Origin: Chloroflexota bacterium
GTDB taxonomy: Bacteria > Chloroflexota > Dehalococcoidia > Lucifugimonadales > Lucifugimonadaceae
DNA: 64,000 bases
Reading direction: 5' to 3'
Assembly: GCA_002718415.1 (NCBI GenBank)
Contig: PBEM01000006.1
Location: 36,009-100,008, forward strand
The translations under genes and the position numbers were made by a program. Positions within the stretch are counted from its first letter, which is position 1; every line of letters starts with the position of its first letter. This document shows, in pieces, positions 1 through 64,000 of the stretch. Under the pieces are notes generated by a model. The model did no database searches. It was not told the DNA's origin and worked only from the letters and a program-made list of their open reading frames with translations.

Positions 1-41
1 TATTAGAGGATTATACGTAATAATTTCTAAAAATGAACCGG

Positions 42-1109
42 TTATATTCGCCCTTGGAAAACATTATCGCTAATTCCAGGTCTTAATTGTTCTGCAACCT
101 GTAGAGCATAATTGTCAGTCATACCGCAAACCATATCCGCAGCCGCTCTCTCATTATTTTTAGATACATCTTTCAACCATTTAGGTATTAAATCTGGATT
201 TTCAAAATAATAACTAAATAAAATTTCTACAATTTCTGCGGACCTTTTTCCTTCCACAGATGAACTTATAGGATGATAAAATTTTTCAAACATAAAATTT
301 CTTAATTCAGTAATAATATGTTTCAATTTATCTGACATTCTGATCCAAGGTATACACGAATCCCCTTTTTCTCCAGTACAATCCCACGAAGAATTAATCA
401 CATCTGTAACGAAAGTTGAAATTCTTTGAGAATGTCTTTCTCCTAAAGTATTTATAATATCTTTTGGAAAATCAGAAATTAATAAAAATTCTGATCTCAA
501 AGCATCTAAAATATCGTGGGCTAAATAAGCCAAAGCATCTGATATTCTTAATATTTGAGCTTCAAGACTTAATCCTCTAACGGAATCAAATGAAATAAAT
601 TCTCCTTCAGGTTTAGAATGATTACGAATTCCTTCAATAACTTCATTAGTTAGATTTAATCCCTTCCCCTGTTTTTCTAATTTAGTAATTAATCTAATTG
701 AATGTCTACTATGGTGAAACCCATCTGATAATAATTTATTTAAAACACTTTCCCCAATATGTCCAAAAGGGGTATGCCCTAAATCATGTCCTAAACACAT
801 AGCTTCTACTAAATCTTCATTTAAATTTAAAGCTCTAGCAATAGTCCTTCCTACCTGAGAAACCTCAATTACATGTGTCAATCTTGTAGTAAAATGATCT
901 CCTTGAGGAGCTACAAAAACTTGACTTTTATGCTTTAGTCTTCTGAATGAATTACAGTGAATAATTCTATCCCTATCTCTTTGAAATTCAGTTCTAACAG
1001 AGGATTTTTCTTCAATAATTTCTCTAGTTGAATTGAACGATCTTAAAGCATAAGGAGATAAAAGTTCCTCTTTTTTTTCAAGATTTTCTCTAACAATATT
1101 TATATTCAT
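42..1109 (-). CDS. dgt: deoxyguanosinetriphosphate triphosphohydrolase-like protein
   Basis: Predicted HD-domain dNTP triphosphohydrolase that cleaves dNTPs to deoxynucleoside and triphosphate and so limits dNTP pools. Seen in the 355-aa product: an N-terminal block RDRDRIIHCNSFRRLKHK (about residues 44-61) typical of dGTPases, the metal-binding HD residues H79 and GHDLGH (107-112), and a further D191 / HD198-199. Length fits the bacterial type-2 dGTPase-like family. ATG start at 1109, 7 nt after the MFS transporter stop, so it is the last visible gene of the minus-strand run from lysA. Family assignment is firm; the preferred dNTP is not visible. Confidence 0.93.
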   Translation of the reverse strand: MNINIVRENLEKKEELLSPYALRSFNSTREIIEEKSSVRTEFQRDRDRIIHCNSFRRLKHKSQVFVAPQGDHFTTRLTHVIEVSQVGRTIARALNLNEDLVEAMCLGHDLGHTPFGHIGESVLNKLLSDGFHHSRHSIRLITKLEKQGKGLNLTNEVIEGIRNHSKPEGEFISFDSVRGLSLEAQILRISDALAYLAHDILDALRSEFLLISDFPKDIINTLGERHSQRISTFVTDVINSSWDCTGEKGDSCIPWIRMSDKLKHIITELRNFMFEKFYHPISSSVEGKRSAEIVEILFSYYFENPDLIPKWLKDVSKNNERAAADMVCGMTDNYALQVAEQLRPGISDNVFQGRI

Positions 1110-1116
1110 GATTTAT

Positions 1117-2361
1117 CTAATCTTTAGCTTCAGTAATCTTAATATTCCTAATATTGGGTTTAAACAATAATATTACTAAGGTTATTAATGCAAGTATAAT
1201 AGCACTAATAGTTACTGCAAGCCTTTCATCATAAAGTTCGGCTACAAAACCTCCCATCATTCCTCCAAGAGGTATTAAACTAAATGTAATCGTATATATT
1301 CCCATTACTCTTCCTCGCATTTCATTTGAAACTCTAAGTTGTATTATCGTCATTGACGTAACAAAATATAAAGTGTTAAAAAAGGGACCTATAAATAAAA
1401 ATAATAATGAGTAATAAAGATTTGTAGAGAAAGAAAAAAACACCAAACTTATTGAAAAGAAAATGGAACCGGATAACATTATATAACCTATATAATTATT
1501 TCTCTTGATTTTTTGAACTACAACAGTCCCAATCAGTGAAGCAACCCCCATAATAGAAAACATTAATCCCAAACCTCCAGCATCCTGTCCTAATCTTTTT
1601 GCAAAAAGTGGCATTAATTGTAATAACTGGAATCCAAAAAAATGCGTGCAATATGTCATTATAATAATCATAAAAATTTCGTTATTTTTATTAATATACT
1701 TAAATCCTTCAATTAATTGATCAAAGAATCTAAAATTATCTTGTTTTGATTTAATCTCAACTTTTATAGTAATTAGAAATAAGATCATAAGAATCCATCC
1801 TAAGGATGCAACGAGAAATGCCCCTCCTATGCCTGCGGAAACTATAACCCAACCTCCTAAGGCAGGAGCTAAAATTCTTCCAAGTTGCCACATAGCAGAA
1901 CTTAAAGCTACAGCACTCATCATATGATTTCTGGAAATTAATAGTGGGAAAAATGAACTTCTTAATGGACCGTCAAGACCTCCAAATAAACCTTGAAGTG
2001 CGGCAATGAGTAAAACATGCCAAAGTTTTATATTTCCTGTCGAAACTAATAATGCAAGTAAAATCAAACTTAGAGCCATAAAAGAAGAAATAATAAACAT
2101 CAATGTCCGTTTATTAAATTTATCTGCAAGTACCCCTCCAAATATAGCTACAATAATAGTTGGTATTGAAGTTGCAGCCCCTAAGTAACCTAACCATAAA
2201 GGACTACCTCCTAATTCATCGATAATTAGCCAACCTTGAACCAAAACAGAAATTTGAATGGCGCCAACAGAAGCAAAAGAACCTAGCCAATATCTACGAA
2301 ATGCAGGAACATTAAAAGCTCCTAAATTATCTTTTATTTTCGATAAAAATGTTGATTGCAT
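1117..2361 (-). CDS. MFS transporter (EntS/MFS_3-like)
   Basis: Inner-membrane major facilitator permease of 414 aa with about 12 hydrophobic segments and the MFS loop motif GGVLADKFNKR (residues about 75-85) between TM2 and TM3. The N-terminal segment AFRRYWLGSFAS and the overall pattern resemble the MFS_3 / EntS exporter group. Substrate cannot be read from sequence. It follows the 42-aa membrane peptide by 58 nt and precedes dgt by 7 nt, so the genes are probably cotranscribed. Efflux of a metabolite or xenobiotic is inference. Confidence 0.9.
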   Translation of the reverse strand: MQSTFLSKIKDNLGAFNVPAFRRYWLGSFASVGAIQISVLVQGWLIIDELGGSPLWLGYLGAATSIPTIIVAIFGGVLADKFNKRTLMFIISSFMALSLILLALLVSTGNIKLWHVLLIAALQGLFGGLDGPLRSSFFPLLISRNHMMSAVALSSAMWQLGRILAPALGGWVIVSAGIGGAFLVASLGWILMILFLITIKVEIKSKQDNFRFFDQLIEGFKYINKNNEIFMIIIMTYCTHFFGFQLLQLMPLFAKRLGQDAGGLGLMFSIMGVASLIGTVVVQKIKRNNYIGYIMLSGSIFFSISLVFFSFSTNLYYSLLFLFIGPFFNTLYFVTSMTIIQLRVSNEMRGRVMGIYTITFSLIPLGGMMGGFVAELYDERLAVTISAIILALITLVILLFKPNIRNIKITEAKD

Positions 2362-2419
2362 TTTATAAATATCTAACCTAAAGTTATTCCTCCATCACTG
2401 AGTGGATACAAACAGTAAA

Positions 2420-2548
2420 TTATTCTTCCATGTAATTCTCTGCGAGAATGCCTTTTTCTTTTAATGTTTTTGTTAGTTTTTCTAAATGAACGAGTGCAGC
2501 CACACCAACCATCCCAAAAACAAATCCTATGACTGTTAATCGTTCCAT
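2420..2548 (-). CDS. small single-pass membrane protein (42 aa), uncharacterised
   Basis: Short open frame with a near-ideal ribosome binding site: AAGGAG at 2560-2555 and a 6-nt spacer before ATG 2548-2546. The 42-aa product starts MERLTVIGFVFGMVGVAALV, one transmembrane helix (about residues 4-20), followed by a charged amphipathic stretch HLEKLTKTLKEKGIL and an acidic end (NYMEE). This looks like a genuine small membrane protein. I do not recognise a named family. It lies just downstream of a remnant glmS 3' end (2562-2595), so it may once have followed glmS directly. Confidence 0.7.
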   Translation of the reverse strand: MERLTVIGFVFGMVGVAALVHLEKLTKTLKEKGILAENYMEE

Positions 2549-2561
2549 AATTTTCTCCTTT

Positions 2562-2595
2562 TAATTCACTGTTTAAACTTACTCAACAGTGACTG
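2562..2595 (-). repeat. diverged second copy of the glmS 3' end (att-like direct repeat, distal copy)
   Basis: On the minus strand this reads KAVTVE-stop followed by GTTTAAACAGTGAATTA. It matches the end of glmS (KTVTVE-stop) and the glmS/OGFr junction at 3056-3089 in 26 of 34 positions, 13 of them in one perfect block. One codon differs in amino acid (GCA versus ACA, just outside the aligned block). The GTC/GTT, ACT/ACG, GTT/GTG and TAA/TAG differences are all synonymous, so this was once coding. See findings. Confidence 0.8.
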
Positions 2596-2619
2596 CCTTG
2601 GAAAAAAATGATTAAATTA

Positions 2620-3063
2620 TTAAGTATTTTTCCAAAAATTTAATGTTCTCTTACTAACTTGATTGTTATTTTTAATTAACTCTAAAACATAATTATAAAA
2701 ATTGTCTGCTTCTTCATCAGAGACTAATAATCTTAAACACTTTATAACTCTAGTTATCCTTAATTGATTGTGGTTATGTTGAGCATTCCAATACATATTT
2801 CTCTCCAAAAAAGAATAAAACCAATGAGAGGAAAAAATAATATTATTAGTTGCTTCTTTATTGTTTTTAATTTGATCTACAAGATCTTGACTATCAAGAT
2901 AATATCCGTGGAACACAGATTGACTGGGTTTATTTAATGGAAAAACTATTTGAATAAAATCATGATTTTCTTCTATTTCTTTATCTGTAAAAGACCAAAT
3001 ATCTTCAAGGGTTCTTCCTTTGAAATCTTTTCCTTTAAGAGTTAAGAAGTCTTCGTAATTCAC
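2620..3063 (-). CDS. OGFr-domain (opioid growth factor receptor-related) protein
   Basis: 147-aa soluble protein resembling the N-terminal OGFr conserved region. Seen: DFKGRTLEDIWSFTDKEIEENHDFIQIVFPL (given here only as position about 13-43), where the family pattern is GRTL-x-I-x-W-x(5-6)-E-x-x-H-D/N-x-I-Q-x-x-FPL; then RITRVIKCLRLL (about 103-114) and a C-terminal TLNFW. Such short homologues occur sporadically in bacteria without an established biochemical function. The start is GTG at 3063, 9 nt after the glmS stop, with only a distant GGAG inside the glmS end. The gene lies exactly between two diverged copies of the glmS 3' end, suggesting acquisition as a one-gene islet. Domain recognition is from pattern memory, not a search. 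Confidence 0.7.
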   Translation of the reverse strand: MNYEDFLTLKGKDFKGRTLEDIWSFTDKEIEENHDFIQIVFPLNKPSQSVFHGYYLDSQDLVDQIKNNKEATNNIIFSSHWFYSFLERNMYWNAQHNHNQLRITRVIKCLRLLVSDEEADNFYNYVLELIKNNNQVSKRTLNFWKNT

Positions 3064-3089
3064 TGTTTTGTTCTACTCCACCGTAACTG
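3056..3089 (-). repeat. glmS 3' end / junction, proximal copy of the direct repeat
   Basis: This is the functional end of glmS (KTVTVE-TAG), its 9-nt spacer and the GTG start of the OGFr-like gene. It is the proximal partner of the repeat at 2562-2595, 494 bp away in direct orientation. Confidence 0.8.
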
Positions 3090-4926
3090 TTTTTGCTAAA
3101 TTTCTAGGTTTGTCAGGATCAAGATTTAAACTAATCGCTGTATGATAGGCAATAATTTGCAATGCAATAATAAATAGTATTGGAGATAAAAGATTATTAA
3201 TTTTTGGAACTACAATTAAATCATCTGATAATGTCCTTAAATCTTTAGAATTACTATCGGTAATTACAAGAGTTTTACTACCCCTAGCTTTAACTTCATT
3301 AATAGTTCCTAAATTCTTTTCAAATAATTCATCATCAGGAATTATAAGTATTGTCGGCATTTTTGAACCTAATAGAGCATTTACTCCATGCTTCATCTCT
3401 CCTGCAGGATAACCTTCTGCATGTAAATATGCTATTTCTTTCATTTTTAAAGCACCTTCTAATGCAGTAGAGATATTAATTCCTCTGCCAAGATATAAGA
3501 TATTAGAATAACCTGACATACTATTGCCTAATTTTTTTATCTCAGTTTCACAATTTAATACTTCAGAAATAGAAGAAGGTAATATAGAAATATCTTTTAT
3601 TAATGATGAAATTGTGTTCCCAACAGATTTATTTAAATCTAAATTAAAAAAAAGAGCTAATTGTATAAGAGTTACCATAGTAGATGTTAGCGTTTTAGTG
3701 GCAGCAACCCCTATCTCTTGTCCCGCTTTAATACGTATGGTAGAGTCAGAAATCCTTGATGCTTCAGTACCAAAAGATTCAACAATTGAAATAACTTTAC
3801 ATGATTTATTTTTGAAATGTTCTATTGCCGATAATGTATCTGCTGTTTCTCCAGATTGAGTTATAGCTATTAATAGTGTTTTATCGTCAATTACCGGATT
3901 TCTATATCTTAATTCAGAGGAATTTTCGGCTGAAGAAGCAATTCCTAATATATTTTCAAATATATATGCTCCATACATTGCAGCATGTAGTGAAGTTCCC
4001 ATACCAGTAAAAATTATCCTATTAAATTCAGATATATTAATTTCTTTATTATCTATCTCGGGTAATATAACAGTATTAGATGAAAAATTTATTCTTCCGG
4101 CAATAGATGATTGAATTGAATTTGGCTGTTCATTGATTTCTTTAATCATATAATGTGGATATTCTCCTTTATCAACATCATATTTATCTACTTCAATTTT
4201 TTGGGGAGATCTATCGATTTCTTCTAAATCTGAATTATATAATTTGTAATTTCGATTTGAAATTTTAATAATTTCTTGATTCTCTAAATATAAAATTTTA
4301 TTAGTTCTTGGTAATAAAGCAGATAAATCTGAAGATATATATGTAGCATTATCATCTAAACCAACAACTATTCCTCCTGCATTTCCTAATCGTATCCCAA
4401 TTATTTCTTCAGGATTTGATATTGATATTGCTAAAATAGAAGAATTACCTCTTATTACTTTTTTTAATTTCGAAACCGCCTTAAGTAAATTTTCTCCTTT
4501 TTTTATTTCATACGAAAGATAATTGGCTATAATTTCACTATCGGTCTGAGATGAAAACCTAATACCTAAACATTCTAGTTTTTGTTTAATTTCTAAGTAA
4601 TTTTCTATAATGCCATTATGAACTATTGCTACTGTATTGTCGGAATCTGAATGCGGATGAGAATTATTTTTTGAAATCTCACCATGTGTTGCCCATCTAG
4701 TATGACCAATTCCGATATTTCCATTAAATTTATTATCTTTTATACTTTTTGTTAATTTATCAATACTAGATTTATGTTCTCCAAATTTTGAAATGTTGAT
4801 ATTTCCAACATTATCAATAACTGCAATACCGGCAGAATCATAACCCCTATACTCTAAGGATCTTAACCCTTTAACAATTATCTGAGCGGCAGAATGTTCT
4901 CCAATATATCCATAAATTCCACACAT
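3073..4926 (-). CDS. glmS: glutamine--fructose-6-phosphate aminotransferase
   Basis: Makes glucosamine-6-phosphate from fructose-6-phosphate and glutamine, the first step to UDP-GlcNAc. The 617-aa product starts MCGIYGYIGE, with Cys2 as the N-terminal nucleophile of the class II glutaminase. Further motifs seen are GIGHTRWATHGE and HNGIIENY of the glutaminase domain, two SIS sugar-isomerase domains (GMGTSLHAA, TQSGETADT, GRGINISTALEGALKMKE), and the conserved end DPDKPRNLAKTVTVE. Full length for the family. It follows plsC by 19 nt. No glmS ribozyme-like leader is evident, since the gap upstream is too short. The 3' end is duplicated downstream of the next gene. Confidence 0.97.
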   Translation of the reverse strand: MCGIYGYIGEHSAAQIIVKGLRSLEYRGYDSAGIAVIDNVGNINISKFGEHKSSIDKLTKSIKDNKFNGNIGIGHTRWATHGEISKNNSHPHSDSDNTVAIVHNGIIENYLEIKQKLECLGIRFSSQTDSEIIANYLSYEIKKGENLLKAVSKLKKVIRGNSSILAISISNPEEIIGIRLGNAGGIVVGLDDNATYISSDLSALLPRTNKILYLENQEIIKISNRNYKLYNSDLEEIDRSPQKIEVDKYDVDKGEYPHYMIKEINEQPNSIQSSIAGRINFSSNTVILPEIDNKEINISEFNRIIFTGMGTSLHAAMYGAYIFENILGIASSAENSSELRYRNPVIDDKTLLIAITQSGETADTLSAIEHFKNKSCKVISIVESFGTEASRISDSTIRIKAGQEIGVAATKTLTSTMVTLIQLALFFNLDLNKSVGNTISSLIKDISILPSSISEVLNCETEIKKLGNSMSGYSNILYLGRGINISTALEGALKMKEIAYLHAEGYPAGEMKHGVNALLGSKMPTILIIPDDELFEKNLGTINEVKARGSKTLVITDSNSKDLRTLSDDLIVVPKINNLLSPILFIIALQIIAYHTAISLNLDPDKPRNLAKTVTVE

Positions 4927-4945
4927 ATTTAAATACTTTTCATAA

Positions 4946-5611
4946 TTAATTTATATAAGAAAAATTAATATTCTTACTTATCTCATAACTGCCATGATAT
5001 TTATCTGGTAACTGCATTGCTATTTTTATCATTATTTCGTTTGTAGCTTCATCATAATCTTTTTTCTTAGAAAAACTTTCATTTTTTAAAGTAAATGCTT
5101 TACCAATATTTATTCTTAATTTTGAAATTGGAGCAAGAACTTTTAATAAATTTTGCAAGTTTTCAGACCCAGAAATACCTATTGGTACAATTGGAGTTTC
5201 TGTTAATGTAGCAAGTCTAGCAACACCTGATTTTCCTTTCATTAACTTTCCGGATTTACTTCTAGTGCCTTCAGGAAACAATATTAAGGCTTCTCCTAAT
5301 TTCAATTTATTCTCTCCCCATTTTAGAGCTGAAATATCTGCCCTACTCCTATCTACAGGATATGCACCATATGATCTCAAAAAAATGTTAAGAAAAGTAT
5401 TACTAAATAATTCTTTTTTTGCTAAAAAATTTGGTCTTCTATTTATAGAAGCTGCCACAATTGCTGGATCTATATTAGCAATATGATTTGAAACAATAAT
5501 AACAGGACCATCTAAAGGTATATTTTCTTGACCAGAAATTTTTATATCGGAAAAAACTGTTAAAGTTTTTTTAAAAGAAAAATTACATACATGAAATAAC
5601 CAATCACTCAA
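4946..5611 (-). CDS. plsC: 1-acyl-sn-glycerol-3-phosphate acyltransferase
   Basis: Membrane-associated acyltransferase that converts lysophosphatidate to phosphatidate. The 221-aa product has the catalytic H-x4-D motif in SNHIANIDP (about residues 36-44), a FLAKKELF block, and the substrate-binding LFPEGTRSKSGKL. Length is normal for a short PlsC. The start is TTG at 5611, 2 nt downstream of the cmk stop, consistent with coupling. The cmk-plsC pair is a common arrangement in Gram-positive-like and Chloroflexi genomes. Confidence 0.93.
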   Translation of the reverse strand: MSDWLFHVCNFSFKKTLTVFSDIKISGQENIPLDGPVIIVSNHIANIDPAIVAASINRRPNFLAKKELFSNTFLNIFLRSYGAYPVDRSRADISALKWGENKLKLGEALILFPEGTRSKSGKLMKGKSGVARLATLTETPIVPIGISGSENLQNLLKVLAPISKLRINIGKAFTLKNESFSKKKDYDEATNEIMIKIAMQLPDKYHGSYEISKNINFSYIN

Positions 5612-5613
5612 AA

Positions 5614-6285
5614 TTATAGTACCTCTAAAAATTTCATTATTTCAATGACAGAAATATCAAAACTCATTTCACTCGTATCAATAACAATCGCATCCTTAGC
5701 TGGAATCAAAGGAGAGTTTTTCCTTGATATATCAATACTATCGCGTTTCTTTATATCATAAAGTATTTCTTCATAAGAAAGATTATTTAGAAATAATAAA
5801 TCCTTAAACCTTCTTTTTGCCCTAATCTCCGGTGTCGCCGTAATAAAAAATTTATGATCTGCTTCTGGTAAAACTACCGTTCCTATATCTCTTCCTACCA
5901 TGACTAAATTATTATTTAAAGCAATTTGTCTTTGGTGATTTACTAAAATTTTTCTTACTAGTGAATATTTAGCTATTAACGAAACAGTACTATCTATATT
6001 TCTTTCCTTAAGTGAGGCTGTTACTTTTTTTCCTTGAAAATATACTTCTCCTTTTTGTAAATCAAAAGATGAAATATCAATATTATTTGAAATATCTACA
6101 ATAGCTTTTTCGTTATTTACATCAATTCCATCTAACAATGATCTAAATGCAACAAATCTATACATCAATCCGGTATCTAAAAATTTGTAATTGATTCTTA
6201 AAGCTAATTCTTCTCCTAAGGTAGTCTTCCCAGAAGCAGCGGGTCCATCAATAGATATATTCTTATATGTATTTTTATTTTGCAA
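5614..6285 (-). CDS. cmk: cytidylate kinase
   Basis: Phosphorylates CMP/dCMP to the diphosphate with ATP. In the 223-aa product I see the P-loop GPAASGKTT (about residues 14-22), the nucleotide-binding FLDTGLMYR, the GRDIGTVVLPEA motif and the lid region RRFKDL with paired arginines. No ATG precedes the P-loop in frame, so TTG at 6285 is the most likely start; no strong SD is visible. It sits between holB and plsC in the same run. Confidence 0.95.
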   Translation of the reverse strand: MQNKNTYKNISIDGPAASGKTTLGEELALRINYKFLDTGLMYRFVAFRSLLDGIDVNNEKAIVDISNNIDISSFDLQKGEVYFQGKKVTASLKERNIDSTVSLIAKYSLVRKILVNHQRQIALNNNLVMVGRDIGTVVLPEADHKFFITATPEIRAKRRFKDLLFLNNLSYEEILYDIKKRDSIDISRKNSPLIPAKDAIVIDTSEMSFDISVIEIMKFLEVL

Positions 6286-6340
6286 ATGAATAATTTTTAT
6301 TTTATATACTAAGTATATTTAATTTATAAAATTTTTCTCA

Positions 6341-7393
6341 TTATCTCAAAATTGGTAATTCCAATAACATCACATCCAACACTAGATTCGTAGATACATT
6401 TTTATCTAAATTTTCTTTAGTTTGAAAAAGTAAATTGATCGCATTTACTATAGCTTCGATTTCAATATTGTTAGATAAGTTATTATAGGCTTCAATATTT
6501 TCTCTAAATAGAATATAGTCTGAAAGTTCATTTTTTATTAATGCTAAATCTCTAAACCAATCAATCCATCCATCCAATTCAGTATAAACCTCGATCCTAC
6601 TTTTCCTAAATTGATTAGAAAGTTTTCGAGAATAGTTAAGTCTTCCTTCAACATTTTCAGATATTATTTCAAATATTCTATTTGACATTTGATAATAAGA
6701 ATCAAGTAAAATTTCATCACTAACTGCAGAAATTGCCCATCCAGGACATCCTCTTGAGAAATGAGCTAATATTTTGGACTTTTCAGCATCTACCTGAAAT
6801 CTGTTTTGAAGCATTTCAGAAATTAAATCTTCTTCGACTCTATTTAGATTAACTATCTGACATCTTGAAATAATAGTCTTAGGAATATTATTTATTGAAT
6901 CAGTAGTTAGTATAAAATAATTATCGTCAAATGGTTCCTCTAATATCTTTAGAAACGCATTAGCTGCTTCTGTAGTCATTCTATGAGAGTTTTGAATAAT
7001 AAATATTTTCGATTTCCCTTCAAAAGCTTTAATTGAAGTGTCTTTTTTTATATTTTTTATATGCTCAATAGAAATATTGATTTTGGATCGAATTTCTTTT
7101 CCATCTAAAAAATAAGGTGTATCAATATCTATTATTTTGACATCTGAATTTAAACCTCTTCTTATCCTAGAAGCTTGATCATTTTTTTGTACATCAATTA
7201 TTTGATCATCTTGAAAAATATAAGAAAAATTAACCAAAAAAGCTAAATCTAAAGCTAAAGTCAGTTTCCCTACTCCTTTCGGCCCGTTTATCAAATATGC
7301 ATGAGAAAGCATATTTTTTTCTACTGATTTTATAAAGAAATTAAGGGCATGATTTTGCCCAAAAGTAGTCCAATTAGTAAATTTACTGCTCAA
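6341..7393 (-). CDS. holB: DNA polymerase III delta-prime subunit-like clamp loader ATPase
   Basis: Clamp-loader AAA+ subunit. The 350-aa product has a P-loop-like GPKGVGKLTLAL (about residues 38-49), ILEEPFDDNYFIL (the delta-prime/DnaX family EEP block) and the SRC motif in TIISRCQIVNL (arginine finger). The Cys cluster that binds zinc between Walker A and B in many DnaX/delta-prime proteins is absent; the corresponding stretch NFSYIFQDDQIIDVQKND has no cysteine. The start is TTG at 7393, abutting the lysA stop codon. The C-terminal collar domain is present. Assignment as delta-prime rather than DnaX rests on the length and the lack of a tau-like tail. Confidence 0.85.
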   Translation of the reverse strand: MSSKFTNWTTFGQNHALNFFIKSVEKNMLSHAYLINGPKGVGKLTLALDLAFLVNFSYIFQDDQIIDVQKNDQASRIRRGLNSDVKIIDIDTPYFLDGKEIRSKINISIEHIKNIKKDTSIKAFEGKSKIFIIQNSHRMTTEAANAFLKILEEPFDDNYFILTTDSINNIPKTIISRCQIVNLNRVEEDLISEMLQNRFQVDAEKSKILAHFSRGCPGWAISAVSDEILLDSYYQMSNRIFEIISENVEGRLNYSRKLSNQFRKSRIEVYTELDGWIDWFRDLALIKNELSDYILFRENIEAYNNLSNNIEIEAIVNAINLLFQTKENLDKNVSTNLVLDVMLLELPILR

Positions 7394-8719
7394 TTAATCA
7401 ATATTAATACTTGTTGACAATAAATCTTCATAAGTTTCCCGACGTTTGATTAATCTAGCTATTCCATCTTTTACTAATAAAACTGGAGGTCGAACTTGCA
7501 TATTATAGTTACTAGACATACCAATACAATACGCACCAGACGAAGGTAATGCCAATAAATCACCACTTGTTAGATCTGGTAATAATACATCTTTTGCTAG
7601 AATATCTCCTGATTCACAAAATTTTCCAGAAATAGTTACTTTATTATTATTTTCTTGATTAATTTTTTCTATTGCAATGACAGAATATTCCGAACCATAA
7701 ATAGCAGGTCGAATATTATCACCCATACCACCATCAACAGATACATAAGTCCGTATACCTGGGATTTCTTTTATAGATCCAACTGTATAAATTGCAACAC
7801 CTGACCTACCAACAATAGCTCTTCCAGGTTCAACAATTAGCTCAGGGGGATTGAAATTATATTTCTCGCAACTTTCCAATAATGAATCAGAAATAACTTT
7901 GGCATATTCAGAAATGTTAGGAGGTAATTGTGTAGATAAATATCCAATAGCAAATCCTCCTCCAGGGCTAAATCTACTCAATTTAAATCCATAAGAATCT
8001 CTCATTTTTGCACAAAAATCAATCACATATTCTATAGCTTGCACATATGGATCTAATTCAAAAATAGGAGAACCTAAGTGAAAATGCACGCCTAATAATT
8101 CCAAAGAATTAATTTTTAGAACACGTTTTATTGCTTCTTCTGCATCACCGGTTTCAATAGAAAATCCAAATTTAGAATCCAAAATCCCTGTAGTAGTTAG
8201 TAAATGGGTGTGAGGATCAATGCTAGGCGATACTCTAATCATAACTTTTTGAATTTTAGATTTTTTCTTAAGTATTTTTTCTAAAAGATTTATTTCATGG
8301 AAAGAATCAATAGTAATAGTACCTATTCCATATTCTATTGCCTCTTGTAATTCTATCTCACTCTTATTGTTTCCATGAAAATTTATTCGACCTGGCGGAA
8401 AATTTGAAGCAATGGCAACAGCAAGTTCACCTCCTGTAACCACATCAATATCTAAACCTTCTTCATCAATAATTTTATTGACTACAGGATTCGAAAATGC
8501 TTTCGTTGAATATTCAATTTTCGTAGGTTGATAGAATTTATTAAATTCTGCTGTAAATTGTTTGCATATTGATCTTATAGTATCCTCATCATATACATAT
8601 AAAGGTGTCCCAAATTTTTCTACTAAATTGTTTAATTCGCAACCGCCGATTGATAGTGCCCCATTAATATTCTGAGCAGTAATAGGAAGAATGTTTATAT
8701 CTGGAAAATTATTATTCAA
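7394..8719 (-). CDS. lysA: diaminopimelate decarboxylase
   Basis: Final step of lysine synthesis: PLP-dependent decarboxylation of meso-diaminopimelate. The 441-aa product shows the PLP lysine in EYSTKAFSNP (about residue 73), HFHLGSPI, the glycine-rich phosphate site in SPGGGFAIGY, EPGRAIVG, and the active-site Cys in GKFCESGDILAKD, followed by the tyrosine-containing SSGAYCIGMSSNYN. Full length for a fold III decarboxylase. It is the first gene of the minus-strand run and is divergent from selD, with the promoter presumably in 8720-8821. Confidence 0.96.
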   Translation of the reverse strand: MNNNFPDINILPITAQNINGALSIGGCELNNLVEKFGTPLYVYDEDTIRSICKQFTAEFNKFYQPTKIEYSTKAFSNPVVNKIIDEEGLDIDVVTGGELAVAIASNFPPGRINFHGNNKSEIELQEAIEYGIGTITIDSFHEINLLEKILKKKSKIQKVMIRVSPSIDPHTHLLTTTGILDSKFGFSIETGDAEEAIKRVLKINSLELLGVHFHLGSPIFELDPYVQAIEYVIDFCAKMRDSYGFKLSRFSPGGGFAIGYLSTQLPPNISEYAKVISDSLLESCEKYNFNPPELIVEPGRAIVGRSGVAIYTVGSIKEIPGIRTYVSVDGGMGDNIRPAIYGSEYSVIAIEKINQENNNKVTISGKFCESGDILAKDVLLPDLTSGDLLALPSSGAYCIGMSSNYNMQVRPPVLLVKDGIARLIKRRETYEDLLSTSINID

Positions 8720-8821
8720 CTAAAGTACACTTAATTCTATTTCAAAATTCACTTATAATTTTATTACATTAATCAAATTGTATAAAATTTAATTAGATAT
8801 ATTTTTTGTTAAATTAGTTTC

Positions 8822-9883
8822 ATGGAACATAATAATTATAGATTAACTCAATTAGCATCATCGGCTGGTTGAGCTGGAAAGCTTTCACAGAGCGAGCTCT
8901 CAAGTATTTTGAGCAAACTATCTCATGTTAATCATAATGATGAAAATATTCTCCTTGATCATAAAACAGGTGATGATGCAGCAATATATAAAATAGATGA
9001 ACGTCTATCTTTAGTTCTTACTTTAGATTTTTTTGCACCTATAGTAGATGATGGGTTTATTTATGGAGAAATTGCAGCAGCAAATGCTTTATCTGATATT
9101 TATGCTGTGGGAGGAAAACCTATCATTGCATTAAACATAGCAGCTTTCCCGCGAGATCTTCCTACAGAAATAATATCTTCTATATTGGAAGGAGGTATGT
9201 CTAAAGTAAAAGAAGCAAATACTGCTATAGTTGGAGGGCATACTATAGAAGATAAAGAGCCTAAATATGGTATGGCCATCACAGGATTCATAAACACTGG
9301 TGAACAAATTACAAATACCCAAGCTATGACAGGAGATATTTTAATTCTTACTAAACCTATCGGTACAGGTATTATTACAACCGCTCTAAGAAATAATAAA
9401 GATTTGCTCGATCAAGAATACTTGGATAACGCTATAGACTCAATGACTCAATTAAATAATATTGCTTCTAAAGCTATGAATCTTTTTCAGGTAAAATCCG
9501 CCACAGATATTACAGGTTTTGGATTATTAGGTCATTTACATAAAATGATGATAGAAAGTAAACAATCTGCAATTATTTCAGAAAATAAAGTACCAATACT
9601 TAAGGGTGCTAAAGAATTAGTTGAAAAAAATATATGTCCTGGAGGAACAACTAGAAACCTAGAATATGTGAAAGATTATGTTGAATTCTCAAAAGATTTA
9701 ACTATGGAACATAAAAAATTGCTTGCTGATCCTCAAACCTCCGGAGGAATACTAATGTCTGTGAAAGAGTCAAAAGTAAATCAATTATCTAATTACCTAA
9801 ATGACAACGGTTTAACAGGCCATAAAGTGATAGGTGAAATTACAGATAAAAAAGATTCTACTATAAAAGTATCTACTATTTAG
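8822..9883 (+). CDS. selD: selenide, water dikinase (selenophosphate synthetase), selenocysteine-containing
   Basis: Makes selenophosphate, the selenium donor for Sec-tRNA. The reading frame starts at ATG 8822 and has one in-frame TGA at 8870-8872 (codon 17) in the context SSAG-U-AGKLSQSEL. This is the SelD active-site motif [C/U]-x-GK, so the TGA is read as selenocysteine. The rest has GDDAAIYKI, DFFAPIVDDGF, GGHTIEDKEPKYGMA and DPQTSGGIL, all typical of SelD. With the Sec the protein is 353 aa, the usual length; a naive start at 8909 loses the catalytic N-terminus. A hairpin-forming stretch lies directly behind the TGA. It implies selA, selB and tRNA-Sec elsewhere in the genome. Confidence 0.95.
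8871..8899 (+). promoter_or_regulatory. candidate bacterial SECIS hairpin in selD
   Basis: Immediately after the first base of the TGA codon, GAGCT (8871-8875) can pair with AGCTC (8895-8899). An inner GCU/AGC pairing (8881-8883 with 8891-8893) closes a 7-nt loop. Bacterial SECIS elements lie within the ORF just 3' of the UGA, as here. The pairing was found by eye and not folded with energies. Confidence 0.5.
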
Positions 9884-9894
9884 CTGATACTTTT
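9865..9894. terminator. candidate bidirectional terminator between selD and mazG
   Basis: Perfect 9-bp inverted repeat AAAAGTATC (9865-9873) / GATACTTTT (9886-9894) with a 12-nt loop, spanning the overlapping 3' ends of the convergent genes selD and mazG. The A/T ends give a short U run on either strand. Confidence 0.5.
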
Positions 9895-10631
9895 GTCTGC
9901 TTCCAAAGTTGATTTATTTGATCTTTTGAAAGCTCATCTAATGGTTTATTAGCAATTTTTTCGGTACTGATAATTCTGTCTCTTAGTTGTATAGATGCTG
10001 ATTTGAGTATACTTTCAGGATCTAGCCCCATTTGGATAATTTCCAAAGTAATCTCGAGTAATTTTTCGCCAATTTCAGATTCATTATGATGTTTTACAAA
10101 ATTTTTGGAAGAACTCTCCAGTTTAATACCAGACTTAACTGCCCTCTTTTGAATTTCGCTAGCATACGCTAATGCTGGCATAGATTTAGGCAAACTATAA
10201 ACAATAGATCGACTTTTATCTGTCTCTAGCCTTTTAAATGACTCCCATTTTAATTCAACGTCTTCAGATGTTTTAATATCAAGATTAGATTCTTTATCTC
10301 CAAATACATGAGGATGCCTTATTATCATTTTTTCCGAAACATTTTTACATACATCACTAATATCTAATTTATTTGATTTATTTAATAAAACTGAGTGAAA
10401 AATTATTTGTAATAATATATCTCCCAATTCTTCCATGATTTTATTTGGATTAGATTCATCTATGGATTCAAATAGTTCATATACTTCTTCTAAAATTTGT
10501 GGGGCTAAAGATTTATGAGTTTGTTTCTTGTCCCAAGGACAACCTTCTGGGCCCGTGAGATCTTCCACAATTGAAACTAATTGATTAAAATTTAAATGCA
10601 TTGTTGAATTACATAATTCTTCTTTGACCAT
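9876..10631 (-). CDS. mazG: nucleoside triphosphate pyrophosphohydrolase
   Basis: House-cleaning NTP pyrophosphatase. The MazG signature is clear: GPEGCPWDKKQTHKSL, then ILEEVYELFESID and MEELGDILLQIIFHS, in which the acidic E-E-x-x-E and E-x-x-D residues bind Mg. A second, weaker MazG-like half follows (FVKHHNESEIGEKLLEITLEI). I place the start at ATG 10631, giving 251 aa; a TTG four codons upstream is possible. Its 3' end overlaps the convergent selD by 8 nt. Confidence 0.93.
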   Translation of the reverse strand: MVKEELCNSTMHLNFNQLVSIVEDLTGPEGCPWDKKQTHKSLAPQILEEVYELFESIDESNPNKIMEELGDILLQIIFHSVLLNKSNKLDISDVCKNVSEKMIIRHPHVFGDKESNLDIKTSEDVELKWESFKRLETDKSRSIVYSLPKSMPALAYASEIQKRAVKSGIKLESSSKNFVKHHNESEIGEKLLEITLEIIQMGLDPESILKSASIQLRDRIISTEKIANKPLDELSKDQINQLWKQTKVSAK

Positions 10632-10683
10632 AATTATTAACAACCTTTTTTGGAATTTTTATCAAAAAACTTAATGTATAAAT

Positions 10684-11373
10684 ATGATAAAGATCAATAA
10701 TATAATTGTCACGGTAATTTGTCTTCTAATGCCTATATCGTTGATAACTTCAAACATAACCTATTTAGTTAATTCTGACTGGCTTTATAACTATAATTGG
10801 GAACGTAATAATATTACAAATAAAACACAAATCCCTGAAGAAACTTTAGATTTCGCCTCGGAAAAAATTAAAGTTTATTTTATTGATAGTTCTGAAAGAT
10901 TAAACATTAATATCAAGATAAATAATATAGAAGAACCTCTATATAGTGAAAAAGAAATCTTACATATGATAGATGTCAAACATCTAATGAAATCAGTTTA
11001 CTTTGTATCAATCTTTTCTACTATAGGACTACTTTGCATCATATTTTCGATTTTAATAATAATGGGAAGGGAATCCTATAAGATATTATCTATTTCAACT
11101 AAATATTCTATGATATTTTTTGGATCAATAGTACTTTTTTTTCTTCTAGCTTCAACAATAAATTTTTCATGGATTTTTACTCAATTCCACTTATTATCTT
11201 TTAGTAACGATCTTTGGATATTAGATCCTAGAAAAGATAAACTGATTATGATGTTTCCACAAAGATTTTTTTTAGAAACCACTCTTCTAATAGGTTTATT
11301 TACTATTGTAGAATATTTAATTATTTGGTTTGGTTTTGAATTAAATTATAGAAAGAAAAAACTAAGAAATTAA
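10684..11373 (+). CDS. DUF1461 / TIGR01906-type integral membrane protein, possibly Lit-like
   Basis: 229-aa membrane protein: one N-terminal TM (about 8-28), a roughly 75-residue extracytoplasmic loop, then three TMs (about 112-135, 143-163, 195-218). Conserved-looking marks are HMIDVKHLM (about residue 97), a second histidine in FTQFHLLSF, and LDPRKDKLIMMFPQRFF, which I recognise from the DUF1461 family. Some members of that family (Lit) are lipoprotein intramolecular transacylases that use conserved histidines. Whether this one is a Lit enzyme is inference; the family match is moderate to good. It is convergent with, and slightly overlaps, the HAD gene. Confidence 0.7.
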   Translation: MIKINNIIVTVICLLMPISLITSNITYLVNSDWLYNYNWERNNITNKTQIPEETLDFASEKIKVYFIDSSERLNINIKINNIEEPLYSEKEILHMIDVKHLMKSVYFVSIFSTIGLLCIIFSILIIMGRESYKILSISTKYSMIFFGSIVLFFLLASTINFSWIFTQFHLLSFSNDLWILDPRKDKLIMMFPQRFFLETTLLIGLFTIVEYLIIWFGFELNYRKKKLRN

Positions 11374-12120
11374 TGTTGTTCTCCAATTCCTTACTAATTC
11401 AGGAAATTCATTTAAATTAGAAATTGTAAAATTCGGTTTAGTGATAGGTTTTCGATTATCTTGTCCTGATAACCAAGTAGTATTAATTCCTAATTGAGAG
11501 GCTCCAAATATATCAGTTAATAAATTGTCTCCAATATGCATTATAAAATTTGGATCGATTTTCATAATTTCTAAAGTTTCTCGAAATATTTTGTCTTTGG
11601 GTTTAGCTATCCCAATCTCATTTGAAAACATCATTACAGAAAAATATTTAGATAATCCTTCATTATTAAACCACTTCCTATAAGTATCAGGTGATGTTAG
11701 TCCTGTATTGGAAATAAGACCCATTTCAAATCCCATAAGATGAATTTCATTTAGAACAGATCTTGTATCATTATAAATATAAGGCGGAATTTTTAAAAAA
11801 GCAGAATCGATTAATAATCCAATATTTTCAACCTCCTTTGAACCTATTCTTTCTGAAATTCCTGGGGACATTAAATTCAATACATCTGAGACACTTTCAT
11901 GAAATTTCTTATCTTTTCCAATATTATGTCTAGAAGTTATAATTGATGAAATTTCTTTGAAAGAATTATTTATAACTTCTATAGAAATATTTTCCTTAAA
12001 TTCAAGTAGTTTTTTTTGAGTTAATTCAGATCTCAATAAATTTCTACTCGCAGATTGACTTCCACCTTCAATTTCACCTATTAAAGTTAACCATAAATCA
12101 AATGTAATTCCTAACTTCAT
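11362..12120 (-). CDS. HAD-superfamily hydrolase
   Basis: Predicted phosphatase of the haloacid dehalogenase superfamily (252 aa from the chosen start). Motif I is ITFDLWLTL, with the nucleophilic Asp followed by Trp where many phosphatases have a second Asp. Motif II is the Ser of LISNTG, motif III the Lys of GIAKPKD, and motif IV GDNLLTDIFGA. The start at ATG 12120 has GAGG 6 nt upstream and begins MKLGITFDLW; an upstream in-frame ATG at 12177 lies inside apt and is unlikely. It follows apt by 1 nt, so the two are translationally coupled. Substrate unknown; a nucleotide or sugar phosphate is plausible. Confidence 0.88.
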   Translation of the reverse strand: MKLGITFDLWLTLIGEIEGGSQSASRNLLRSELTQKKLLEFKENISIEVINNSFKEISSIITSRHNIGKDKKFHESVSDVLNLMSPGISERIGSKEVENIGLLIDSAFLKIPPYIYNDTRSVLNEIHLMGFEMGLISNTGLTSPDTYRKWFNNEGLSKYFSVMMFSNEIGIAKPKDKIFRETLEIMKIDPNFIMHIGDNLLTDIFGASQLGINTTWLSGQDNRKPITKPNFTISNLNEFPELVRNWRTTLIS

Positions 12121-12121
12121 A

Positions 12122-12637
12122 TCAATCCTCAACAACAGTAAAAACATTTGAATTTTTTGGCAATTTTTTTCTTCCATTCAGTTCTAATAGTTCGATTACA
12201 AATAAAAAATTCTTTACTAAAGAACCGGATTTACTGATTAGATCATTAGCAGCTAAAGCAGAACCACCTGTAGCTAATAAATCGTCAATTAAAGCTACAT
12301 TACTATTAATTGAAACTAAATTCCTAGAAAGTTCTAGAGTTGAACTTCCATATTCTAATTGATAATTTGAACTATAAACATCTGGAGGTAATTTTCCTTT
12401 TTTTCTCAATAATACAAATGGAATAGATAATTTATAGGAAACAGGAGCTCCGAAAATAAAACCACGAGAATCTATAGAACATATAACATCAATTTCTGAT
12501 GGATTAATATGATCACATAATTTATCTATTATATATTTAAATACTTTCGGGGAATAAATTAAAGGGGTAATGTCTCTAAATAATATTCCAGATGAAGGAT
12601 AATTATCTACGTATCTAATATAAGATTTTATATCCAT
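12122..12637 (-). CDS. apt: adenine phosphoribosyltransferase
   Basis: Purine salvage: adenine plus PRPP gives AMP. The 171-aa product (ATG 12637; a TTG two codons upstream is also possible) has YPSSGILFRDITPLI, SIDSRGFIFGAPVSY, RKKGKLPP and the PRPP-binding loop VALIDDLLATGGSALAA, all diagnostic of APT. Length is normal. It is divergent from recF and followed by the HAD hydrolase. Confidence 0.95.
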   Translation of the reverse strand: MDIKSYIRYVDNYPSSGILFRDITPLIYSPKVFKYIIDKLCDHINPSEIDVICSIDSRGFIFGAPVSYKLSIPFVLLRKKGKLPPDVYSSNYQLEYGSSTLELSRNLVSINSNVALIDDLLATGGSALAANDLISKSGSLVKNFLFVIELLELNGRKKLPKNSNVFTVVED

Positions 12638-12753
12638 TATCAAATTTTTCTATCAGTTTATCTAAGTAATTTAGTAAAACTCATATATATATAGTATATT
12701 TCATAATATTAAATTTTATAATTTCATATTACTGATATTAATTATTTTTTATC

Positions 12754-12757
12754 GGAG
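12754..12757 (+). promoter_or_regulatory. ribosome binding site that fixes the recF start
   Basis: GGAG, 6 nt upstream of the ATT codon that aligns with the RecF initiator methionine. It is one of the better SD sequences in the window, and no ATG, GTG or TTG lies at a usable distance in frame. Confidence 0.6.
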
Positions 12758-12763
12758 AAAAAA

Positions 12764-13933
12764 ATTTTTATCTCAAAACTAATAATAAGTGGATTTCGAA
12801 ACCATATTGATACTAATCTTGATTTATCTAATGGAATTTCTATATTTATAGGAAAAAATGGACAAGGAAAAAGTAATCTTATAGAAGCTATATATATGTT
12901 AGCTATCGCTAAATCAACAAGAACCTCCTATGAGATTGAATTAATTAATAATGAAATTTCAAAGAAAAATGGACATGTACAAATTTCTGCAATAGGTAAA
13001 TCGGATACAAAAAATATCCAAGCTCAAATTGATTTTGATGTAACTACAGGAAAAACAAATCCAGATAAATCATTAATCCTAAGAAAATCATTAAGAGTAA
13101 ATGGTCTAGTTAGGAAATCTCCTGATTTTGTTGGAAGTATTAATGTCGTCTGCTTCGAAGTAAATAATTTAGAAATATTAACCGGACCTCCATCTAATAG
13201 AAGAAAATATATAGATATTCTCATTTCTCAAACAGATCAAGATTATATTAGAACACTACAAAGATATAGAAATGTAATAAAACAAAGGAACTACTTACTT
13301 AAACTAATTAAAGAAAAAAAATCCTCAGAGAAAGAATTGTCTTTTTGGGATGAAAGATTAATCTATGAAGGAGCAAATATTTTTCTTAGCAGAAAAAGAA
13401 TTATCCAAAAATTAATAGAATTCCTAGTACCTCAACACGCTATTTTATCTGGTGGCGATGAAATAGAAATTATTTATAGACCAAAAATTTCTACCAAACA
13501 ACAAAACATAAATAATTTAACCCGCGAAGAGATTGAAAGTCTAATGATGGAAAATTTAAGAAAAATTAAAAGTTTAGAAATTATTCAAGGAATATCTTTA
13601 TTGGGACCTCATCGAGATGATATAGAAATTAAATTTAATGGAGAATTAGCGAGTTCAAGAGCATCTAGGGGCCAAAGTAGAATTATCGTATTATCATTGA
13701 AATTATCTGAAGCTTCAATACTTAAGGAACTAACGGGATATTCACCAATATTAGCTTTAGATGATATCCTTTCAGAATTAGATGAAGAAAAAAGAAAAAT
13801 TGTTTTAGAGACTACAATAAATTATGAACAGGTATTTATTACTTCAAGTGATGAATTTATTTTTAAAAATATAAATTTGCCTAAATCAAAAATGTACAAT
13901 ATCTATGAAGGTAAAGTTACTGAAAAGAATTAA
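12764..13933 (+). CDS. recF: DNA replication and repair protein RecF (apparent ATT start)
   Basis: SMC-like ATPase that loads RecA at gaps. The frame is open and RecF-like well upstream of the first ATG (12896). From ATT 12764 it reads (M)FISKLIISGFRNH, matching the family start, then the Walker A loop GKNGQGKSN (about residues 31-38), which an ATG start at 12896 would delete. GGAG at 12754-12757 lies 6 nt before the ATT, ideal spacing. Further motifs: LTGPPSNRRKYID, LGPHRDDIEI, the signature SRGQSR, and Walker B ILALDDILSELDEEKR. The result is 389 aa. Either a true AUU start or an ATG altered by one base. Confidence 0.9.
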   Translation: MFISKLIISGFRNHIDTNLDLSNGISIFIGKNGQGKSNLIEAIYMLAIAKSTRTSYEIELINNEISKKNGHVQISAIGKSDTKNIQAQIDFDVTTGKTNPDKSLILRKSLRVNGLVRKSPDFVGSINVVCFEVNNLEILTGPPSNRRKYIDILISQTDQDYIRTLQRYRNVIKQRNYLLKLIKEKKSSEKELSFWDERLIYEGANIFLSRKRIIQKLIEFLVPQHAILSGGDEIEIIYRPKISTKQQNINNLTREEIESLMMENLRKIKSLEIIQGISLLGPHRDDIEIKFNGELASSRASRGQSRIIVLSLKLSEASILKELTGYSPILALDDILSELDEEKRKIVLETTINYEQVFITSSDEFIFKNINLPKSKMYNIYEGKVTEKN

Positions 13934-13938
13934 GCCAT

Positions 13939-15270
13939 ATGACATTTGAAACAGACATAAAAAGATATATTAACAATAACCCTAAATCAAAAAAATTACA
14001 TGATTTAGCAAAAAAAGTAATGCCAGGTGGGGATACACGTAATTCCATTTATTGGAATCCATTTCCAATTTATCTATCTGAAGGAAATGGTTCAAAAGTT
14101 AAAGATGTAGATAATAACGTTAGAGTTGATTTAGTTAACAATATGACTACATTAATTTTAGGACATAACAATAAAAATGTCAGAAAAGCTATAATCAATC
14201 AAACGGAAAAAGGTACCTCTTTTCCTGCCCCTACTTCACCAATAATAGAACTGGCTCAAATTTTGTGCGAAAGAGTAAAATCTGTCGAGAAAATTAGATT
14301 TGTAAACTCTGGAACTGAAGCCACTTTAAATGCAATAAGAGCTTCTAGAGCATTTACCCATAAACAAAAAATTGTTAAATGTGAAGGAGCTTACCATGGT
14401 AATCACGATGCTGTTCAAATTAGCGTTACACCAGATTTATCTTTAGCGGGGAGTAAAAATACACCTAAGCCAGTAAAAGCTTTTGAGGGTATTGCGAATT
14501 CGGCTACAGAAGATATTTTAATTATCCCATTTAACAATGATGAGGTCGCGGAAAAAATCATAACGGAAAATGCAGAAGAAATTGCTGCTGTTATTGTAGA
14601 ACCTATTAATGGACAGTGTGGAATGATTCCAGCCAAAAAATCTTTTTTAGAAAAACTTAGATACATAACAAAAAAACATAATATAGTTTTAATTTTTGAT
14701 GAAGTGATTTCATTTAGAATTTCAAGTGGGGGCGCACAAGAATATTTTGATATTTACCCTGATATTACTTGTTTTGGAAAAATTATTGGGGGAGGTATGC
14801 CTGTTGGAGCATTTGGCGGAAATAAAAAAATTATGAACTTATGGGATCCTTCTAAATCAAAGAAATATGTTCAACATGCCGGAACTTTCAATGGGAATCC
14901 TATTACTGCTATAGCAGGATTAACTACTTTAAAATCACTAAAAAAAGATACATATGAAAAATTAAATAAAAAAGGGGATTATTTACGAAATAAATTATCT
15001 GATTTATTCCTTGAGATGGAAGCCCCACTAACTACTACAGGAGTTGGTTCTTTATTCGCAATACAATGTACAGCTGATCAAGTAATAGATTATCGATCAT
15101 ATTCTAAAAATGATCAAGTACTTTTAAATAAAATTTTTATTTCATTACTTAATTCTGGTTTTCTGATATCAAACAGATGTAGTGGAAGTGTTTCTGTATC
15201 TAATTCATACGAAGAAATCGATTCATTTGTTCTATCTTTAAAAAAAATATTGTCTAATTTAGGATATTAA
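13939..15270 (+). CDS. class III aminotransferase, glutamate-1-semialdehyde aminomutase-like
   Basis: PLP enzyme of fold type I, 443 aa. Seen: KKVMPGGDTRN near the N-terminus, FVNSGTEATLNAIRASRAFT (GSAM-type), CEGAYHGNHDAVQ, LIFDEVISFR, the Schiff-base lysine in CFGKIIGGGMPVGAFGG, and AGTFNGNPITAIAG. These match the HemL / GSAM-like group, so a role in 5-aminolevulinate synthesis is possible. However, many GSAM-like paralogues in marine Chloroflexi act on other amino or keto acids, and no hem genes are next door. It starts 5 nt after recF and is probably cotranscribed. Confidence 0.82.
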   Translation: MTFETDIKRYINNNPKSKKLHDLAKKVMPGGDTRNSIYWNPFPIYLSEGNGSKVKDVDNNVRVDLVNNMTTLILGHNNKNVRKAIINQTEKGTSFPAPTSPIIELAQILCERVKSVEKIRFVNSGTEATLNAIRASRAFTHKQKIVKCEGAYHGNHDAVQISVTPDLSLAGSKNTPKPVKAFEGIANSATEDILIIPFNNDEVAEKIITENAEEIAAVIVEPINGQCGMIPAKKSFLEKLRYITKKHNIVLIFDEVISFRISSGGAQEYFDIYPDITCFGKIIGGGMPVGAFGGNKKIMNLWDPSKSKKYVQHAGTFNGNPITAIAGLTTLKSLKKDTYEKLNKKGDYLRNKLSDLFLEMEAPLTTTGVGSLFAIQCTADQVIDYRSYSKNDQVLLNKIFISLLNSGFLISNRCSGSVSVSNSYEEIDSFVLSLKKILSNLGY

Positions 15271-15279
15271 GATTATTGT

Positions 15280-15996
15280 TTATTTCTTTAAACTTATTAA
15301 AAATAACTTATATATAGCCTCAATAATAATTTTAATTGTCAATTTAGAATTTCCAAAATTTCTACTATGAAATACATAAGGAATTTCCTTAATTTTAAAA
15401 TTCTTTTTGTTACATTCAAAAATCATCTCAGATTGAAAAATAAATCCTGTCGATATAATTTTTTTAAAGTCGATTTGTTTTAAAACTGCAGATTTATACC
15501 CTTTATATCCTGAGGTGATATCAAACACTTTAATCCCTAGAAATACTCTAATAAAAAAATTAGAATATTTACTTAATAATAACCTAAATATCCCATATTC
15601 TTTATCTGTACCACCATCAGGGATATATCGAGATGCTATAACAACATCAAATTCATTTAATTCAATAACTAAATCTTTTATTTTTTCTGGAGGATGCGAA
15701 AGGTCAGCATCCATTTGAATAATAATATCTGCACCAGAATTTATTGCTTCAGTAAAACCTTGAATATATGCTTTAGCAATCCCTGATTTTCTTTCTCTTC
15801 TGATGACTCTAAAAAAGGTCCCATCTAATAATCTAGATATTTCAATTGCTTTATCAGCTGTTCCATCAGGGGAAGAATCATCAACAATTATAAATCCTAA
15901 ATTTAGTTCTAGTAGGTTTAATTCATTAATAATTATTCCTATATTCTCAACTTCATTATAAGTGGGAATAACTACAATAATTTTAGGTGTAATCAT
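15280..15996 (-). CDS. polyprenyl-phosphate glycosyltransferase (dolichol-phosphate mannosyltransferase-like GT2)
   Basis: Cytoplasmic-face GT-A glycosyltransferase of 238 aa. N-terminal IVVIPTYNEVENI, the nucleotide-binding IIVDDSSPDGTADKA, the catalytic DxD-like IIQMDADLSHPPEKI, and ASRYIPDGGTDKEYG are characteristic of DPM1 / polyprenol monophosphomannose synthase. There is no C-terminal multi-TM domain, so this is the soluble form. It overlaps the end of the upstream GT2 gene by 14 nt; together they could supply two lipid-linked sugars for glycan or glycoprotein assembly. Confidence 0.88.
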   Translation of the reverse strand: MITPKIIVVIPTYNEVENIGIIINELNLLELNLGFIIVDDSSPDGTADKAIEISRLLDGTFFRVIRRERKSGIAKAYIQGFTEAINSGADIIIQMDADLSHPPEKIKDLVIELNEFDVVIASRYIPDGGTDKEYGIFRLLLSKYSNFFIRVFLGIKVFDITSGYKGYKSAVLKQIDFKKIISTGFIFQSEMIFECNKKNFKIKEIPYVFHSRNFGNSKLTIKIIIEAIYKLFLISLKK

Positions 15997-16714
15997 TCTT
16001 ATTTAAATTATATTTACCTCTTAAATGATTAATCTTTATATTAATTACTTCTATAAATGCTCCAATACCTTTACTTAACGTTACTTTACTGCCTTGTGAA
16101 TGATGCCATTCTATGCCGGTTTCACATATTGAATAATTTAATTCCTTTGCAATAAAAATGCTTTCAACATCAAACGCAAACCCTTTAATTAATTGTTTGG
16201 AAAAAATATTTTCTGCTACCTTATCACGAAATAACTTAAATCCACACTGTGTATCCTGAATTTCTGAAAAAATTAAAATCTTAACAAATATATTAAATAA
16301 TTTTCCATATAAATGTCTGTAAAAAGGTTCATCATATCTATTAGATCCAATGGCCTCTCTTGAACCTATAATTAAATCATATTTATTGGTATAAGAAATA
16401 AATCTTTCAATATTCCCTATAGGCATAGATAGATCTGCATCACATAAAAATCTCCACTCTCCATTAGCTTCAAGCATCCCTTTAGCAACAGCATCACCTT
16501 TCCCAAAGTTTTTTTTAGAAATAATTAGTTTTACTCTATCATCCAACTTAACTATTTTAGAAACTTCATTTCTAGTTTTATCGATTGAACCATCATCAAC
16601 GACAATAATTTCCCATTTATATTTTTTCTTGTCAAAGTAATCTATTAATTCATTTAGTGTTTTATTAATCCTATTAGATTCGTTGTATGCTGGAATAATA
16701 ATACTGAGAAACAT
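15983..16714 (-). CDS. GT2 glycosyltransferase, dolichyl-phosphate beta-glucosyltransferase-like
   Basis: 243-aa family 2 transferase. LSIIIPAYNESNRINKTL, IIVVDDGSIDKTRNEV, GKGDAVAKGMLEANGEW and the catalytic FLCDADLSMP, then DTQCGFKLFRDKVAENIF, match the ALG5 / undecaprenyl-phosphate glucosyltransferase pattern (the CGFK block is typical). No TM domains. It is paired with the DPM1-like gene by overlap. Donor and acceptor are inferred from the family only. Confidence 0.87.
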   Translation of the reverse strand: MFLSIIIPAYNESNRINKTLNELIDYFDKKKYKWEIIVVDDGSIDKTRNEVSKIVKLDDRVKLIISKKNFGKGDAVAKGMLEANGEWRFLCDADLSMPIGNIERFISYTNKYDLIIGSREAIGSNRYDEPFYRHLYGKLFNIFVKILIFSEIQDTQCGFKLFRDKVAENIFSKQLIKGFAFDVESIFIAKELNYSICETGIEWHHSQGSKVTLSKGIGAFIEVINIKINHLRGKYNLNKNDYT

Positions 16715-16740
16715 AAAAACTATTTATTAAATAACTATTA

Positions 16741-17967
16741 TTACGACTTATCCAAATTAAAAGATTTATGTAAATTACTAACTGCTATTTCAACAAGTTC
16801 AGACTTAATTATTACAGTAATCCTTATTTCTGAAGTAGTGATCATATCAATATTTACGTTAGAATCAGCTAAAGTTTTAAACATTTTTGAAGCATAACCC
16901 GGAGAATTTTGCATTCCTGTCCCTACTAAACTTACTTTAGATAAGCCTTTTCCTGTTATAACCTGACTGTATGATATTTCATTTTGATTCTCAATTAATT
17001 TTGTTGCTCTATTTAAATCAGAATCTGATACCGTGAATGTAAAATCAGTGTTCCCATTGATACTAGAGTTTTGAACTATAACATCTACGCTAATACCTTC
17101 ATCTGATAAAGGTTTTAGTAAATTAGCTGCTATACCAGGCTCATCTTTGATACCTATAATAGAAATTTTACTTATATTGCGATCAATCGCTATCCCAGTT
17201 ATTGGATTAATATCTTCCATATTGTTTCCTCCATGTATTAAGGTTCCTTCAGATTTTGAAAACGTAGAACATACATAAATAGGCATGTCATTTATTGCTG
17301 CTAATTCTATTGATCTCGGATTCATCTTAGCTCCTAAAGAAGCCATTTCCAACATTTCATTGAAGTTTATTTCCTTTAATTTTTTTGCAGAATTAATTAT
17401 CCTGGGATCAGTTGTAAAAATACCTTCAACATCTGTATAAATTTCACATCTTTTAGCACCTAGTGAAACAGCTAGAGCTACCGCAGATGTATCAGAACCG
17501 CCTCTACCTAATGTAGTTGTATCTCCATCATTAGAATATCCTTGAAATCCAGCAATTACTACTACATTTCCTTTATGAATTTCATTTAAAATTCTATCTG
17601 TTTTTATATTTGAAATTCTAGCTGAACCATGAATAGGATCTGTTTGTATCCCTGCTTGTAAACCACTAAGACTTATAGCATCACAATTTTTAGAAATTAA
17701 TGCCATTGACATTAATGCTGAACTGGCAAGTTCACCTGTTGAAAGTAAAATATCCATTTCTCTAAGAGAAGATAAATTATTTTTAGTAACAGAATTAGCA
17801 ATACTTATTAATTCATCTGTACTATCTCCCATTGCGGAAACCACAACTACTAATAAATCTCCAGATTTTTTTCTATCTATTATTGCTTCAGCAATCTTTT
17901 GAATATTCTGAGGATTAGATACAGAGCTGCCTCCATATTTCTGTACTATTATATTTTTTTTATTCAT
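16741..17967 (-). CDS. lysC: aspartate kinase
   Basis: First step of the aspartate family pathway (lysine, threonine, methionine). The 408-aa product begins MNKKNIIVQKYGGSSVSNP, the canonical aspartokinase start, which is why I prefer ATG 17967 over a longer frame reaching into thrB. Other motifs: VVSAMGDSTDELI, TLGRGGSDTSAVALA, YTDVEGIFTTDPRI. Two C-terminal ACT domains (about residues 270-400) include GTGMQNSPGYASKMF. They imply allosteric control by lysine and/or threonine. It overlaps the thrB stop by 8 nt, which suggests translational coupling. Confidence 0.95.
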   Translation of the reverse strand: MNKKNIIVQKYGGSSVSNPQNIQKIAEAIIDRKKSGDLLVVVVSAMGDSTDELISIANSVTKNNLSSLREMDILLSTGELASSALMSMALISKNCDAISLSGLQAGIQTDPIHGSARISNIKTDRILNEIHKGNVVVIAGFQGYSNDGDTTTLGRGGSDTSAVALAVSLGAKRCEIYTDVEGIFTTDPRIINSAKKLKEINFNEMLEMASLGAKMNPRSIELAAINDMPIYVCSTFSKSEGTLIHGGNNMEDINPITGIAIDRNISKISIIGIKDEPGIAANLLKPLSDEGISVDVIVQNSSINGNTDFTFTVSDSDLNRATKLIENQNEISYSQVITGKGLSKVSLVGTGMQNSPGYASKMFKTLADSNVNIDMITTSEIRITVIIKSELVEIAVSNLHKSFNLDKS

Positions 17968-18862
17968 AACTATCGATAAATGCTCCAGTATCAGAAATAG
18001 GAACAATTATAGATTCCCCTTCAACTTGAGATAATCTGGCAGCCTCAGCCATTTCATATCTAACAGTAACTTCTTTTCCTCTAGTTATTGCAACTATTGT
18101 GGGTCCAGAACCTGATATATATACGCCATTAGCCCCACCTTTAATTGCACCTTTAACAATAGATTGATAACCAGGAATATTTCCTGATCGATATGGTTGA
18201 TGTATTTTATCTTTTGTTGCAATATTAAGTAAATTAAAACTCTGTTTATTGAAGGAATTAATCAATAAAGCAACTCTTGCTATATTATAAATAACATCAG
18301 ATCTTGAAATGTTTTCTGGAAGATTTGATCGTGATTGATGTGTATCAATATAAAAATTTGGGATAAATAAAATAGCATTCACTTCTTTAGAAATAGATAC
18401 TTCATCTATTATCCATTTATTTTGCTCCTTTAAACCTATAGTAAAACCTCCATATATTGCAGGAGCTACATTGTCAGGATGTCCCTCAATTTCAGAAGCT
18501 AAATTTACTAAAGTCTCCTTATCCAAATTTGCTCCACTCAAAACTGATCCTGCTAAAAGACCTGAAACTATAGCAGCTGAACTACTTCCCAATCCTCTTG
18601 AAAAAGGAATTTTATTATTACAAATATAAGAATATTTTTTTGGTTTTTTACCAATATAGTTAAATACAGCTTCTAAACCAGTAACTATTAAATTTCTAGA
18701 ATCTAAAGGTATTTGATTCACACCTTCACCCTCAATTTCAATACTAAAGTCGCCTTCTGTAACTTTCAATTCATTCCATAAATCTAATGCAATTCCCAAA
18801 CAATCAAAACCTGGACCTAAATTTGCAGTAGTTGCGGGAGTCTTTATTATTACTGATTTCAA
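17960..18862 (-). CDS. thrB: homoserine kinase
   Basis: GHMP kinase making O-phosphohomoserine for threonine synthesis. The 300-aa product starts SVIIKTPATTANLGPGFDCLGIAL, then the GHMP phosphate-binding loop IPFSRGLGSSSAAIVSG (about residues 85-101) and the C-terminal GVYISGSGPTIVAI. Length normal. The start is TTG at 18862; no nearer ATG leaves the N-terminal motif intact. Operon with lysC (8-nt overlap). Divergent from the 2-hydroxyacid dehydrogenase gene. Confidence 0.95.
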   Translation of the reverse strand: MKSVIIKTPATTANLGPGFDCLGIALDLWNELKVTEGDFSIEIEGEGVNQIPLDSRNLIVTGLEAVFNYIGKKPKKYSYICNNKIPFSRGLGSSSAAIVSGLLAGSVLSGANLDKETLVNLASEIEGHPDNVAPAIYGGFTIGLKEQNKWIIDEVSISKEVNAILFIPNFYIDTHQSRSNLPENISRSDVIYNIARVALLINSFNKQSFNLLNIATKDKIHQPYRSGNIPGYQSIVKGAIKGGANGVYISGSGPTIVAITRGKEVTVRYEMAEAARLSQVEGESIIVPISDTGAFIDSYE

Positions 18863-18918
18863 AATATATATAACCTACTATATAAAAAAATTGAGGTTTA
18901 AAATTTTTTACATTTAAG

Positions 18919-18944
18919 TATAATCATAGTTGATTATTTATAAT
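18919..18944 (+). promoter_or_regulatory. two TATAAT boxes upstream of the 2-hydroxyacid dehydrogenase gene
   Basis: Exact TATAAT hexamers at 18919-18924 and 18939-18944, 42-67 nt before the ATG at 18986. Neither has a convincing TTGACA at 17 nt, so which is used is unclear. Confidence 0.4.
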
Positions 18945-18985
18945 ATAGTGAATGTGTACTTGAATATAAAAAGGAGCAAATTAGA

Positions 18986-19993
18986 ATGTCTAATAAAGTA
19001 GTAGTTTTAGGCCCAACTAAAGGGAATATTAAATCCAAAATTGACGATAAAACAATAAAAGAACTAAATTCCTATGCAAAAAATTATAAGGAATTAGAAC
19101 TATTTTATGTAGATACTTCTCAATCTATTGAAAAAGTAATTGAACAATGTAAAAACGCTTTAGTCATTTTTCCAACAACAATTTTCCCTGAAATAACATT
19201 CATTGCAGAAAAAATCCCTTCATTAAAACTTATTCAAACTTTTAGTGCTGGAACAGATTGGTTAGATAAAATTAAACTGTCAGAACTAGGAGTAGATGTA
19301 GCGAATAATAATGGAGCTAATGCTGTAGCCGTAGCAGAACATGCAATAAATCTAATGTTCTCTGTTAACAGAAAATTAGATCAACAAATCACTTCAGTTA
19401 AAAATGGGCAATGGATGGATGACGTGAAGGGAGATATAGAAGAATTCCATACACTTGTTGGTAAACGTATTGGAATAATTGGCTTAGGTCGAATAGGTTC
19501 ACGTGTGGCAAAAAGATTACATGGATGGGAATGTGAATTAGTTTATTATGATAATTTGGTTTTAGAAACAAAATACGTACAAGATTCAGGGGCAAAATAT
19601 TTAGAATTACATGAACTTCTAGAAACATCAGATATTATAACTATACATGTACCTTTAGATCGATCCACAAAACATATGATTTCAAAAAATGAATTTAAAT
19701 TAATGAAAAAAACCGCAATTTTCATTAATACATGCCGTGGGCCAGTAGTAGATGAAAAAGCGATGATTGAAGCATTATTAAATAACGAAATTTTTGCAGC
19801 AGGTTTAGATGTTACTGAAATAGAACCTATAGAAAAAGATAACCCATTACTAAAAATGGAAAATGTGATCATAACTCCTCACTTAGCAACAAGGGCAATA
19901 GAATCACAAAAAAATGCCTATGAAAATAGTCTAAAAAATGCAACAAGAATAGTAAAAGGTGAAAAACCTCAGTCAATAATTAAAGCTGTGTAA
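18986..19993 (+). CDS. D-isomer-specific 2-hydroxyacid dehydrogenase family protein
   Basis: NAD(P)-dependent oxidoreductase of 335 aa. Seen: Rossmann motif GIIGLGRIGSRVAKRL (about residues 157-172), catalytic Arg in NTCRGPVVDEKAM, Glu in GLDVTEIEP and His in ITPHLA, with ANNNGANAVAVAEHAI ahead of them. The C-terminal ACT domain of SerA is absent, so this is a 2-ketoacid reductase / hydroxyacid dehydrogenase of unknown specificity (glyoxylate/hydroxypyruvate reductase-like). The 27 nt before the start contain AAGGAG at good spacing. Expressed alone; convergent with trxB. Confidence 0.9.
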   Translation: MSNKVVVLGPTKGNIKSKIDDKTIKELNSYAKNYKELELFYVDTSQSIEKVIEQCKNALVIFPTTIFPEITFIAEKIPSLKLIQTFSAGTDWLDKIKLSELGVDVANNNGANAVAVAEHAINLMFSVNRKLDQQITSVKNGQWMDDVKGDIEEFHTLVGKRIGIIGLGRIGSRVAKRLHGWECELVYYDNLVLETKYVQDSGAKYLELHELLETSDIITIHVPLDRSTKHMISKNEFKLMKKTAIFINTCRGPVVDEKAMIEALLNNEIFAAGLDVTEIEPIEKDNPLLKMENVIITPHLATRAIESQKNAYENSLKNATRIVKGEKPQSIIKAV

Positions 19994-20947
19994 TCACTTA
20001 TTTACTTTAAAATTAAGAACATTTTGATAAGCTGATAAAGCAGCTATCGCACCTTGAGAAGCAGCAGTAATGGTTTGTTTTAGATCTGTTCCATCAGTGA
20101 GATCTCCAGCTGCGTAAATACCTTTTACAGATGTATTTTGATGCTTATCCACGTGAACTTCCCCACTATCGGAATTTAATTTTAAACCAAGTTGATTAGG
20201 TATTTCCAATCTAGGATCAGCACCAATTTCTACAAAAATTCCGTCTAAATTTATGTGTTTCTGGTCATTAATTTTTTTATTGATTTTTATTCCATTTAAT
20301 CCTTTTTCATCTCCTAATAAAGAAATCACTTGAGTTTCAAGAAGAATAATAATATTTTCACTATTATTTAAAATTTCTAACAAAATAGGCTCTGGTCTAA
20401 AAAATTTGCTCCCTCTATATATCAAATATACTTTTTTAGCGTATTTTGATAATAATATTGTCCCTTCAACTGCAGCATTACCTCCACCAATTACAGCTAC
20501 TGCTTCTTTATTTTTATACAAAGGTGCATCACATGTAGAACAATAAGAAACTCCTTTCCCCATCCATTCTTCTTCATTATCCAAACCAAGCTTACGTCTC
20601 TCTCTACCCATAGCTAAAATAACAGATTTAGACAAGAAAATTTCTCCGTTATTTAAAGTAGATCGAAAACTTCCATCAGAAATTTTTTCTACATTTTTTA
20701 AATTAGAATCAAATGTTTCTGTATTTAAATTATCTACTTGTTCTTTAAATTTCATCATAAGATCAAAACCATCAATATCTGGTTGCCCAGGATAATTTTC
20801 AATCATTCCTCCTATGGCTGTCTCTCCTCCAAATTCCTCTCCTACTATAACAGTATCAATTTGATATCTTTTACAATACAAAGCCGCAGAATATGCAGCA
20901 GCACCTAAACCAGCAATTAATACATCAGTATTTATTTCATTACTCAT
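19994..20947 (-). CDS. trxB: thioredoxin reductase
   Basis: FAD- and NADPH-binding disulfide reductase, 317 aa. FAD site VLIAGLGAAAYSAALY (about 9-24), redox pair C136-S-T-C139 in YCSTCDAP, NADPH site VIGGGNAAVEGTILL, and the FAD-binding end GIYAAGDLTDGTDLKQTITAASQGAIAA (described by position, about 273-300). Full length. It would keep thioredoxin and the glutaredoxin-like protein at 49026 reduced (inference). Divergent from the arginine operon, with a 165-nt intergenic region. Confidence 0.94.
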   Translation of the reverse strand: MSNEINTDVLIAGLGAAAYSAALYCKRYQIDTVIVGEEFGGETAIGGMIENYPGQPDIDGFDLMMKFKEQVDNLNTETFDSNLKNVEKISDGSFRSTLNNGEIFLSKSVILAMGRERRKLGLDNEEEWMGKGVSYCSTCDAPLYKNKEAVAVIGGGNAAVEGTILLSKYAKKVYLIYRGSKFFRPEPILLEILNNSENIIILLETQVISLLGDEKGLNGIKINKKINDQKHINLDGIFVEIGADPRLEIPNQLGLKLNSDSGEVHVDKHQNTSVKGIYAAGDLTDGTDLKQTITAASQGAIAALSAYQNVLNFKVNK

Positions 20948-21035
20948 GGTGTTTCCTTAGACGTGATTAGTGTTCATAAAACAAATTCAGATTAAAAGTT
21001 GATATTAATACTGTACAACAAAATAAGTTATGCTT

Positions 21036-21043
21036 GTTATACT
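21036..21043 (+). promoter_or_regulatory. extended -10 promoter candidate for argJBDGH
   Basis: GTTATACT preceded by T at 21035, giving a TG-n-TATACT extended -10 (hexamer 21038-21043). There is no good -35 at 16-18 nt, as is usual for extended -10 promoters. It lies 70 nt before the argJ ATG. Confidence 0.45.
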
Positions 21044-21079
21044 CAGAAATAAATACTCTATAAATATTTGAGTCTTTTT
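21041..21079 (+). promoter_or_regulatory. imperfect dyad / attenuator-like hairpin in the argJ leader
   Basis: ACTCA...AATA (21041-21051, two-base bulge) can pair with TATTTGAGT (21065-21073), and the second arm is followed by CTTTTT. It begins inside the -10 box, so it could act as an operator for an arginine regulator or as a weak hairpin. Function is inference. Confidence 0.3.
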
Positions 21080-21112
21080 AAATAAAAAATAATCAAAATT
21101 GAGAAAAACACT

Positions 21113-22327
21113 ATGAAATCATCAATAAAAATCATAGAAAATGGCTCCATTAGTTCTCCTAAAGGTTTTAAATCTGGAGCTATTTTTGCAGGCATAAAAA
21201 CTCCAGGAGAAGACAAAAAAGATATTGGAATATTATTTTCTGATGAACCATGTACAGTAGCAGGAACATACTCTCAAAATAGTATTCTTTCTCCTTCAGT
21301 AACACTTACAAAAGAAAGAGTAAATTCTAAAAGAAAAATTAGAGGTTTAGTCGCAAATTCAGGATGTGCAAACTGTTCGGTAGGTGAACAAGGTTATTTA
21401 GATGCGAAAGAAACTACAAACATTACCGCTAAATTCTTAAATGTTGATGAGGAGGAAATTCTAGTAGCTTCTACAGGAATAATTGGTATAGAACTTCCTA
21501 TGGCATTAATGAGAGAATATATTCCAAAAATTTCTATTTCAAATGATTATGGAAAAGAGTTTGCTAAATCAATTTTAACTACAGATAAAAAAACCAAAGA
21601 AATAGCCTTAGTTATTGAATTAGGTGACCAGAGGGTTAATTTAGCTGGAGTAGCTAAAGGTTCAGGAATGATACATCCAAACATGGCAACTATGCTAGCA
21701 TTCATAACCACAGATGCAAAAATAGAAAAAGAATTATTACAAAAAATATTATCAGAAGCTATTAAAAAATCATTTAATCAAACAGATGTAGATGGAGATC
21801 AAAGTACCAACGATACTGTGCTAATTTTTGCAAATGGAAAATCTGGAGTAAATATAGACCATAAAGATATTTCTAATGTTTTTAGTGAAGCTGTAACAAA
21901 AATATGTCAGTACCTAGCTAAAGAAATCGCAAAAGATGGTGAAGGTGCTTCTAAATTAATTGAAGTAACAGTAGAAGGAGCAAAAAGTGATAATGACGCT
22001 CTTTTGGCTTCAAGATCAGTGGCAAGTTCACTGCTTGTTAGAACTGCAGTATATGGTAGAGATCCAAATTGGGGAAGAATTTTAATGGCAGTAGGTAAAA
22101 CAGGAATTGATTTAGAGGAATCTAAAATTGATCTATATATTAATGAAATTCAGATTGCTTCTGAGGGAAAGGCTATTGCTTATAATGTTCAAAGTGTAAT
22201 CACTGCTTTAGGCAAAGAAGAAGTTTCAATTAAAGTTAGCTTAAATATTGGAAGTGGTTATGGACAAGCCTGGGGAAGTGATTTAACAGAAGAATATGTA
22301 ATTTTTAATTCAGCTTACACAACTTAA
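21113..22327 (+). CDS. argJ: bifunctional ornithine acetyltransferase / N-acetylglutamate synthase
   Basis: Transfers acetyl from N-acetylornithine to glutamate (cyclic arginine pathway). The 404-aa precursor autocleaves before Thr193 in GSGMIHPNMA-T-MLAF, giving alpha and beta chains. Also seen: NSGCANC near residue 85 and GRDPNWGRILMAVGKTGID in the beta chain. Length typical. Whether it also uses acetyl-CoA (bifunctional type) is not decidable, but no separate argA is nearby. First gene of the argJBDGH operon. Confidence 0.95.
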   Translation: MKSSIKIIENGSISSPKGFKSGAIFAGIKTPGEDKKDIGILFSDEPCTVAGTYSQNSILSPSVTLTKERVNSKRKIRGLVANSGCANCSVGEQGYLDAKETTNITAKFLNVDEEEILVASTGIIGIELPMALMREYIPKISISNDYGKEFAKSILTTDKKTKEIALVIELGDQRVNLAGVAKGSGMIHPNMATMLAFITTDAKIEKELLQKILSEAIKKSFNQTDVDGDQSTNDTVLIFANGKSGVNIDHKDISNVFSEAVTKICQYLAKEIAKDGEGASKLIEVTVEGAKSDNDALLASRSVASSLLVRTAVYGRDPNWGRILMAVGKTGIDLEESKIDLYINEIQIASEGKAIAYNVQSVITALGKEEVSIKVSLNIGSGYGQAWGSDLTEEYVIFNSAYTT

Positions 22328-22366
22328 TTATTTTAATTTTGTAAATGATTTTAGTATGACGTCAAT

Positions 22367-23167
22367 ATGATTGATCAATCCATAGATAATAAAAATAAAA
22401 TTATAGTAATAAAGATAGGTGGTAGTACGCTAGGAGAGGGTGACAGTACAATACCAGATATTATTTCAATAAAAAAATCTGGTTATTATCCTGTAATAAT
22501 ACACGGGGGAGGAAAAGAAATAAATGAATGGATAAAAAAATTAGGTATTATGCCTGAATTTGTAAATGGTTTACGAAAAACAAATAAAATTACATTAGAT
22601 ATAGCAATAGCTGTACTAACAGGATTAGTAAATTCTCAACTGGTTGCCGAATTTACTAATTTAAATCAAAATGTTATAGGTTTATCTGGATTGGATGGAA
22701 ATATACTAAGGGCAAAAATTAAATCACCTGACCTTGGATATGTAGGAGAAATTGTAGAAACAAACATTTCATTCATCAAAAGAATTATTGAGTTGAACCT
22801 TATACCAATTATATCTCCTGCAGCATTAAACATAAATTCAGAGAATACAAATGACCAAATATTAAATATTAATGCTGATACAGCAGCTGGACATATTGCC
22901 AAATCCTTAAATGCAAATATGTTAATTTTTCAAACTGATGTACCTGGAGTAATGGATATTAGAAAAAGGATAATACCTCATATGACTACATTACAGGCTA
23001 GAGAACTAATTGACACTGGTGTAGCTATAGGAGGAATGATACCTAAAATAGAAGCATGTATATTCGCATCAAAAAAAATTAACACTGGTTATATAATTGA
23101 CGGAAGAATAAAAGGTGCTTTAACAGATTGTATTTCAGGAAAAAAAATAGGGACAAAAATTACATAA
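22367..23167 (+). CDS. argB: acetylglutamate kinase
   Basis: Phosphorylates N-acetylglutamate. The 266-aa product has IVIKIGGSTL at the N-terminus, the glycine-rich VIIHGGGKEIN (about 45-55), GLSGLDGNIL, NINADTAAGHIAKSL, and the C-terminal GGMIPKIEACIFA. Amino-acid kinase fold. In cyclic arginine pathways ArgB is usually the arginine-inhibited step; the long N-terminal helix that marks the arginine-sensitive type is hard to judge here. Starts 39 nt after argJ. Confidence 0.95.
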   Translation: MIDQSIDNKNKIIVIKIGGSTLGEGDSTIPDIISIKKSGYYPVIIHGGGKEINEWIKKLGIMPEFVNGLRKTNKITLDIAIAVLTGLVNSQLVAEFTNLNQNVIGLSGLDGNILRAKIKSPDLGYVGEIVETNISFIKRIIELNLIPIISPAALNINSENTNDQILNINADTAAGHIAKSLNANMLIFQTDVPGVMDIRKRIIPHMTTLQARELIDTGVAIGGMIPKIEACIFASKKINTGYIIDGRIKGALTDCISGKKIGTKIT

Positions 23168-23272
23168 TATACAATGTCAATAAGTTTTAAAGGGATACTT
23201 AAAAAATAGATCATATATAGTTGCAAGATAAAGATTAAGAAATATATCATCTCAAAAATAAGGAATTTATAA

Positions 23273-24475
23273 ATGGTAAAATCTTCAGAATATAAAGACT
23301 TGGAATCTAAATACTATATGCAAGTAGTAAATAGAATGCCACCCGTACTAGTAAGAGGCTCCGGTTCTTATGTATATGATAATGAAAATAAATCTTATCT
23401 AGATTTTACAGCTGGTTGGGCAGTTTTAAATTTGGGACATTCTCATCCTGAAACAACAAAAGCTATTCAAGATCAATCCTCTAAAATAATACAGATGTCA
23501 AATCTATTTTTTACTACACCTCAACTTGGTTTAGCAGAAATAATTGTCGAAAACTCGGATATAGATAGGGTATTTTTTTGCAACTCTGGAGCTGAGGCAA
23601 ATGAAGGTGCTTGTAAATTAGCTAGAAAATGGGGAAAGAAAAAGTTAGGAGGTGCATATGAAATAATAACAGCTCTTGATTCATTCCATGGGAGAACTCA
23701 AGCGATGATGGCAGCTACTGGTCAACCTCATTACCAAGAAAATTGGAAACCTTTAATGCCAGGTTTTGTAAATGTAAAATATAATAGTTTATCTGCAATT
23801 AAAGAGGTTTTCAGTAAAGATAAAACATGTGCTGTTCTTTTAGAGCCAATTCAAGGTGAAGGAGGGGTGAACGTTCCCGATGATAATTATTTAGAATCTG
23901 TCATGGATTTCTGTAAAGAAAATAATATACTTTTTATGCTAGATGAGGTTCAAACTGGGATGGGTAGGTTAGGAAAATTGTTCGGATATCAAAGATTTAA
24001 GAATATACAACCAGATGTCATAACTTTAGGTAAGGCATTAGGTGCAGGGACTCCCTTAGGTGCATTCGCCTCAAAAGAATATTGTTCTGTTCTTGAACCA
24101 GGAGATCATGGTTCAACATTTGGTGGAAATGCATTAACTACTGCTGCAGGTAAAGCAGCGGCTAATTACATGGTCAAAAATAATATACCTTCTCTTGCTT
24201 TAGAAACTGGTATATACCTAACAAAAAAACTCGAATCTTTAAAAAGTAAATATGATTTTATAATCGAAATTAGAGGTATGGGACTATTAATTGGAATGGA
24301 AATGAATAAAGATATTTCATCTGAAATAGTAAAAATATGCTTAGAAAAAGGTTTATTACTAAACGCTGTAAGACCAAATATGCTTCGTTTTATGCCTCCG
24401 TTAAATGTTTCAAAAAAAGAAATAGATATAGCGATAAAGATATTGGATGAATCAATATCAAAAACAATAAACTAA
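23273..24475 (+). CDS. argD: acetylornithine aminotransferase
   Basis: PLP aminotransferase that makes N-acetylornithine from the semialdehyde. In the 400 aa I see DFTAGWAVLNLGHSHPE, FFCNSGAEANEGACKLARKW, DSFHGRTQAMMAATGQ, EPIQGEGGVN, LDEVQTGMGRLG, the PLP lysine in TLGKALGAGTPLGAF, and HGSTFGGNALTTAAG. AAGGA lies 8 nt upstream of ATG 23273. The 105-nt gap after argB holds no other gene. argC is not in the window, so the cluster lacks the reductase that feeds ArgD. Confidence 0.95.
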   Translation: MVKSSEYKDLESKYYMQVVNRMPPVLVRGSGSYVYDNENKSYLDFTAGWAVLNLGHSHPETTKAIQDQSSKIIQMSNLFFTTPQLGLAEIIVENSDIDRVFFCNSGAEANEGACKLARKWGKKKLGGAYEIITALDSFHGRTQAMMAATGQPHYQENWKPLMPGFVNVKYNSLSAIKEVFSKDKTCAVLLEPIQGEGGVNVPDDNYLESVMDFCKENNILFMLDEVQTGMGRLGKLFGYQRFKNIQPDVITLGKALGAGTPLGAFASKEYCSVLEPGDHGSTFGGNALTTAAGKAAANYMVKNNIPSLALETGIYLTKKLESLKSKYDFIIEIRGMGLLIGMEMNKDISSEIVKICLEKGLLLNAVRPNMLRFMPPLNVSKKEIDIAIKILDESISKTIN

Positions 24476-24497
24476 TAAAAGGGTATTATAAAAAATT

Positions 24498-25721
24498 ATG
24501 TCTAAAGAAAAATGCATTCTAGCATATAGCGGTGGAATGGATTCTACTATTTCTGTGGCTTGGATAAAAGAGGAATATAATATTGATGTTATTACTTTAA
24601 CTCTTGATCTTGGTGGTGGTCCTGAATTAGATGGTGTAGTTGAAAGAGCAAAATTCGCAGGAGCATTAGATACTTTAATATGGGATGTTAAAGAGGAATT
24701 TGTAAATAATTACATTTTTAAAGGTCTAAAAGCTGGGGCTCTCTATGAAGGTGTTTATCCGTTATCTACGGCCTTAGGTCGGCCTTTAATGGCTAAAAAA
24801 TTAGTAGAAGCTGCTAAATTACATGGTGCAACATATATAGCTCATGGCTGTACAGGAAAAGGGAATGATCAAGTTAGATTTGATGCAGGAATTATGACTC
24901 TTTCTGCCCACACGGACCAAATAAAAATTATTGCTCCAGCTAGGGAGTGGGGAATGTCTAGAGATGAAGAAAAAATGTACGCACAAAAAGTTGGATTAGA
25001 ACTAAGAGAAGTCGGAGATGAACAGAAGGTATATTCGATAGATAGAAATTTATGGGGGCAAGCTATAGAGGGAGAAGATCTTGAAGACGCCTGGATAATA
25101 CCTCCAGAAGATGCATATTCTTGGACTAAACCTATAGAAAACACTCCAAATAATTTTGAGGATGTTGTTATCGGGTTTGAAAAAGGAATACCTACTTCTT
25201 TAAATAACAAAAAGTTGTCTGGAGTTAAATTAATTGAAGACCTGAATGCTATAGCAGGGAATCATGGCGTTGGAAGAATTGATCATTTAGAAAATCGCTT
25301 AGTTGGAATTAAATCTAGAGAAATATACGAGACACCAGCCGCAATCGTACTACACACAGCAATAAATTCTTTAGAAACTATGTGTTTATCTAGAGAACAA
25401 CAAAGAGTTAAGCAAAATCTTTCTCAAATTTATTCTGATTTAGTATATGATGGTAAATGGTTTACTGAATTACGTTCTAATATAGATGCATTTATAGATG
25501 ATGTTTTAAAATTTACTTCAGGCGAAGTAAAAGTTCGATTATATAAGGGTTCTACCACAGTTATAGGTACAAAATCAAATTATTCTTTATATGATTTTGA
25601 ACTTGCAACATATTCAACTAAAGATATTTTTGATCATTCAGCTGCAACGGGATTTATAGATATTTTTTCTCTATCATCTAGAACACAGGCAAAAAAACAA
25701 ACATATAAAGATGCTAAATAA
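24498..25721 (+). CDS. argG: argininosuccinate synthase
   Basis: ATP-dependent condensation of citrulline and aspartate. The 407-aa product opens ILAYSGGMDSTISVAWIKE, the PP-loop of the N-type ATP pyrophosphatase family (canonically SGGLDTS; here Gly-Met-Asp-Ser-Thr). Also seen: YPLSTALGRPLMAKKLV, AHGCTGKGNDQVRFD, GREVGDEQ-like region and the C-terminal DQKDATGFI-equivalent FDHSAATGFIDIF. Full length. Fourth gene of the operon. Confidence 0.95.
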   Translation: MSKEKCILAYSGGMDSTISVAWIKEEYNIDVITLTLDLGGGPELDGVVERAKFAGALDTLIWDVKEEFVNNYIFKGLKAGALYEGVYPLSTALGRPLMAKKLVEAAKLHGATYIAHGCTGKGNDQVRFDAGIMTLSAHTDQIKIIAPAREWGMSRDEEKMYAQKVGLELREVGDEQKVYSIDRNLWGQAIEGEDLEDAWIIPPEDAYSWTKPIENTPNNFEDVVIGFEKGIPTSLNNKKLSGVKLIEDLNAIAGNHGVGRIDHLENRLVGIKSREIYETPAAIVLHTAINSLETMCLSREQQRVKQNLSQIYSDLVYDGKWFTELRSNIDAFIDDVLKFTSGEVKVRLYKGSTTVIGTKSNYSLYDFELATYSTKDIFDHSAATGFIDIFSLSSRTQAKKQTYKDAK

Positions 25722-25736
25722 GAAAGTTTCAATAAT

Positions 25737-27128
25737 ATGTCCTCAAATAAAGAAATAAATCCAGCTTCATCAGCAAGAGGTTCGGAGTTAGCTAGTAATT
25801 TTACTGTATCACTAAATTTCGATAAGAGATTATATAAACAAGATATTTTAGTATCCATAGCTCATGCAAAAATGTTAGGGAAACAAGAAATTATAAGTGA
25901 TGAAGATTCTAAATTAATAGTTTCAGGTTTAATCAAAATTCAAAAAGAAATCGAATCCGATAAATTTCCTTGGGATGAAAAACTTGAAGATATACATATG
26001 AATATAGAGTCAAGGCTTTTCGAAATTATAGGTAATCAAGCTGGAAAATTACATACAGCTAGATCACGGAATGATCAAGTAGCAACAGATATCCGTTTAT
26101 GGATAAAAGATGCATGTATTAACTTAATTGAAAATTCCAAAAAATTACAATTAAGTTTACTATCTTTAGCTAAAAACAATTTAAATGTTTCCTTACCTGG
26201 ATACACTCATCTACAAAAAGCACAACCTATTTTATTATCTCATCACTTTTTAGCTTACTTTGAAATGTTTCAAAGAGACATTGAAAGATGGAAGAAAACT
26301 TATAATTCTGCTGATGTAATGCCTTTAGGTTCTGGAGCAATTTCAGGTGTTCCATACAATATCGATAGAAAGTATGTAGCAGAAGAATTAGGATTTTCTT
26401 TCATCTCAAATAATTCTATTGATGCAGTATCAGATAGAGATTTTATAGTCGAATTTATATCTGCATCTTCAATATGTATGAGCCATTTATCTAAATTATC
26501 AGAAGAAATTGTTATTTGGTCATCAGACGAATTTAATTTCATTTCTTTATCAGATGAATATACATCTGGATCAAGCATTATGCCTCAAAAAAGAAATCCA
26601 GATTTTGCAGAATTAATAAGAGGTAAAACAGGTAGGGTTTATGGGGATTTAATTGGAATATTGACAGTTTTAAAAGGTTTACCATTATCATACAACCGTG
26701 ATTTACAAGAAGATAAAGAAAGTACATTCGATGCTTATGACACGACCCTTGCTTGTATAAAATCAGCAAACGGCATAGTAAAAAACTTAATTATTAATGA
26801 CAAAATTATGAAAACTTCAGCAGAAAAAGGATTTATACTAGCCACTGACATAGCTGATTACCTCACAAAAAAGGGGTTACCTTTTAGACAGTCACATATA
26901 ATAATGACAAAACTATCTAATCATTGCAAAAAACTCGGTAAAGATTTATCAGAAATAAGCGTAGAAGAATATAAATCTATATCAAAATTCTTTTCTGATG
27001 ATGTAAAGAATATTTCCGTAAATCAATCAATCAATTCTAGAGAAATAAAAGGTGGAACTTCTTTGAATCAAATAAAAAATGCAATAAAAAATGCTAATAT
27101 CACAATTAATCAAAAATGGCCAAAATAA
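25737..27128 (+). CDS. argH: argininosuccinate lyase
   Basis: Fumarase-superfamily enzyme that releases arginine and fumarate. The 463-aa product has HMNIESRLFEIIG, KLHTARSRNDQVATDIRLW, GYTHLQKAQPILLSHH and the signature GSSIMPQKRNPDFAELIRGK with the catalytic serine loop. Full length. Its 3' end overlaps rpe by 13 nt, so rpe belongs to the same transcript. Confidence 0.96.
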   Translation: MSSNKEINPASSARGSELASNFTVSLNFDKRLYKQDILVSIAHAKMLGKQEIISDEDSKLIVSGLIKIQKEIESDKFPWDEKLEDIHMNIESRLFEIIGNQAGKLHTARSRNDQVATDIRLWIKDACINLIENSKKLQLSLLSLAKNNLNVSLPGYTHLQKAQPILLSHHFLAYFEMFQRDIERWKKTYNSADVMPLGSGAISGVPYNIDRKYVAEELGFSFISNNSIDAVSDRDFIVEFISASSICMSHLSKLSEEIVIWSSDEFNFISLSDEYTSGSSIMPQKRNPDFAELIRGKTGRVYGDLIGILTVLKGLPLSYNRDLQEDKESTFDAYDTTLACIKSANGIVKNLIINDKIMKTSAEKGFILATDIADYLTKKGLPFRQSHIIMTKLSNHCKKLGKDLSEISVEEYKSISKFFSDDVKNISVNQSINSREIKGGTSLNQIKNAIKNANITINQKWPK

Positions 27129-27802
27129 ACAATATCTCTAAAAAAAAATTTAAAATCTCTGTTTCATTATTATCAGCAAATTTTTATAATTTATGTAGTC
27201 AAATTAAAGACATCGAAAATTCAAAAGCAGATGAATTTCACTTTGATGTTATGGATGGTCATTTTGTACCTAATATATCTATGGGACTTCCTATTTTTGA
27301 ATCAATAAGACCATTAATAAAAAAACCCATAGAAGTACATATGATGGTAACTAATCCAGATAATCATATAAAATCATTTAGTAATGCAGGCGCAAATTTA
27401 TTTACTTTCCACATAGAAACTTCAAAAAATCCCACTTTAACGATAGAAACTATAAAAAAATCAAACATGCTTGTAGGTGTATCAATTAAACCAAACACTC
27501 CAATCACCAAAATTATTGATCTTATAAAGATTGTCGATAGGGTATTAATAATGACTGTAGAACCAGGATTTGGTGGTCAAAAATTTATTACTGACATGTT
27601 AAAAAAAATTGAATCAATTTCCAAAATAATAAATGATGGTAAATATTCTACAGAGCTAGCAGTAGATGGAGGAATAAAACTAGATAATGTTAAATCTGCA
27701 TATCTAGCAGGTGCTACGACATTAATTTCAGGATCCGGTATACTCAATAGTGAAAAAGGGATAATTCATGGAGTCGAGGATATGATAACTAAGATAAAAT
27801 AA
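27116..27802 (+). CDS. rpe: ribulose-phosphate 3-epimerase
   Basis: Interconverts ribulose-5-P and xylulose-5-P. The 228-aa TIM barrel shows SVSLLSANFYNL, FHFDVMDGHFVPNISMG (metal-binding His and Asp), VHMMVTNPDNHI, MTVEPGFGGQKFI and the phosphate-binding VDGGIKLDNVKSAYLAGATTLISGSGIL (by position, about 180-207). It overlaps argH by 13 nt. The link between a pentose-phosphate gene and the arginine operon is most likely positional rather than functional. Confidence 0.95.
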   Translation: MAKINNISKKKFKISVSLLSANFYNLCSQIKDIENSKADEFHFDVMDGHFVPNISMGLPIFESIRPLIKKPIEVHMMVTNPDNHIKSFSNAGANLFTFHIETSKNPTLTIETIKKSNMLVGVSIKPNTPITKIIDLIKIVDRVLIMTVEPGFGGQKFITDMLKKIESISKIINDGKYSTELAVDGGIKLDNVKSAYLAGATTLISGSGILNSEKGIIHGVEDMITKIK

Positions 27803-28021
27803 TTACCCTAAATTTAAACCTTTCTTGTCTAAGGTTCGAATTTCCCTAGCCGTTAATTTTACTTTTACTTTTTCTCCATCTATTTCTACCCATCTGCTCT
27901 GAATATTTGGTTTTGACATTTTACGAGTAGCATTCAAAGCATGGGACCTATTATTTCCAAATAAAGGCTTTTTTAGAGGCCCAAGGCCTAATTTTTCTCG
28001 TATTTTATTTGATTTTGACAT
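27803..28021 (-). CDS. rpmB: 50S ribosomal protein L28 (zinc-free form)
   Basis: 72-aa large-subunit protein. The L28 core FGNNRSHALNATRKMSKPNIQSRWV (about residues 21-45) and KVKLTAREIRTLDKKG are clear. The usual N-terminal MAKxCxxCGK and the second Cys pair are replaced by a Cys-free, basic SKSNKIREKLGLGPLKKP, so this is a C-minus paralogue or the sole copy of a zinc-independent type. Divergent from fakA; the rpmB-fakA-recG neighbourhood is conserved in many Firmicutes and Chloroflexi. Confidence 0.9.
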   Translation of the reverse strand: MSKSNKIREKLGLGPLKKPLFGNNRSHALNATRKMSKPNIQSRWVEIDGEKVKVKLTAREIRTLDKKGLNLG

Positions 28022-28158
28022 TACTTAACCCTATAAGAATAATAAAGTTGTTAAATCCATATATTTAGAACTCAGAGCAATTGAATTAAAATTATACAGG
28101 ATATTTAGATACAATATAAAAAATTTAATTACCATTCTACTTATAAATTTATTAAATT

Positions 28159-29760
28159 ATGAATAATTCTCAAGCAAATAAAAATATAGAATTAGGTGGG
28201 GAGACACTATTTCAAATAATAGAAGGTGGAGCTAAGGCTTTAGAAAAAAACATGGATAAAATTAATACAATTAATGTCTTTCCTGTACCTGATGGTGACA
28301 CAGGAACAAATATGGCTCTAACACTAAATTCTATATTAGATGATTTAAAAGACTCTAAAGAAGAACATGCAGGCAAACTTGCTAAAAAAATGTATGATTC
28401 AGCATTATTGGGTTCAAGGGGTAATTCAGGATTAATCTTAACTCAATTTTTTAAAGGAATGACACAAAGCATTTTAAATGAAAAGTTTTTACCAGAAAAT
28501 TTTCTGAATATTTTTAAATACGCCTCAGAAAATTCATTAAATGCAATCCCTAACCCCGAATCAGGAACAATGATTACAGTTTATAGTGACTGCGCAAAAA
28601 AAATAAATGTAATAGATAATAAAGATATCTCTTATATACTTGAGATTTTATCTACTCAAGCTATCGATACTGTTAAAAAAACTCCGACTATGCTAAGTAT
28701 ATTAAGAGAAGCTAATGTTGTAGATTCTGGAGCCTTTGGTTTAGCTGTAATGCTAATAGGAGCCTTAGATGTGATAAAGAATAAAGGCGATGGAAATATT
28801 GATGTAAATATACCTACACCAGACTTTTCAGAATTAGGAAATCTAAATGAAGATTTTTTAGAAGGAATAAAAGAAGAAATTTGGGGTTACTGTACTGTTT
28901 TTGCTATCAAAGGAAAAAATCTAAACCTTAAAAAAATTAAGGATCAAATATCAAAAATTGGAAAATCAACCGTTGTTGCAGGTAATGAAAGTATTATAAA
29001 AATTCATACACACGTCGATAATCCTGGCAATGTTATTTCTCTAGGAGCAGATATAGGAATTCTATCTAATATAGAAATAAAAAATATGGATGAACAAACA
29101 AATGACTGGGCAAATAATCAAAAAATATTAACTAAAGATGATAGCCCAGCTATACTTTCTGTGGCACATGGTGATGGAATAATAAAATTAATGAAAGAAA
29201 TAAATCAAAATAACTTGACCATATTACCAATTGATAAAAATATAAAGCTAGAGATTAATTATCTAGTACAATTTATAGAAAAAATTGAGTCAACGAATAT
29301 AATATTTTTGCCTAATGACAAAAATATTTTTGAAAGCACTAAAGAAATCATAAATTTAACAAAAAAGAATTTATCCATCATTCCAAGTGTATCTATATCT
29401 TCTGGTATAGCATGTATTTTTACTTTTGAAGAAAATTCTAGTATAGATAAAAACATAGAAAATATGAATCAATCTTTGGATGAAATAATAACAGCAGATG
29501 TATATAAAAGTAGCCAAAATAAATTTATTGGTAGGATTGAAGGGAAAATTGTTGTTAATGATAGTACTCCAGAAAAAGTTTTAAAAGAGTTAATAAAACA
29601 AACATCAACTAAAGATTCTTTGGTAACCATTTATACTAAAATAAAAACAGATACAAAAAAAATTGAAGATTATGTAACACATGACACTAATAATGATTTT
29701 GAAATAGAAATAATATATGGTGGACAATATAAATATGATTATTTACTAAGTATTGAATAA
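28159..29760 (+). CDS. fakA: fatty acid kinase subunit FakA / DAK phosphatase domain protein
   Basis: ATP-binding kinase subunit that, with a FakB protein, phosphorylates fatty acids for phospholipid synthesis. The 533-aa product has the DhaK-L-like nucleotide-binding block NVFPVPDGDTGTNMALTLN (about residues 41-59), GSRGNSGLILTQFFKG, VDSGAFGLAVML, and a central/C-terminal DegV-like EDD-fold region of the YloV type. Length matches YloV/FakA. It is followed 24 nt later by a DegV protein, its expected partner. The Asp23 gene often found upstream is absent. Confidence 0.92.
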   Translation: MNNSQANKNIELGGETLFQIIEGGAKALEKNMDKINTINVFPVPDGDTGTNMALTLNSILDDLKDSKEEHAGKLAKKMYDSALLGSRGNSGLILTQFFKGMTQSILNEKFLPENFLNIFKYASENSLNAIPNPESGTMITVYSDCAKKINVIDNKDISYILEILSTQAIDTVKKTPTMLSILREANVVDSGAFGLAVMLIGALDVIKNKGDGNIDVNIPTPDFSELGNLNEDFLEGIKEEIWGYCTVFAIKGKNLNLKKIKDQISKIGKSTVVAGNESIIKIHTHVDNPGNVISLGADIGILSNIEIKNMDEQTNDWANNQKILTKDDSPAILSVAHGDGIIKLMKEINQNNLTILPIDKNIKLEINYLVQFIEKIESTNIIFLPNDKNIFESTKEIINLTKKNLSIIPSVSISSGIACIFTFEENSSIDKNIENMNQSLDEIITADVYKSSQNKFIGRIEGKIVVNDSTPEKVLKELIKQTSTKDSLVTIYTKIKTDTKKIEDYVTHDTNNDFEIEIIYGGQYKYDYLLSIE

Positions 29761-29784
29761 TCTACAATAAAATAAGGATAAAAA

Positions 29785-30618
29785 ATGAATATCGCAGTAG
29801 TTACAGATAGTACTTCAGATATATCAAAAAAATTAGCTGAAGAAAAAAATATTAATATAGTACCTCTAAACGTTCATTTTGGATTAAAAACATATCTAGA
29901 TGGAATAAATATTGATTCAAATACTTTTTATAAAAGACTACTTGAAGGAGATATATTACCTACAACTTCTGCTCCTTCTGTAGGAACATTTATAGAAACA
30001 TATAAGAAACTTTCAAAAACTCATGATGCTATAATTTCCATACACGTTTCTTCAAAGACTAGTGCTACTTATTCTTCAGCACTTCAAGCATCTAAGGAAG
30101 TTGATATTCCAATCAAAGTAATTGACTCAGGATTTGTTTCTGCTGGATTGGCAGTAGTAGCTATCAAAGTAGCCGAAGCAGTTCAATCAGATAAAAATCT
30201 TGACGAAATAGCTTCACTTACTAAGTCGTTAATTTCTAGAACCGATATTTTCTTCTTACTAGAAACTATTGAATATCTAGTAAAAGGTGGAAGAATGGGA
30301 AAGGCTAGAGGTTTATTAGGTACCCTACTAAAAATTAAACCAATTTTAACTTTCGATGAAGGTGAAGTAAACGTCGCAGAAAAAATAAGAAGTTCAAAAA
30401 AAGCTATCCAAAAAATGCATGATTTAGCTGATTTAAACGGACCTTACGAATCAGCTGCTATTATTTATTCTACTGATCAAATGGAGCCTTTAAGATTGAA
30501 AAGTCAACTTGAATTAAATACATCAAATAAAAACATATTAAGTCTACAACTAGGACCTGTTGTAGGTACATATGGCGGACCAAATGTATTAGGGTATGCT
30601 GGAATAAGATCTGATTAG
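29785..30618 (+). CDS. fakB: DegV family fatty-acid-binding protein (FakB)
   Basis: Lipid-binding partner of FakA, 277 aa. DegV marks: AVVTDSTSDISKKLAEE at the N-terminus, TTSAPSVGTFIETYK, IHVSSKTSATYSSALQA, IDSGFVSAGLA, LEYLVKGGRMGKARG-like segment (IEYLVKGGRMGKARG) and the C-terminal GPVVGTYGGPNVLG. AAGGAT lies 5-6 nt before the ATG. Close coupling to fakA makes the functional pairing likely. The stop codon TAG lies inside the possible upstream extension of recG. Confidence 0.92.
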   Translation: MNIAVVTDSTSDISKKLAEEKNINIVPLNVHFGLKTYLDGINIDSNTFYKRLLEGDILPTTSAPSVGTFIETYKKLSKTHDAIISIHVSSKTSATYSSALQASKEVDIPIKVIDSGFVSAGLAVVAIKVAEAVQSDKNLDEIASLTKSLISRTDIFFLLETIEYLVKGGRMGKARGLLGTLLKIKPILTFDEGEVNVAEKIRSSKKAIQKMHDLADLNGPYESAAIIYSTDQMEPLRLKSQLELNTSNKNILSLQLGPVVGTYGGPNVLGYAGIRSD

Positions 30619-30721
30619 GACAAGAAAAAATCAACCTGATATAGAAAAGATAAAAGCCTTAATAAAAATATTTGAGGCTGAATACTCTAATGGATGTAAA
30701 GACGAGACTGTTTTAGGTGGA

Positions 30722-33028
30722 ATGGATAAATTTTTATCAAGAACACCTAAAAATTTAATCTGGATTCTCGATACTCCACCTCTACACGGAACTGTCTACA
30801 CAGCTCTCACGATTTCGAATAGAATAAAATGGATTAGAATCATAAGAACAAAACTAGTCCATTTTTTAAATTCTCTTGAAAAAAAAAATAATATTTCCTT
30901 AGAATCAAAACTATCTGAAACAGGATTGATACATAAATCATTTATAGGAAAATTTAATAAATTAAATAAAATAACTATAAGAGATTTATTATGGAACTTA
31001 CCTGAAAGATATATAGATTATTCTAAAATTATCAACATTAACGATTTAAAAAAACCTACTTTTAGAGATTCTTTATTCACGATAGTAGGAAAAGTAATTA
31101 GCTCTAATAGAATATTTATGGGTAAATTTCCTGGAACAAAAATAACGATTAAGGATAACTCAGGTATTATAGAAGCCGTTTTTTTTAGACAACCTTATTT
31201 AGCCAAAATATTTAAAAAAAATTACAATTTTTCATTAAGTGGTAAACTAAATGGTTTTGTTGGTTCAAAACCTCAAATGATAAATCCTGAATATCAAGAA
31301 ATTAGTTCTGAAACTACTTTTTCAAATGTAGGAAAATTATTACCAGTTTATTCATCTACTGAAAAATTCGCTCAAAGATCAATTAGGTCTTCAATACAAA
31401 AAATTTTACAAGAATATTTTCAACTAATTGAAGATTTTATAGATAATAAAATTTTAGATAGAAATAACCTTATATCTTTACAAAAATCTATTTATGGTAT
31501 TCATTATCCTAAATCATTACCAGAAGCAGAAAACGCTAGAAAAAGATTAGCATTTAATGAATTACTAATATATCAAATAGTTGCAATTCAAAAAAAATAT
31601 CTACGAAATAAAAATACTGGAATAAATATCCAAGATTCTTTAAATAAAATAAAAAAATTTTGTAATGGGTTAGATTTTGAATTAACAAATGAACAAAAAA
31701 AAGTATTAAATGATTTGTCCACAGAAATGAATTCTAATTATCCCGTTGCGCGCCTTTTACAAGGAGAAGTCGGGTCTGGCAAGACTATAGTTGCATTAGC
31801 TGCTCTGATTGCTATTGCACAATCTAATCACCAAGGTGTACTTTTATCTCCTACAGAAGTTTTAGCCGAACAGCATTATATAAATATTTGTAGAGAACTA
31901 AAGACAGAGCCTTATATCTTCAGTTCAACGAAATATGTCGAAATTTCCACTTCAAAAAGTTTAGATAATCCTATCGTTGTAGCTCTTCTTACAGGAAGCC
32001 TTTCTCAAAAAATAAAAAATGAAATTAGAAAATTGATACAAAGAGGAGATATACATATAATTGTTGGGACTCATACTCTTTTACAAGATACCTTAGAATT
32101 TAGGAACTTAGGAATGGTAGTTGTTGATGAACAACATAGATTTGGTGTTGAGCAAAGAAATTTTCTATCAAAAAGATCTCCTGTTCCTCATTTACTAGCT
32201 CTTTCAGCTACACCTATTCCTAGAACTTTAGCTTTGACAATTTATGGAGATTTAGACTTGTCAACAATTAAAGAATTACCAAAAGGAAGAAAAACAATTA
32301 CTACAAAATTAGTTCAAGAAAATGGTATTAAAGATGTTTGGAATTTTATTAAAAATGAAGTTTCTAAAGGGCATCAAGCTTTTATAGTATGCCCTTTTAT
32401 TGAGCCTTCAGAAAAAATACAAGCAATGTCAGCTATTAATCAATATGAGTTATTATCTACAGGAGAACTTTCAAAATTAAAATTAGGCTTATTACATGGA
32501 TCTATGTCAATTAATGAAAAACAAGACATAATGTCTAAATTAAGAGACAAAGAAATTGATGTGTTAGTTTCCACTCCTGTAATAGAAGTTGGAGTAGATA
32601 TACCAAATGCTACTGTAATTGTAATTTTGAGTTCTGAAAGATTTGGGATTGCTCAATTACATCAACTTCGAGGTCGAGTTGGAAGAGGAGAAAATGAATC
32701 ATTTTGTTTTTTGGTACCATCTAATAATTTTACTGAAAATCCTAACTCACAAAAAAGATTGAATGCAATAGTTGATAATAATGATGGATTTAAACTATCA
32801 GAAGAAGATTTAATCCTAAGGGGTCCGGGTGATTATCTTGGAACTAGACAAAGCGGATGGGATGAATTGAAAATCGCTACTGTAAATGATAGAGACTTAT
32901 TACAAATGGCAAGAAAAGAAGCTATATCGATTCTTGAGCAAGATCCTAATTTATCAAAACAAAAAAATTTAGGATTGAAAAATAATCTAGACCAAATTTC
33001 TGAAAATAAATTTTCAGAATTTTTTTAA
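30722..33028 (+). CDS. recG: ATP-dependent DNA helicase RecG (start unresolved, likely upstream)
   Basis: Branch-migrating helicase for stalled forks. Wedge/OB region, then Walker A LLQGEVGSGKTIVALAAL, DEQH box VVDEQHRFG, SATPIPRTLALTIYGDLD, and motif VI HQLRGRVGRGE; the C-terminal TRQSGWDEL follows. The first ATG gives 768 aa, but the same frame stays open to 30608. It reads IEKIKALIKIFEAEYSNGC and DETVLGGMDKFL, which resembles the N-terminal helix region of Chloroflexi RecG, so the protein probably starts there. No ATG/GTG/TTG exists in that stretch (only CTG 30611, ATT 30614, ATA). A terminator hairpin overlaps the last codons. Confidence 0.92.
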   Translation: MDKFLSRTPKNLIWILDTPPLHGTVYTALTISNRIKWIRIIRTKLVHFLNSLEKKNNISLESKLSETGLIHKSFIGKFNKLNKITIRDLLWNLPERYIDYSKIININDLKKPTFRDSLFTIVGKVISSNRIFMGKFPGTKITIKDNSGIIEAVFFRQPYLAKIFKKNYNFSLSGKLNGFVGSKPQMINPEYQEISSETTFSNVGKLLPVYSSTEKFAQRSIRSSIQKILQEYFQLIEDFIDNKILDRNNLISLQKSIYGIHYPKSLPEAENARKRLAFNELLIYQIVAIQKKYLRNKNTGINIQDSLNKIKKFCNGLDFELTNEQKKVLNDLSTEMNSNYPVARLLQGEVGSGKTIVALAALIAIAQSNHQGVLLSPTEVLAEQHYINICRELKTEPYIFSSTKYVEISTSKSLDNPIVVALLTGSLSQKIKNEIRKLIQRGDIHIIVGTHTLLQDTLEFRNLGMVVVDEQHRFGVEQRNFLSKRSPVPHLLALSATPIPRTLALTIYGDLDLSTIKELPKGRKTITTKLVQENGIKDVWNFIKNEVSKGHQAFIVCPFIEPSEKIQAMSAINQYELLSTGELSKLKLGLLHGSMSINEKQDIMSKLRDKEIDVLVSTPVIEVGVDIPNATVIVILSSERFGIAQLHQLRGRVGRGENESFCFLVPSNNFTENPNSQKRLNAIVDNNDGFKLSEEDLILRGPGDYLGTRQSGWDELKIATVNDRDLLQMARKEAISILEQDPNLSKQKNLGLKNNLDQISENKFSEFF
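32999..33026 (+). terminator. intrinsic terminator embedded in the recG 3' end
   Basis: Perfect 8-bp stem TCTGAAAA (32999-33006) / TTTTCAGA (33011-33018), loop TAAA, followed by ATTTTTTT. It encodes the last residues of RecG (SENKFSEFF) and ends at the stop codon, separating recG from the convergent SDR gene 16 nt away. Confidence 0.75.
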
Positions 33029-33043
33029 CATAGTATAAATTTT

Positions 33044-33850
33044 TTATACCATTACTTGTCCACCATCACACTGTATAGTTTGTCCTGTAATATTAGCTGC
33101 ATCATCTGAAGCTAAAAAGGCAGCTAATGCTCCTATCTCTGAAGGAGTCTGAGGTCTACCCATTGGAATTACTTCTTTTAATTGATCCATAAAAACTTTA
33201 TATTTGTCCTTACCTATTACAGCTTGATCTCCACTTTTTTCTCTTTCATCCATCCAATCTTGGTGAAAAGCAGTCCATATCCTACCTGGAGCTATAGCAT
33301 TTACATTAATATTTTGTAAAGCAAATTCTCTAGCTAATGCTTGAGTATAAGCTATAACAGACATTTTTGAAGTCGCATAATAAGCAGTGGTATATTTTGC
33401 AGCTCTGGCCGCCACAGAAGAAATATTTATTATTTTTCCATATTTTCGCTCAAGCATATGTGGTAAAACTTCTTCAGTCACATCTGATAAACCTTTAACA
33501 TTTACTTTCCATGTAAACTCCCAGTCAATATCCCTAAATGCTGTACCTGTAGAGCCTGGAGCTCCTGCTACTCCAGCATTATTAACTAATATATCTATTT
33601 TTTTTGTTTGAGAAATAATTTCATCAATCGATTTTTTAATTGATAATTTATCTGTGACATCCATATACGAAGTCCAAGCTTTATTACCCATCTTTTCAAT
33701 GATTTTTTTAGCATTTAATGCATTTGCATCATTGATATCAACTATAACAATATCAGCACCTTGTTCAGCTAATCTTTGTACAATACCTAAACCTAAACCT
33801 TGCCCTCCACCAGTAATTAGTGCAATTTTATTACTTAAATCAGCTAACAT
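33044..33850 (-). CDS. short-chain dehydrogenase/reductase (SDR)
   Basis: Classical NAD(P)-dependent SDR, 268 aa. Cofactor motif ITGGGQGLGLGIVQ (TGxxxGxG, about residues 13-26), DxxD-type VDINDANA (acidic residue after beta-2, which favours NAD), NNAGVAGAPG, catalytic Ser in INISSVAAR and Y-x3-K in YYATSKMSV, and the end ASDDAANITGQTIQCDGG. GGAG lies 9 nt upstream of the ATG. A polyol, sugar or hydroxyacid dehydrogenase role fits the catabolic neighbourhood but is inference. Confidence 0.92.
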   Translation of the reverse strand: MLADLSNKIALITGGGQGLGLGIVQRLAEQGADIVIVDINDANALNAKKIIEKMGNKAWTSYMDVTDKLSIKKSIDEIISQTKKIDILVNNAGVAGAPGSTGTAFRDIDWEFTWKVNVKGLSDVTEEVLPHMLERKYGKIINISSVAARAAKYTTAYYATSKMSVIAYTQALAREFALQNINVNAIAPGRIWTAFHQDWMDEREKSGDQAVIGKDKYKVFMDQLKEVIPMGRPQTPSEIGALAAFLASDDAANITGQTIQCDGGQVMV

Positions 33851-33965
33851 TCAATACTCCATTCTTTCTAAAAATAAAAAATTATCATAATCATAATAAC
33901 TCCCCCTTTAACGATTCCACATTAAACTTAAGGTTCATTATCATTAATTATCTATAAATATAAAT

Positions 33966-34970
33966 ATGAATACTAAAAAGTCTATAAAATATGAAGCTAT
34001 AGAAGGTTGGGCAAAAATACCTCATGGATTTTGGTTAAGGGAAGCCACCTCGGTAGCGGTAGATAGCAATGATAATGTATATGTATTTAATCGAGGTAAT
34101 ATGCCTGTAATTGTTCTAGATCAAGAAGGTAATGTCATTAATTATTGGGGAACTGATAATAGTATAAATGATACTGTTATCAGAACAGATGCTTATGGAA
34201 ATTCTCTACAATTTTGGGAAACATGGTTTGTTCGTCCTCATGCCATAACTATAGATCATGAAGATAATTTATGGGTGGTAGATGACTCTGGTCATCAAAT
34301 TCATAAAATGTCAAAAACCGGAGAATTTTTGTTATCTCTGGGAACTGGCAAACCTTCAAAAAAACAAAGTGGAGAAATGTTTAATCGCCCAACAGATGTA
34401 GTTGTTTCAAAAACAACAGGAGAAATTTTTATTAGTGATGGATATGGAAACTCAAGAATTCATCGCTTCGATAGTGAAGGAAACCATATCCTTTCATTTG
34501 GTGAATCAGGAACTGAACGTGGAAAATTTAATCTCCCTCACAATATAGCTTTAATTGATGATGATGAAATTATAGTTTGTGATAGGGAAAATAATAGAGT
34601 ACAAATTTTTTCTGTTGATGGTGAGTACAAAAGGGAATGGATGGCACATAAGGCTGTTGCTGTAGAAGTTACAGGAAGTGGAGATAATACAAAAATTTAT
34701 GTAGCTGAACAAGGACCCGCTCCAGTTCAAAGAGGAGTCGCAAATATTGGTAATTGTGTCCGAATCTACAATAAAAATGGTAACCAAATTCTACGTTTTG
34801 GTGATGAACATTTTGGTGAAAACTTTGATCAATTTTTATGGCCACATAGTTTAGCAATAGATTCTAAAGAAAACATTTATATAGCAGAAGTTTCATTTAC
34901 TGAATGGGGAAGACATCAAACTCCAAGAAGAGAAATGCCAAGTTTAAAAAAATGGTCTAAGAAAAATTAG
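33966..34970 (+). CDS. NHL-repeat beta-propeller protein
   Basis: 334-aa protein with at least five NHL-type blades. Examples: ATSVAVDSNDNVYVFNRG, PHAITIDHEDNLWVVDDSG, PTDVVVSKTTGEIFISDGYG, PHNIALIDDDEIIVCDREN, PHSLAIDSKENIYIAEVSF. No signal peptide, so it is cytoplasmic as read. Such propellers in marine Chloroflexi are often annotated as peptidylglycine alpha-amidating lyase-like or 6-bladed SMP-30/lactonase relatives. A lactonase role in the surrounding sugar-acid cluster is possible but unproven. Divergent from the SDR, convergent with leuS. Confidence 0.88.
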   Translation: MNTKKSIKYEAIEGWAKIPHGFWLREATSVAVDSNDNVYVFNRGNMPVIVLDQEGNVINYWGTDNSINDTVIRTDAYGNSLQFWETWFVRPHAITIDHEDNLWVVDDSGHQIHKMSKTGEFLLSLGTGKPSKKQSGEMFNRPTDVVVSKTTGEIFISDGYGNSRIHRFDSEGNHILSFGESGTERGKFNLPHNIALIDDDEIIVCDRENNRVQIFSVDGEYKREWMAHKAVAVEVTGSGDNTKIYVAEQGPAPVQRGVANIGNCVRIYNKNGNQILRFGDEHFGENFDQFLWPHSLAIDSKENIYIAEVSFTEWGRHQTPRREMPSLKKWSKKN

Positions 34971-34980
34971 TTATTATAAT

Positions 34981-35415
34981 TTAATTAGCAACTATATTTA
35001 CAAGTTTCCCCTTAATAAATATTTTTTTTCTAATAGTATTATTTATTAGAAATTTTTGTACTTTTTTACTCTCAACTGCTAATCTCAGGGCTTCTTCTTC
35101 TTTAATTGAACTTGAAACTTTTATTTGATCTCTAACTTTTCCATTAACTTGTATAACCAATGTAATATTTTCAGAAATGGTGTACAAATCATTATATTCT
35201 GGTACATTTTGTAAATGAATAGAATTATTATTGCCAATTCTATTCCAGATTTCCTCTGATATATAAGGTGCAATAGGTGCCATATGCAATATTAACCTTC
35301 TGATTGATTCATTCCAAAGTTTTTTAGAAATTTTAGCTTCTTCATAAATCTTATATAAAAAATTAGTGTATTCCATCATTGAAGCTATTGCTGTATTAAA
35401 TTTAAAAGATTCCAT
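34981..35415 (-). pseudogene. leuS: leucyl-tRNA synthetase, C-terminal fragment after in-frame stop
   Basis: 144-aa continuation of leuS in the same frame as the upstream part, separated only by TAA (35419-35421) and one GAT codon. MESFKFNTAIASMMEYTNFLYK is the start of the anticodon-binding domain, and HMAPIAPYISEEIWNRIG and VQVNGKVRD-type IQVNGKVRDQIKV are the conserved C-terminal LeuRS blocks. An ATG stands here by chance or as a reinitiation site; no real SD precedes it. Treat it with the N-terminal part as one interrupted gene (815 codons in all) unless reinitiation or a sequence error is shown. Confidence 0.85.
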
Positions 35416-35418
35416 ATC

Positions 35419-37428
35419 TTAAAGTATTTTTTTAGTGGTTTTATGAGAAAAAACAATTAAAGTTTCATCCTTTTTTTGGTCTCCAACATCATTAAATTTT
35501 TTAATACTGATACTGATAGCCCAAACCCTATTTAACCATCGATATATACCATTAATTCCTGAATCAGACCAGTCCCCTCCTTGATCCCATGGACCCAAAA
35601 ACATTAAATACGATCTTAATGTATCAGAGCCATATTTTTGGATTACAGGATCAGGATTTAAAGGATTTGATCTTTTTGAAATTTTTTTATGATCTTTAAT
35701 CAACATTCCTTGATTGAAAAGTTTTGTATATGGTTCACTTATATTTACATAATTTAAATCTCTTAAAGCTTTGGTAAAAAACCTAGAATACAATAAATGC
35801 ATTACTGCGTGTTCCGCCCCGCCCATATACTGGTGAATTGGCCCCCAATTTATTAGATCTTCAGACCTAAAAGGAACATCTTTTGAGTCAGGACTCATAA
35901 ATTTGAAATGGTACCAAGAAGAATCCACAAACGTATCCATTGTATCCGTTTCTCTTTTAGCTTCATCACCACATTTTGGACATGTAGTATATAAAAATTC
36001 TTTATTAAGAGTCAAAGGAGATTTTCCAGTTGGATTAAATTCAACATTATCCGGCAATAAAACTGGTAGTTGATCAAAAGGCACTGGAACTGTTCCGCAT
36101 TGTTCACAATAAATTATTGGAATAGGTGTACCCCAATATCTTTGCCTAGAAATTAACCAATCTCTTAAATGATAAGTAATTGTCCTTGTTCCTAATTTTT
36201 TTTCCTCTATGAAATCAGCTATTGTATCTTTAGCAAGATTATTATTTAGTCCACTAAATTCTCCAGAATTAATTAAATTTCCTTCTTCCACCCAAGCTTC
36301 ATTAATATTAAAATTTTCCTCAGGTTTTACTACTACCCTTATTTCTAAGTTGTATTTTTCAGCAAAAATATAATCTCTTTGATCATGTGCAGGTACACCC
36401 ATTACAGCACCTGTACCATAACTAGATAATACATAGTCTCCAACATAAATAGGAATACGTTCATTGTTCAGAGGATTGATACAATACGCTCCTGTAAATA
36501 CTCCTGTTTTGTCTCTTTCAGTTGAAGTTCTTTCTATCTCAGAAATTCTTGCCGCATTTTCTATATAAGAATATACTGAATCTCTTTGTTCATCTTGGAT
36601 TATAGATTTCAAGATTTTATGTTCAGGAGATAACACAATAAAAGTGACCCCAAAAATAGTATCTATACGCGTAGTAAATGTTTCAATAAATTCACCTTCA
36701 ATAAATTCATCTAAATCAAATTTAATGGTCACACCTATAGATTTTCCTATCCAATTTCTCTGCATCATTTTTATTTTTTCTGGCCAATTTATCTTGCCCA
36801 TATCTAAAAGTTCTTCTGCATAATCAGTAATACGAAAAAACCATTGAGGCAATTCTTTTTTTAAAACTTCTGTACCGCATCTTTCACAACTACCATCCTT
36901 AACCTGCTCATTAGCAAGTGTTGTTTGATCTTTTGGACACCAATTTGCTAATCCAGAAGCCCTATATGCCAAATTATTATTATAAAATTCTAGAAAAAAA
37001 TGCTGATTCCATTTGTAATATTCTGGATCAGAAGTCACTAGTTCTCTTGACCAATCATATGATGTCCCCATAGATCTAAATTCTTTTCGAAAATTATTAA
37101 TATTTTCTAATGTCCATTTAGAAGGATTAATCCCATTTTCTATTGCTGCATTTTCTGCTGGTAGACCAAAAGAATCAAACCCTTGAGGATGCATTACATT
37201 ATAACCTTGCATTCTACGAAATCGAGCGTGAGCATCAGCTGGGGCAAATGCATACCAGTGACCAATATGTAAATTACCAGAAGGATATGGAAACATGCTT
37301 AATGCAAAATAATTTTCCTTGCCTTTAACATTATTTTTTGCATTATATATTCCATCTTCCTCCCACTTAACTGTCCATTTGTTCTCTATTAAAGACGGAT
37401 TATATTTCTCAAATTTATCAGACTCCAA
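35419..37428 (-). CDS. leuS: leucyl-tRNA synthetase, N-terminal/catalytic part ending at a premature TAA
   Basis: 669-aa part of LeuRS: HIGH motif in GNLHIGHW (residues 54-57), zinc-type cysteines WCPKDQTTL...CERCG, an editing CP1 domain (TTRIDTIFGVTFIVL, GVPAHDQRD), a second Cys pair YCEQCG / CPKCGDEA, and the KMSKS-equivalent KKISKR (about residue 581). The frame ends at FSHKTTKKIL-TAA, where intact LeuRS continues with an E/D residue and then the anticodon-binding helices found in the next ORF in the same frame. LeuRS is essential and no second leuS is in this window. Confidence 0.92.
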   Translation of the reverse strand: MESDKFEKYNPSLIENKWTVKWEEDGIYNAKNNVKGKENYFALSMFPYPSGNLHIGHWYAFAPADAHARFRRMQGYNVMHPQGFDSFGLPAENAAIENGINPSKWTLENINNFRKEFRSMGTSYDWSRELVTSDPEYYKWNQHFFLEFYNNNLAYRASGLANWCPKDQTTLANEQVKDGSCERCGTEVLKKELPQWFFRITDYAEELLDMGKINWPEKIKMMQRNWIGKSIGVTIKFDLDEFIEGEFIETFTTRIDTIFGVTFIVLSPEHKILKSIIQDEQRDSVYSYIENAARISEIERTSTERDKTGVFTGAYCINPLNNERIPIYVGDYVLSSYGTGAVMGVPAHDQRDYIFAEKYNLEIRVVVKPEENFNINEAWVEEGNLINSGEFSGLNNNLAKDTIADFIEEKKLGTRTITYHLRDWLISRQRYWGTPIPIIYCEQCGTVPVPFDQLPVLLPDNVEFNPTGKSPLTLNKEFLYTTCPKCGDEAKRETDTMDTFVDSSWYHFKFMSPDSKDVPFRSEDLINWGPIHQYMGGAEHAVMHLLYSRFFTKALRDLNYVNISEPYTKLFNQGMLIKDHKKISKRSNPLNPDPVIQKYGSDTLRSYLMFLGPWDQGGDWSDSGINGIYRWLNRVWAISISIKKFNDVGDQKKDETLIVFSHKTTKKIL

Positions 37429-37452
37429 ATTATTTCATCCAAAAAATTATTA

Positions 37453-38379
37453 CTAAGATCCGATTCTGTCATCAAAATGAGTTCTCAAATTAGGATTATC
37501 AACTATGAAATCCTTAACATACATAATTGCTTCTTCTGGAAGTTGTATACTTAATCCTCCATCAACAGGAAGAACCACACCTGTTATAAAAGAAGCTTCA
37601 TCTGAACATAAAAATGAAATAGCATTGGCAATATCTGCTGGTACACCAGTCCTTCTCACAGGATATTGTAATTCAAATAATTTAAATCCTGCTTCATTAC
37701 CTTGTTCTCTCCACATAGCTTCTCCACTTTCAGTTACTACATGGCCTGGAGCTATAGCATTTACTGTTATACCTAATGGACCAAAATCTATGGCCATTTG
37801 ACGAGTAATTCCTATTACAGCTGCCTTACCGGCTTCATAAATCAGTGCTCTAGGAGCCTGTAAAAGTCCATGAACTGATGAAATATTAATTATTCGTCCA
37901 ACATTTTGTTTGGGAGGTTCTCCATGCCTCAAACCTGCCCCTGACCATTCAATATCTTCTTTAGAAATACTTCCAGATTCTTCCATTACAGGAACAGCAT
38001 ATTTGGCACCTAAATATAATGATTTTGCCAATAAATTTAATCCTCTATCCCAAGCTTCTGAACTAATTTCAACAGCACTACCAAAAGAATGGGCTCCGCC
38101 ACCATATGCGTTTTGGACTAACATGTCCAATCTTCCTGTTTTTTGTAAGGTAAATTCAATCATTTCCTTAATAGTATTTTCTTCAGAAACATCTCCTATT
38201 ATATAATCGGCTGTTCCTCCTGAAGATTTAATATTATTTACATTTTTAATAGCAGAAGATTCGTCAATATCAATAATAATTACATGTGCACCCCCCTCCG
38301 CTAATTTTCTTGCAGTACCACCACCAATACCTCTGGCACCTCCAGTTACAATAGCTGTTCTTTTGTCAAATTTACCCAT
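37453..38379 (-). CDS. short-chain dehydrogenase/reductase (SDR), extended loop form
   Basis: 308-aa SDR: cofactor loop VTGGARGIGGGTARKLA (about 10-26), IIDIDESS (acidic after beta-2, favours NAD), QNAYGGG in place of NNAG, catalytic Ser in INISSVHGL, and Y-x3-K in YEAGKAAVIG. The 30-residue insertion before the catalytic Ser (SGSISKEDIEWSGAGLRHG region) and the C-terminal tail make it longer than typical FabG-like SDRs. GGGG lies 7 nt before the ATG. It sits between leuS and the ManD-like dehydratase, transcribed in the same direction. Substrate unknown; sugar-type is inferred from context. Confidence 0.9.
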   Translation of the reverse strand: MGKFDKRTAIVTGGARGIGGGTARKLAEGGAHVIIIDIDESSAIKNVNNIKSSGGTADYIIGDVSEENTIKEMIEFTLQKTGRLDMLVQNAYGGGAHSFGSAVEISSEAWDRGLNLLAKSLYLGAKYAVPVMEESGSISKEDIEWSGAGLRHGEPPKQNVGRIINISSVHGLLQAPRALIYEAGKAAVIGITRQMAIDFGPLGITVNAIAPGHVVTESGEAMWREQGNEAGFKLFELQYPVRRTGVPADIANAISFLCSDEASFITGVVLPVDGGLSIQLPEEAIMYVKDFIVDNPNLRTHFDDRIGS

Positions 38380-38503
38380 TTTATTCCCCTACTTTTATAA
38401 ATTATTACTTTTAAATTTATCAATAGTATAATATTTTCGTCTTATTGAAATAATCCGATTTTTGTTGTCAATAAATTTATTATAAATATCTTAAACAAAA
38501 TAA

Positions 38504-39796
38504 TTATGGTTTAACCATACTACCATCACCTCTTCTAGCAGGACCCCAAGCTCCACCATATGCGCGTTCCTTAAAAGGAAATTTTTTTGCCATTTCTTCG
38601 TTTAAATCTATTCCTAAACCTGGTTTACCGTTTGACCACATATACCCATCTCTTACCTCTGGAAAACCTGGAAACATTTCTCTTGTTCTTTCAGGTGGAA
38701 TAGCATACTCTTGAATGCCAAAATTATAATTATTTAAATCTAAATTTAAATTAGCAGCATGACCTACAGGAGAAGTATCTCCTGGCCCATGCCAAGCTGT
38801 ACGTACATTAAATAGCTCACCCATTGCTGATATTTTCTTAGCTGGAGTTATCCCACCAATCTGAGACATATGTATTCTAATAAAATCTATTAAACGATCC
38901 TTAATCATAGGAATTACTTCATGAGGATTATTCCATAATTCTCCCATTGCAATAGGGGTTGAACATTGATTTCTAACCATTTTAAAATATTGATTATCTT
39001 CAGGACTAAATAAATCTTCTAAAAAGAAAAGTTGATATTTTTCAACTTCTTTTGCAAACCAAACTCCTAAAATGGGAGGTATTCTTTCATGAACATCATG
39101 TAACATTTCGAAATCCCAACCTACAGAATTTCTTAAATGCTCAAAAAGTTTAATAGCAGATCTTAAATAGGGTTTAGGTTCAAAAATACCTGCAGGATGA
39201 GCAACAATTAAATCAGAATTACTCTCATCTGGTATCCAGGAAGTAATCCATTTAGGACCAGTAAAAGCTTTAGGGTCAGGAGTATTTTTTGTTTTTTTCT
39301 TACTCCCATAATTAGAAGTTAATCCTTCAGTTGCCATTTGAACACGAATATGGTGAAAACCTTTTTCTATAAATGAGCGTACTTGATCTTCTACTTCTAC
39401 TACATTTGAACCTGAAGCATGGACATAAACCGCTGCTGCTTCTCTAGCTCTACCACCAAGTAGATCATAAACGGGCATATTTGCCATCTTACCTTTAATG
39501 TCCCAAAGAGCTTGATCAATACCAGATAAAGCATTATTTAAAACAGGGCCATTTCTCCAGTATGAAGAAACATAGCTAGTTTGCCAAATATCTTCAATAT
39601 CAGAGACATTCTTTCCTATCAAAAAAGGTTTAAGATAGTCATTAATGGCAGTAGCGACCGCTGTAGGTCTTTGGGTAAAAGTTGCATCACCTATCCCATA
39701 TAATTCTGGTTCAGTTGTATTAATCTTTACTGTTACCAACCTAATATTATCTGGTTCAGTAAGAAAAACTTTTATATCTTTAATCTTTACATCCAT
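38504..39796 (-). CDS. enolase-superfamily sugar-acid dehydratase, D-mannonate dehydratase (ManD)-like
   Basis: 430-aa enolase-superfamily enzyme. N-terminal lid GIGDATFTQRPTAVATAI and DIWQTSYVSSYWRNGPVLNNALSGIDQALWDIKGK (about residues 67-102) are ManD/RspA-like. Metal-binding Asp in LHDVHERI, Glu in FLEDLFSPED and Glu in MGELWNNP follow, then the C-terminal His in WHGPGDTSPVGHAANL and KPGLGID. These match the ManD family, whose members dehydrate D-mannonate and/or D-gluconate with varying activity. The insert around residues 155-200 (KKKTKNTPDPKAF) is Lys-rich and unusual. Divergent from the MDR alcohol dehydrogenase, a plausible pathway partner. Confidence 0.9.
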   Translation of the reverse strand: MDVKIKDIKVFLTEPDNIRLVTVKINTTEPELYGIGDATFTQRPTAVATAINDYLKPFLIGKNVSDIEDIWQTSYVSSYWRNGPVLNNALSGIDQALWDIKGKMANMPVYDLLGGRAREAAAVYVHASGSNVVEVEDQVRSFIEKGFHHIRVQMATEGLTSNYGSKKKTKNTPDPKAFTGPKWITSWIPDESNSDLIVAHPAGIFEPKPYLRSAIKLFEHLRNSVGWDFEMLHDVHERIPPILGVWFAKEVEKYQLFFLEDLFSPEDNQYFKMVRNQCSTPIAMGELWNNPHEVIPMIKDRLIDFIRIHMSQIGGITPAKKISAMGELFNVRTAWHGPGDTSPVGHAANLNLDLNNYNFGIQEYAIPPERTREMFPGFPEVRDGYMWSNGKPGLGIDLNEEMAKKFPFKERAYGGAWGPARRGDGSMVKP

Positions 39797-39918
39797 ATTA
39801 TTTTTCTTTCTAATTTATAATAAGTGCCTAAAAATGGATTCTATACTCTTTTATTTATAGCAACAAATAGAATATAGCTAGACCTATATAATAATTATAA
39901 AAAATTAGGATATTAAAA

Positions 39919-40914
39919 TTGAAACAAGTAACTTGGCATGGGAAGAATGTTTTTACATTGGATGATGTACCAGACTTAAATCCACAAGAAGGGTGGGTTA
40001 AAATAAAAATTGATACTGTAGGAATTTGTGGTACCGATGTTCATATTACACAAGGATTATTTCCTGCAACACCTCCACAAGTTTTGGGACATGAGGGCTC
40101 TGGAATCATATCAGAAGTAGGAATTGGTGTAGATAAAAAAAGGATTGGAGAAAGAGTTACTATAAATACTACTTCAAATTGTGGTAACTGTAAAAACTGC
40201 ATTGACTGGACTATTTCTAGATGTGAAAATGCAGAAAGATCTACACCATTTTTTTCCGAATTTTCACTTGCTCCTGATCAAAATGCTATAAAAATTCCTG
40301 ATGATTTAGATCTTGAAATAGCATGTATGACTGAACCGGCATCATGTTGTCTTTCAGGTGTAAAAATGTTGTCTAATTTAGAAAATAGTAGAGCATTAGT
40401 AATTGGAGGAGGAATAATGGGGCAGTTTTGCGCAGGGTTTTTAAAAACTCATGGGGCTAAAGAAGTAATTATGTCTGAACCAATTAAATCTAGAAGAGAA
40501 ATATCAAAAGATATGAATGTGGATATTTTACATGATCCCAAAGAATCTAATTTGGAAGAATTTATTGATGATTTAACTGACTCTAAAGGAATAGATATAG
40601 CAATCGAAGCAGTGGGTAAACCTGAGTTAGTAGATAAATGCATTAAGATATCTAAACCTGGAGGACAGGTCTTGATGATAGGTGTAAACCCTTCGAAAAG
40701 TAATCTAAAAACTGATTTATACGAAATGCACTATAGGGAGATAACACTCAAAGGAGCATTTGGGAGAGGAAATGTTTTTCATCAAACACCAAAAGCATTA
40801 CAAAAACTTAAATTAACAAATATGATTTCAAAGAGATATCCTCTAAATCAAGTAGAAAAAGCAATACACGACTCCTCCCTCGGAAAAGGGATCAAACTTG
40901 TAGTTAAACCTTAA
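39919..40914 (+). CDS. zinc-dependent alcohol/polyol dehydrogenase (MDR family)
   Basis: 331-aa medium-chain dehydrogenase. Catalytic zinc ligands lie in GICGTDVHI and GHEGSG; structural zinc cysteines in NCGNCKNCIDWTISRCE; Rossmann motif ALVIGGGIMGQFCAGFL. The threonine-dehydrogenase / sorbitol-dehydrogenase subgroup fits. The start is TTG at 39919 with AGGA 8 nt upstream. Divergent from the ManD-like gene with 122 nt between, and convergent with the FKBP gene. A role oxidising a sugar or polyol upstream of the dehydratases is inference. Confidence 0.9.
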   Translation: MKQVTWHGKNVFTLDDVPDLNPQEGWVKIKIDTVGICGTDVHITQGLFPATPPQVLGHEGSGIISEVGIGVDKKRIGERVTINTTSNCGNCKNCIDWTISRCENAERSTPFFSEFSLAPDQNAIKIPDDLDLEIACMTEPASCCLSGVKMLSNLENSRALVIGGGIMGQFCAGFLKTHGAKEVIMSEPIKSRREISKDMNVDILHDPKESNLEEFIDDLTDSKGIDIAIEAVGKPELVDKCIKISKPGGQVLMIGVNPSKSNLKTDLYEMHYREITLKGAFGRGNVFHQTPKALQKLKLTNMISKRYPLNQVEKAIHDSSLGKGIKLVVKP

Positions 40915-40920
40915 TTTTTA

Positions 40921-41508
40921 TTATTTTGCAGTGGCAGTTGCTGTTGCACTAGCATTTTCTGGAGTTAAAACACTAACTAATTTTATGTCGAATGTTAAAG
41001 TTGCATTCCCAGGAATTACAGGAGGCCTACCATTAATACCATATGCTAATTCTGAAGGTATTTCTACTCTTCTTCTCCCACCTTCTTTCATACTTTGCAA
41101 AGTTTCAGTCCAACCTTTTATAACTTGAACTAAAAGAAAGTTACTTGGTACTCCACGTAAGTACGAAGCATCAAATAAACACCCGTCCTCAAGCCAACCT
41201 GAATAATGAACGGTCACTAAATCATTTAAGGTAGGAGATGCGCCTTCTCCAATAACAATATCATATTGATTTAAGTACAAAGAATCTTCATTATTATCCT
41301 GAAATTGTGACTTTATTTTACTAAATTGGGATTGACCTACAGCATCAAATTTTGGAGCATCCACAGGATATTCATCATTCATACAATAACTTTTAGAAAC
41401 TGTAGGTTCAATGATTGGTATCGCTGCCTCTTCTGGATTTTTACCCGCTACTTGACAATTTACTATAGATAATAAAATGAAAATAACTAATAATAATTTT
41501 TTTATCAT
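40921..41508 (-). CDS. FKBP-type peptidyl-prolyl cis-trans isomerase, probable lipoprotein
   Basis: 195 aa from ATG 41508. N-terminal signal MIKKLLLVIFILLSIVNCQ with a lipobox-like I-V-N-C (Asn at -1 is atypical), then a linker of about 55 residues and an FKBP domain: VTVHYSGWLEDGCLFDAS, VIKGWTETLQSMKEGGRRRVEIPSELAYG and NATLTFDIKLVSV (positions about 85-180). Alanine/threonine-rich tail. Expected to act on the outer face of the membrane as a folding helper. An in-frame TTG four codons upstream is possible. Not obviously part of the sugar-acid cluster. Confidence 0.9.
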   Translation of the reverse strand: MIKKLLLVIFILLSIVNCQVAGKNPEEAAIPIIEPTVSKSYCMNDEYPVDAPKFDAVGQSQFSKIKSQFQDNNEDSLYLNQYDIVIGEGASPTLNDLVTVHYSGWLEDGCLFDASYLRGVPSNFLLVQVIKGWTETLQSMKEGGRRRVEIPSELAYGINGRPPVIPGNATLTFDIKLVSVLTPENASATATATAK

Positions 41509-41521
41509 AATAAAATCCAAA

Positions 41522-42274
41522 TTATAAAGCTGAGTTTGCTTTATCTATAAAATTCCTAGAACCCTTACCAAGCCAATCATATATTCCAACAGAAATAACT
41601 CTGACACCCATATCTACAAATTTTTCAACATTTTCATCATTTGCTAATGTTCCTGCAGTTTTACCGGAACTAACTATCCGATTAATAGAATCATCTAATT
41701 TTTCCTGTACTTCAGGATGAGTTATATTGTTAATATATCCCATAGATGCTGCAAAATCAGATGGTGCTACGAAAAATGTATCTATTCCATCTACGGATAG
41801 AATTTCATCTAAGTTTTCCCATGCTTCTATATCTTCAATCAATACAATTAGAGACGTTTCATCATTTGCTTTAAGTAAATAATCTTCTACTCCATATCCC
41901 TGACGACTTGTAAATAATCCTCTTTTTCCTAATGGTGCAAATTTCCCTCCATCAACAACATTTTGTGCTTCTTTTTTGTTATTCACATGCGGAACTACTA
42001 TAGCCTGAGCACCTCTATCTAAAGTCCTATATATTAAACCTTGATCGTTAGAATTAATCCTAGCAACAGAGGTCATACCCCATATATCACAAGCTCTAGT
42101 TAAATTACCTAGCTCCGAGGCATCTACCCATCCATGTTCTCCTTCAAGCCAAATACCATCAAAATTATTCGGTCCAAATGAATCAATATCATCTGGATGA
42201 GTTAATCCCATTGCAATAAAAGCTATTTCACCATTCGATACTTTATGTTTTATTCGATTTTTTCTTAAGTTCAT
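41522..42274 (-). CDS. HpcH/HpaI-family aldolase (2-keto-3-deoxy acid aldolase)
   Basis: Class II metal-dependent pyruvate aldolase, about 250 aa. LEGEHGWVDASEL (the E-H-x of the active site), SVARINSND with catalytic Arg, RGAQAIVVPHVNN, metal Glu in VLIEDIEAWENL, and Asp in FFVAPSDFAASMGY mark the family. The start at ATG 42274 has GGAG 6 nt upstream; an ATG four codons further up would place that GGAG inside the gene. In the neighbourhood of two sugar-acid dehydratases, splitting a 2-keto-3-deoxy sugar acid to pyruvate plus an aldehyde is the obvious guess (inference). Confidence 0.9.
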   Translation of the reverse strand: MNLRKNRIKHKVSNGEIAFIAMGLTHPDDIDSFGPNNFDGIWLEGEHGWVDASELGNLTRACDIWGMTSVARINSNDQGLIYRTLDRGAQAIVVPHVNNKKEAQNVVDGGKFAPLGKRGLFTSRQGYGVEDYLLKANDETSLIVLIEDIEAWENLDEILSVDGIDTFFVAPSDFAASMGYINNITHPEVQEKLDDSINRIVSSGKTAGTLANDENVEKFVDMGVRVISVGIYDWLGKGSRNFIDKANSAL

Positions 42275-42302
42275 ATAATTCTCCATAAATTATTACTAGT
42301 AT

Positions 42303-43634
42303 TTATCTCCCATGACAAAATTTATATTTTTTTTCACTACCACAAGGACAAGGTTTATTTCTTTGAGCCCCAGAGTAAATATCTGTGTTAGTTGTTATTT
42401 TTTTTGCTCTTGTCATTATATTAGAAGGAGGACGACCAAACTTTATTTCATTAGCCATAAATTTCATATAAGGAGAAGTATGTCCAAAAAAAATTTTATA
42501 CCCTTTACATAAATAGTTTAAACCTGGTTCTCCATCAGGAGTATTTATAAAACGCTGTTTTGGACAACCTCCATTACAGGCAAATTTAAATTCACATTCC
42601 TGACAATATTTTGGTAAAGTATTTTTTTTGTCCAATCCAAATTTTCTTTGTTGAGGAGAGTCAGTCATTTGTCTTATAGTTTTTTTCTTAACATTGCCTA
42701 ATTTATAATCCGGATAGACAAAATGATCACAAGAATAAACATCTCCATTATGCTCAATAATCATCGCATCTCCACAGGTTTCTGAAAAAATACATAGCCC
42801 TGGATTCTGACCCACCCAAGAAGCTAAAGTTGTATCAAAAATTTGTACAAATCTATCTCCAACATCCTTTCTTACCCATAAATCAAATATTGTTGCCAAA
42901 AATTTTCCATACTGCTCAGATCCTATGGACCATTCTGTTAAATCAGCTTCTTGATGGTCAGGATCAACCAGCTTTAATTTATCCTTGCGATCAGATCGTG
43001 ATTCACGTTCTACTATAGGTATAAATTGCATAAATTTACTGTCTAATTCTTCACTTAAAAATTTATAAACTTTTTCAGGATAATCGGCATTGAATCTATG
43101 AAGGACAGTTAATGTATTAAATTCTACATTAAATTTTTTTAAAAAATTTAAACCTTCAATAACTCTTTCAAAAGTAGGATTTCCTCCTCTATCAACACGA
43201 TACTTATCATGAAGATCTTTTGGCCCGTCTATAGATACACCAATTAAAAAATTTTCTTCTTTAAGAAATTCAGCCCATTCATCATTAATTAGAATTGCGT
43301 TTGTCTGAAACGCATTAGTTATTGTTTTTCCATTAGAATATTTTTTTTGTAATTTTACAGCTTTCTTATAAAAATCTACCCCAAGTAAAGTTGGCTCCCC
43401 TCCCTGCCAAGCAAAATTAACTACATTAATTTTTTGAGCTTCAATATATTGCTTAACATATTTCTCCAATATTTCATCATTCATCTGCCATTTAGATCTG
43501 GAAACAGAAGGATATAATTTCTCTTTTTCTAAATAAAAACAATACTCACAAGAAATATTACATATAGCTCCAGAAGGTTTAGCCATAACATGGACCGATA
43601 AAGGGTTATTTACTATTTTTTCTTTTGAAACCAT
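42303..43634 (-). CDS. anaerobic sulfatase-maturating enzyme (radical SAM, anSME)
   Basis: Radical-SAM enzyme that converts the active-site Cys/Ser of sulfatases to formylglycine. C25-x3-C29-x2-C32 in GAICNISCEYCFYLEKEKLY is the anSME-type cluster; WQGGEPTLLG and GVSIDGPKDLHDKYR follow. The SPASM/twitch cysteines are C-x-G-D-A, CDHFVYPDYKLGN, and CQECEFKFACNGGCPK. The C-terminus adds a SEC-C zinc motif (CPCGSEKKYKFCHG). 443 aa from ATG 43634, 5 nt after the nudC stop; a start nine codons earlier is possible. Its likely client is the Cys-type sulfatase at 59968. Confidence 0.92.
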   Translation of the reverse strand: MVSKEKIVNNPLSVHVMAKPSGAICNISCEYCFYLEKEKLYPSVSRSKWQMNDEILEKYVKQYIEAQKINVVNFAWQGGEPTLLGVDFYKKAVKLQKKYSNGKTITNAFQTNAILINDEWAEFLKEENFLIGVSIDGPKDLHDKYRVDRGGNPTFERVIEGLNFLKKFNVEFNTLTVLHRFNADYPEKVYKFLSEELDSKFMQFIPIVERESRSDRKDKLKLVDPDHQEADLTEWSIGSEQYGKFLATIFDLWVRKDVGDRFVQIFDTTLASWVGQNPGLCIFSETCGDAMIIEHNGDVYSCDHFVYPDYKLGNVKKKTIRQMTDSPQQRKFGLDKKNTLPKYCQECEFKFACNGGCPKQRFINTPDGEPGLNYLCKGYKIFFGHTSPYMKFMANEIKFGRPPSNIMTRAKKITTNTDIYSGAQRNKPCPCGSEKKYKFCHGR

Positions 43635-43638
43635 GTTT

Positions 43639-44559
43639 CTATTTAACTGACACCTCTCCATTTACCCAAGATTTTATAAGATGATGAGCTATAGCTACAG
43701 GACCTGGTATATTAATCTTTGTAGATTGTTCTTTAATAGCCAATTCTACCTCTGTTTTTGAAAACCATTTAACATCAGACATTTCTTCTTCATCAAAAAC
43801 TATTTCTTCTGTAATAGCACGAGCATGGCATCCTATCATTAATGAAGACGGAAAAGGCCATGGTTGTGATGAATGATAAACTATATTATCAACCAATAAC
43901 CCAGATTCTTCTTTTACTTCACGCTTAACAGCCTCTTCAATTGATTCTCCTTGGTCAATAAATCCTGCTAAACAAGAATAAAATCCCTTCCTTTGCCTAG
44001 CCCTAGTTTGTCCCAAAATACAATTTTCTCCATTATAAACTAACATTATAGCTACAGGATCTGTACGAGGAAAATGTTCCATCTTACACTCAGAACATTG
44101 ACGTACTTGACCTCCCCTATACGAAATTGTTTTATTTCCACATGAAGAACAAAATCTCGTTTTATTATGCCATATTAATTGGGCCCTAGCTTGAGCTAAA
44201 ATACCTGATTCTCCAGGTGATAATTGAGTTGCCACTTCTCTAGAATCGAAAAATTTTTCTTTACTATTAGAAAATTTATCATTCTGTTTGTTTACATTAA
44301 TAACAAAAAAATCATTTTTATTTTTTGATCCTAAAAATATTATTTTTTCATCATTTTTTGATGATAAGATTTCTGATACTTCGGCGAATGTCTTCCAAGA
44401 AATTTTTAGATGATTAATCTCTGAATTAACTAATGGGTTAAGGTCTTTCATTATTAAATATCTGGCATTTGGATTTTGGGAATTTATTAAAATTAAACTC
44501 TCATCTCTTCTAACTACATCTCCCCTATCTAAAGGATTACCAGCAAAAATATGTTCCAT
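43639..44559 (-). CDS. nudC: NAD(H) pyrophosphatase / decapping-type Nudix hydrolase
   Basis: 306-aa NudC: zinc ribbon CSSCGNKTISYRGGQVRQC with SEC (about residues 137-158), HFPRTDPVAIMLV, Nudix box G-x5-E-x7-REVKEESGL (GFIDQGE...), and the NADH-specific SQPWPFPSSLM. Cleaves NAD(H) and can remove NAD caps from RNA in characterised homologues. ATG start at 44559, divergent from the YjhG-type dehydratase. It is directly followed by the anSME gene, though no functional link is apparent. Confidence 0.93.
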   Translation of the reverse strand: MEHIFAGNPLDRGDVVRRDESLILINSQNPNARYLIMKDLNPLVNSEINHLKISWKTFAEVSEILSSKNDEKIIFLGSKNKNDFFVINVNKQNDKFSNSKEKFFDSREVATQLSPGESGILAQARAQLIWHNKTRFCSSCGNKTISYRGGQVRQCSECKMEHFPRTDPVAIMLVYNGENCILGQTRARQRKGFYSCLAGFIDQGESIEEAVKREVKEESGLLVDNIVYHSSQPWPFPSSLMIGCHARAITEEIVFDEEEMSDVKWFSKTEVELAIKEQSTKINIPGPVAIAHHLIKSWVNGEVSVK

Positions 44560-44687
44560 AATTAAATATTCCGATATTTATTCTCTAATAGCTCTCAATT
44601 TAACGAATTATTTCATAGTATAGGGAACAATAAGAATTTAATTAGCTTATAAAACAACAAATAAATACTTTATAAAAATCTATAAAA

Positions 44688-46688
44688 ATGAAATCAAACC
44701 CTAAAAATAAGAATGCTACCTCTTCAGTAACTGTAGAAGATATATTGGAATCTAACTCATCATTTACGAATAAGTTTATTCAAACTCATGCTACTGGACC
44801 AAAAGGAAAACTACCTTTCACTCCAGAATTTCTAATTGACAATCCTAGTGGAGATCATTTTGGAATGACTCAAAATGCAGGAATGGGTTGGAATCCTAAA
44901 GAACTGATGAGAAAACAATTTATAATTCTTTCTACTTCTGGGGGTATTAGAGATGACGATGGATCGCCCGTAGCTTTAGGATTGCATACAGGGCATTTCG
45001 AACTAAGAGATCAGGTTAGAGCTGCAGCTTTAGAAATCAGAAAACTAAAAGGAATACCTTTTGCCGTTTTTTGCTCAGATCCATGTGACGGTAGATCAAA
45101 TGGCACTACAGGTATGTTAGATTCTTTACCTTATAGAAATGACGCAGCTAAAGTTTTTAGAAGATTAGCTAGATCCTTACCAACAGCTAAAGGAGTGCTA
45201 GGAGTGGCTTCTTGCGATAAAGGATTACCAGCAATGATGATGGCATTAGCTGGACTTAAAGATAGCCCAGTAGTATTAATACCTGGTGGAGTAACTTTAG
45301 CACCTGAATCTGGCGAAGATACAGGTAAAATACAATCTATCGGTGCAAGATTTGCTCAAGGAGAAGTTAGTCTAAGATATGCTCAAGATGTAGGGTGTAG
45401 AGCATGTGCATCTCCAGGTGGAGGATGCCAGTTTCTTGGAACTGCAGGAACATCTCAAGTCGTCTCTGAATCTCTGGGCTTAGCAATTACACATTCAGCA
45501 TTATCTCCATCTGGAACTCCCGCATGGTTTGACATTGCTAAAAGATCTGCTAAAGCACTTATTTATCTTGAAAATAAAGGTATTAAATCAAAAAATATAA
45601 TAACAGATGAATCTTTAAATAATGCCATGGTGGTACATGCAGCATTTGGCGGTTCAACTAATTTACTTTTACACATACCTGCTATAGCTCATTCTGCAGG
45701 AAAAAAAAGAATGTTAGTAGAAGATTGGATAAGAATAAATTTAAAAGTTCCAAGATTAGTAGATGTTTTACCTAATGGTCCAACTGGTTATCCAACTTCA
45801 CAACTTTACGCTGCAGGAGCTGTTCCTGAAGTGATGTTACATCTAAGAAAACTTGGGCTATTAAATACAAATGTAACAACTGCAACCGGTCAATCTTTGG
45901 ACGAAAATTTAAACTGGTGGAAAGAATCTAGTAGAAGATTTGAAATGAAAAAATATCTACAAGAAGTAGATCATATTGATCCGGATAATATAATAATGTC
46001 TGCACAAAAAGCAAAATCAAGAGGCTTAACAAGTACTGTAACTTTTCCTAAAGGAAATATCTCTCCTGAAGGATCTGTTATTAAGAGTACGGCAATTGAT
46101 CCTAGTGTTGTTGATAATGATGGTATATATAGAAACAAAGGTAAGGCTAGAGTTTTTAGATCTGAAAAAGATGCAATAAAGGCTATAAAAGCAACAGACA
46201 ATAATAAAATAGTTCCCGGAGAAATCATGATTGTTACTTGTGGAGGCCCTATGGGAACAGGAATGGAAGAAGTATACCAATTAACTGCTGCATTAAAACA
46301 TTTATCTTATGGAAATAAAATCGCACTAATTACAGATGCTCGCTTTTCTGGAGTATCAACGGGTGCTTGTATCGGACATGTTGGACCTGAAGCTTTAGCT
46401 GGCGGACCAATAGGTAAATTAAGAGATGGCGATTTAATCGGTATTGAAATTGATACTATAAACCTAGTTGGAAAAATAAATCTAATCGGAGAAAATGGAA
46501 AAAATCTAGGAATTGATTGGGGCACAAAAGAATTACAAAATAGAACTACTCCCAATGACCTTAAACCTCACCCTAAACTTCCGGATGATTCTAAATTATG
46601 GGCGGCTTTACAATCCGTAAGCGGAGGTACCTGGGGTGGTTGCGTATATGACGTAGACTCTATTGTTGACGCTTTAAATAAAAATTAA
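44688..46688 (+). CDS. IlvD/Edd-family sugar-acid dehydratase, YjhG/YagF (D-xylonate dehydratase)-like
   Basis: 666-aa [Fe-S] dehydratase. LPFTPEFLIDNPSGDHFGMTQNAGMGWNP (about residues 44-72) is distinctive for the YjhG/YagF group rather than IlvD. Cluster-ligand cysteines are likely in FCSDPCDGRSNGTTGM, GVASCDKGLPAMMMAL and GCRACASPGGGCQFLGT. The C-terminal TCGGPMGTGMEEVYQLTAAL and DARFSGVSTGACIGHVGPEA are common to all IlvD/Edd enzymes. YjhG and YagF act on xylonate; the substrate here is unknown. Ends 0-1 nt from the convergent amidohydrolase gene. Confidence 0.92.
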   Translation: MKSNPKNKNATSSVTVEDILESNSSFTNKFIQTHATGPKGKLPFTPEFLIDNPSGDHFGMTQNAGMGWNPKELMRKQFIILSTSGGIRDDDGSPVALGLHTGHFELRDQVRAAALEIRKLKGIPFAVFCSDPCDGRSNGTTGMLDSLPYRNDAAKVFRRLARSLPTAKGVLGVASCDKGLPAMMMALAGLKDSPVVLIPGGVTLAPESGEDTGKIQSIGARFAQGEVSLRYAQDVGCRACASPGGGCQFLGTAGTSQVVSESLGLAITHSALSPSGTPAWFDIAKRSAKALIYLENKGIKSKNIITDESLNNAMVVHAAFGGSTNLLLHIPAIAHSAGKKRMLVEDWIRINLKVPRLVDVLPNGPTGYPTSQLYAAGAVPEVMLHLRKLGLLNTNVTTATGQSLDENLNWWKESSRRFEMKKYLQEVDHIDPDNIIMSAQKAKSRGLTSTVTFPKGNISPEGSVIKSTAIDPSVVDNDGIYRNKGKARVFRSEKDAIKAIKATDNNKIVPGEIMIVTCGGPMGTGMEEVYQLTAALKHLSYGNKIALITDARFSGVSTGACIGHVGPEALAGGPIGKLRDGDLIGIEIDTINLVGKINLIGENGKNLGIDWGTKELQNRTTPNDLKPHPKLPDDSKLWAALQSVSGGTWGGCVYDVDSIVDALNKN

Positions 46689-46718
46689 TTAAATCAAAAC
46701 ATTATTATTAATTTTTAT
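46678..46718. terminator. bidirectional AT-rich inverted repeat at convergent gene ends
   Basis: Perfect 12-bp arms ATAAAAATTAAT (46678-46689) and ATTAATTTTTAT (46707-46718), with a 17-nt loop, overlap the 3' ends of the YjhG-like gene and the amidohydrolase gene. The stem is all A-U, so termination strength is uncertain. Confidence 0.45.
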
Positions 46719-47978
46719 AGGTTTTCCATTCTTAATAACAGAAGAAGCATCAGATAGATTTCTAATATTTTTTGCAGGATCTTTGGAAAATGCAGCAAAA
46801 TTAGCATAAAAGTTTTTCTTTATTCTTCCGATCTTTTCTCCAAAACCAAGAGCTTCTGCAGTATCTGATGTTGAAGCTTTAATTGCTTTCCAATTATCCC
46901 AACCTAAAAGTTCCACTAATGACCAAGCATTAGCCACAGATTTATCATGATTGCCAAATGCCATACCCATATCCAAGCCTGTTGTAAAACGAACTCCAAG
47001 ATTCTGCATTATCAATAATTTCTCAATATGTTCTTCCATAGGAACATCTTTTCCAATAGCCCAATGTGATTTCATATTTTTATCTTGTCCATCGTGGGCA
47101 CTTGAATTTATTGGATCTACATTTACATCTTTTCTCAATAATTGATGCCCCAATGTTGGATCTACCCATTGATTTTGATCAACCATTTTTTTTACTATTT
47201 CTTTTCTAAAATCTATCCCTTTATTTGGATTTTTATCATACCATCTCGCATGAATTAAATGATCTACTTTAGCATCAACACAATTTTCAATTCCATCAGC
47301 AGATAAAGTATGTGCTGCAACTGGAATATTAAATCTTTTTGCCTCTAACACAACTTCCTTCAATATTTCTACACTGTATTGAGTTCTACGTGGGTTAGAT
47401 GTAGGAGTAAACATACCACCTGTAGCCATAATTTTAATAACTTTAGCTCCAAATTTTATCTGTCTTCTTACAGCTTTTATAACTTCATCCTTAGAATCTG
47501 CTTCAGTTCCAAAAATCCAACAATGACCAGATGTAATAGTAATTGGTGCCCCAGATAAAATTAAATCTGGTCCTGGAATATTATTATCATCTATCATTTG
47601 TTTCACTGGAAAAGCAATATTATTCTTTGAGCCTAAATCTCTTACTGTAGTTGTTCCAGATAAAACACATTTTCGCATATTATTTACTGCACGAATAATT
47701 AATTGTGAATCGGTCTCATTATAAGCTAGTTCCTGAGCGTTAGAAGTTGCACTACAATGCATATGACAATGTGCATCTATAATTCCTGGTAATAAAAAAA
47801 TTTTCCCAAGATCATATATTTCCATTTTGTTGGATAAATCATTAGGAAGTTCAGAAATATGTAAGACATCTTTTATTATAGATCCTGAGACTACAACGGC
47901 ATGATTATCAAGCCATCCGGAATTTTCAGGATTAGATATTCTGTCCGCTTTGTAAACTATCAAGCTGTTATTCTTCAT
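46689..47978 (-). CDS. metal-dependent amidohydrolase (imidazolonepropionase/prolidase-like)
   Basis: 429-aa amidohydrolase-superfamily member. The HxH metal motif is in LPGIIDAHCHMHC (about residue 68), a carbamylated-Lys candidate follows in FGAKVIKIMATGGM, metal His in PVAAHTLSADGI and in DHLIHARW, and Asp in TGLDMGMAFG. The composition matches the uncharacterised imidazolonepropionase-like / Sgx9260-type hydrolases that cleave N-acyl or dipeptide bonds. Follows the MBL gene by 16 nt and is probably cotranscribed. Substrate not readable. Confidence 0.88.
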   Translation of the reverse strand: MKNNSLIVYKADRISNPENSGWLDNHAVVVSGSIIKDVLHISELPNDLSNKMEIYDLGKIFLLPGIIDAHCHMHCSATSNAQELAYNETDSQLIIRAVNNMRKCVLSGTTTVRDLGSKNNIAFPVKQMIDDNNIPGPDLILSGAPITITSGHCWIFGTEADSKDEVIKAVRRQIKFGAKVIKIMATGGMFTPTSNPRRTQYSVEILKEVVLEAKRFNIPVAAHTLSADGIENCVDAKVDHLIHARWYDKNPNKGIDFRKEIVKKMVDQNQWVDPTLGHQLLRKDVNVDPINSSAHDGQDKNMKSHWAIGKDVPMEEHIEKLLIMQNLGVRFTTGLDMGMAFGNHDKSVANAWSLVELLGWDNWKAIKASTSDTAEALGFGEKIGRIKKNFYANFAAFSKDPAKNIRNLSDASSVIKNGKPIKINNNVLI

Positions 47979-47994
47979 GAAAATTTATTATTTT

Positions 47995-48843
47995 TTATAA
48001 TCCTTTGAAGAATTTCTTACCTTTCCAGGTAATGATAGTTCCCCAACCCGGATAACTTAAGTGAGAACCTATAGCTATCAATTTTTCGTCATGAACTTTA
48101 TTTATTAATTCATGACGGGTTTTTCTTCCAAGTTCAGGATCACTATCTGGCATATATGGATAATTTGACTCAGTAATTTGCATTGGAGAACCAACTACAT
48201 CTCCAAGTAACATAGCTCTTTCATTTCCAGAAGAAATCAATAAACTCATATGACCTGGTGTATGTCCTGGAGTATGAATAGCTTGCACCCCTTTTGTTAG
48301 ATTAGTGTCACCTTCCATTAAATCTAATAACCCATCATCCAGTAATGGTAAAACACTTCTTCTAAGAGAGTCATTAGGGTCATCAGATAGCATTTTTTCA
48401 GATAACCAATGATCCCAATCCAAACGATTAACCATATATTTTGCGTTAGGAAATGTTGGAGGACGATCATCTAAATCTTCACGATAATTCCATCCATAGT
48501 GATCACCATGTAGATGTGTTAAAAAAACTTTATCTATTGATTCAAACGAAATATTATTATTTTTAAAATCTTGTATTAATTGGCCTGGAACTGATGTTCC
48601 AAACATATCACCATGAGGACCAAGGCCAGTATCTACAACAATTGAAGCATCATTATTTGAAATAACAAATGTTCCTAAATTTACCTTAAAATGTTTGCCA
48701 TGAAAAAACTCCGGAAAAATATCATAATATGGTTCCCATGCTTCTAAAGGAGTTTCAGGAAACAAAATAGTAGGATCAATAACGTTAGGTCCATCTGAAA
48801 GGCCAGTTATATTTATATCACCTATTTTTAATAAATTATTCAT
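47995..48843 (-). CDS. MBL-fold metallo-hydrolase (lactonase-like)
   Basis: 282-aa metallo-beta-lactamase-fold hydrolase. The metal motif is THLHGDHYGWN (H-x-H-x-D-H, about residues 109-119), followed by His in HTPGHTPGHM, Asp in LLGDVVGS and His in IGSHLSYPG. Closest in pattern to N-acyl-homoserine-lactonase and related lactone hydrolases. A role opening sugar lactones is possible in this district, but quorum-quenching-type activity cannot be excluded. Its ATG (48843) lies only 6 nt after the CCA end of tRNA-Asp. Confidence 0.88.
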   Translation of the reverse strand: MNNLLKIGDINITGLSDGPNVIDPTILFPETPLEAWEPYYDIFPEFFHGKHFKVNLGTFVISNNDASIVVDTGLGPHGDMFGTSVPGQLIQDFKNNNISFESIDKVFLTHLHGDHYGWNYREDLDDRPPTFPNAKYMVNRLDWDHWLSEKMLSDDPNDSLRRSVLPLLDDGLLDLMEGDTNLTKGVQAIHTPGHTPGHMSLLISSGNERAMLLGDVVGSPMQITESNYPYMPDSDPELGRKTRHELINKVHDEKLIAIGSHLSYPGWGTIITWKGKKFFKGL

Positions 48844-48849
48844 ATTTTT

Positions 48850-48926
48850 TGGCGATCCCGAGCAGATTCGAACTGCCGATCTCCTCCTTGACAGGGAGGC
48901 GTGTTAGGCCGCTACACCACGGGACC
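48850..48926 (-). tRNA. tRNA-Asp (anticodon GTC)
   Basis: 77-nt cloverleaf on the minus strand. Acceptor GGTCCCG pairs with CGGGATC, the anticodon stem CCTCC/GGAGG frames loop CTGTCAA with anticodon GTC, and the T arm has GTTCGAATC. Discriminator G and an encoded CCA (48850-48852). Asp identity elements (G discriminator, GTC) agree. Confidence 0.97.
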
Positions 48927-48944
48927 ACATTCCTAGATTATTTT

Positions 48945-48950
48945 ATTATA
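48945..48950 (-). promoter_or_regulatory. -10 box for tRNA-Asp
   Basis: TATAAT on the minus strand, preceded by TG, 18 nt upstream of the tRNA 5' end. No clear -35. Confidence 0.5.
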
Positions 48951-49025
48951 CAAATAATAGAGTCATTAGTGTGATTAATTTTTGTACTATAAATTATTTC
49001 TGTAATGAAAAGTTTAAATAATCTT

Positions 49026-49271
49026 TTAGCTATAATTGCAACCAATACCTTTATATCCTACCTCAACTGTTCCATCAGGTTTAACCATAAGAGGTGTTAT
49101 CCTGTCCCCTCCAGAAAGATTTTCAACATCTGACCATTTTTCTGGATTTTTTGAAACATCAATTTCATTGAATTCAATGTCTTTATCAATTAAATCTTCT
49201 TTCAATAAATCACAATAACCACATGTTGGATGAGTATATATTATAGTAATGTTTTCTGAAGGTAATTTCAT
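49026..49271 (-). CDS. glutaredoxin-like protein (mycoredoxin type)
   Basis: 81-aa thioredoxin-fold protein. Redox pair C17-G-Y-C20 in THPTCGYCDLL, cis-proline in RITPLMV, and a C-terminal GYKGIGC with an extra cysteine. CGYC is typical of mycoredoxin / NrdH-like glutaredoxins rather than of CPYC glutaredoxins. It could be reduced by a low-molecular-weight thiol or by TrxB at 19994 (inference). Just upstream of tRNA-Asp on the same strand, 99 nt away. Confidence 0.88.
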   Translation of the reverse strand: MKLPSENITIIYTHPTCGYCDLLKEDLIDKDIEFNEIDVSKNPEKWSDVENLSGGDRITPLMVKPDGTVEVGYKGIGCNYS

Positions 49272-49343
49272 AATTTACACTCTCTGATCAATTAATATTA
49301 ATTCATATTTCTATTAAATATAAACTAAAGTCGAATAATATAT

Positions 49344-49372
49344 TTGACAATACTGCCATTTAAATAATACAA
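49344..49372 (+). promoter_or_regulatory. candidate rpoB promoter with overlapping dyad
   Basis: Perfect -35 TTGACA at 49344-49349; with 17-nt spacing the -10 would be ATACAA (49367-49372), or TAATAC with 15 nt. The -35 lies in TTGACAAT (49344-49351), which is repeated inverted as ATTGTCAA (49379-49386) near the expected start point. Confidence 0.5.
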
Positions 49373-49490
49373 TGAGAGATTGTCAAAGAATACTTTTTTT
49401 GAACTAATTAGTCCTAATTCCCAATAATTATACAGGCTCAATTATATTTGAATAACTGCAAAATCGCTCCAAATAAAAGGGGTATAGTTT

Positions 49491-49524
49491 TGGCTGTGTT
49501 TCCTTCGCAGTCATTTTTATTTTT
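49491..49524 (+). terminator. terminator/attenuator hairpin in the rpoB leader
   Basis: TGGCTGTG (49491-49498) pairs with CGCAGTCA (49506-49513) over 8 bp including two G-U pairs, with a 7-nt loop, followed directly by TTTTTATTTTT. It lies about 110 nt after the candidate promoter start and 63 nt before the rpoB ATG, so it would attenuate rpoBC, or terminate a short leader RNA. Confidence 0.6.
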
Positions 49525-49586
49525 AAATGTAGTAATGGATTTTGTTCATAAAAATATTAATACTATTTCTAAAAAGGTTTTTATTT

Positions 49587-53645
<4,059 letters not shown>

Positions 53646-53692
53646 TTGAAATATGTTTTTTTATACTTTTTTAAATAGGGAGACCATATAAA

Positions 53693-56600
53693 ATGCCAGA
53701 GACAGGTTTTAATGCTATAAAAATTTCACTTGCTTCACCTGACCAAATTCGCGCTTGGTCAAATGGTGAAGTCACAAAACCAGAAACAATTAATTATCGA
53801 ACTCTAAGACCTGAAAAAGATGGGTTGTTTTGTGAAAAAATATTTGGCCCCACAAAAGATTGGGAATGCTATTGTGGAAAATATAAAAAAATTAGATATC
53901 GTGGAGTTATTTGTGATAGATGTGGTGTTGAAGTAACAAGATCTAAAGTCAGAAGAGAAAGAATGGGACACATAAAACTTGCAGCCCCAGTTTCTCATAT
54001 TTGGTTTGCAAAAGGAACTCCTTCAAGAATTGGATTACTTCTAGATGTATCTCCAAAAAATCTTGAAAGAGTAATTTATTTTTCTCAATATATAATTACA
54101 TCAGTAAACGAAAACATAAAAGAAGAGGCTATTCAGAATTTAGAAGATTATCGCACTTCTGAAATTTCCAGGCTTGATGAAGAAAAACAAAAAGCTTTAG
54201 ATGAACTAAAACAAACTAAACAAAAAGATAAAATAAAAATTACTGATGAACTTGAATTAAATTACGAAAACCTAAAAAAAGAAATCGAGTATGATACTGA
54301 ACAAAAAATTATTGAAATTAATTCTATTAAAGAAATGGACCTTCTAACAGAAACAAGATTTAGAGAATTAAATGATAAAGCTAGCGGTGTATTTGTTGCA
54401 AGAATGGGTGCTGAAGCAGTAAAAGAACTTTTAGAAAAAATAGATCTAGAAAAATTAAGAACTACTTTAAAACATGAAATTATTTCTGCATCAGGACAAA
54501 AAAGACTTCGATCAATAAAAAGATTAAGAGTAGTTGAAGCTTTCCGTAAAGGAAGTAATAAACCTGAATGGATGATCCTAACTATTTTACCAGTGTTACC
54601 CCCAGATTTACACCCAATGGTTCAACTTGATGGAGGCAGATTTGCTACTAGTGATCTTAATGATCTATATAGAAGAGTAATAAATAGGAATAATAGATTA
54701 AGACATTTATTAGAATTACAGGCTCCAGATATTATTATTAGAAATGAAAAGAGAATGCTTCAAGAAGCTGTTGATGCTCTAATTGATAACGGTAGACGAG
54801 GAAGGCCAATTTCTGGTAGTCATAATCATAAATTAAAATCTTTAAGTGACCTTTTGCGTGGAAAACAAGGACGTTTCAGGCAAAATCTATTAGGAAAAAG
54901 GGTAGATTATTCTGGAAGATCAGTAATTATCTCAGGTCCAACTTTAAAATTAAATGAATGTGGATTACCTAGAAAGATGGCTTTGGAACTTTTTAAACCT
55001 TTTGTAATGAATTCATTAATTACCAGAGGTTACGCTCTAAATATCAAAAGTGCAAAAAAAATGTCTGAAAGTGGAATGCCAGAAGTACAAGATATTTTGG
55101 AAGAAGTTATCATAGATCATCCTGTTTTATTAAACCGAGCTCCAACACTTCATCGATTAGGAATACAAGCTTTTAATCCTGTTTTAGTTGATGGATTCGC
55201 AATACAATTACATCCATTAGTATGTACTGCCTTTAATGCAGATTTTGATGGAGATCAAATGGCAGTTCATGTCCCTTTATCAAAAGAAGCTATTATAGAA
55301 GCAAAAAAATTAATGATGTCTACAAATAACATGTTAGCTCCAAGTTCAGGATTTCCTATAGTTTCACCTACGCTGGATATGGTTTTAGGAATTTATTATT
55401 TAACTTCCTTTGAATTATCAGATGATGACGAAAATATAAAACATTTTTCTAGCCTACATGATACTAAACTAGCTCACGAAACTAAGAATATACGCATAAA
55501 AGAAAAGATTAAAGTCAATATTGATAATAACTGGATAGAGACAACTGTAGGAAGAATGATTTTTAATGAATGTCTACCTATAGAAGAATATCGGAATAAA
55601 ACATTTAATAGAGGTGAAATAGAAGATGTCGTTGCAGAAGTATTTAACCTTTTTGGAACTGAAGCAACTTCAAAAATGCTTGATGAAATGAAGGATGTTG
55701 GATTTAAATATGCCACTCAATCAGGAACTACAATAGCAATAAGAGATATTGTAACTCCTTCTAGTAAACAATCATTGCTGTCAAATGCGGATCAAAAAAT
55801 TCGAGGTTTAGACCAACAATACTTATCTGGCTTAATTACTGAAAAAGAAAGATATTCTGCATCTATAGATATTTGGACTGATGTTTCAGACAAAATGACA
55901 AAAGCTGTTAATGATAATTTGCCTGATTATCAGGGAATTTATACAATGGCTGATTCAGGAGCAAAAGGTAATATAGCTCAAATTAAGCAAATGGCCGGGA
56001 TGAGAGGTCTAATGTCGGATCCTAAAGGTAGAATTATTGATATGCCTATTAGGTCCAGTTTTGCTGAAGGTCTTTCAGTACTTGAATATTTTATCTCAAC
56101 TCATGGAGCTAGAAAAGGTTTAGCAGATACTGCACTAAGAACTGCTGACTCAGGGTATCTTACACGACGTTTAGCTGACGTAGCACAAGATGTAATAATA
56201 AATGATGATGATGATTTAAATGCTCAAGGATTCTTAATTCAAGATTCTGAAGAAAACAGTATGCAAGCTAGAATTTCTGAAAGAATTGTTAGTAGATTCC
56301 CTGCAGAAGACATTATTGATCCTAATACAGGAGAAGTATTAGCTGATCGAGATACACTAATTACCATGGAAATAGCAAAAAAAATCCAAGATGCTGGAAT
56401 TAAACAGTGTTATGTTTTATCACCCTTAAGTACTACTAGTCAAAAAGGTATTTCACAAAAATGTTATGGTGCTTCTTTGGCTACTGGAAATAAAGTTATG
56501 ATTGGTGAAGCTGTAGGTATAATGGCAGCACAATCAATTGGTGAACCAGGAACACAGCTTACAATGAGAACCTTCCATACAGGTGGAATTGCTGGTCAAG

Positions 56601-57787
56601 ACATTACTTCTGGACTTCCTAGGGTTGTAGAAATTTTTGAAGCAAGAACCCCAAAAGGTTGTGCTGTAATTGCAGATATTTCTGGTAAAGCAGAATTACA
56701 ACAATCCTCTGAAGGAAGATTAGTAAAGGTAGTATCATCTGAAAAACATGAAGAAGCTATCGAAATACCTACTGATACACATAAACAGTTGGTAAAAAGT
56801 GGCGAATGGGTAGATGCTGGACAACCAATTATAGGAATAAAGAAAACATTAAGTAAAACAGCTATTAAATCTATACTTGAAGAAAAACCAGAAAATTACC
56901 TTGCACCATTCCCTGGTACAGTTAATATCTCAAAGGGAATTGTTTATATAAATTGGGATGAATTAACAGAAAGGGAATATATTATCCCTGCAGCCGCAGA
57001 ATTATTGGTTAGTGATGGAGATGATATCAATGCTGGAGAAGCTTTATGTAGTGGACCTTTGAATCCACATGATATTTTAAGAATTAAGGGAGCTGCATCG
57101 TTACAAAGGTATATAGTAGATGAAGTACAGGCAGTATATAGATCTCAAGGTGTGAAATTACATGATAAACATATTGAGCTTATCGTAAGGCAAATGCTTC
57201 GTAAGGTAAGAATAGATAATCCAGGTTCATCAGACTTAATTCTTGGAGAGCTCGTTGATGCCACAGTATTTGAAACAGAAAACCAAAGAATTATAAGTAA
57301 TGGTGGAACTCCAGCTAATGCTAGCCCAATATTACTTGGTGTCACAAGGGCGTCATTAAATACAGATTCTTTCCTCTCAGCGGCATCATTCCAAGAAACT
57401 GCTCGGGTACTAACTGAGGCAGCTGTAACAAGTTCTACCGATCAATTAAATGGTTTAAAAGAAAATGTAATCATTGGACGCCTTATCCCTGCCAGATTAG
57501 ATCAAACTAATGAAGGTAGAAATAGATTAGGAGTTGAAGAATCATCAACAGGAGGTCTAACAGGTATAACGAAAGGTCCTCAAACTTTTGAAGAAGCTGT
57601 TGCTTTAATGGCAGGAGAAAATATTTCTTCTGAAACTATCAATAATTCTGATACAGATATTAATATCTCTTCTGAAGAAGCGCAAAAAGCTGCTATGGCT
57701 ATGCAAGAAAGTGTTAGTAATGATGATTCAGAAATTGAAAAATTAGCTGATGCTTTCTTTGAATCTGAAGATAATAATGATGAATAA
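53693..57787 (+). CDS. rpoC: DNA-directed RNA polymerase subunit beta-prime
   Basis: 1364-aa beta-prime. N-terminal zinc finger [20 protein letters not shown] (about residues 60-79), a charged coiled-coil insertion (about 145-225, Lys/Glu-rich), the active-site loop [12 protein letters not shown] (about 514-525) with the three catalytic Asp residues, the second zinc site around CYGASLATG, and [17 protein letters not shown] in the bridge/trigger region. Starts 47 nt after rpoB with a GGGAG SD; the two form one operon. The tail is Ser/Glu/Asp-rich but short. tRNA-Val begins 3 nt after the stop. Confidence 0.98.
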
Positions 57788-57790
57788 CCT

Positions 57791-57867
57791 GGGCGGTTAG
57801 CTCAGCTGGCTAGAGCGCGTCGTTGACATCGACGAGGTCACAGGTTCAAGTCCTGTATCGCCCACCA
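57791..57867 (+). tRNA. tRNA-Val (anticodon GAC)
   Basis: 77-nt cloverleaf: acceptor GGGCGGT / ATCGCCC, D arm with AGCTCAGCTGGCTAGAGC, anticodon stem CGTCG/CGACG with loop TTGACAT (GAC), T arm GGTTCAAGTCC, discriminator A and encoded CCA (57865-57867). It starts 3 nt behind the rpoC stop, so it may be co-transcribed with rpoBC. Confidence 0.97.
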
Positions 57868-57955
57868 GCATAAAATCACTCAAAGAAAGTTAGATTTTTA
57901 ACTACCTAGTTGTTTCATACTCATAAGTTTAGATGTTGGATGATCATATAAATTT

Positions 57956-58264
57956 TTAAATAAAAAATTCAAATACCCAAATTATTGTTAGTCCAACCAA
58001 AAGTGTAAGTACTATTGATTTGGATAATAATGCAACAAACATTGCAATCAGAGCAGCAAAAATATTAGGATTATTTAAAATAATAGAATTTTCTTCATTA
58101 ATTAATATTGAATTTATAATGATTGGTGTTAAAACAGCTATGGATACATAACCTAATCCACCTTGAATAAAATTTGGTAAAGTTTTCGGCATTATCTTAG
58201 ATAAAGGTAAAAATCTAGTACAAAAAGTTAGTACCCCAGAAAAAATAATAACTGTCCAAATCAT
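57956..58264 (-). CDS. azlD: branched-chain amino acid exporter small subunit AzlD
   Basis: 102-aa membrane protein with three to four TM segments, starting MIWTVIIFSGVLTFCTRFLPL, typical of AzlD (TRxLP motif). It abuts azlC, its partner. Together AzlCD-type pairs export branched-chain amino acids or related compounds in characterised bacteria. Confidence 0.88.
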   Translation of the reverse strand: MIWTVIIFSGVLTFCTRFLPLSKIMPKTLPNFIQGGLGYVSIAVLTPIIINSILINEENSIILNNPNIFAALIAMFVALLSKSIVLTLLVGLTIIWVFEFFI

Positions 58265-58954
58265 TTATTTTGTCCTTATTTTATTAGAAATTAACATACC
58301 AAACAAAATAGCAATTAATGCAGAAAAAATAATCCATAAATTCCAGGGCAAATCTTTAAAAGCTACTGATAACACTGCACTAGTTATAAAAACACTAAAT
58401 TTTATTTTATCTTTAATTGAAATTACTACTATTGCTATAAAGGAAAGCGGAATAGCAAATTCTAAATTTAGAGATTCTGGAATGAAATGCCCTATGAATA
58501 TTCCTAGAAAAGTTGCAATTTGCCATGATGTCCATAAGGTTAGTCCACTACCTAATAAATGGTAATGCATATTTTTTGTTTTTTTCTTTTCAGAAAAACG
58601 CTTATATGAAACTGCATAGGCTTCATCTGTAATTAAGTATGCTAGTATTAATCTCCATCCAAGAGTTAAATTCTTTAAATATCCCGATAAAGAAATCCCA
58701 TATAAAATATGGCGTAAATTTACAATTCCTACAGTACCTACAATGATTGATGCAGGAGTAGAAGTAAATATTAGTTGAGCAAAAACAATTTGACTGGCAC
58801 CAGCAAATACTATTGAAGATAGTAGAAAAGTTTGTATATTACTTAGCCCGCACTCTATACCTAAAATTCCAAATGCAAGTCCAAAAGGAAAAACACCAAT
58901 TTGTAAAGGGATTTCTCCAAAACATCCATCCTTGAATTCTGAGAATTTTGTCAT
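58265..58954 (-). CDS. azlC: branched-chain amino acid exporter large subunit AzlC
   Basis: 229-aa membrane protein with about six or seven TM segments. FKDGCFGEIPLQIGVFPFGLAFG at the N-terminus, FAGASQIVFAQLI and NLRHILYGISLSGYL are AzlC hallmarks, followed by LAYLITDEAYAVS. azlD follows without a gap. Substrate specificity is inferred from the family. Confidence 0.92.
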   Translation of the reverse strand: MTKFSEFKDGCFGEIPLQIGVFPFGLAFGILGIECGLSNIQTFLLSSIVFAGASQIVFAQLIFTSTPASIIVGTVGIVNLRHILYGISLSGYLKNLTLGWRLILAYLITDEAYAVSYKRFSEKKKTKNMHYHLLGSGLTLWTSWQIATFLGIFIGHFIPESLNLEFAIPLSFIAIVVISIKDKIKFSVFITSAVLSVAFKDLPWNLWIIFSALIAILFGMLISNKIRTK

Positions 58955-59024
58955 TATAAAAAATTATCGCCCACTATTATGAATCATAGATCTAAGTGGG
59001 CGATATAAATTTCCAATTAATGAA

Positions 59025-59669
59025 TTATGATTTGCTTCTAATTACAGCTATTCCTAGTAAAGTACTAAATATAACCCAACCAAACCAACTAAGCATTCCC
59101 GTTATATCTTGCATAGTAAACACATTAACAATATTGGCTATACCAACTATAAGAAAACCAAAACTTACAATATTTAATAATATCGCTGGTTCTAATTTAT
59201 TCTTTGCATCCCTAATAGCTCTACCTAAAGCTATTAAAGCTATACCAAACACTATATCCATTGCACCTAAATCCGTAGTACCTGCTACAAATATAGTCAA
59301 AGCTTCTGCAGGTTCAGTTCCATGATAAGAAAGTGCACTAACAAAAGAATTAGCGCCAAATAAGTTAATTGTCCCAGAAATTAAAAGTAGTAAAGCTGAA
59401 AGGTTACCTAGAAACGGATTATCACTATCAGCACCAACACCTCTAGAAAACATAACGAAAGAGGCAACTACAAAGGTAAAGCTCACTCCAGCAATACTGA
59501 TTAATAATTTATTAATTGTTGCACTTTCTGCTATTTTATCAAGAAAAGCTTTAGGGCCATCATCTCCACCTCCTCCAACTCCCATCCAAATATACATCCA
59601 TAAAGCTGTCATAAGAATTGGTAAGATAGCTAAACTCCATCCAATAAATGTTTTTTGTGTAATATTCAT
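59025..59669 (-). CDS. uncharacterised integral membrane protein (214 aa)
   Basis: I do not recognise this family. About six hydrophobic segments: 10-30 (after an N-in start), 55-75, 90-110, 133-152, 158-178 and 185-205. A glycine-rich hydrophilic loop GVGGGGDDGPKAFLDKIAE follows TM1. No obvious catalytic motif. GGGG lies 10 nt before the ATG. It has its own promoter region, divergent from the 46-aa peptide and sulfatase genes. Coding is credible because of its length, codon use and SD. Confidence 0.8.
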   Translation of the reverse strand: MNITQKTFIGWSLAILPILMTALWMYIWMGVGGGGDDGPKAFLDKIAESATINKLLISIAGVSFTFVVASFVMFSRGVGADSDNPFLGNLSALLLLISGTINLFGANSFVSALSYHGTEPAEALTIFVAGTTDLGAMDIVFGIALIALGRAIRDAKNKLEPAILLNIVSFGFLIVGIANIVNVFTMQDITGMLSWFGWVIFSTLLGIAVIRSKS

Positions 59670-59818
59670 AAAATAATCCCCTTCTGTTTTATAAAATTAT
59701 AATTAGCATTGTAGCAGTACTCTAAAATATTCAATAAATAAATTAATATATTATTTTAAAATTAAGACAATTTACTAGTAAAATATTTTTAATAATTATC
59801 CTAATAACTCAGTAATAA

Positions 59819-59959
59819 ATGAAACAATTTAAGTGGAATGGCATACCGGTAAATATACCAAACTCAAATAAAGAATGGATTTTTTTTATATTAATTACTT
59901 TTTTATCATCGATTATTTCAATAGTAATAATAATTAATATCTTATTTTTAAATAATTGA
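59819..59959 (+). CDS. small membrane protein (46 aa), uncharacterised
   Basis: Open frame starting ATG at 59819 with a hydrophilic front (MKQFKWNGIPVNIPNSNKEW) and one long hydrophobic helix of about 22 residues (IFFILITFLSSIISIVIIINIL). It lies in front of the sulfatase and its stop overlaps a TTG that could start that gene. No convincing SD is seen. Isoleucine-rich AT-driven helices can arise by chance, so it is only moderately supported. Confidence 0.45.
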   Translation: MKQFKWNGIPVNIPNSNKEWIFFILITFLSSIISIVIIINILFLNN

Positions 59960-59967
59960 AAAATATA

Positions 59968-61605
59968 ATGCTAGAAAAAAAACCAAATATATTATTTATA
60001 ATGGCAGATCAAATGAAATCTTCTATTTTAAAGATGTATTCAGAAATTGGAATAGAATGCCCTCAATTAGAAAAACTTGCACGTGAAGGTGTACTCTACC
60101 AAAATGCATTTACCCCACATCCATTATGTGTCCCAGCTAGAACTTCTATGATGACCGGTAAATATCCACATAAAACTGGTTGCAGAAGAAATGAAACATT
60201 AATGCCTGAAAATGAATTACATGCTTTTAAAATTTGGAAAAAGCTAAATTATGTAACAGGATTAATTGGGAAAAATCACTGTTTTGACAAACAATCAGAT
60301 TTAGATTTGTTTGATGTAAGATTAGAAATATCACATAGAGGACTTCCAAGAAGTGGTTACAAAGGAGAAAATATTGGAAATAAAGGTATGGAATGGATCG
60401 TAGACGAAAAGTTAATTAATGAAGCTAATAATAATCGATTGGAAATGGGTATTTGGGATAAAACACACTTCTCTTCTGATACCCCCGAAGAATTATTTCC
60501 AACTTCATTAATTACAAAACAAACTGAAAAATTTCTAGAAGAATATTCTGCTGGAGAATTTGGGAAAACCGATAATCCTTTTTCATTATGGGTTTCTTTC
60601 CCTGATCCACACGAACCTTATATAGCTCCTTCTAGATACGTAAATATGTTCCCTTCAGAAAAAGTTGTTCTTCCTAATAATCGAGAAGATGAATTCACAG
60701 ATGGAACAGCCCCTGAAAGAAATAGATTATTGTATAAAATATTGAAACATAATACAAATTCTGAAGAAGAAATCAGATCTCAAATAAGTGTTTATCAAGC
60801 TATGACGAAATTTATTGACGACGGAATAAAAAAAATTATAGAAAAACTTGATACTTTAGGATTAAAAGAAAATACTATAATAGTCTTCACTTCTGATCAT
60901 GGAGATTTCATGGGAGAACACGGAATGACTGTTAAGGGAGGTGTGTTTTATGACTGTCTAGTAAAAGTTCCACTAATAATTTCTTGGCCAAATGGAAAAT
61001 TTGATACAGGAGTTATTGATGAATCTATGGTAAATACTATAGATATTTTACCTACATTATTATTTTTACAAGGTTTAGGGGATTTTAAGAATTTAGGAAA
61101 AGGATGGACTAATAACAATCAAAAGAAAGATAAATTTCTAAATGAATATGAAATGAGAAGTTTTGATGGAAAATTATTACCCTCCATTACAAATTCAAAA
61201 CCTTCGGAAGTTGCTTTTTCCGAATATGGCGCTGGAGGTCCTCAATATAAACTTGAAGATTTAAATAAAATAAATAAACCTTATGGTCATAAAACTCTAC
61301 TAGAAACACTTTGGGCAAGAGAATCAGAAGGAAAAAGAAGGATGGTAAGAACTAAAGATTGGAAATATATTACTGATATAAATGCAAAAGGCCATACTAT
61401 AAGTTCAGCTATTGATGGTGGACCTGGAGATATAGACGAATTATATGATCTTAAAAATGATCCATGGGAACTGTATAATATAGCCCAAAATCCTAAATAT
61501 AAAGAAGTTATTGTACAGATGAAAGAACATTTATTAGAATGGATGATAGATACTGAAGACTATAAACCAGTAGAAATACCAAATAAAATAGGAATAAATT
61601 TTTAA
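59968..61605 (+). CDS. sulfatase (Cys-type, formylglycine-dependent)
   Basis: 545-aa alkaline-phosphatase-superfamily sulfatase. The formylglycine motif is C54-V-P-A-R58 in PLCVPARTSMMTGKYPHKTG, so the Cys must be oxidised after translation. Metal-binding D14 in FIMADQ and D-H in TSDHGDFMGEHG (about residues 305-316) with the catalytic His are present, and the C-terminus has DWKYI and DELYDLKNDPWELYN, common in sulfatases. ATG at 59968 gives the classic MLEKKPNILFIMADQ; a TTG four codons upstream overlaps the 46-aa ORF. No signal peptide, so it is cytoplasmic as read. Maturation by the anSME at 42303 is a reasonable inference. Substrate (choline, sugar or aryl sulfate) is not readable. Confidence 0.93.
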   Translation: MLEKKPNILFIMADQMKSSILKMYSEIGIECPQLEKLAREGVLYQNAFTPHPLCVPARTSMMTGKYPHKTGCRRNETLMPENELHAFKIWKKLNYVTGLIGKNHCFDKQSDLDLFDVRLEISHRGLPRSGYKGENIGNKGMEWIVDEKLINEANNNRLEMGIWDKTHFSSDTPEELFPTSLITKQTEKFLEEYSAGEFGKTDNPFSLWVSFPDPHEPYIAPSRYVNMFPSEKVVLPNNREDEFTDGTAPERNRLLYKILKHNTNSEEEIRSQISVYQAMTKFIDDGIKKIIEKLDTLGLKENTIIVFTSDHGDFMGEHGMTVKGGVFYDCLVKVPLIISWPNGKFDTGVIDESMVNTIDILPTLLFLQGLGDFKNLGKGWTNNNQKKDKFLNEYEMRSFDGKLLPSITNSKPSEVAFSEYGAGGPQYKLEDLNKINKPYGHKTLLETLWARESEGKRRMVRTKDWKYITDINAKGHTISSAIDGGPGDIDELYDLKNDPWELYNIAQNPKYKEVIVQMKEHLLEWMIDTEDYKPVEIPNKIGINF

Positions 61606-61703
61606 TATGGATACTTATTTTATTTTATACAAATTTTCTGGCATTCTTTATTATCAATATTTAGGATAAACTTAATTTCAAATTCCCTTAATGGACAAAA
61701 TAT

Positions 61704-63461
61704 ATGCCTAAAGATTTTAATCAGTTAAATTTCAAAGAAAAACAAATATATTTAGATAAGTTAAGACATTCTTCAGCTCATGTCTTGGCTGAAGCTGTAA
61801 TAAAGCTTTTCCCTAAAGCAAAATTAACTATCGGACCACCAATTGAGGATGGGTTCTACTATGATTTTGACGTTCAAAACGCTTTCACTCCAAAAGATCT
61901 TAAGAAGATTGAACAAGAAATGAGAAGAATAATTAATCAAGATACTGATTTTATTGAAAGAGAAGTAACAAGAGACGAAGCTATGTTATCTGTGAAAGAT
62001 AACCAATTTAAAATCGAAATTTTAGAGTCAATCCCAAAAAATGAAAAAATCACTTTATGTAGTCACTCTAATGGAAATTTTGAAGATTTATGTAGAGGGG
62101 GACATGTAGATAAAACTGGAGATATAAAAGCTCTTAAACTTATGTCTACATCTGGCGCTTACTGGAGAGGAGATGAGAAAAATCCTATGTTACAACGTAT
62201 TTATGGAACAGCTTGGGAATCAAAAGAATCTTTAGATAATTATCTCAATAGAAGGCAAGAAGCAAAAAAAAGAGATCATAGAAAATTAGGCAGAGATTTA
62301 GATTTATTTTTTTTCGATGATCTATCTCCTGCAAGTCCATATTTTTTACCGAAAGGAACAATAATACTAAATGAACTATATAAATACGTTCGTGAACTTT
62401 ATGAGAAATATGATTATAAAGAAGTAGTTACACCTCAAATATTCGATACAGAATTATGGAAATTATCCGGACATTACTCAAATTATTCTGAAAATATGTA
62501 TTTTGTAAAACAAGATGAAAAAGAACATGGCGTAAAGCCTATGAATTGTCCAGCAGCGGCAATGCTCTATAAGTCAAAATCTCATTCATATAGAGATTTA
62601 CCATTAAGATTAGCTGATTTTGGAAGATTACATAGATATGAAAGATCAGGAGTAACTCATGGATTAACTAGAGTTAGAACTTTTACTCAAGATGATGCAC
62701 ATATTTTTTGTACAGTTAATCAAATAGGGATAGAGATTAAATCTTTTCTTGACATGCTTTCAGAATCATATAAAACTTTTGGATTTAACGAATTTAGATT
62801 AGCTTTATCGACTAGACCTGAAAAAAAGGTTGGTGATGATAAAATTTGGGACAATGCCGAATCTATATTAAAAGAAGTCTTAGATAAATTCTCCTCCGAT
62901 TTCACAATAGAAGATGGAGAAGGAGCATTCTATGGTCCGAAAATAGATGTTTTCGTACCAGATGCTATAGGTAGAGAGTGGCAATTAGGAACCATACAAT
63001 TAGATTTTTCATTACCAGATAAATTTGATTTAGAATATACATCTCAGGATGGGACAAGAACTAATTGTGTCGTAATTCACAGGGCTATGTTAGGGTCAAT
63101 GGAAAGATTTCTAGGGGTATTAATTGAACATCTTTCAGCTGATTTTCCTTTATGGTTAACTCCAGTACAATCTATTATCATTCCGATCACAGATAAACAT
63201 AACGAATACTGTAATTTAATTAATGTAAAATTAAAAAATGCTGGAATAAGATCTGAAATAGATAAATCTAACGAAAGAATGAATGCAAAAATTCGTCAAG
63301 CTCAACTAAAAAAAATTCCTTATATGATAATAATTGGTGATAAAGAACTTGAAAATCAAACAATTTCTATAAGATCGAGGACACAAAAAAATTCAGATGT
63401 TATTTCCATTATTGATTTTATAATAAACATCAAAGAAGAAATTAAATTACGAACTTTATAG
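61704..63461 (+). CDS. thrS: threonyl-tRNA synthetase lacking the N-terminal TGS domain
   Basis: 585 aa: it starts directly in the N2 editing domain (LRHSSAHVLAEAV, DLCRGGHV), omitting the TGS domain that is present in roughly 640-residue ThrRS. Class II motifs: the motif 1 region, motif 2 RYERSGVTHGLTRVRTFTQDDAHIF and motif 3 GSMERFLGVLIEH. Zinc ligand Cys in MNCPAAAML, with two His nearby. The anticodon-binding domain (SIIIPITDKHNEYC) is at the C-terminus. Whether the TGS domain was lost or simply never present in this lineage is unclear. No T-box is evident in the 98-nt leader. Confidence 0.94.
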   Translation: MPKDFNQLNFKEKQIYLDKLRHSSAHVLAEAVIKLFPKAKLTIGPPIEDGFYYDFDVQNAFTPKDLKKIEQEMRRIINQDTDFIEREVTRDEAMLSVKDNQFKIEILESIPKNEKITLCSHSNGNFEDLCRGGHVDKTGDIKALKLMSTSGAYWRGDEKNPMLQRIYGTAWESKESLDNYLNRRQEAKKRDHRKLGRDLDLFFFDDLSPASPYFLPKGTIILNELYKYVRELYEKYDYKEVVTPQIFDTELWKLSGHYSNYSENMYFVKQDEKEHGVKPMNCPAAAMLYKSKSHSYRDLPLRLADFGRLHRYERSGVTHGLTRVRTFTQDDAHIFCTVNQIGIEIKSFLDMLSESYKTFGFNEFRLALSTRPEKKVGDDKIWDNAESILKEVLDKFSSDFTIEDGEGAFYGPKIDVFVPDAIGREWQLGTIQLDFSLPDKFDLEYTSQDGTRTNCVVIHRAMLGSMERFLGVLIEHLSADFPLWLTPVQSIIIPITDKHNEYCNLINVKLKNAGIRSEIDKSNERMNAKIRQAQLKKIPYMIIIGDKELENQTISIRSRTQKNSDVISIIDFIINIKEEIKLRTL

Positions 63462-63536
63462 TTTTTTTTAATTTAACTTAAATTATTCAATTTTTTATTC
63501 CCTTTTCTAGACTGATAAATAATATAATCTTTGGAT

Positions 63537-64000
63537 ATGGAAAATAAAAACGTAAAATTATATAGAGGTCTTCAAGGTGTATATTTTGATAGAACTCAAA
63601 CCACTTATATAGATGGTTCAAAAGGTATTCTGGAATATCGTGGTTATAATATACATGATCTTGCTGAAAAATCTACTTTTGAAGAAGTAGCATATCTTCT
63701 AATATATGGAGATTTACCAAACAAAAAACAATTTGAAGAATTTGATTCCCAATTAAAAAATTCTCGAAATTTACCTAAAGAAGTTTTTAAAGTAATAGAA
63801 ACAATAAAAGAATCTCACCCTATGGATGTTCTTAGAACTATCGTATCTATGTTAGCTTCATATGATGAAGATAGAGAAGATAATTCTGTTGAAGCCAGCA
63901 TTAGGAAGGGAATAAGATTAACAGCACAAGTACCAACTATAGTAATGGCGCACCATAACATCCGTAATGGTAGAATCCCCGTAGAACCAAATAATAACTT
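63537..64000 (+). CDS. gltA: citrate synthase, 5' part (runs off the window)
   Basis: Starts ATG 63537. About 154 codons remain before the window ends. MENKNVKLYRGLQGVYFDRT, then SKGILEYRGYNI, FEEVAYLLIYGDLP, PMDVLRTIVSML and RLTAQVPTIVMAHHNIRNG are characteristic of the small (class II-type) citrate synthases of Gram-positive and Chloroflexi organisms, and resemble the methylcitrate synthase group as well. The active-site His and Asp lie beyond the window. Downstream of thrS by 75 nt. Confidence 0.88.
   Translation, partial: MENKNVKLYRGLQGVYFDRTQTTYIDGSKGILEYRGYNIHDLAEKSTFEEVAYLLIYGDLPNKKQFEEFDSQLKNSRNLPKEVFKVIETIKESHPMDVLRTIVSMLASYDEDREDNSVEASIRKGIRLTAQVPTIVMAHHNIRNGRIPVEPNNN

Follow-up and report, generated by a model that had tools for sequence, protein, structure and literature searches.

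An in-frame TAA codon in the leuS gene of a single SAR202 draft genome

The leuS gene and its in-frame stop codon

The window analysed here is a stretch of 64,000 nucleotides (G000:C6:36009-100008) from a SAR202/Dehalococcoidia draft metagenome-assembled genome (MAG) of oceanic origin, G000, which comprises 1.06 Mb in 15 contigs and is estimated to be 74.29% complete and 3.17% contaminated. The nearest named relative of the window is MAG SP342 (PBDR01000025.1), and the other leuS matches came from SAR202/Dehalococcoidia, including Candidatus Lucifugimonas marina.

The leuS gene on the minus strand (37428-34981) is one unbroken frame apart from a TAA at 35421-35419; the true TAA is at 34983-34981, and from 37428 as far as this codon no further stop or frameshift was found. 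At the junction the sequence is HKTTKKIL-TAA-GAT-ATG-GAA (K K I L * D M E S F K F N T A I A), with GAT at 35418-35416 and ATG at 35415-35413 in the same frame as the TAA, so the initial annotation, which described parts of 669 and 144 amino acids separated by TAA-GAT, was correct in this respect. The features are as follows.

35422..37428, minus strand: upstream part of leuS, an ORF of 669 amino acids opening with TTG at 37428, which covers the catalytic core, the editing (CP1) domain, the signature HKKISKRS and the beginning of the anticodon-binding domain (TIGR00396, E = 1.2e-262)
35419..35421, minus strand: in-frame TAA, codon 670 of 815; GAA in SP342, and a stop in G000 alone among the family genomes with the region
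35413..35415, minus strand: ATG two codons past the stop, a possible reinitiation codon; Met is usual in relatives (DM[E/D]), and no Shine-Dalgarno-like motif lies upstream
34981..35415, minus strand: downstream part of leuS, an ORF of 144 amino acids with the remaining anticodon-binding domain and the C-terminal domain, ending at the true TAA (TIGR00396, E = 1.2e-27)

The homology to leucyl-tRNA synthetase (LeuRS) runs straight through the stop without an indel, as had been claimed: the upstream part matches positions 1-678 and the downstream part positions 708-842 of the 843 positions of TIGR00396. The upstream part, which holds the class I catalytic core, is sufficient alone to exceed the cut-off (873.9 bits versus 548.4). 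The HIGH-type motif (HIGH) and the KISK-type signature are common to the window LeuRS and its relatives, and the SP342 gene also has a TTG start. The signature in the window (35660-35700) is KISKRS, and the shorter form, KISK-R, is also found among close relatives. As sequenced, the anticodon-binding and C-terminal domains are not contained in one chain, whereas they are in all relatives. The open in-frame continuation of 145 codons, which is 80% identical to the C-terminal domain of a relative, is not a chance reading frame but the other half of leuS.

The junction in relatives and the constraint on both parts

The LeuRS of SP342 is continuous and shares 87% identity with that of the window over the whole length (88% in the upstream part and 80% in the downstream part). 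The junction codons are ATT TTG GAA GAT ATG in SP342 versus ATA CTT TAA GAT ATG in the window. The single-base origin proposed earlier, such as GAA to TAA, is therefore supported by the GAA of SP342, although the codon next to it is different too. A stop in the 163-residue junction region was found in none of the 66 other family genomes in which the region was found (75 genomes were looked at, and a few of the 66 matches are partial owing to contig breaks), and about 70 named SAR202/Chloroflexota loci were all open across the junction; a search for the junction in viral contigs gave no match. Two other genomes of the genus have an intact leuS of 818 and 832 codons, and each shows one leuS. Codon 670 is unconserved and encodes A, E, D, T, S, Q, G, N and other residues in relatives. 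By these alignments, the stop is private to one sequence and is located at a variable codon. According to the initial annotation, a sense codon in several close relatives would point to an assembly or sequence error. Every relative does have a sense codon, but none belongs to the same species, so that the comparison favours an error or a private mutation without proof.

We found no private change at columns with at least 95% conservation in the window leuS, other than those common to SP342. With G002 as the outgroup, the upstream part has 16 private changes in the window and 18 in SP342, and the downstream part has 5 and 6, respectively (Fisher, P = 1); the downstream part has therefore evolved under the usual constraint. 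Relaxed selection in the downstream part was considered and rejected; the C/N divergence ratio (1.70) was neither unusual among the other pairs (median 1.38, range 0.97-2.92) nor lineage-specific. Thus none of the marks of a pseudogene (other stops, frameshifts or relaxed substitution) was observed, and the leuS stop is either very recent, or harmless, or not real.

Premature stops and sequence quality of the drafts

A 68-kb contig of SP342 is syntenic with the window region. Among 55 non-overlapping genes common to both, leuS is the sole gene with a premature stop in this MAG, and therefore one error would suffice. The 272-kb contig C6 was also scanned for pairs of long ORFs in one frame with a single stop between them, with 70 open codons required on either side (so that stops near gene ends escape) and with TGA codons resembling selenocysteine sites set aside; leuS was again the only case. 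As 5.65% of the possible substitutions in leuS yield a stop, one stop event in the contig requires about 7e-5 wrong bases per site by our estimate.

SP342 has private stops of its own. Its rpoC gene has a TAG (G001:C26:52010-52012) at an otherwise conserved Trp, with an ATG immediately next to it, and this stop was absent in the present MAG and in the other genomes searched. A dehydrogenase gene has two stops, TAG and TGA, without an adjoining ATG (L130 about 16360-16425, G001:C26), and an acyltransferase-like gene on another contig has a private TAA (L144:489). Private nonsense codons are thus characteristic of these drafts. The isolate and contig names of SP342 fit the Tara Oceans draft set, which was assembled with Megahit and then with Minimus2 at 95% identity (PMC5769542). 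Single-base Ns occur in the initial 36 kb of contig C6, which suggests a merging of discordant sequences; no Ns are present in the window, and the remainder of the contig appears clean.

Two segments of the window differ from the syntenic contig in other ways. The 2.4 kb at 2869-5290 matches the initial 2.4 kb of the SP342 contig at 99.3% identity, compared with about 77% elsewhere, reflecting either a recent exchange or a chimeric contig end. About 3.8 kb directly after tRNA-Val (57791-57867), at 57868-61640, is missing in SP342 and contains genes which, judged from sequence alone, are AzlC/AzlD-like and sulfatase-like.

The in-frame TGA codons on contig C6, all outside the window, were considered as further errors, and this was dropped since one is conserved in all three genus genomes and two are at apparent cysteine positions. 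The conserved one lies in a CocE-like hydrolase (G000:C6:137571; LGPW-TGA-HGGMR; L148, L149 and L150), which has Cys (TGT) at this position in G007 and looks like an undescribed candidate selenoprotein; SelB was above the cut-off in G001 and G002. The TGAs in an OsmC-like protein (G000:C6:147979; ATGG-TGA-MLGTF) and a thioredoxin-like protein (G000:C6:117099; SDT-TGA-LVCK) are probable selenocysteine sites.

Origin of the stop codon and the alternatives

We consider that the leuS stop probably reflects a consensus error, or else a nonsense variant that has not become fixed, because it is absent from all 66 of the other family genomes with the region. The gene would be an ordinary single-chain SAR202 gene, and the TAA would be a single base substitution in this one metagenome-assembled sequence, arising either from a consensus or assembly error or from a nonsense allele in part of the sampled population, with a sense codon at position 670 in most cells. 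We infer that the organism in nature is not fixed for the TAA base. Several observations count against this reading: an ATG two codons downstream is expected by chance at about 4-5% of random stop-prone leuS codons, the rpoC stop of SP342 likewise has an adjoining ATG, the stop falls close to the end of a helix, where change is tolerated, and the window has no Ns and the remaining contig looks clean. That the stop is a nonsense mutation of dying or rare cells which became dominant by chance in the assembled reads seems very unlikely; the single-base Ns elsewhere on C6 suggest merged strain variation, but lethal alleles are expected to be very rare and should seldom win the consensus.

The incompleteness of the MAG, which lacks about a quarter of the genome, leaves room for a real stop in a lost leuS copy with a working leuS in the missing part. 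We regard this as highly improbable, since the two other genus genomes have a single leuS, the downstream part shows no decay, and the one further leuS in the bin belongs to an archaeal contaminant contig. This second LeuRS, on contig C1 (18.7 kb), is 47% identical over residues 7-576. The contig has a GC content of 54% versus 27-34% across the window, contains 210 scattered, mostly single Ns, and carries genes for archaeal-type RNA polymerase subunit D, uS4 and uS13. The gene is therefore not the backup copy that the initial annotation had allowed for, and the bin has no true second copy; nor was a similar second leuS found in any of the 40 relatives searched. Suppression, also offered earlier, fares no better. 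Low-level readthrough of a real stop, in which a near-cognate tRNA or suppressor would yield full-length LeuRS in sufficient amounts, would tolerate nearly any inserted residue at the variable codon 670 (A, E, D, T, S, Q and others), and the lineage recodes at least one TGA. Against this, no tRNA with the stop anticodon (TTA) was called among the 24 tRNA matches in the incomplete bin (a count which leaves aside the anticodon of one weak candidate, L127, not called by ARAGORN), two RF-1-family (RF1/RF2-type) genes, 353 and 368 codons long, are both intact, 42 of the 55 genes end with TAA as their normal stop, and the RNA after the leuS stop has no unusual structure (z = -0.29). Neither a suppressor tRNA nor the use of TAA as a sense codon elsewhere was thus seen in this incomplete bin, and readthrough is very unlikely.

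A real two-chain LeuRS, in which ribosomes halt at the TAA and reinitiate three bases on, at the ATG, and the chains of 669 and 144 amino acids assemble into an active enzyme, is unlikely, although more can be said for it. The ATG is in frame two codons past the stop, the downstream part is intact without lineage-specific decay, and a bare ATG may serve as a start, because a Shine-Dalgarno motif precedes only 13 of the 55 genes here (with rough start calls); none was found upstream of the ATG at 35415-35413. In the AlphaFold model of LeuRS (mean pLDDT 74.6, locally about 88-90), residue 670 is near the end of a helix (651-673), which is followed by a turn and another helix (677-697), and the break, 3 residues before the predicted helix end and ahead of the short turn, would be at a mild site. 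Split synthetases also have precedents in the Aquifex LeuRS, in Nanoarchaeum and in pheT of Altiarchaeales (PMC4975002). However, the stop is found in no relative, including the two others of the genus, the ATG encodes the Met usual in relatives and is therefore not an adaptation, and the break is within one domain, not between domains. The ATG codons beside the stops of leuS and SP342 rpoC are hints of reinitiation noticed post hoc, in two cases only. A more specific form, in which leuS was truly split by one nonsense mutation, with reinitiation at a pre-existing ATG and the break inside the anticodon-binding domain, so that we see a gene fission at birth with rpoC of SP342 as a second case, is likewise unlikely.

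The closest known likeness is the alpha/beta LeuRS of Aquifex aeolicus, which, like the window leuS, is in two pieces, one catalytic and editing and the other tRNA-binding. In Aquifex the two pieces are divided within the leucine-specific domain (Ma et al. 2006, as cited in PMC4975002), whereas the window leuS breaks further downstream, at codon 670 within the first anticodon-domain helix. The phmmer alignment of the window LeuRS to Thermus LeuRS lacks the segment Thermus 579-641, and by this alignment the segment that holds the Aquifex split is missing from the window LeuRS. The earlier claim that the two splits are at different places is thus supported, and the window split, if real, would be at a new site. 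The two subunits of Aquifex are established, whereas the window has one stop in one MAG, and no split common to related genomes was found in the family or the genus. The split phenylalanyl-tRNA synthetase beta gene of Altiarchaeales is likewise a broken synthetase in the draft genomes of an uncultured lineage; according to PMC4975002, its halves are on separate contigs in six genomes and were supported by mapped reads and several assemblers, in contrast to the leuS stop of one MAG. The rpoC TAG of SP342 resembles the leuS stop as a lone in-frame stop in an otherwise intact essential gene, found in no other relative, but the gene and the stop codon (TAG versus TAA) are different.

Nonsense codons in essential genes of single MAGs, both here and in SP342, should be taken as biology only when reads or a second genome support them. 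A real stop would represent a newborn split of an essential synthetase, and would indicate that two-subunit enzymes may arise when a single nonsense mutation falls next to an internal start codon.
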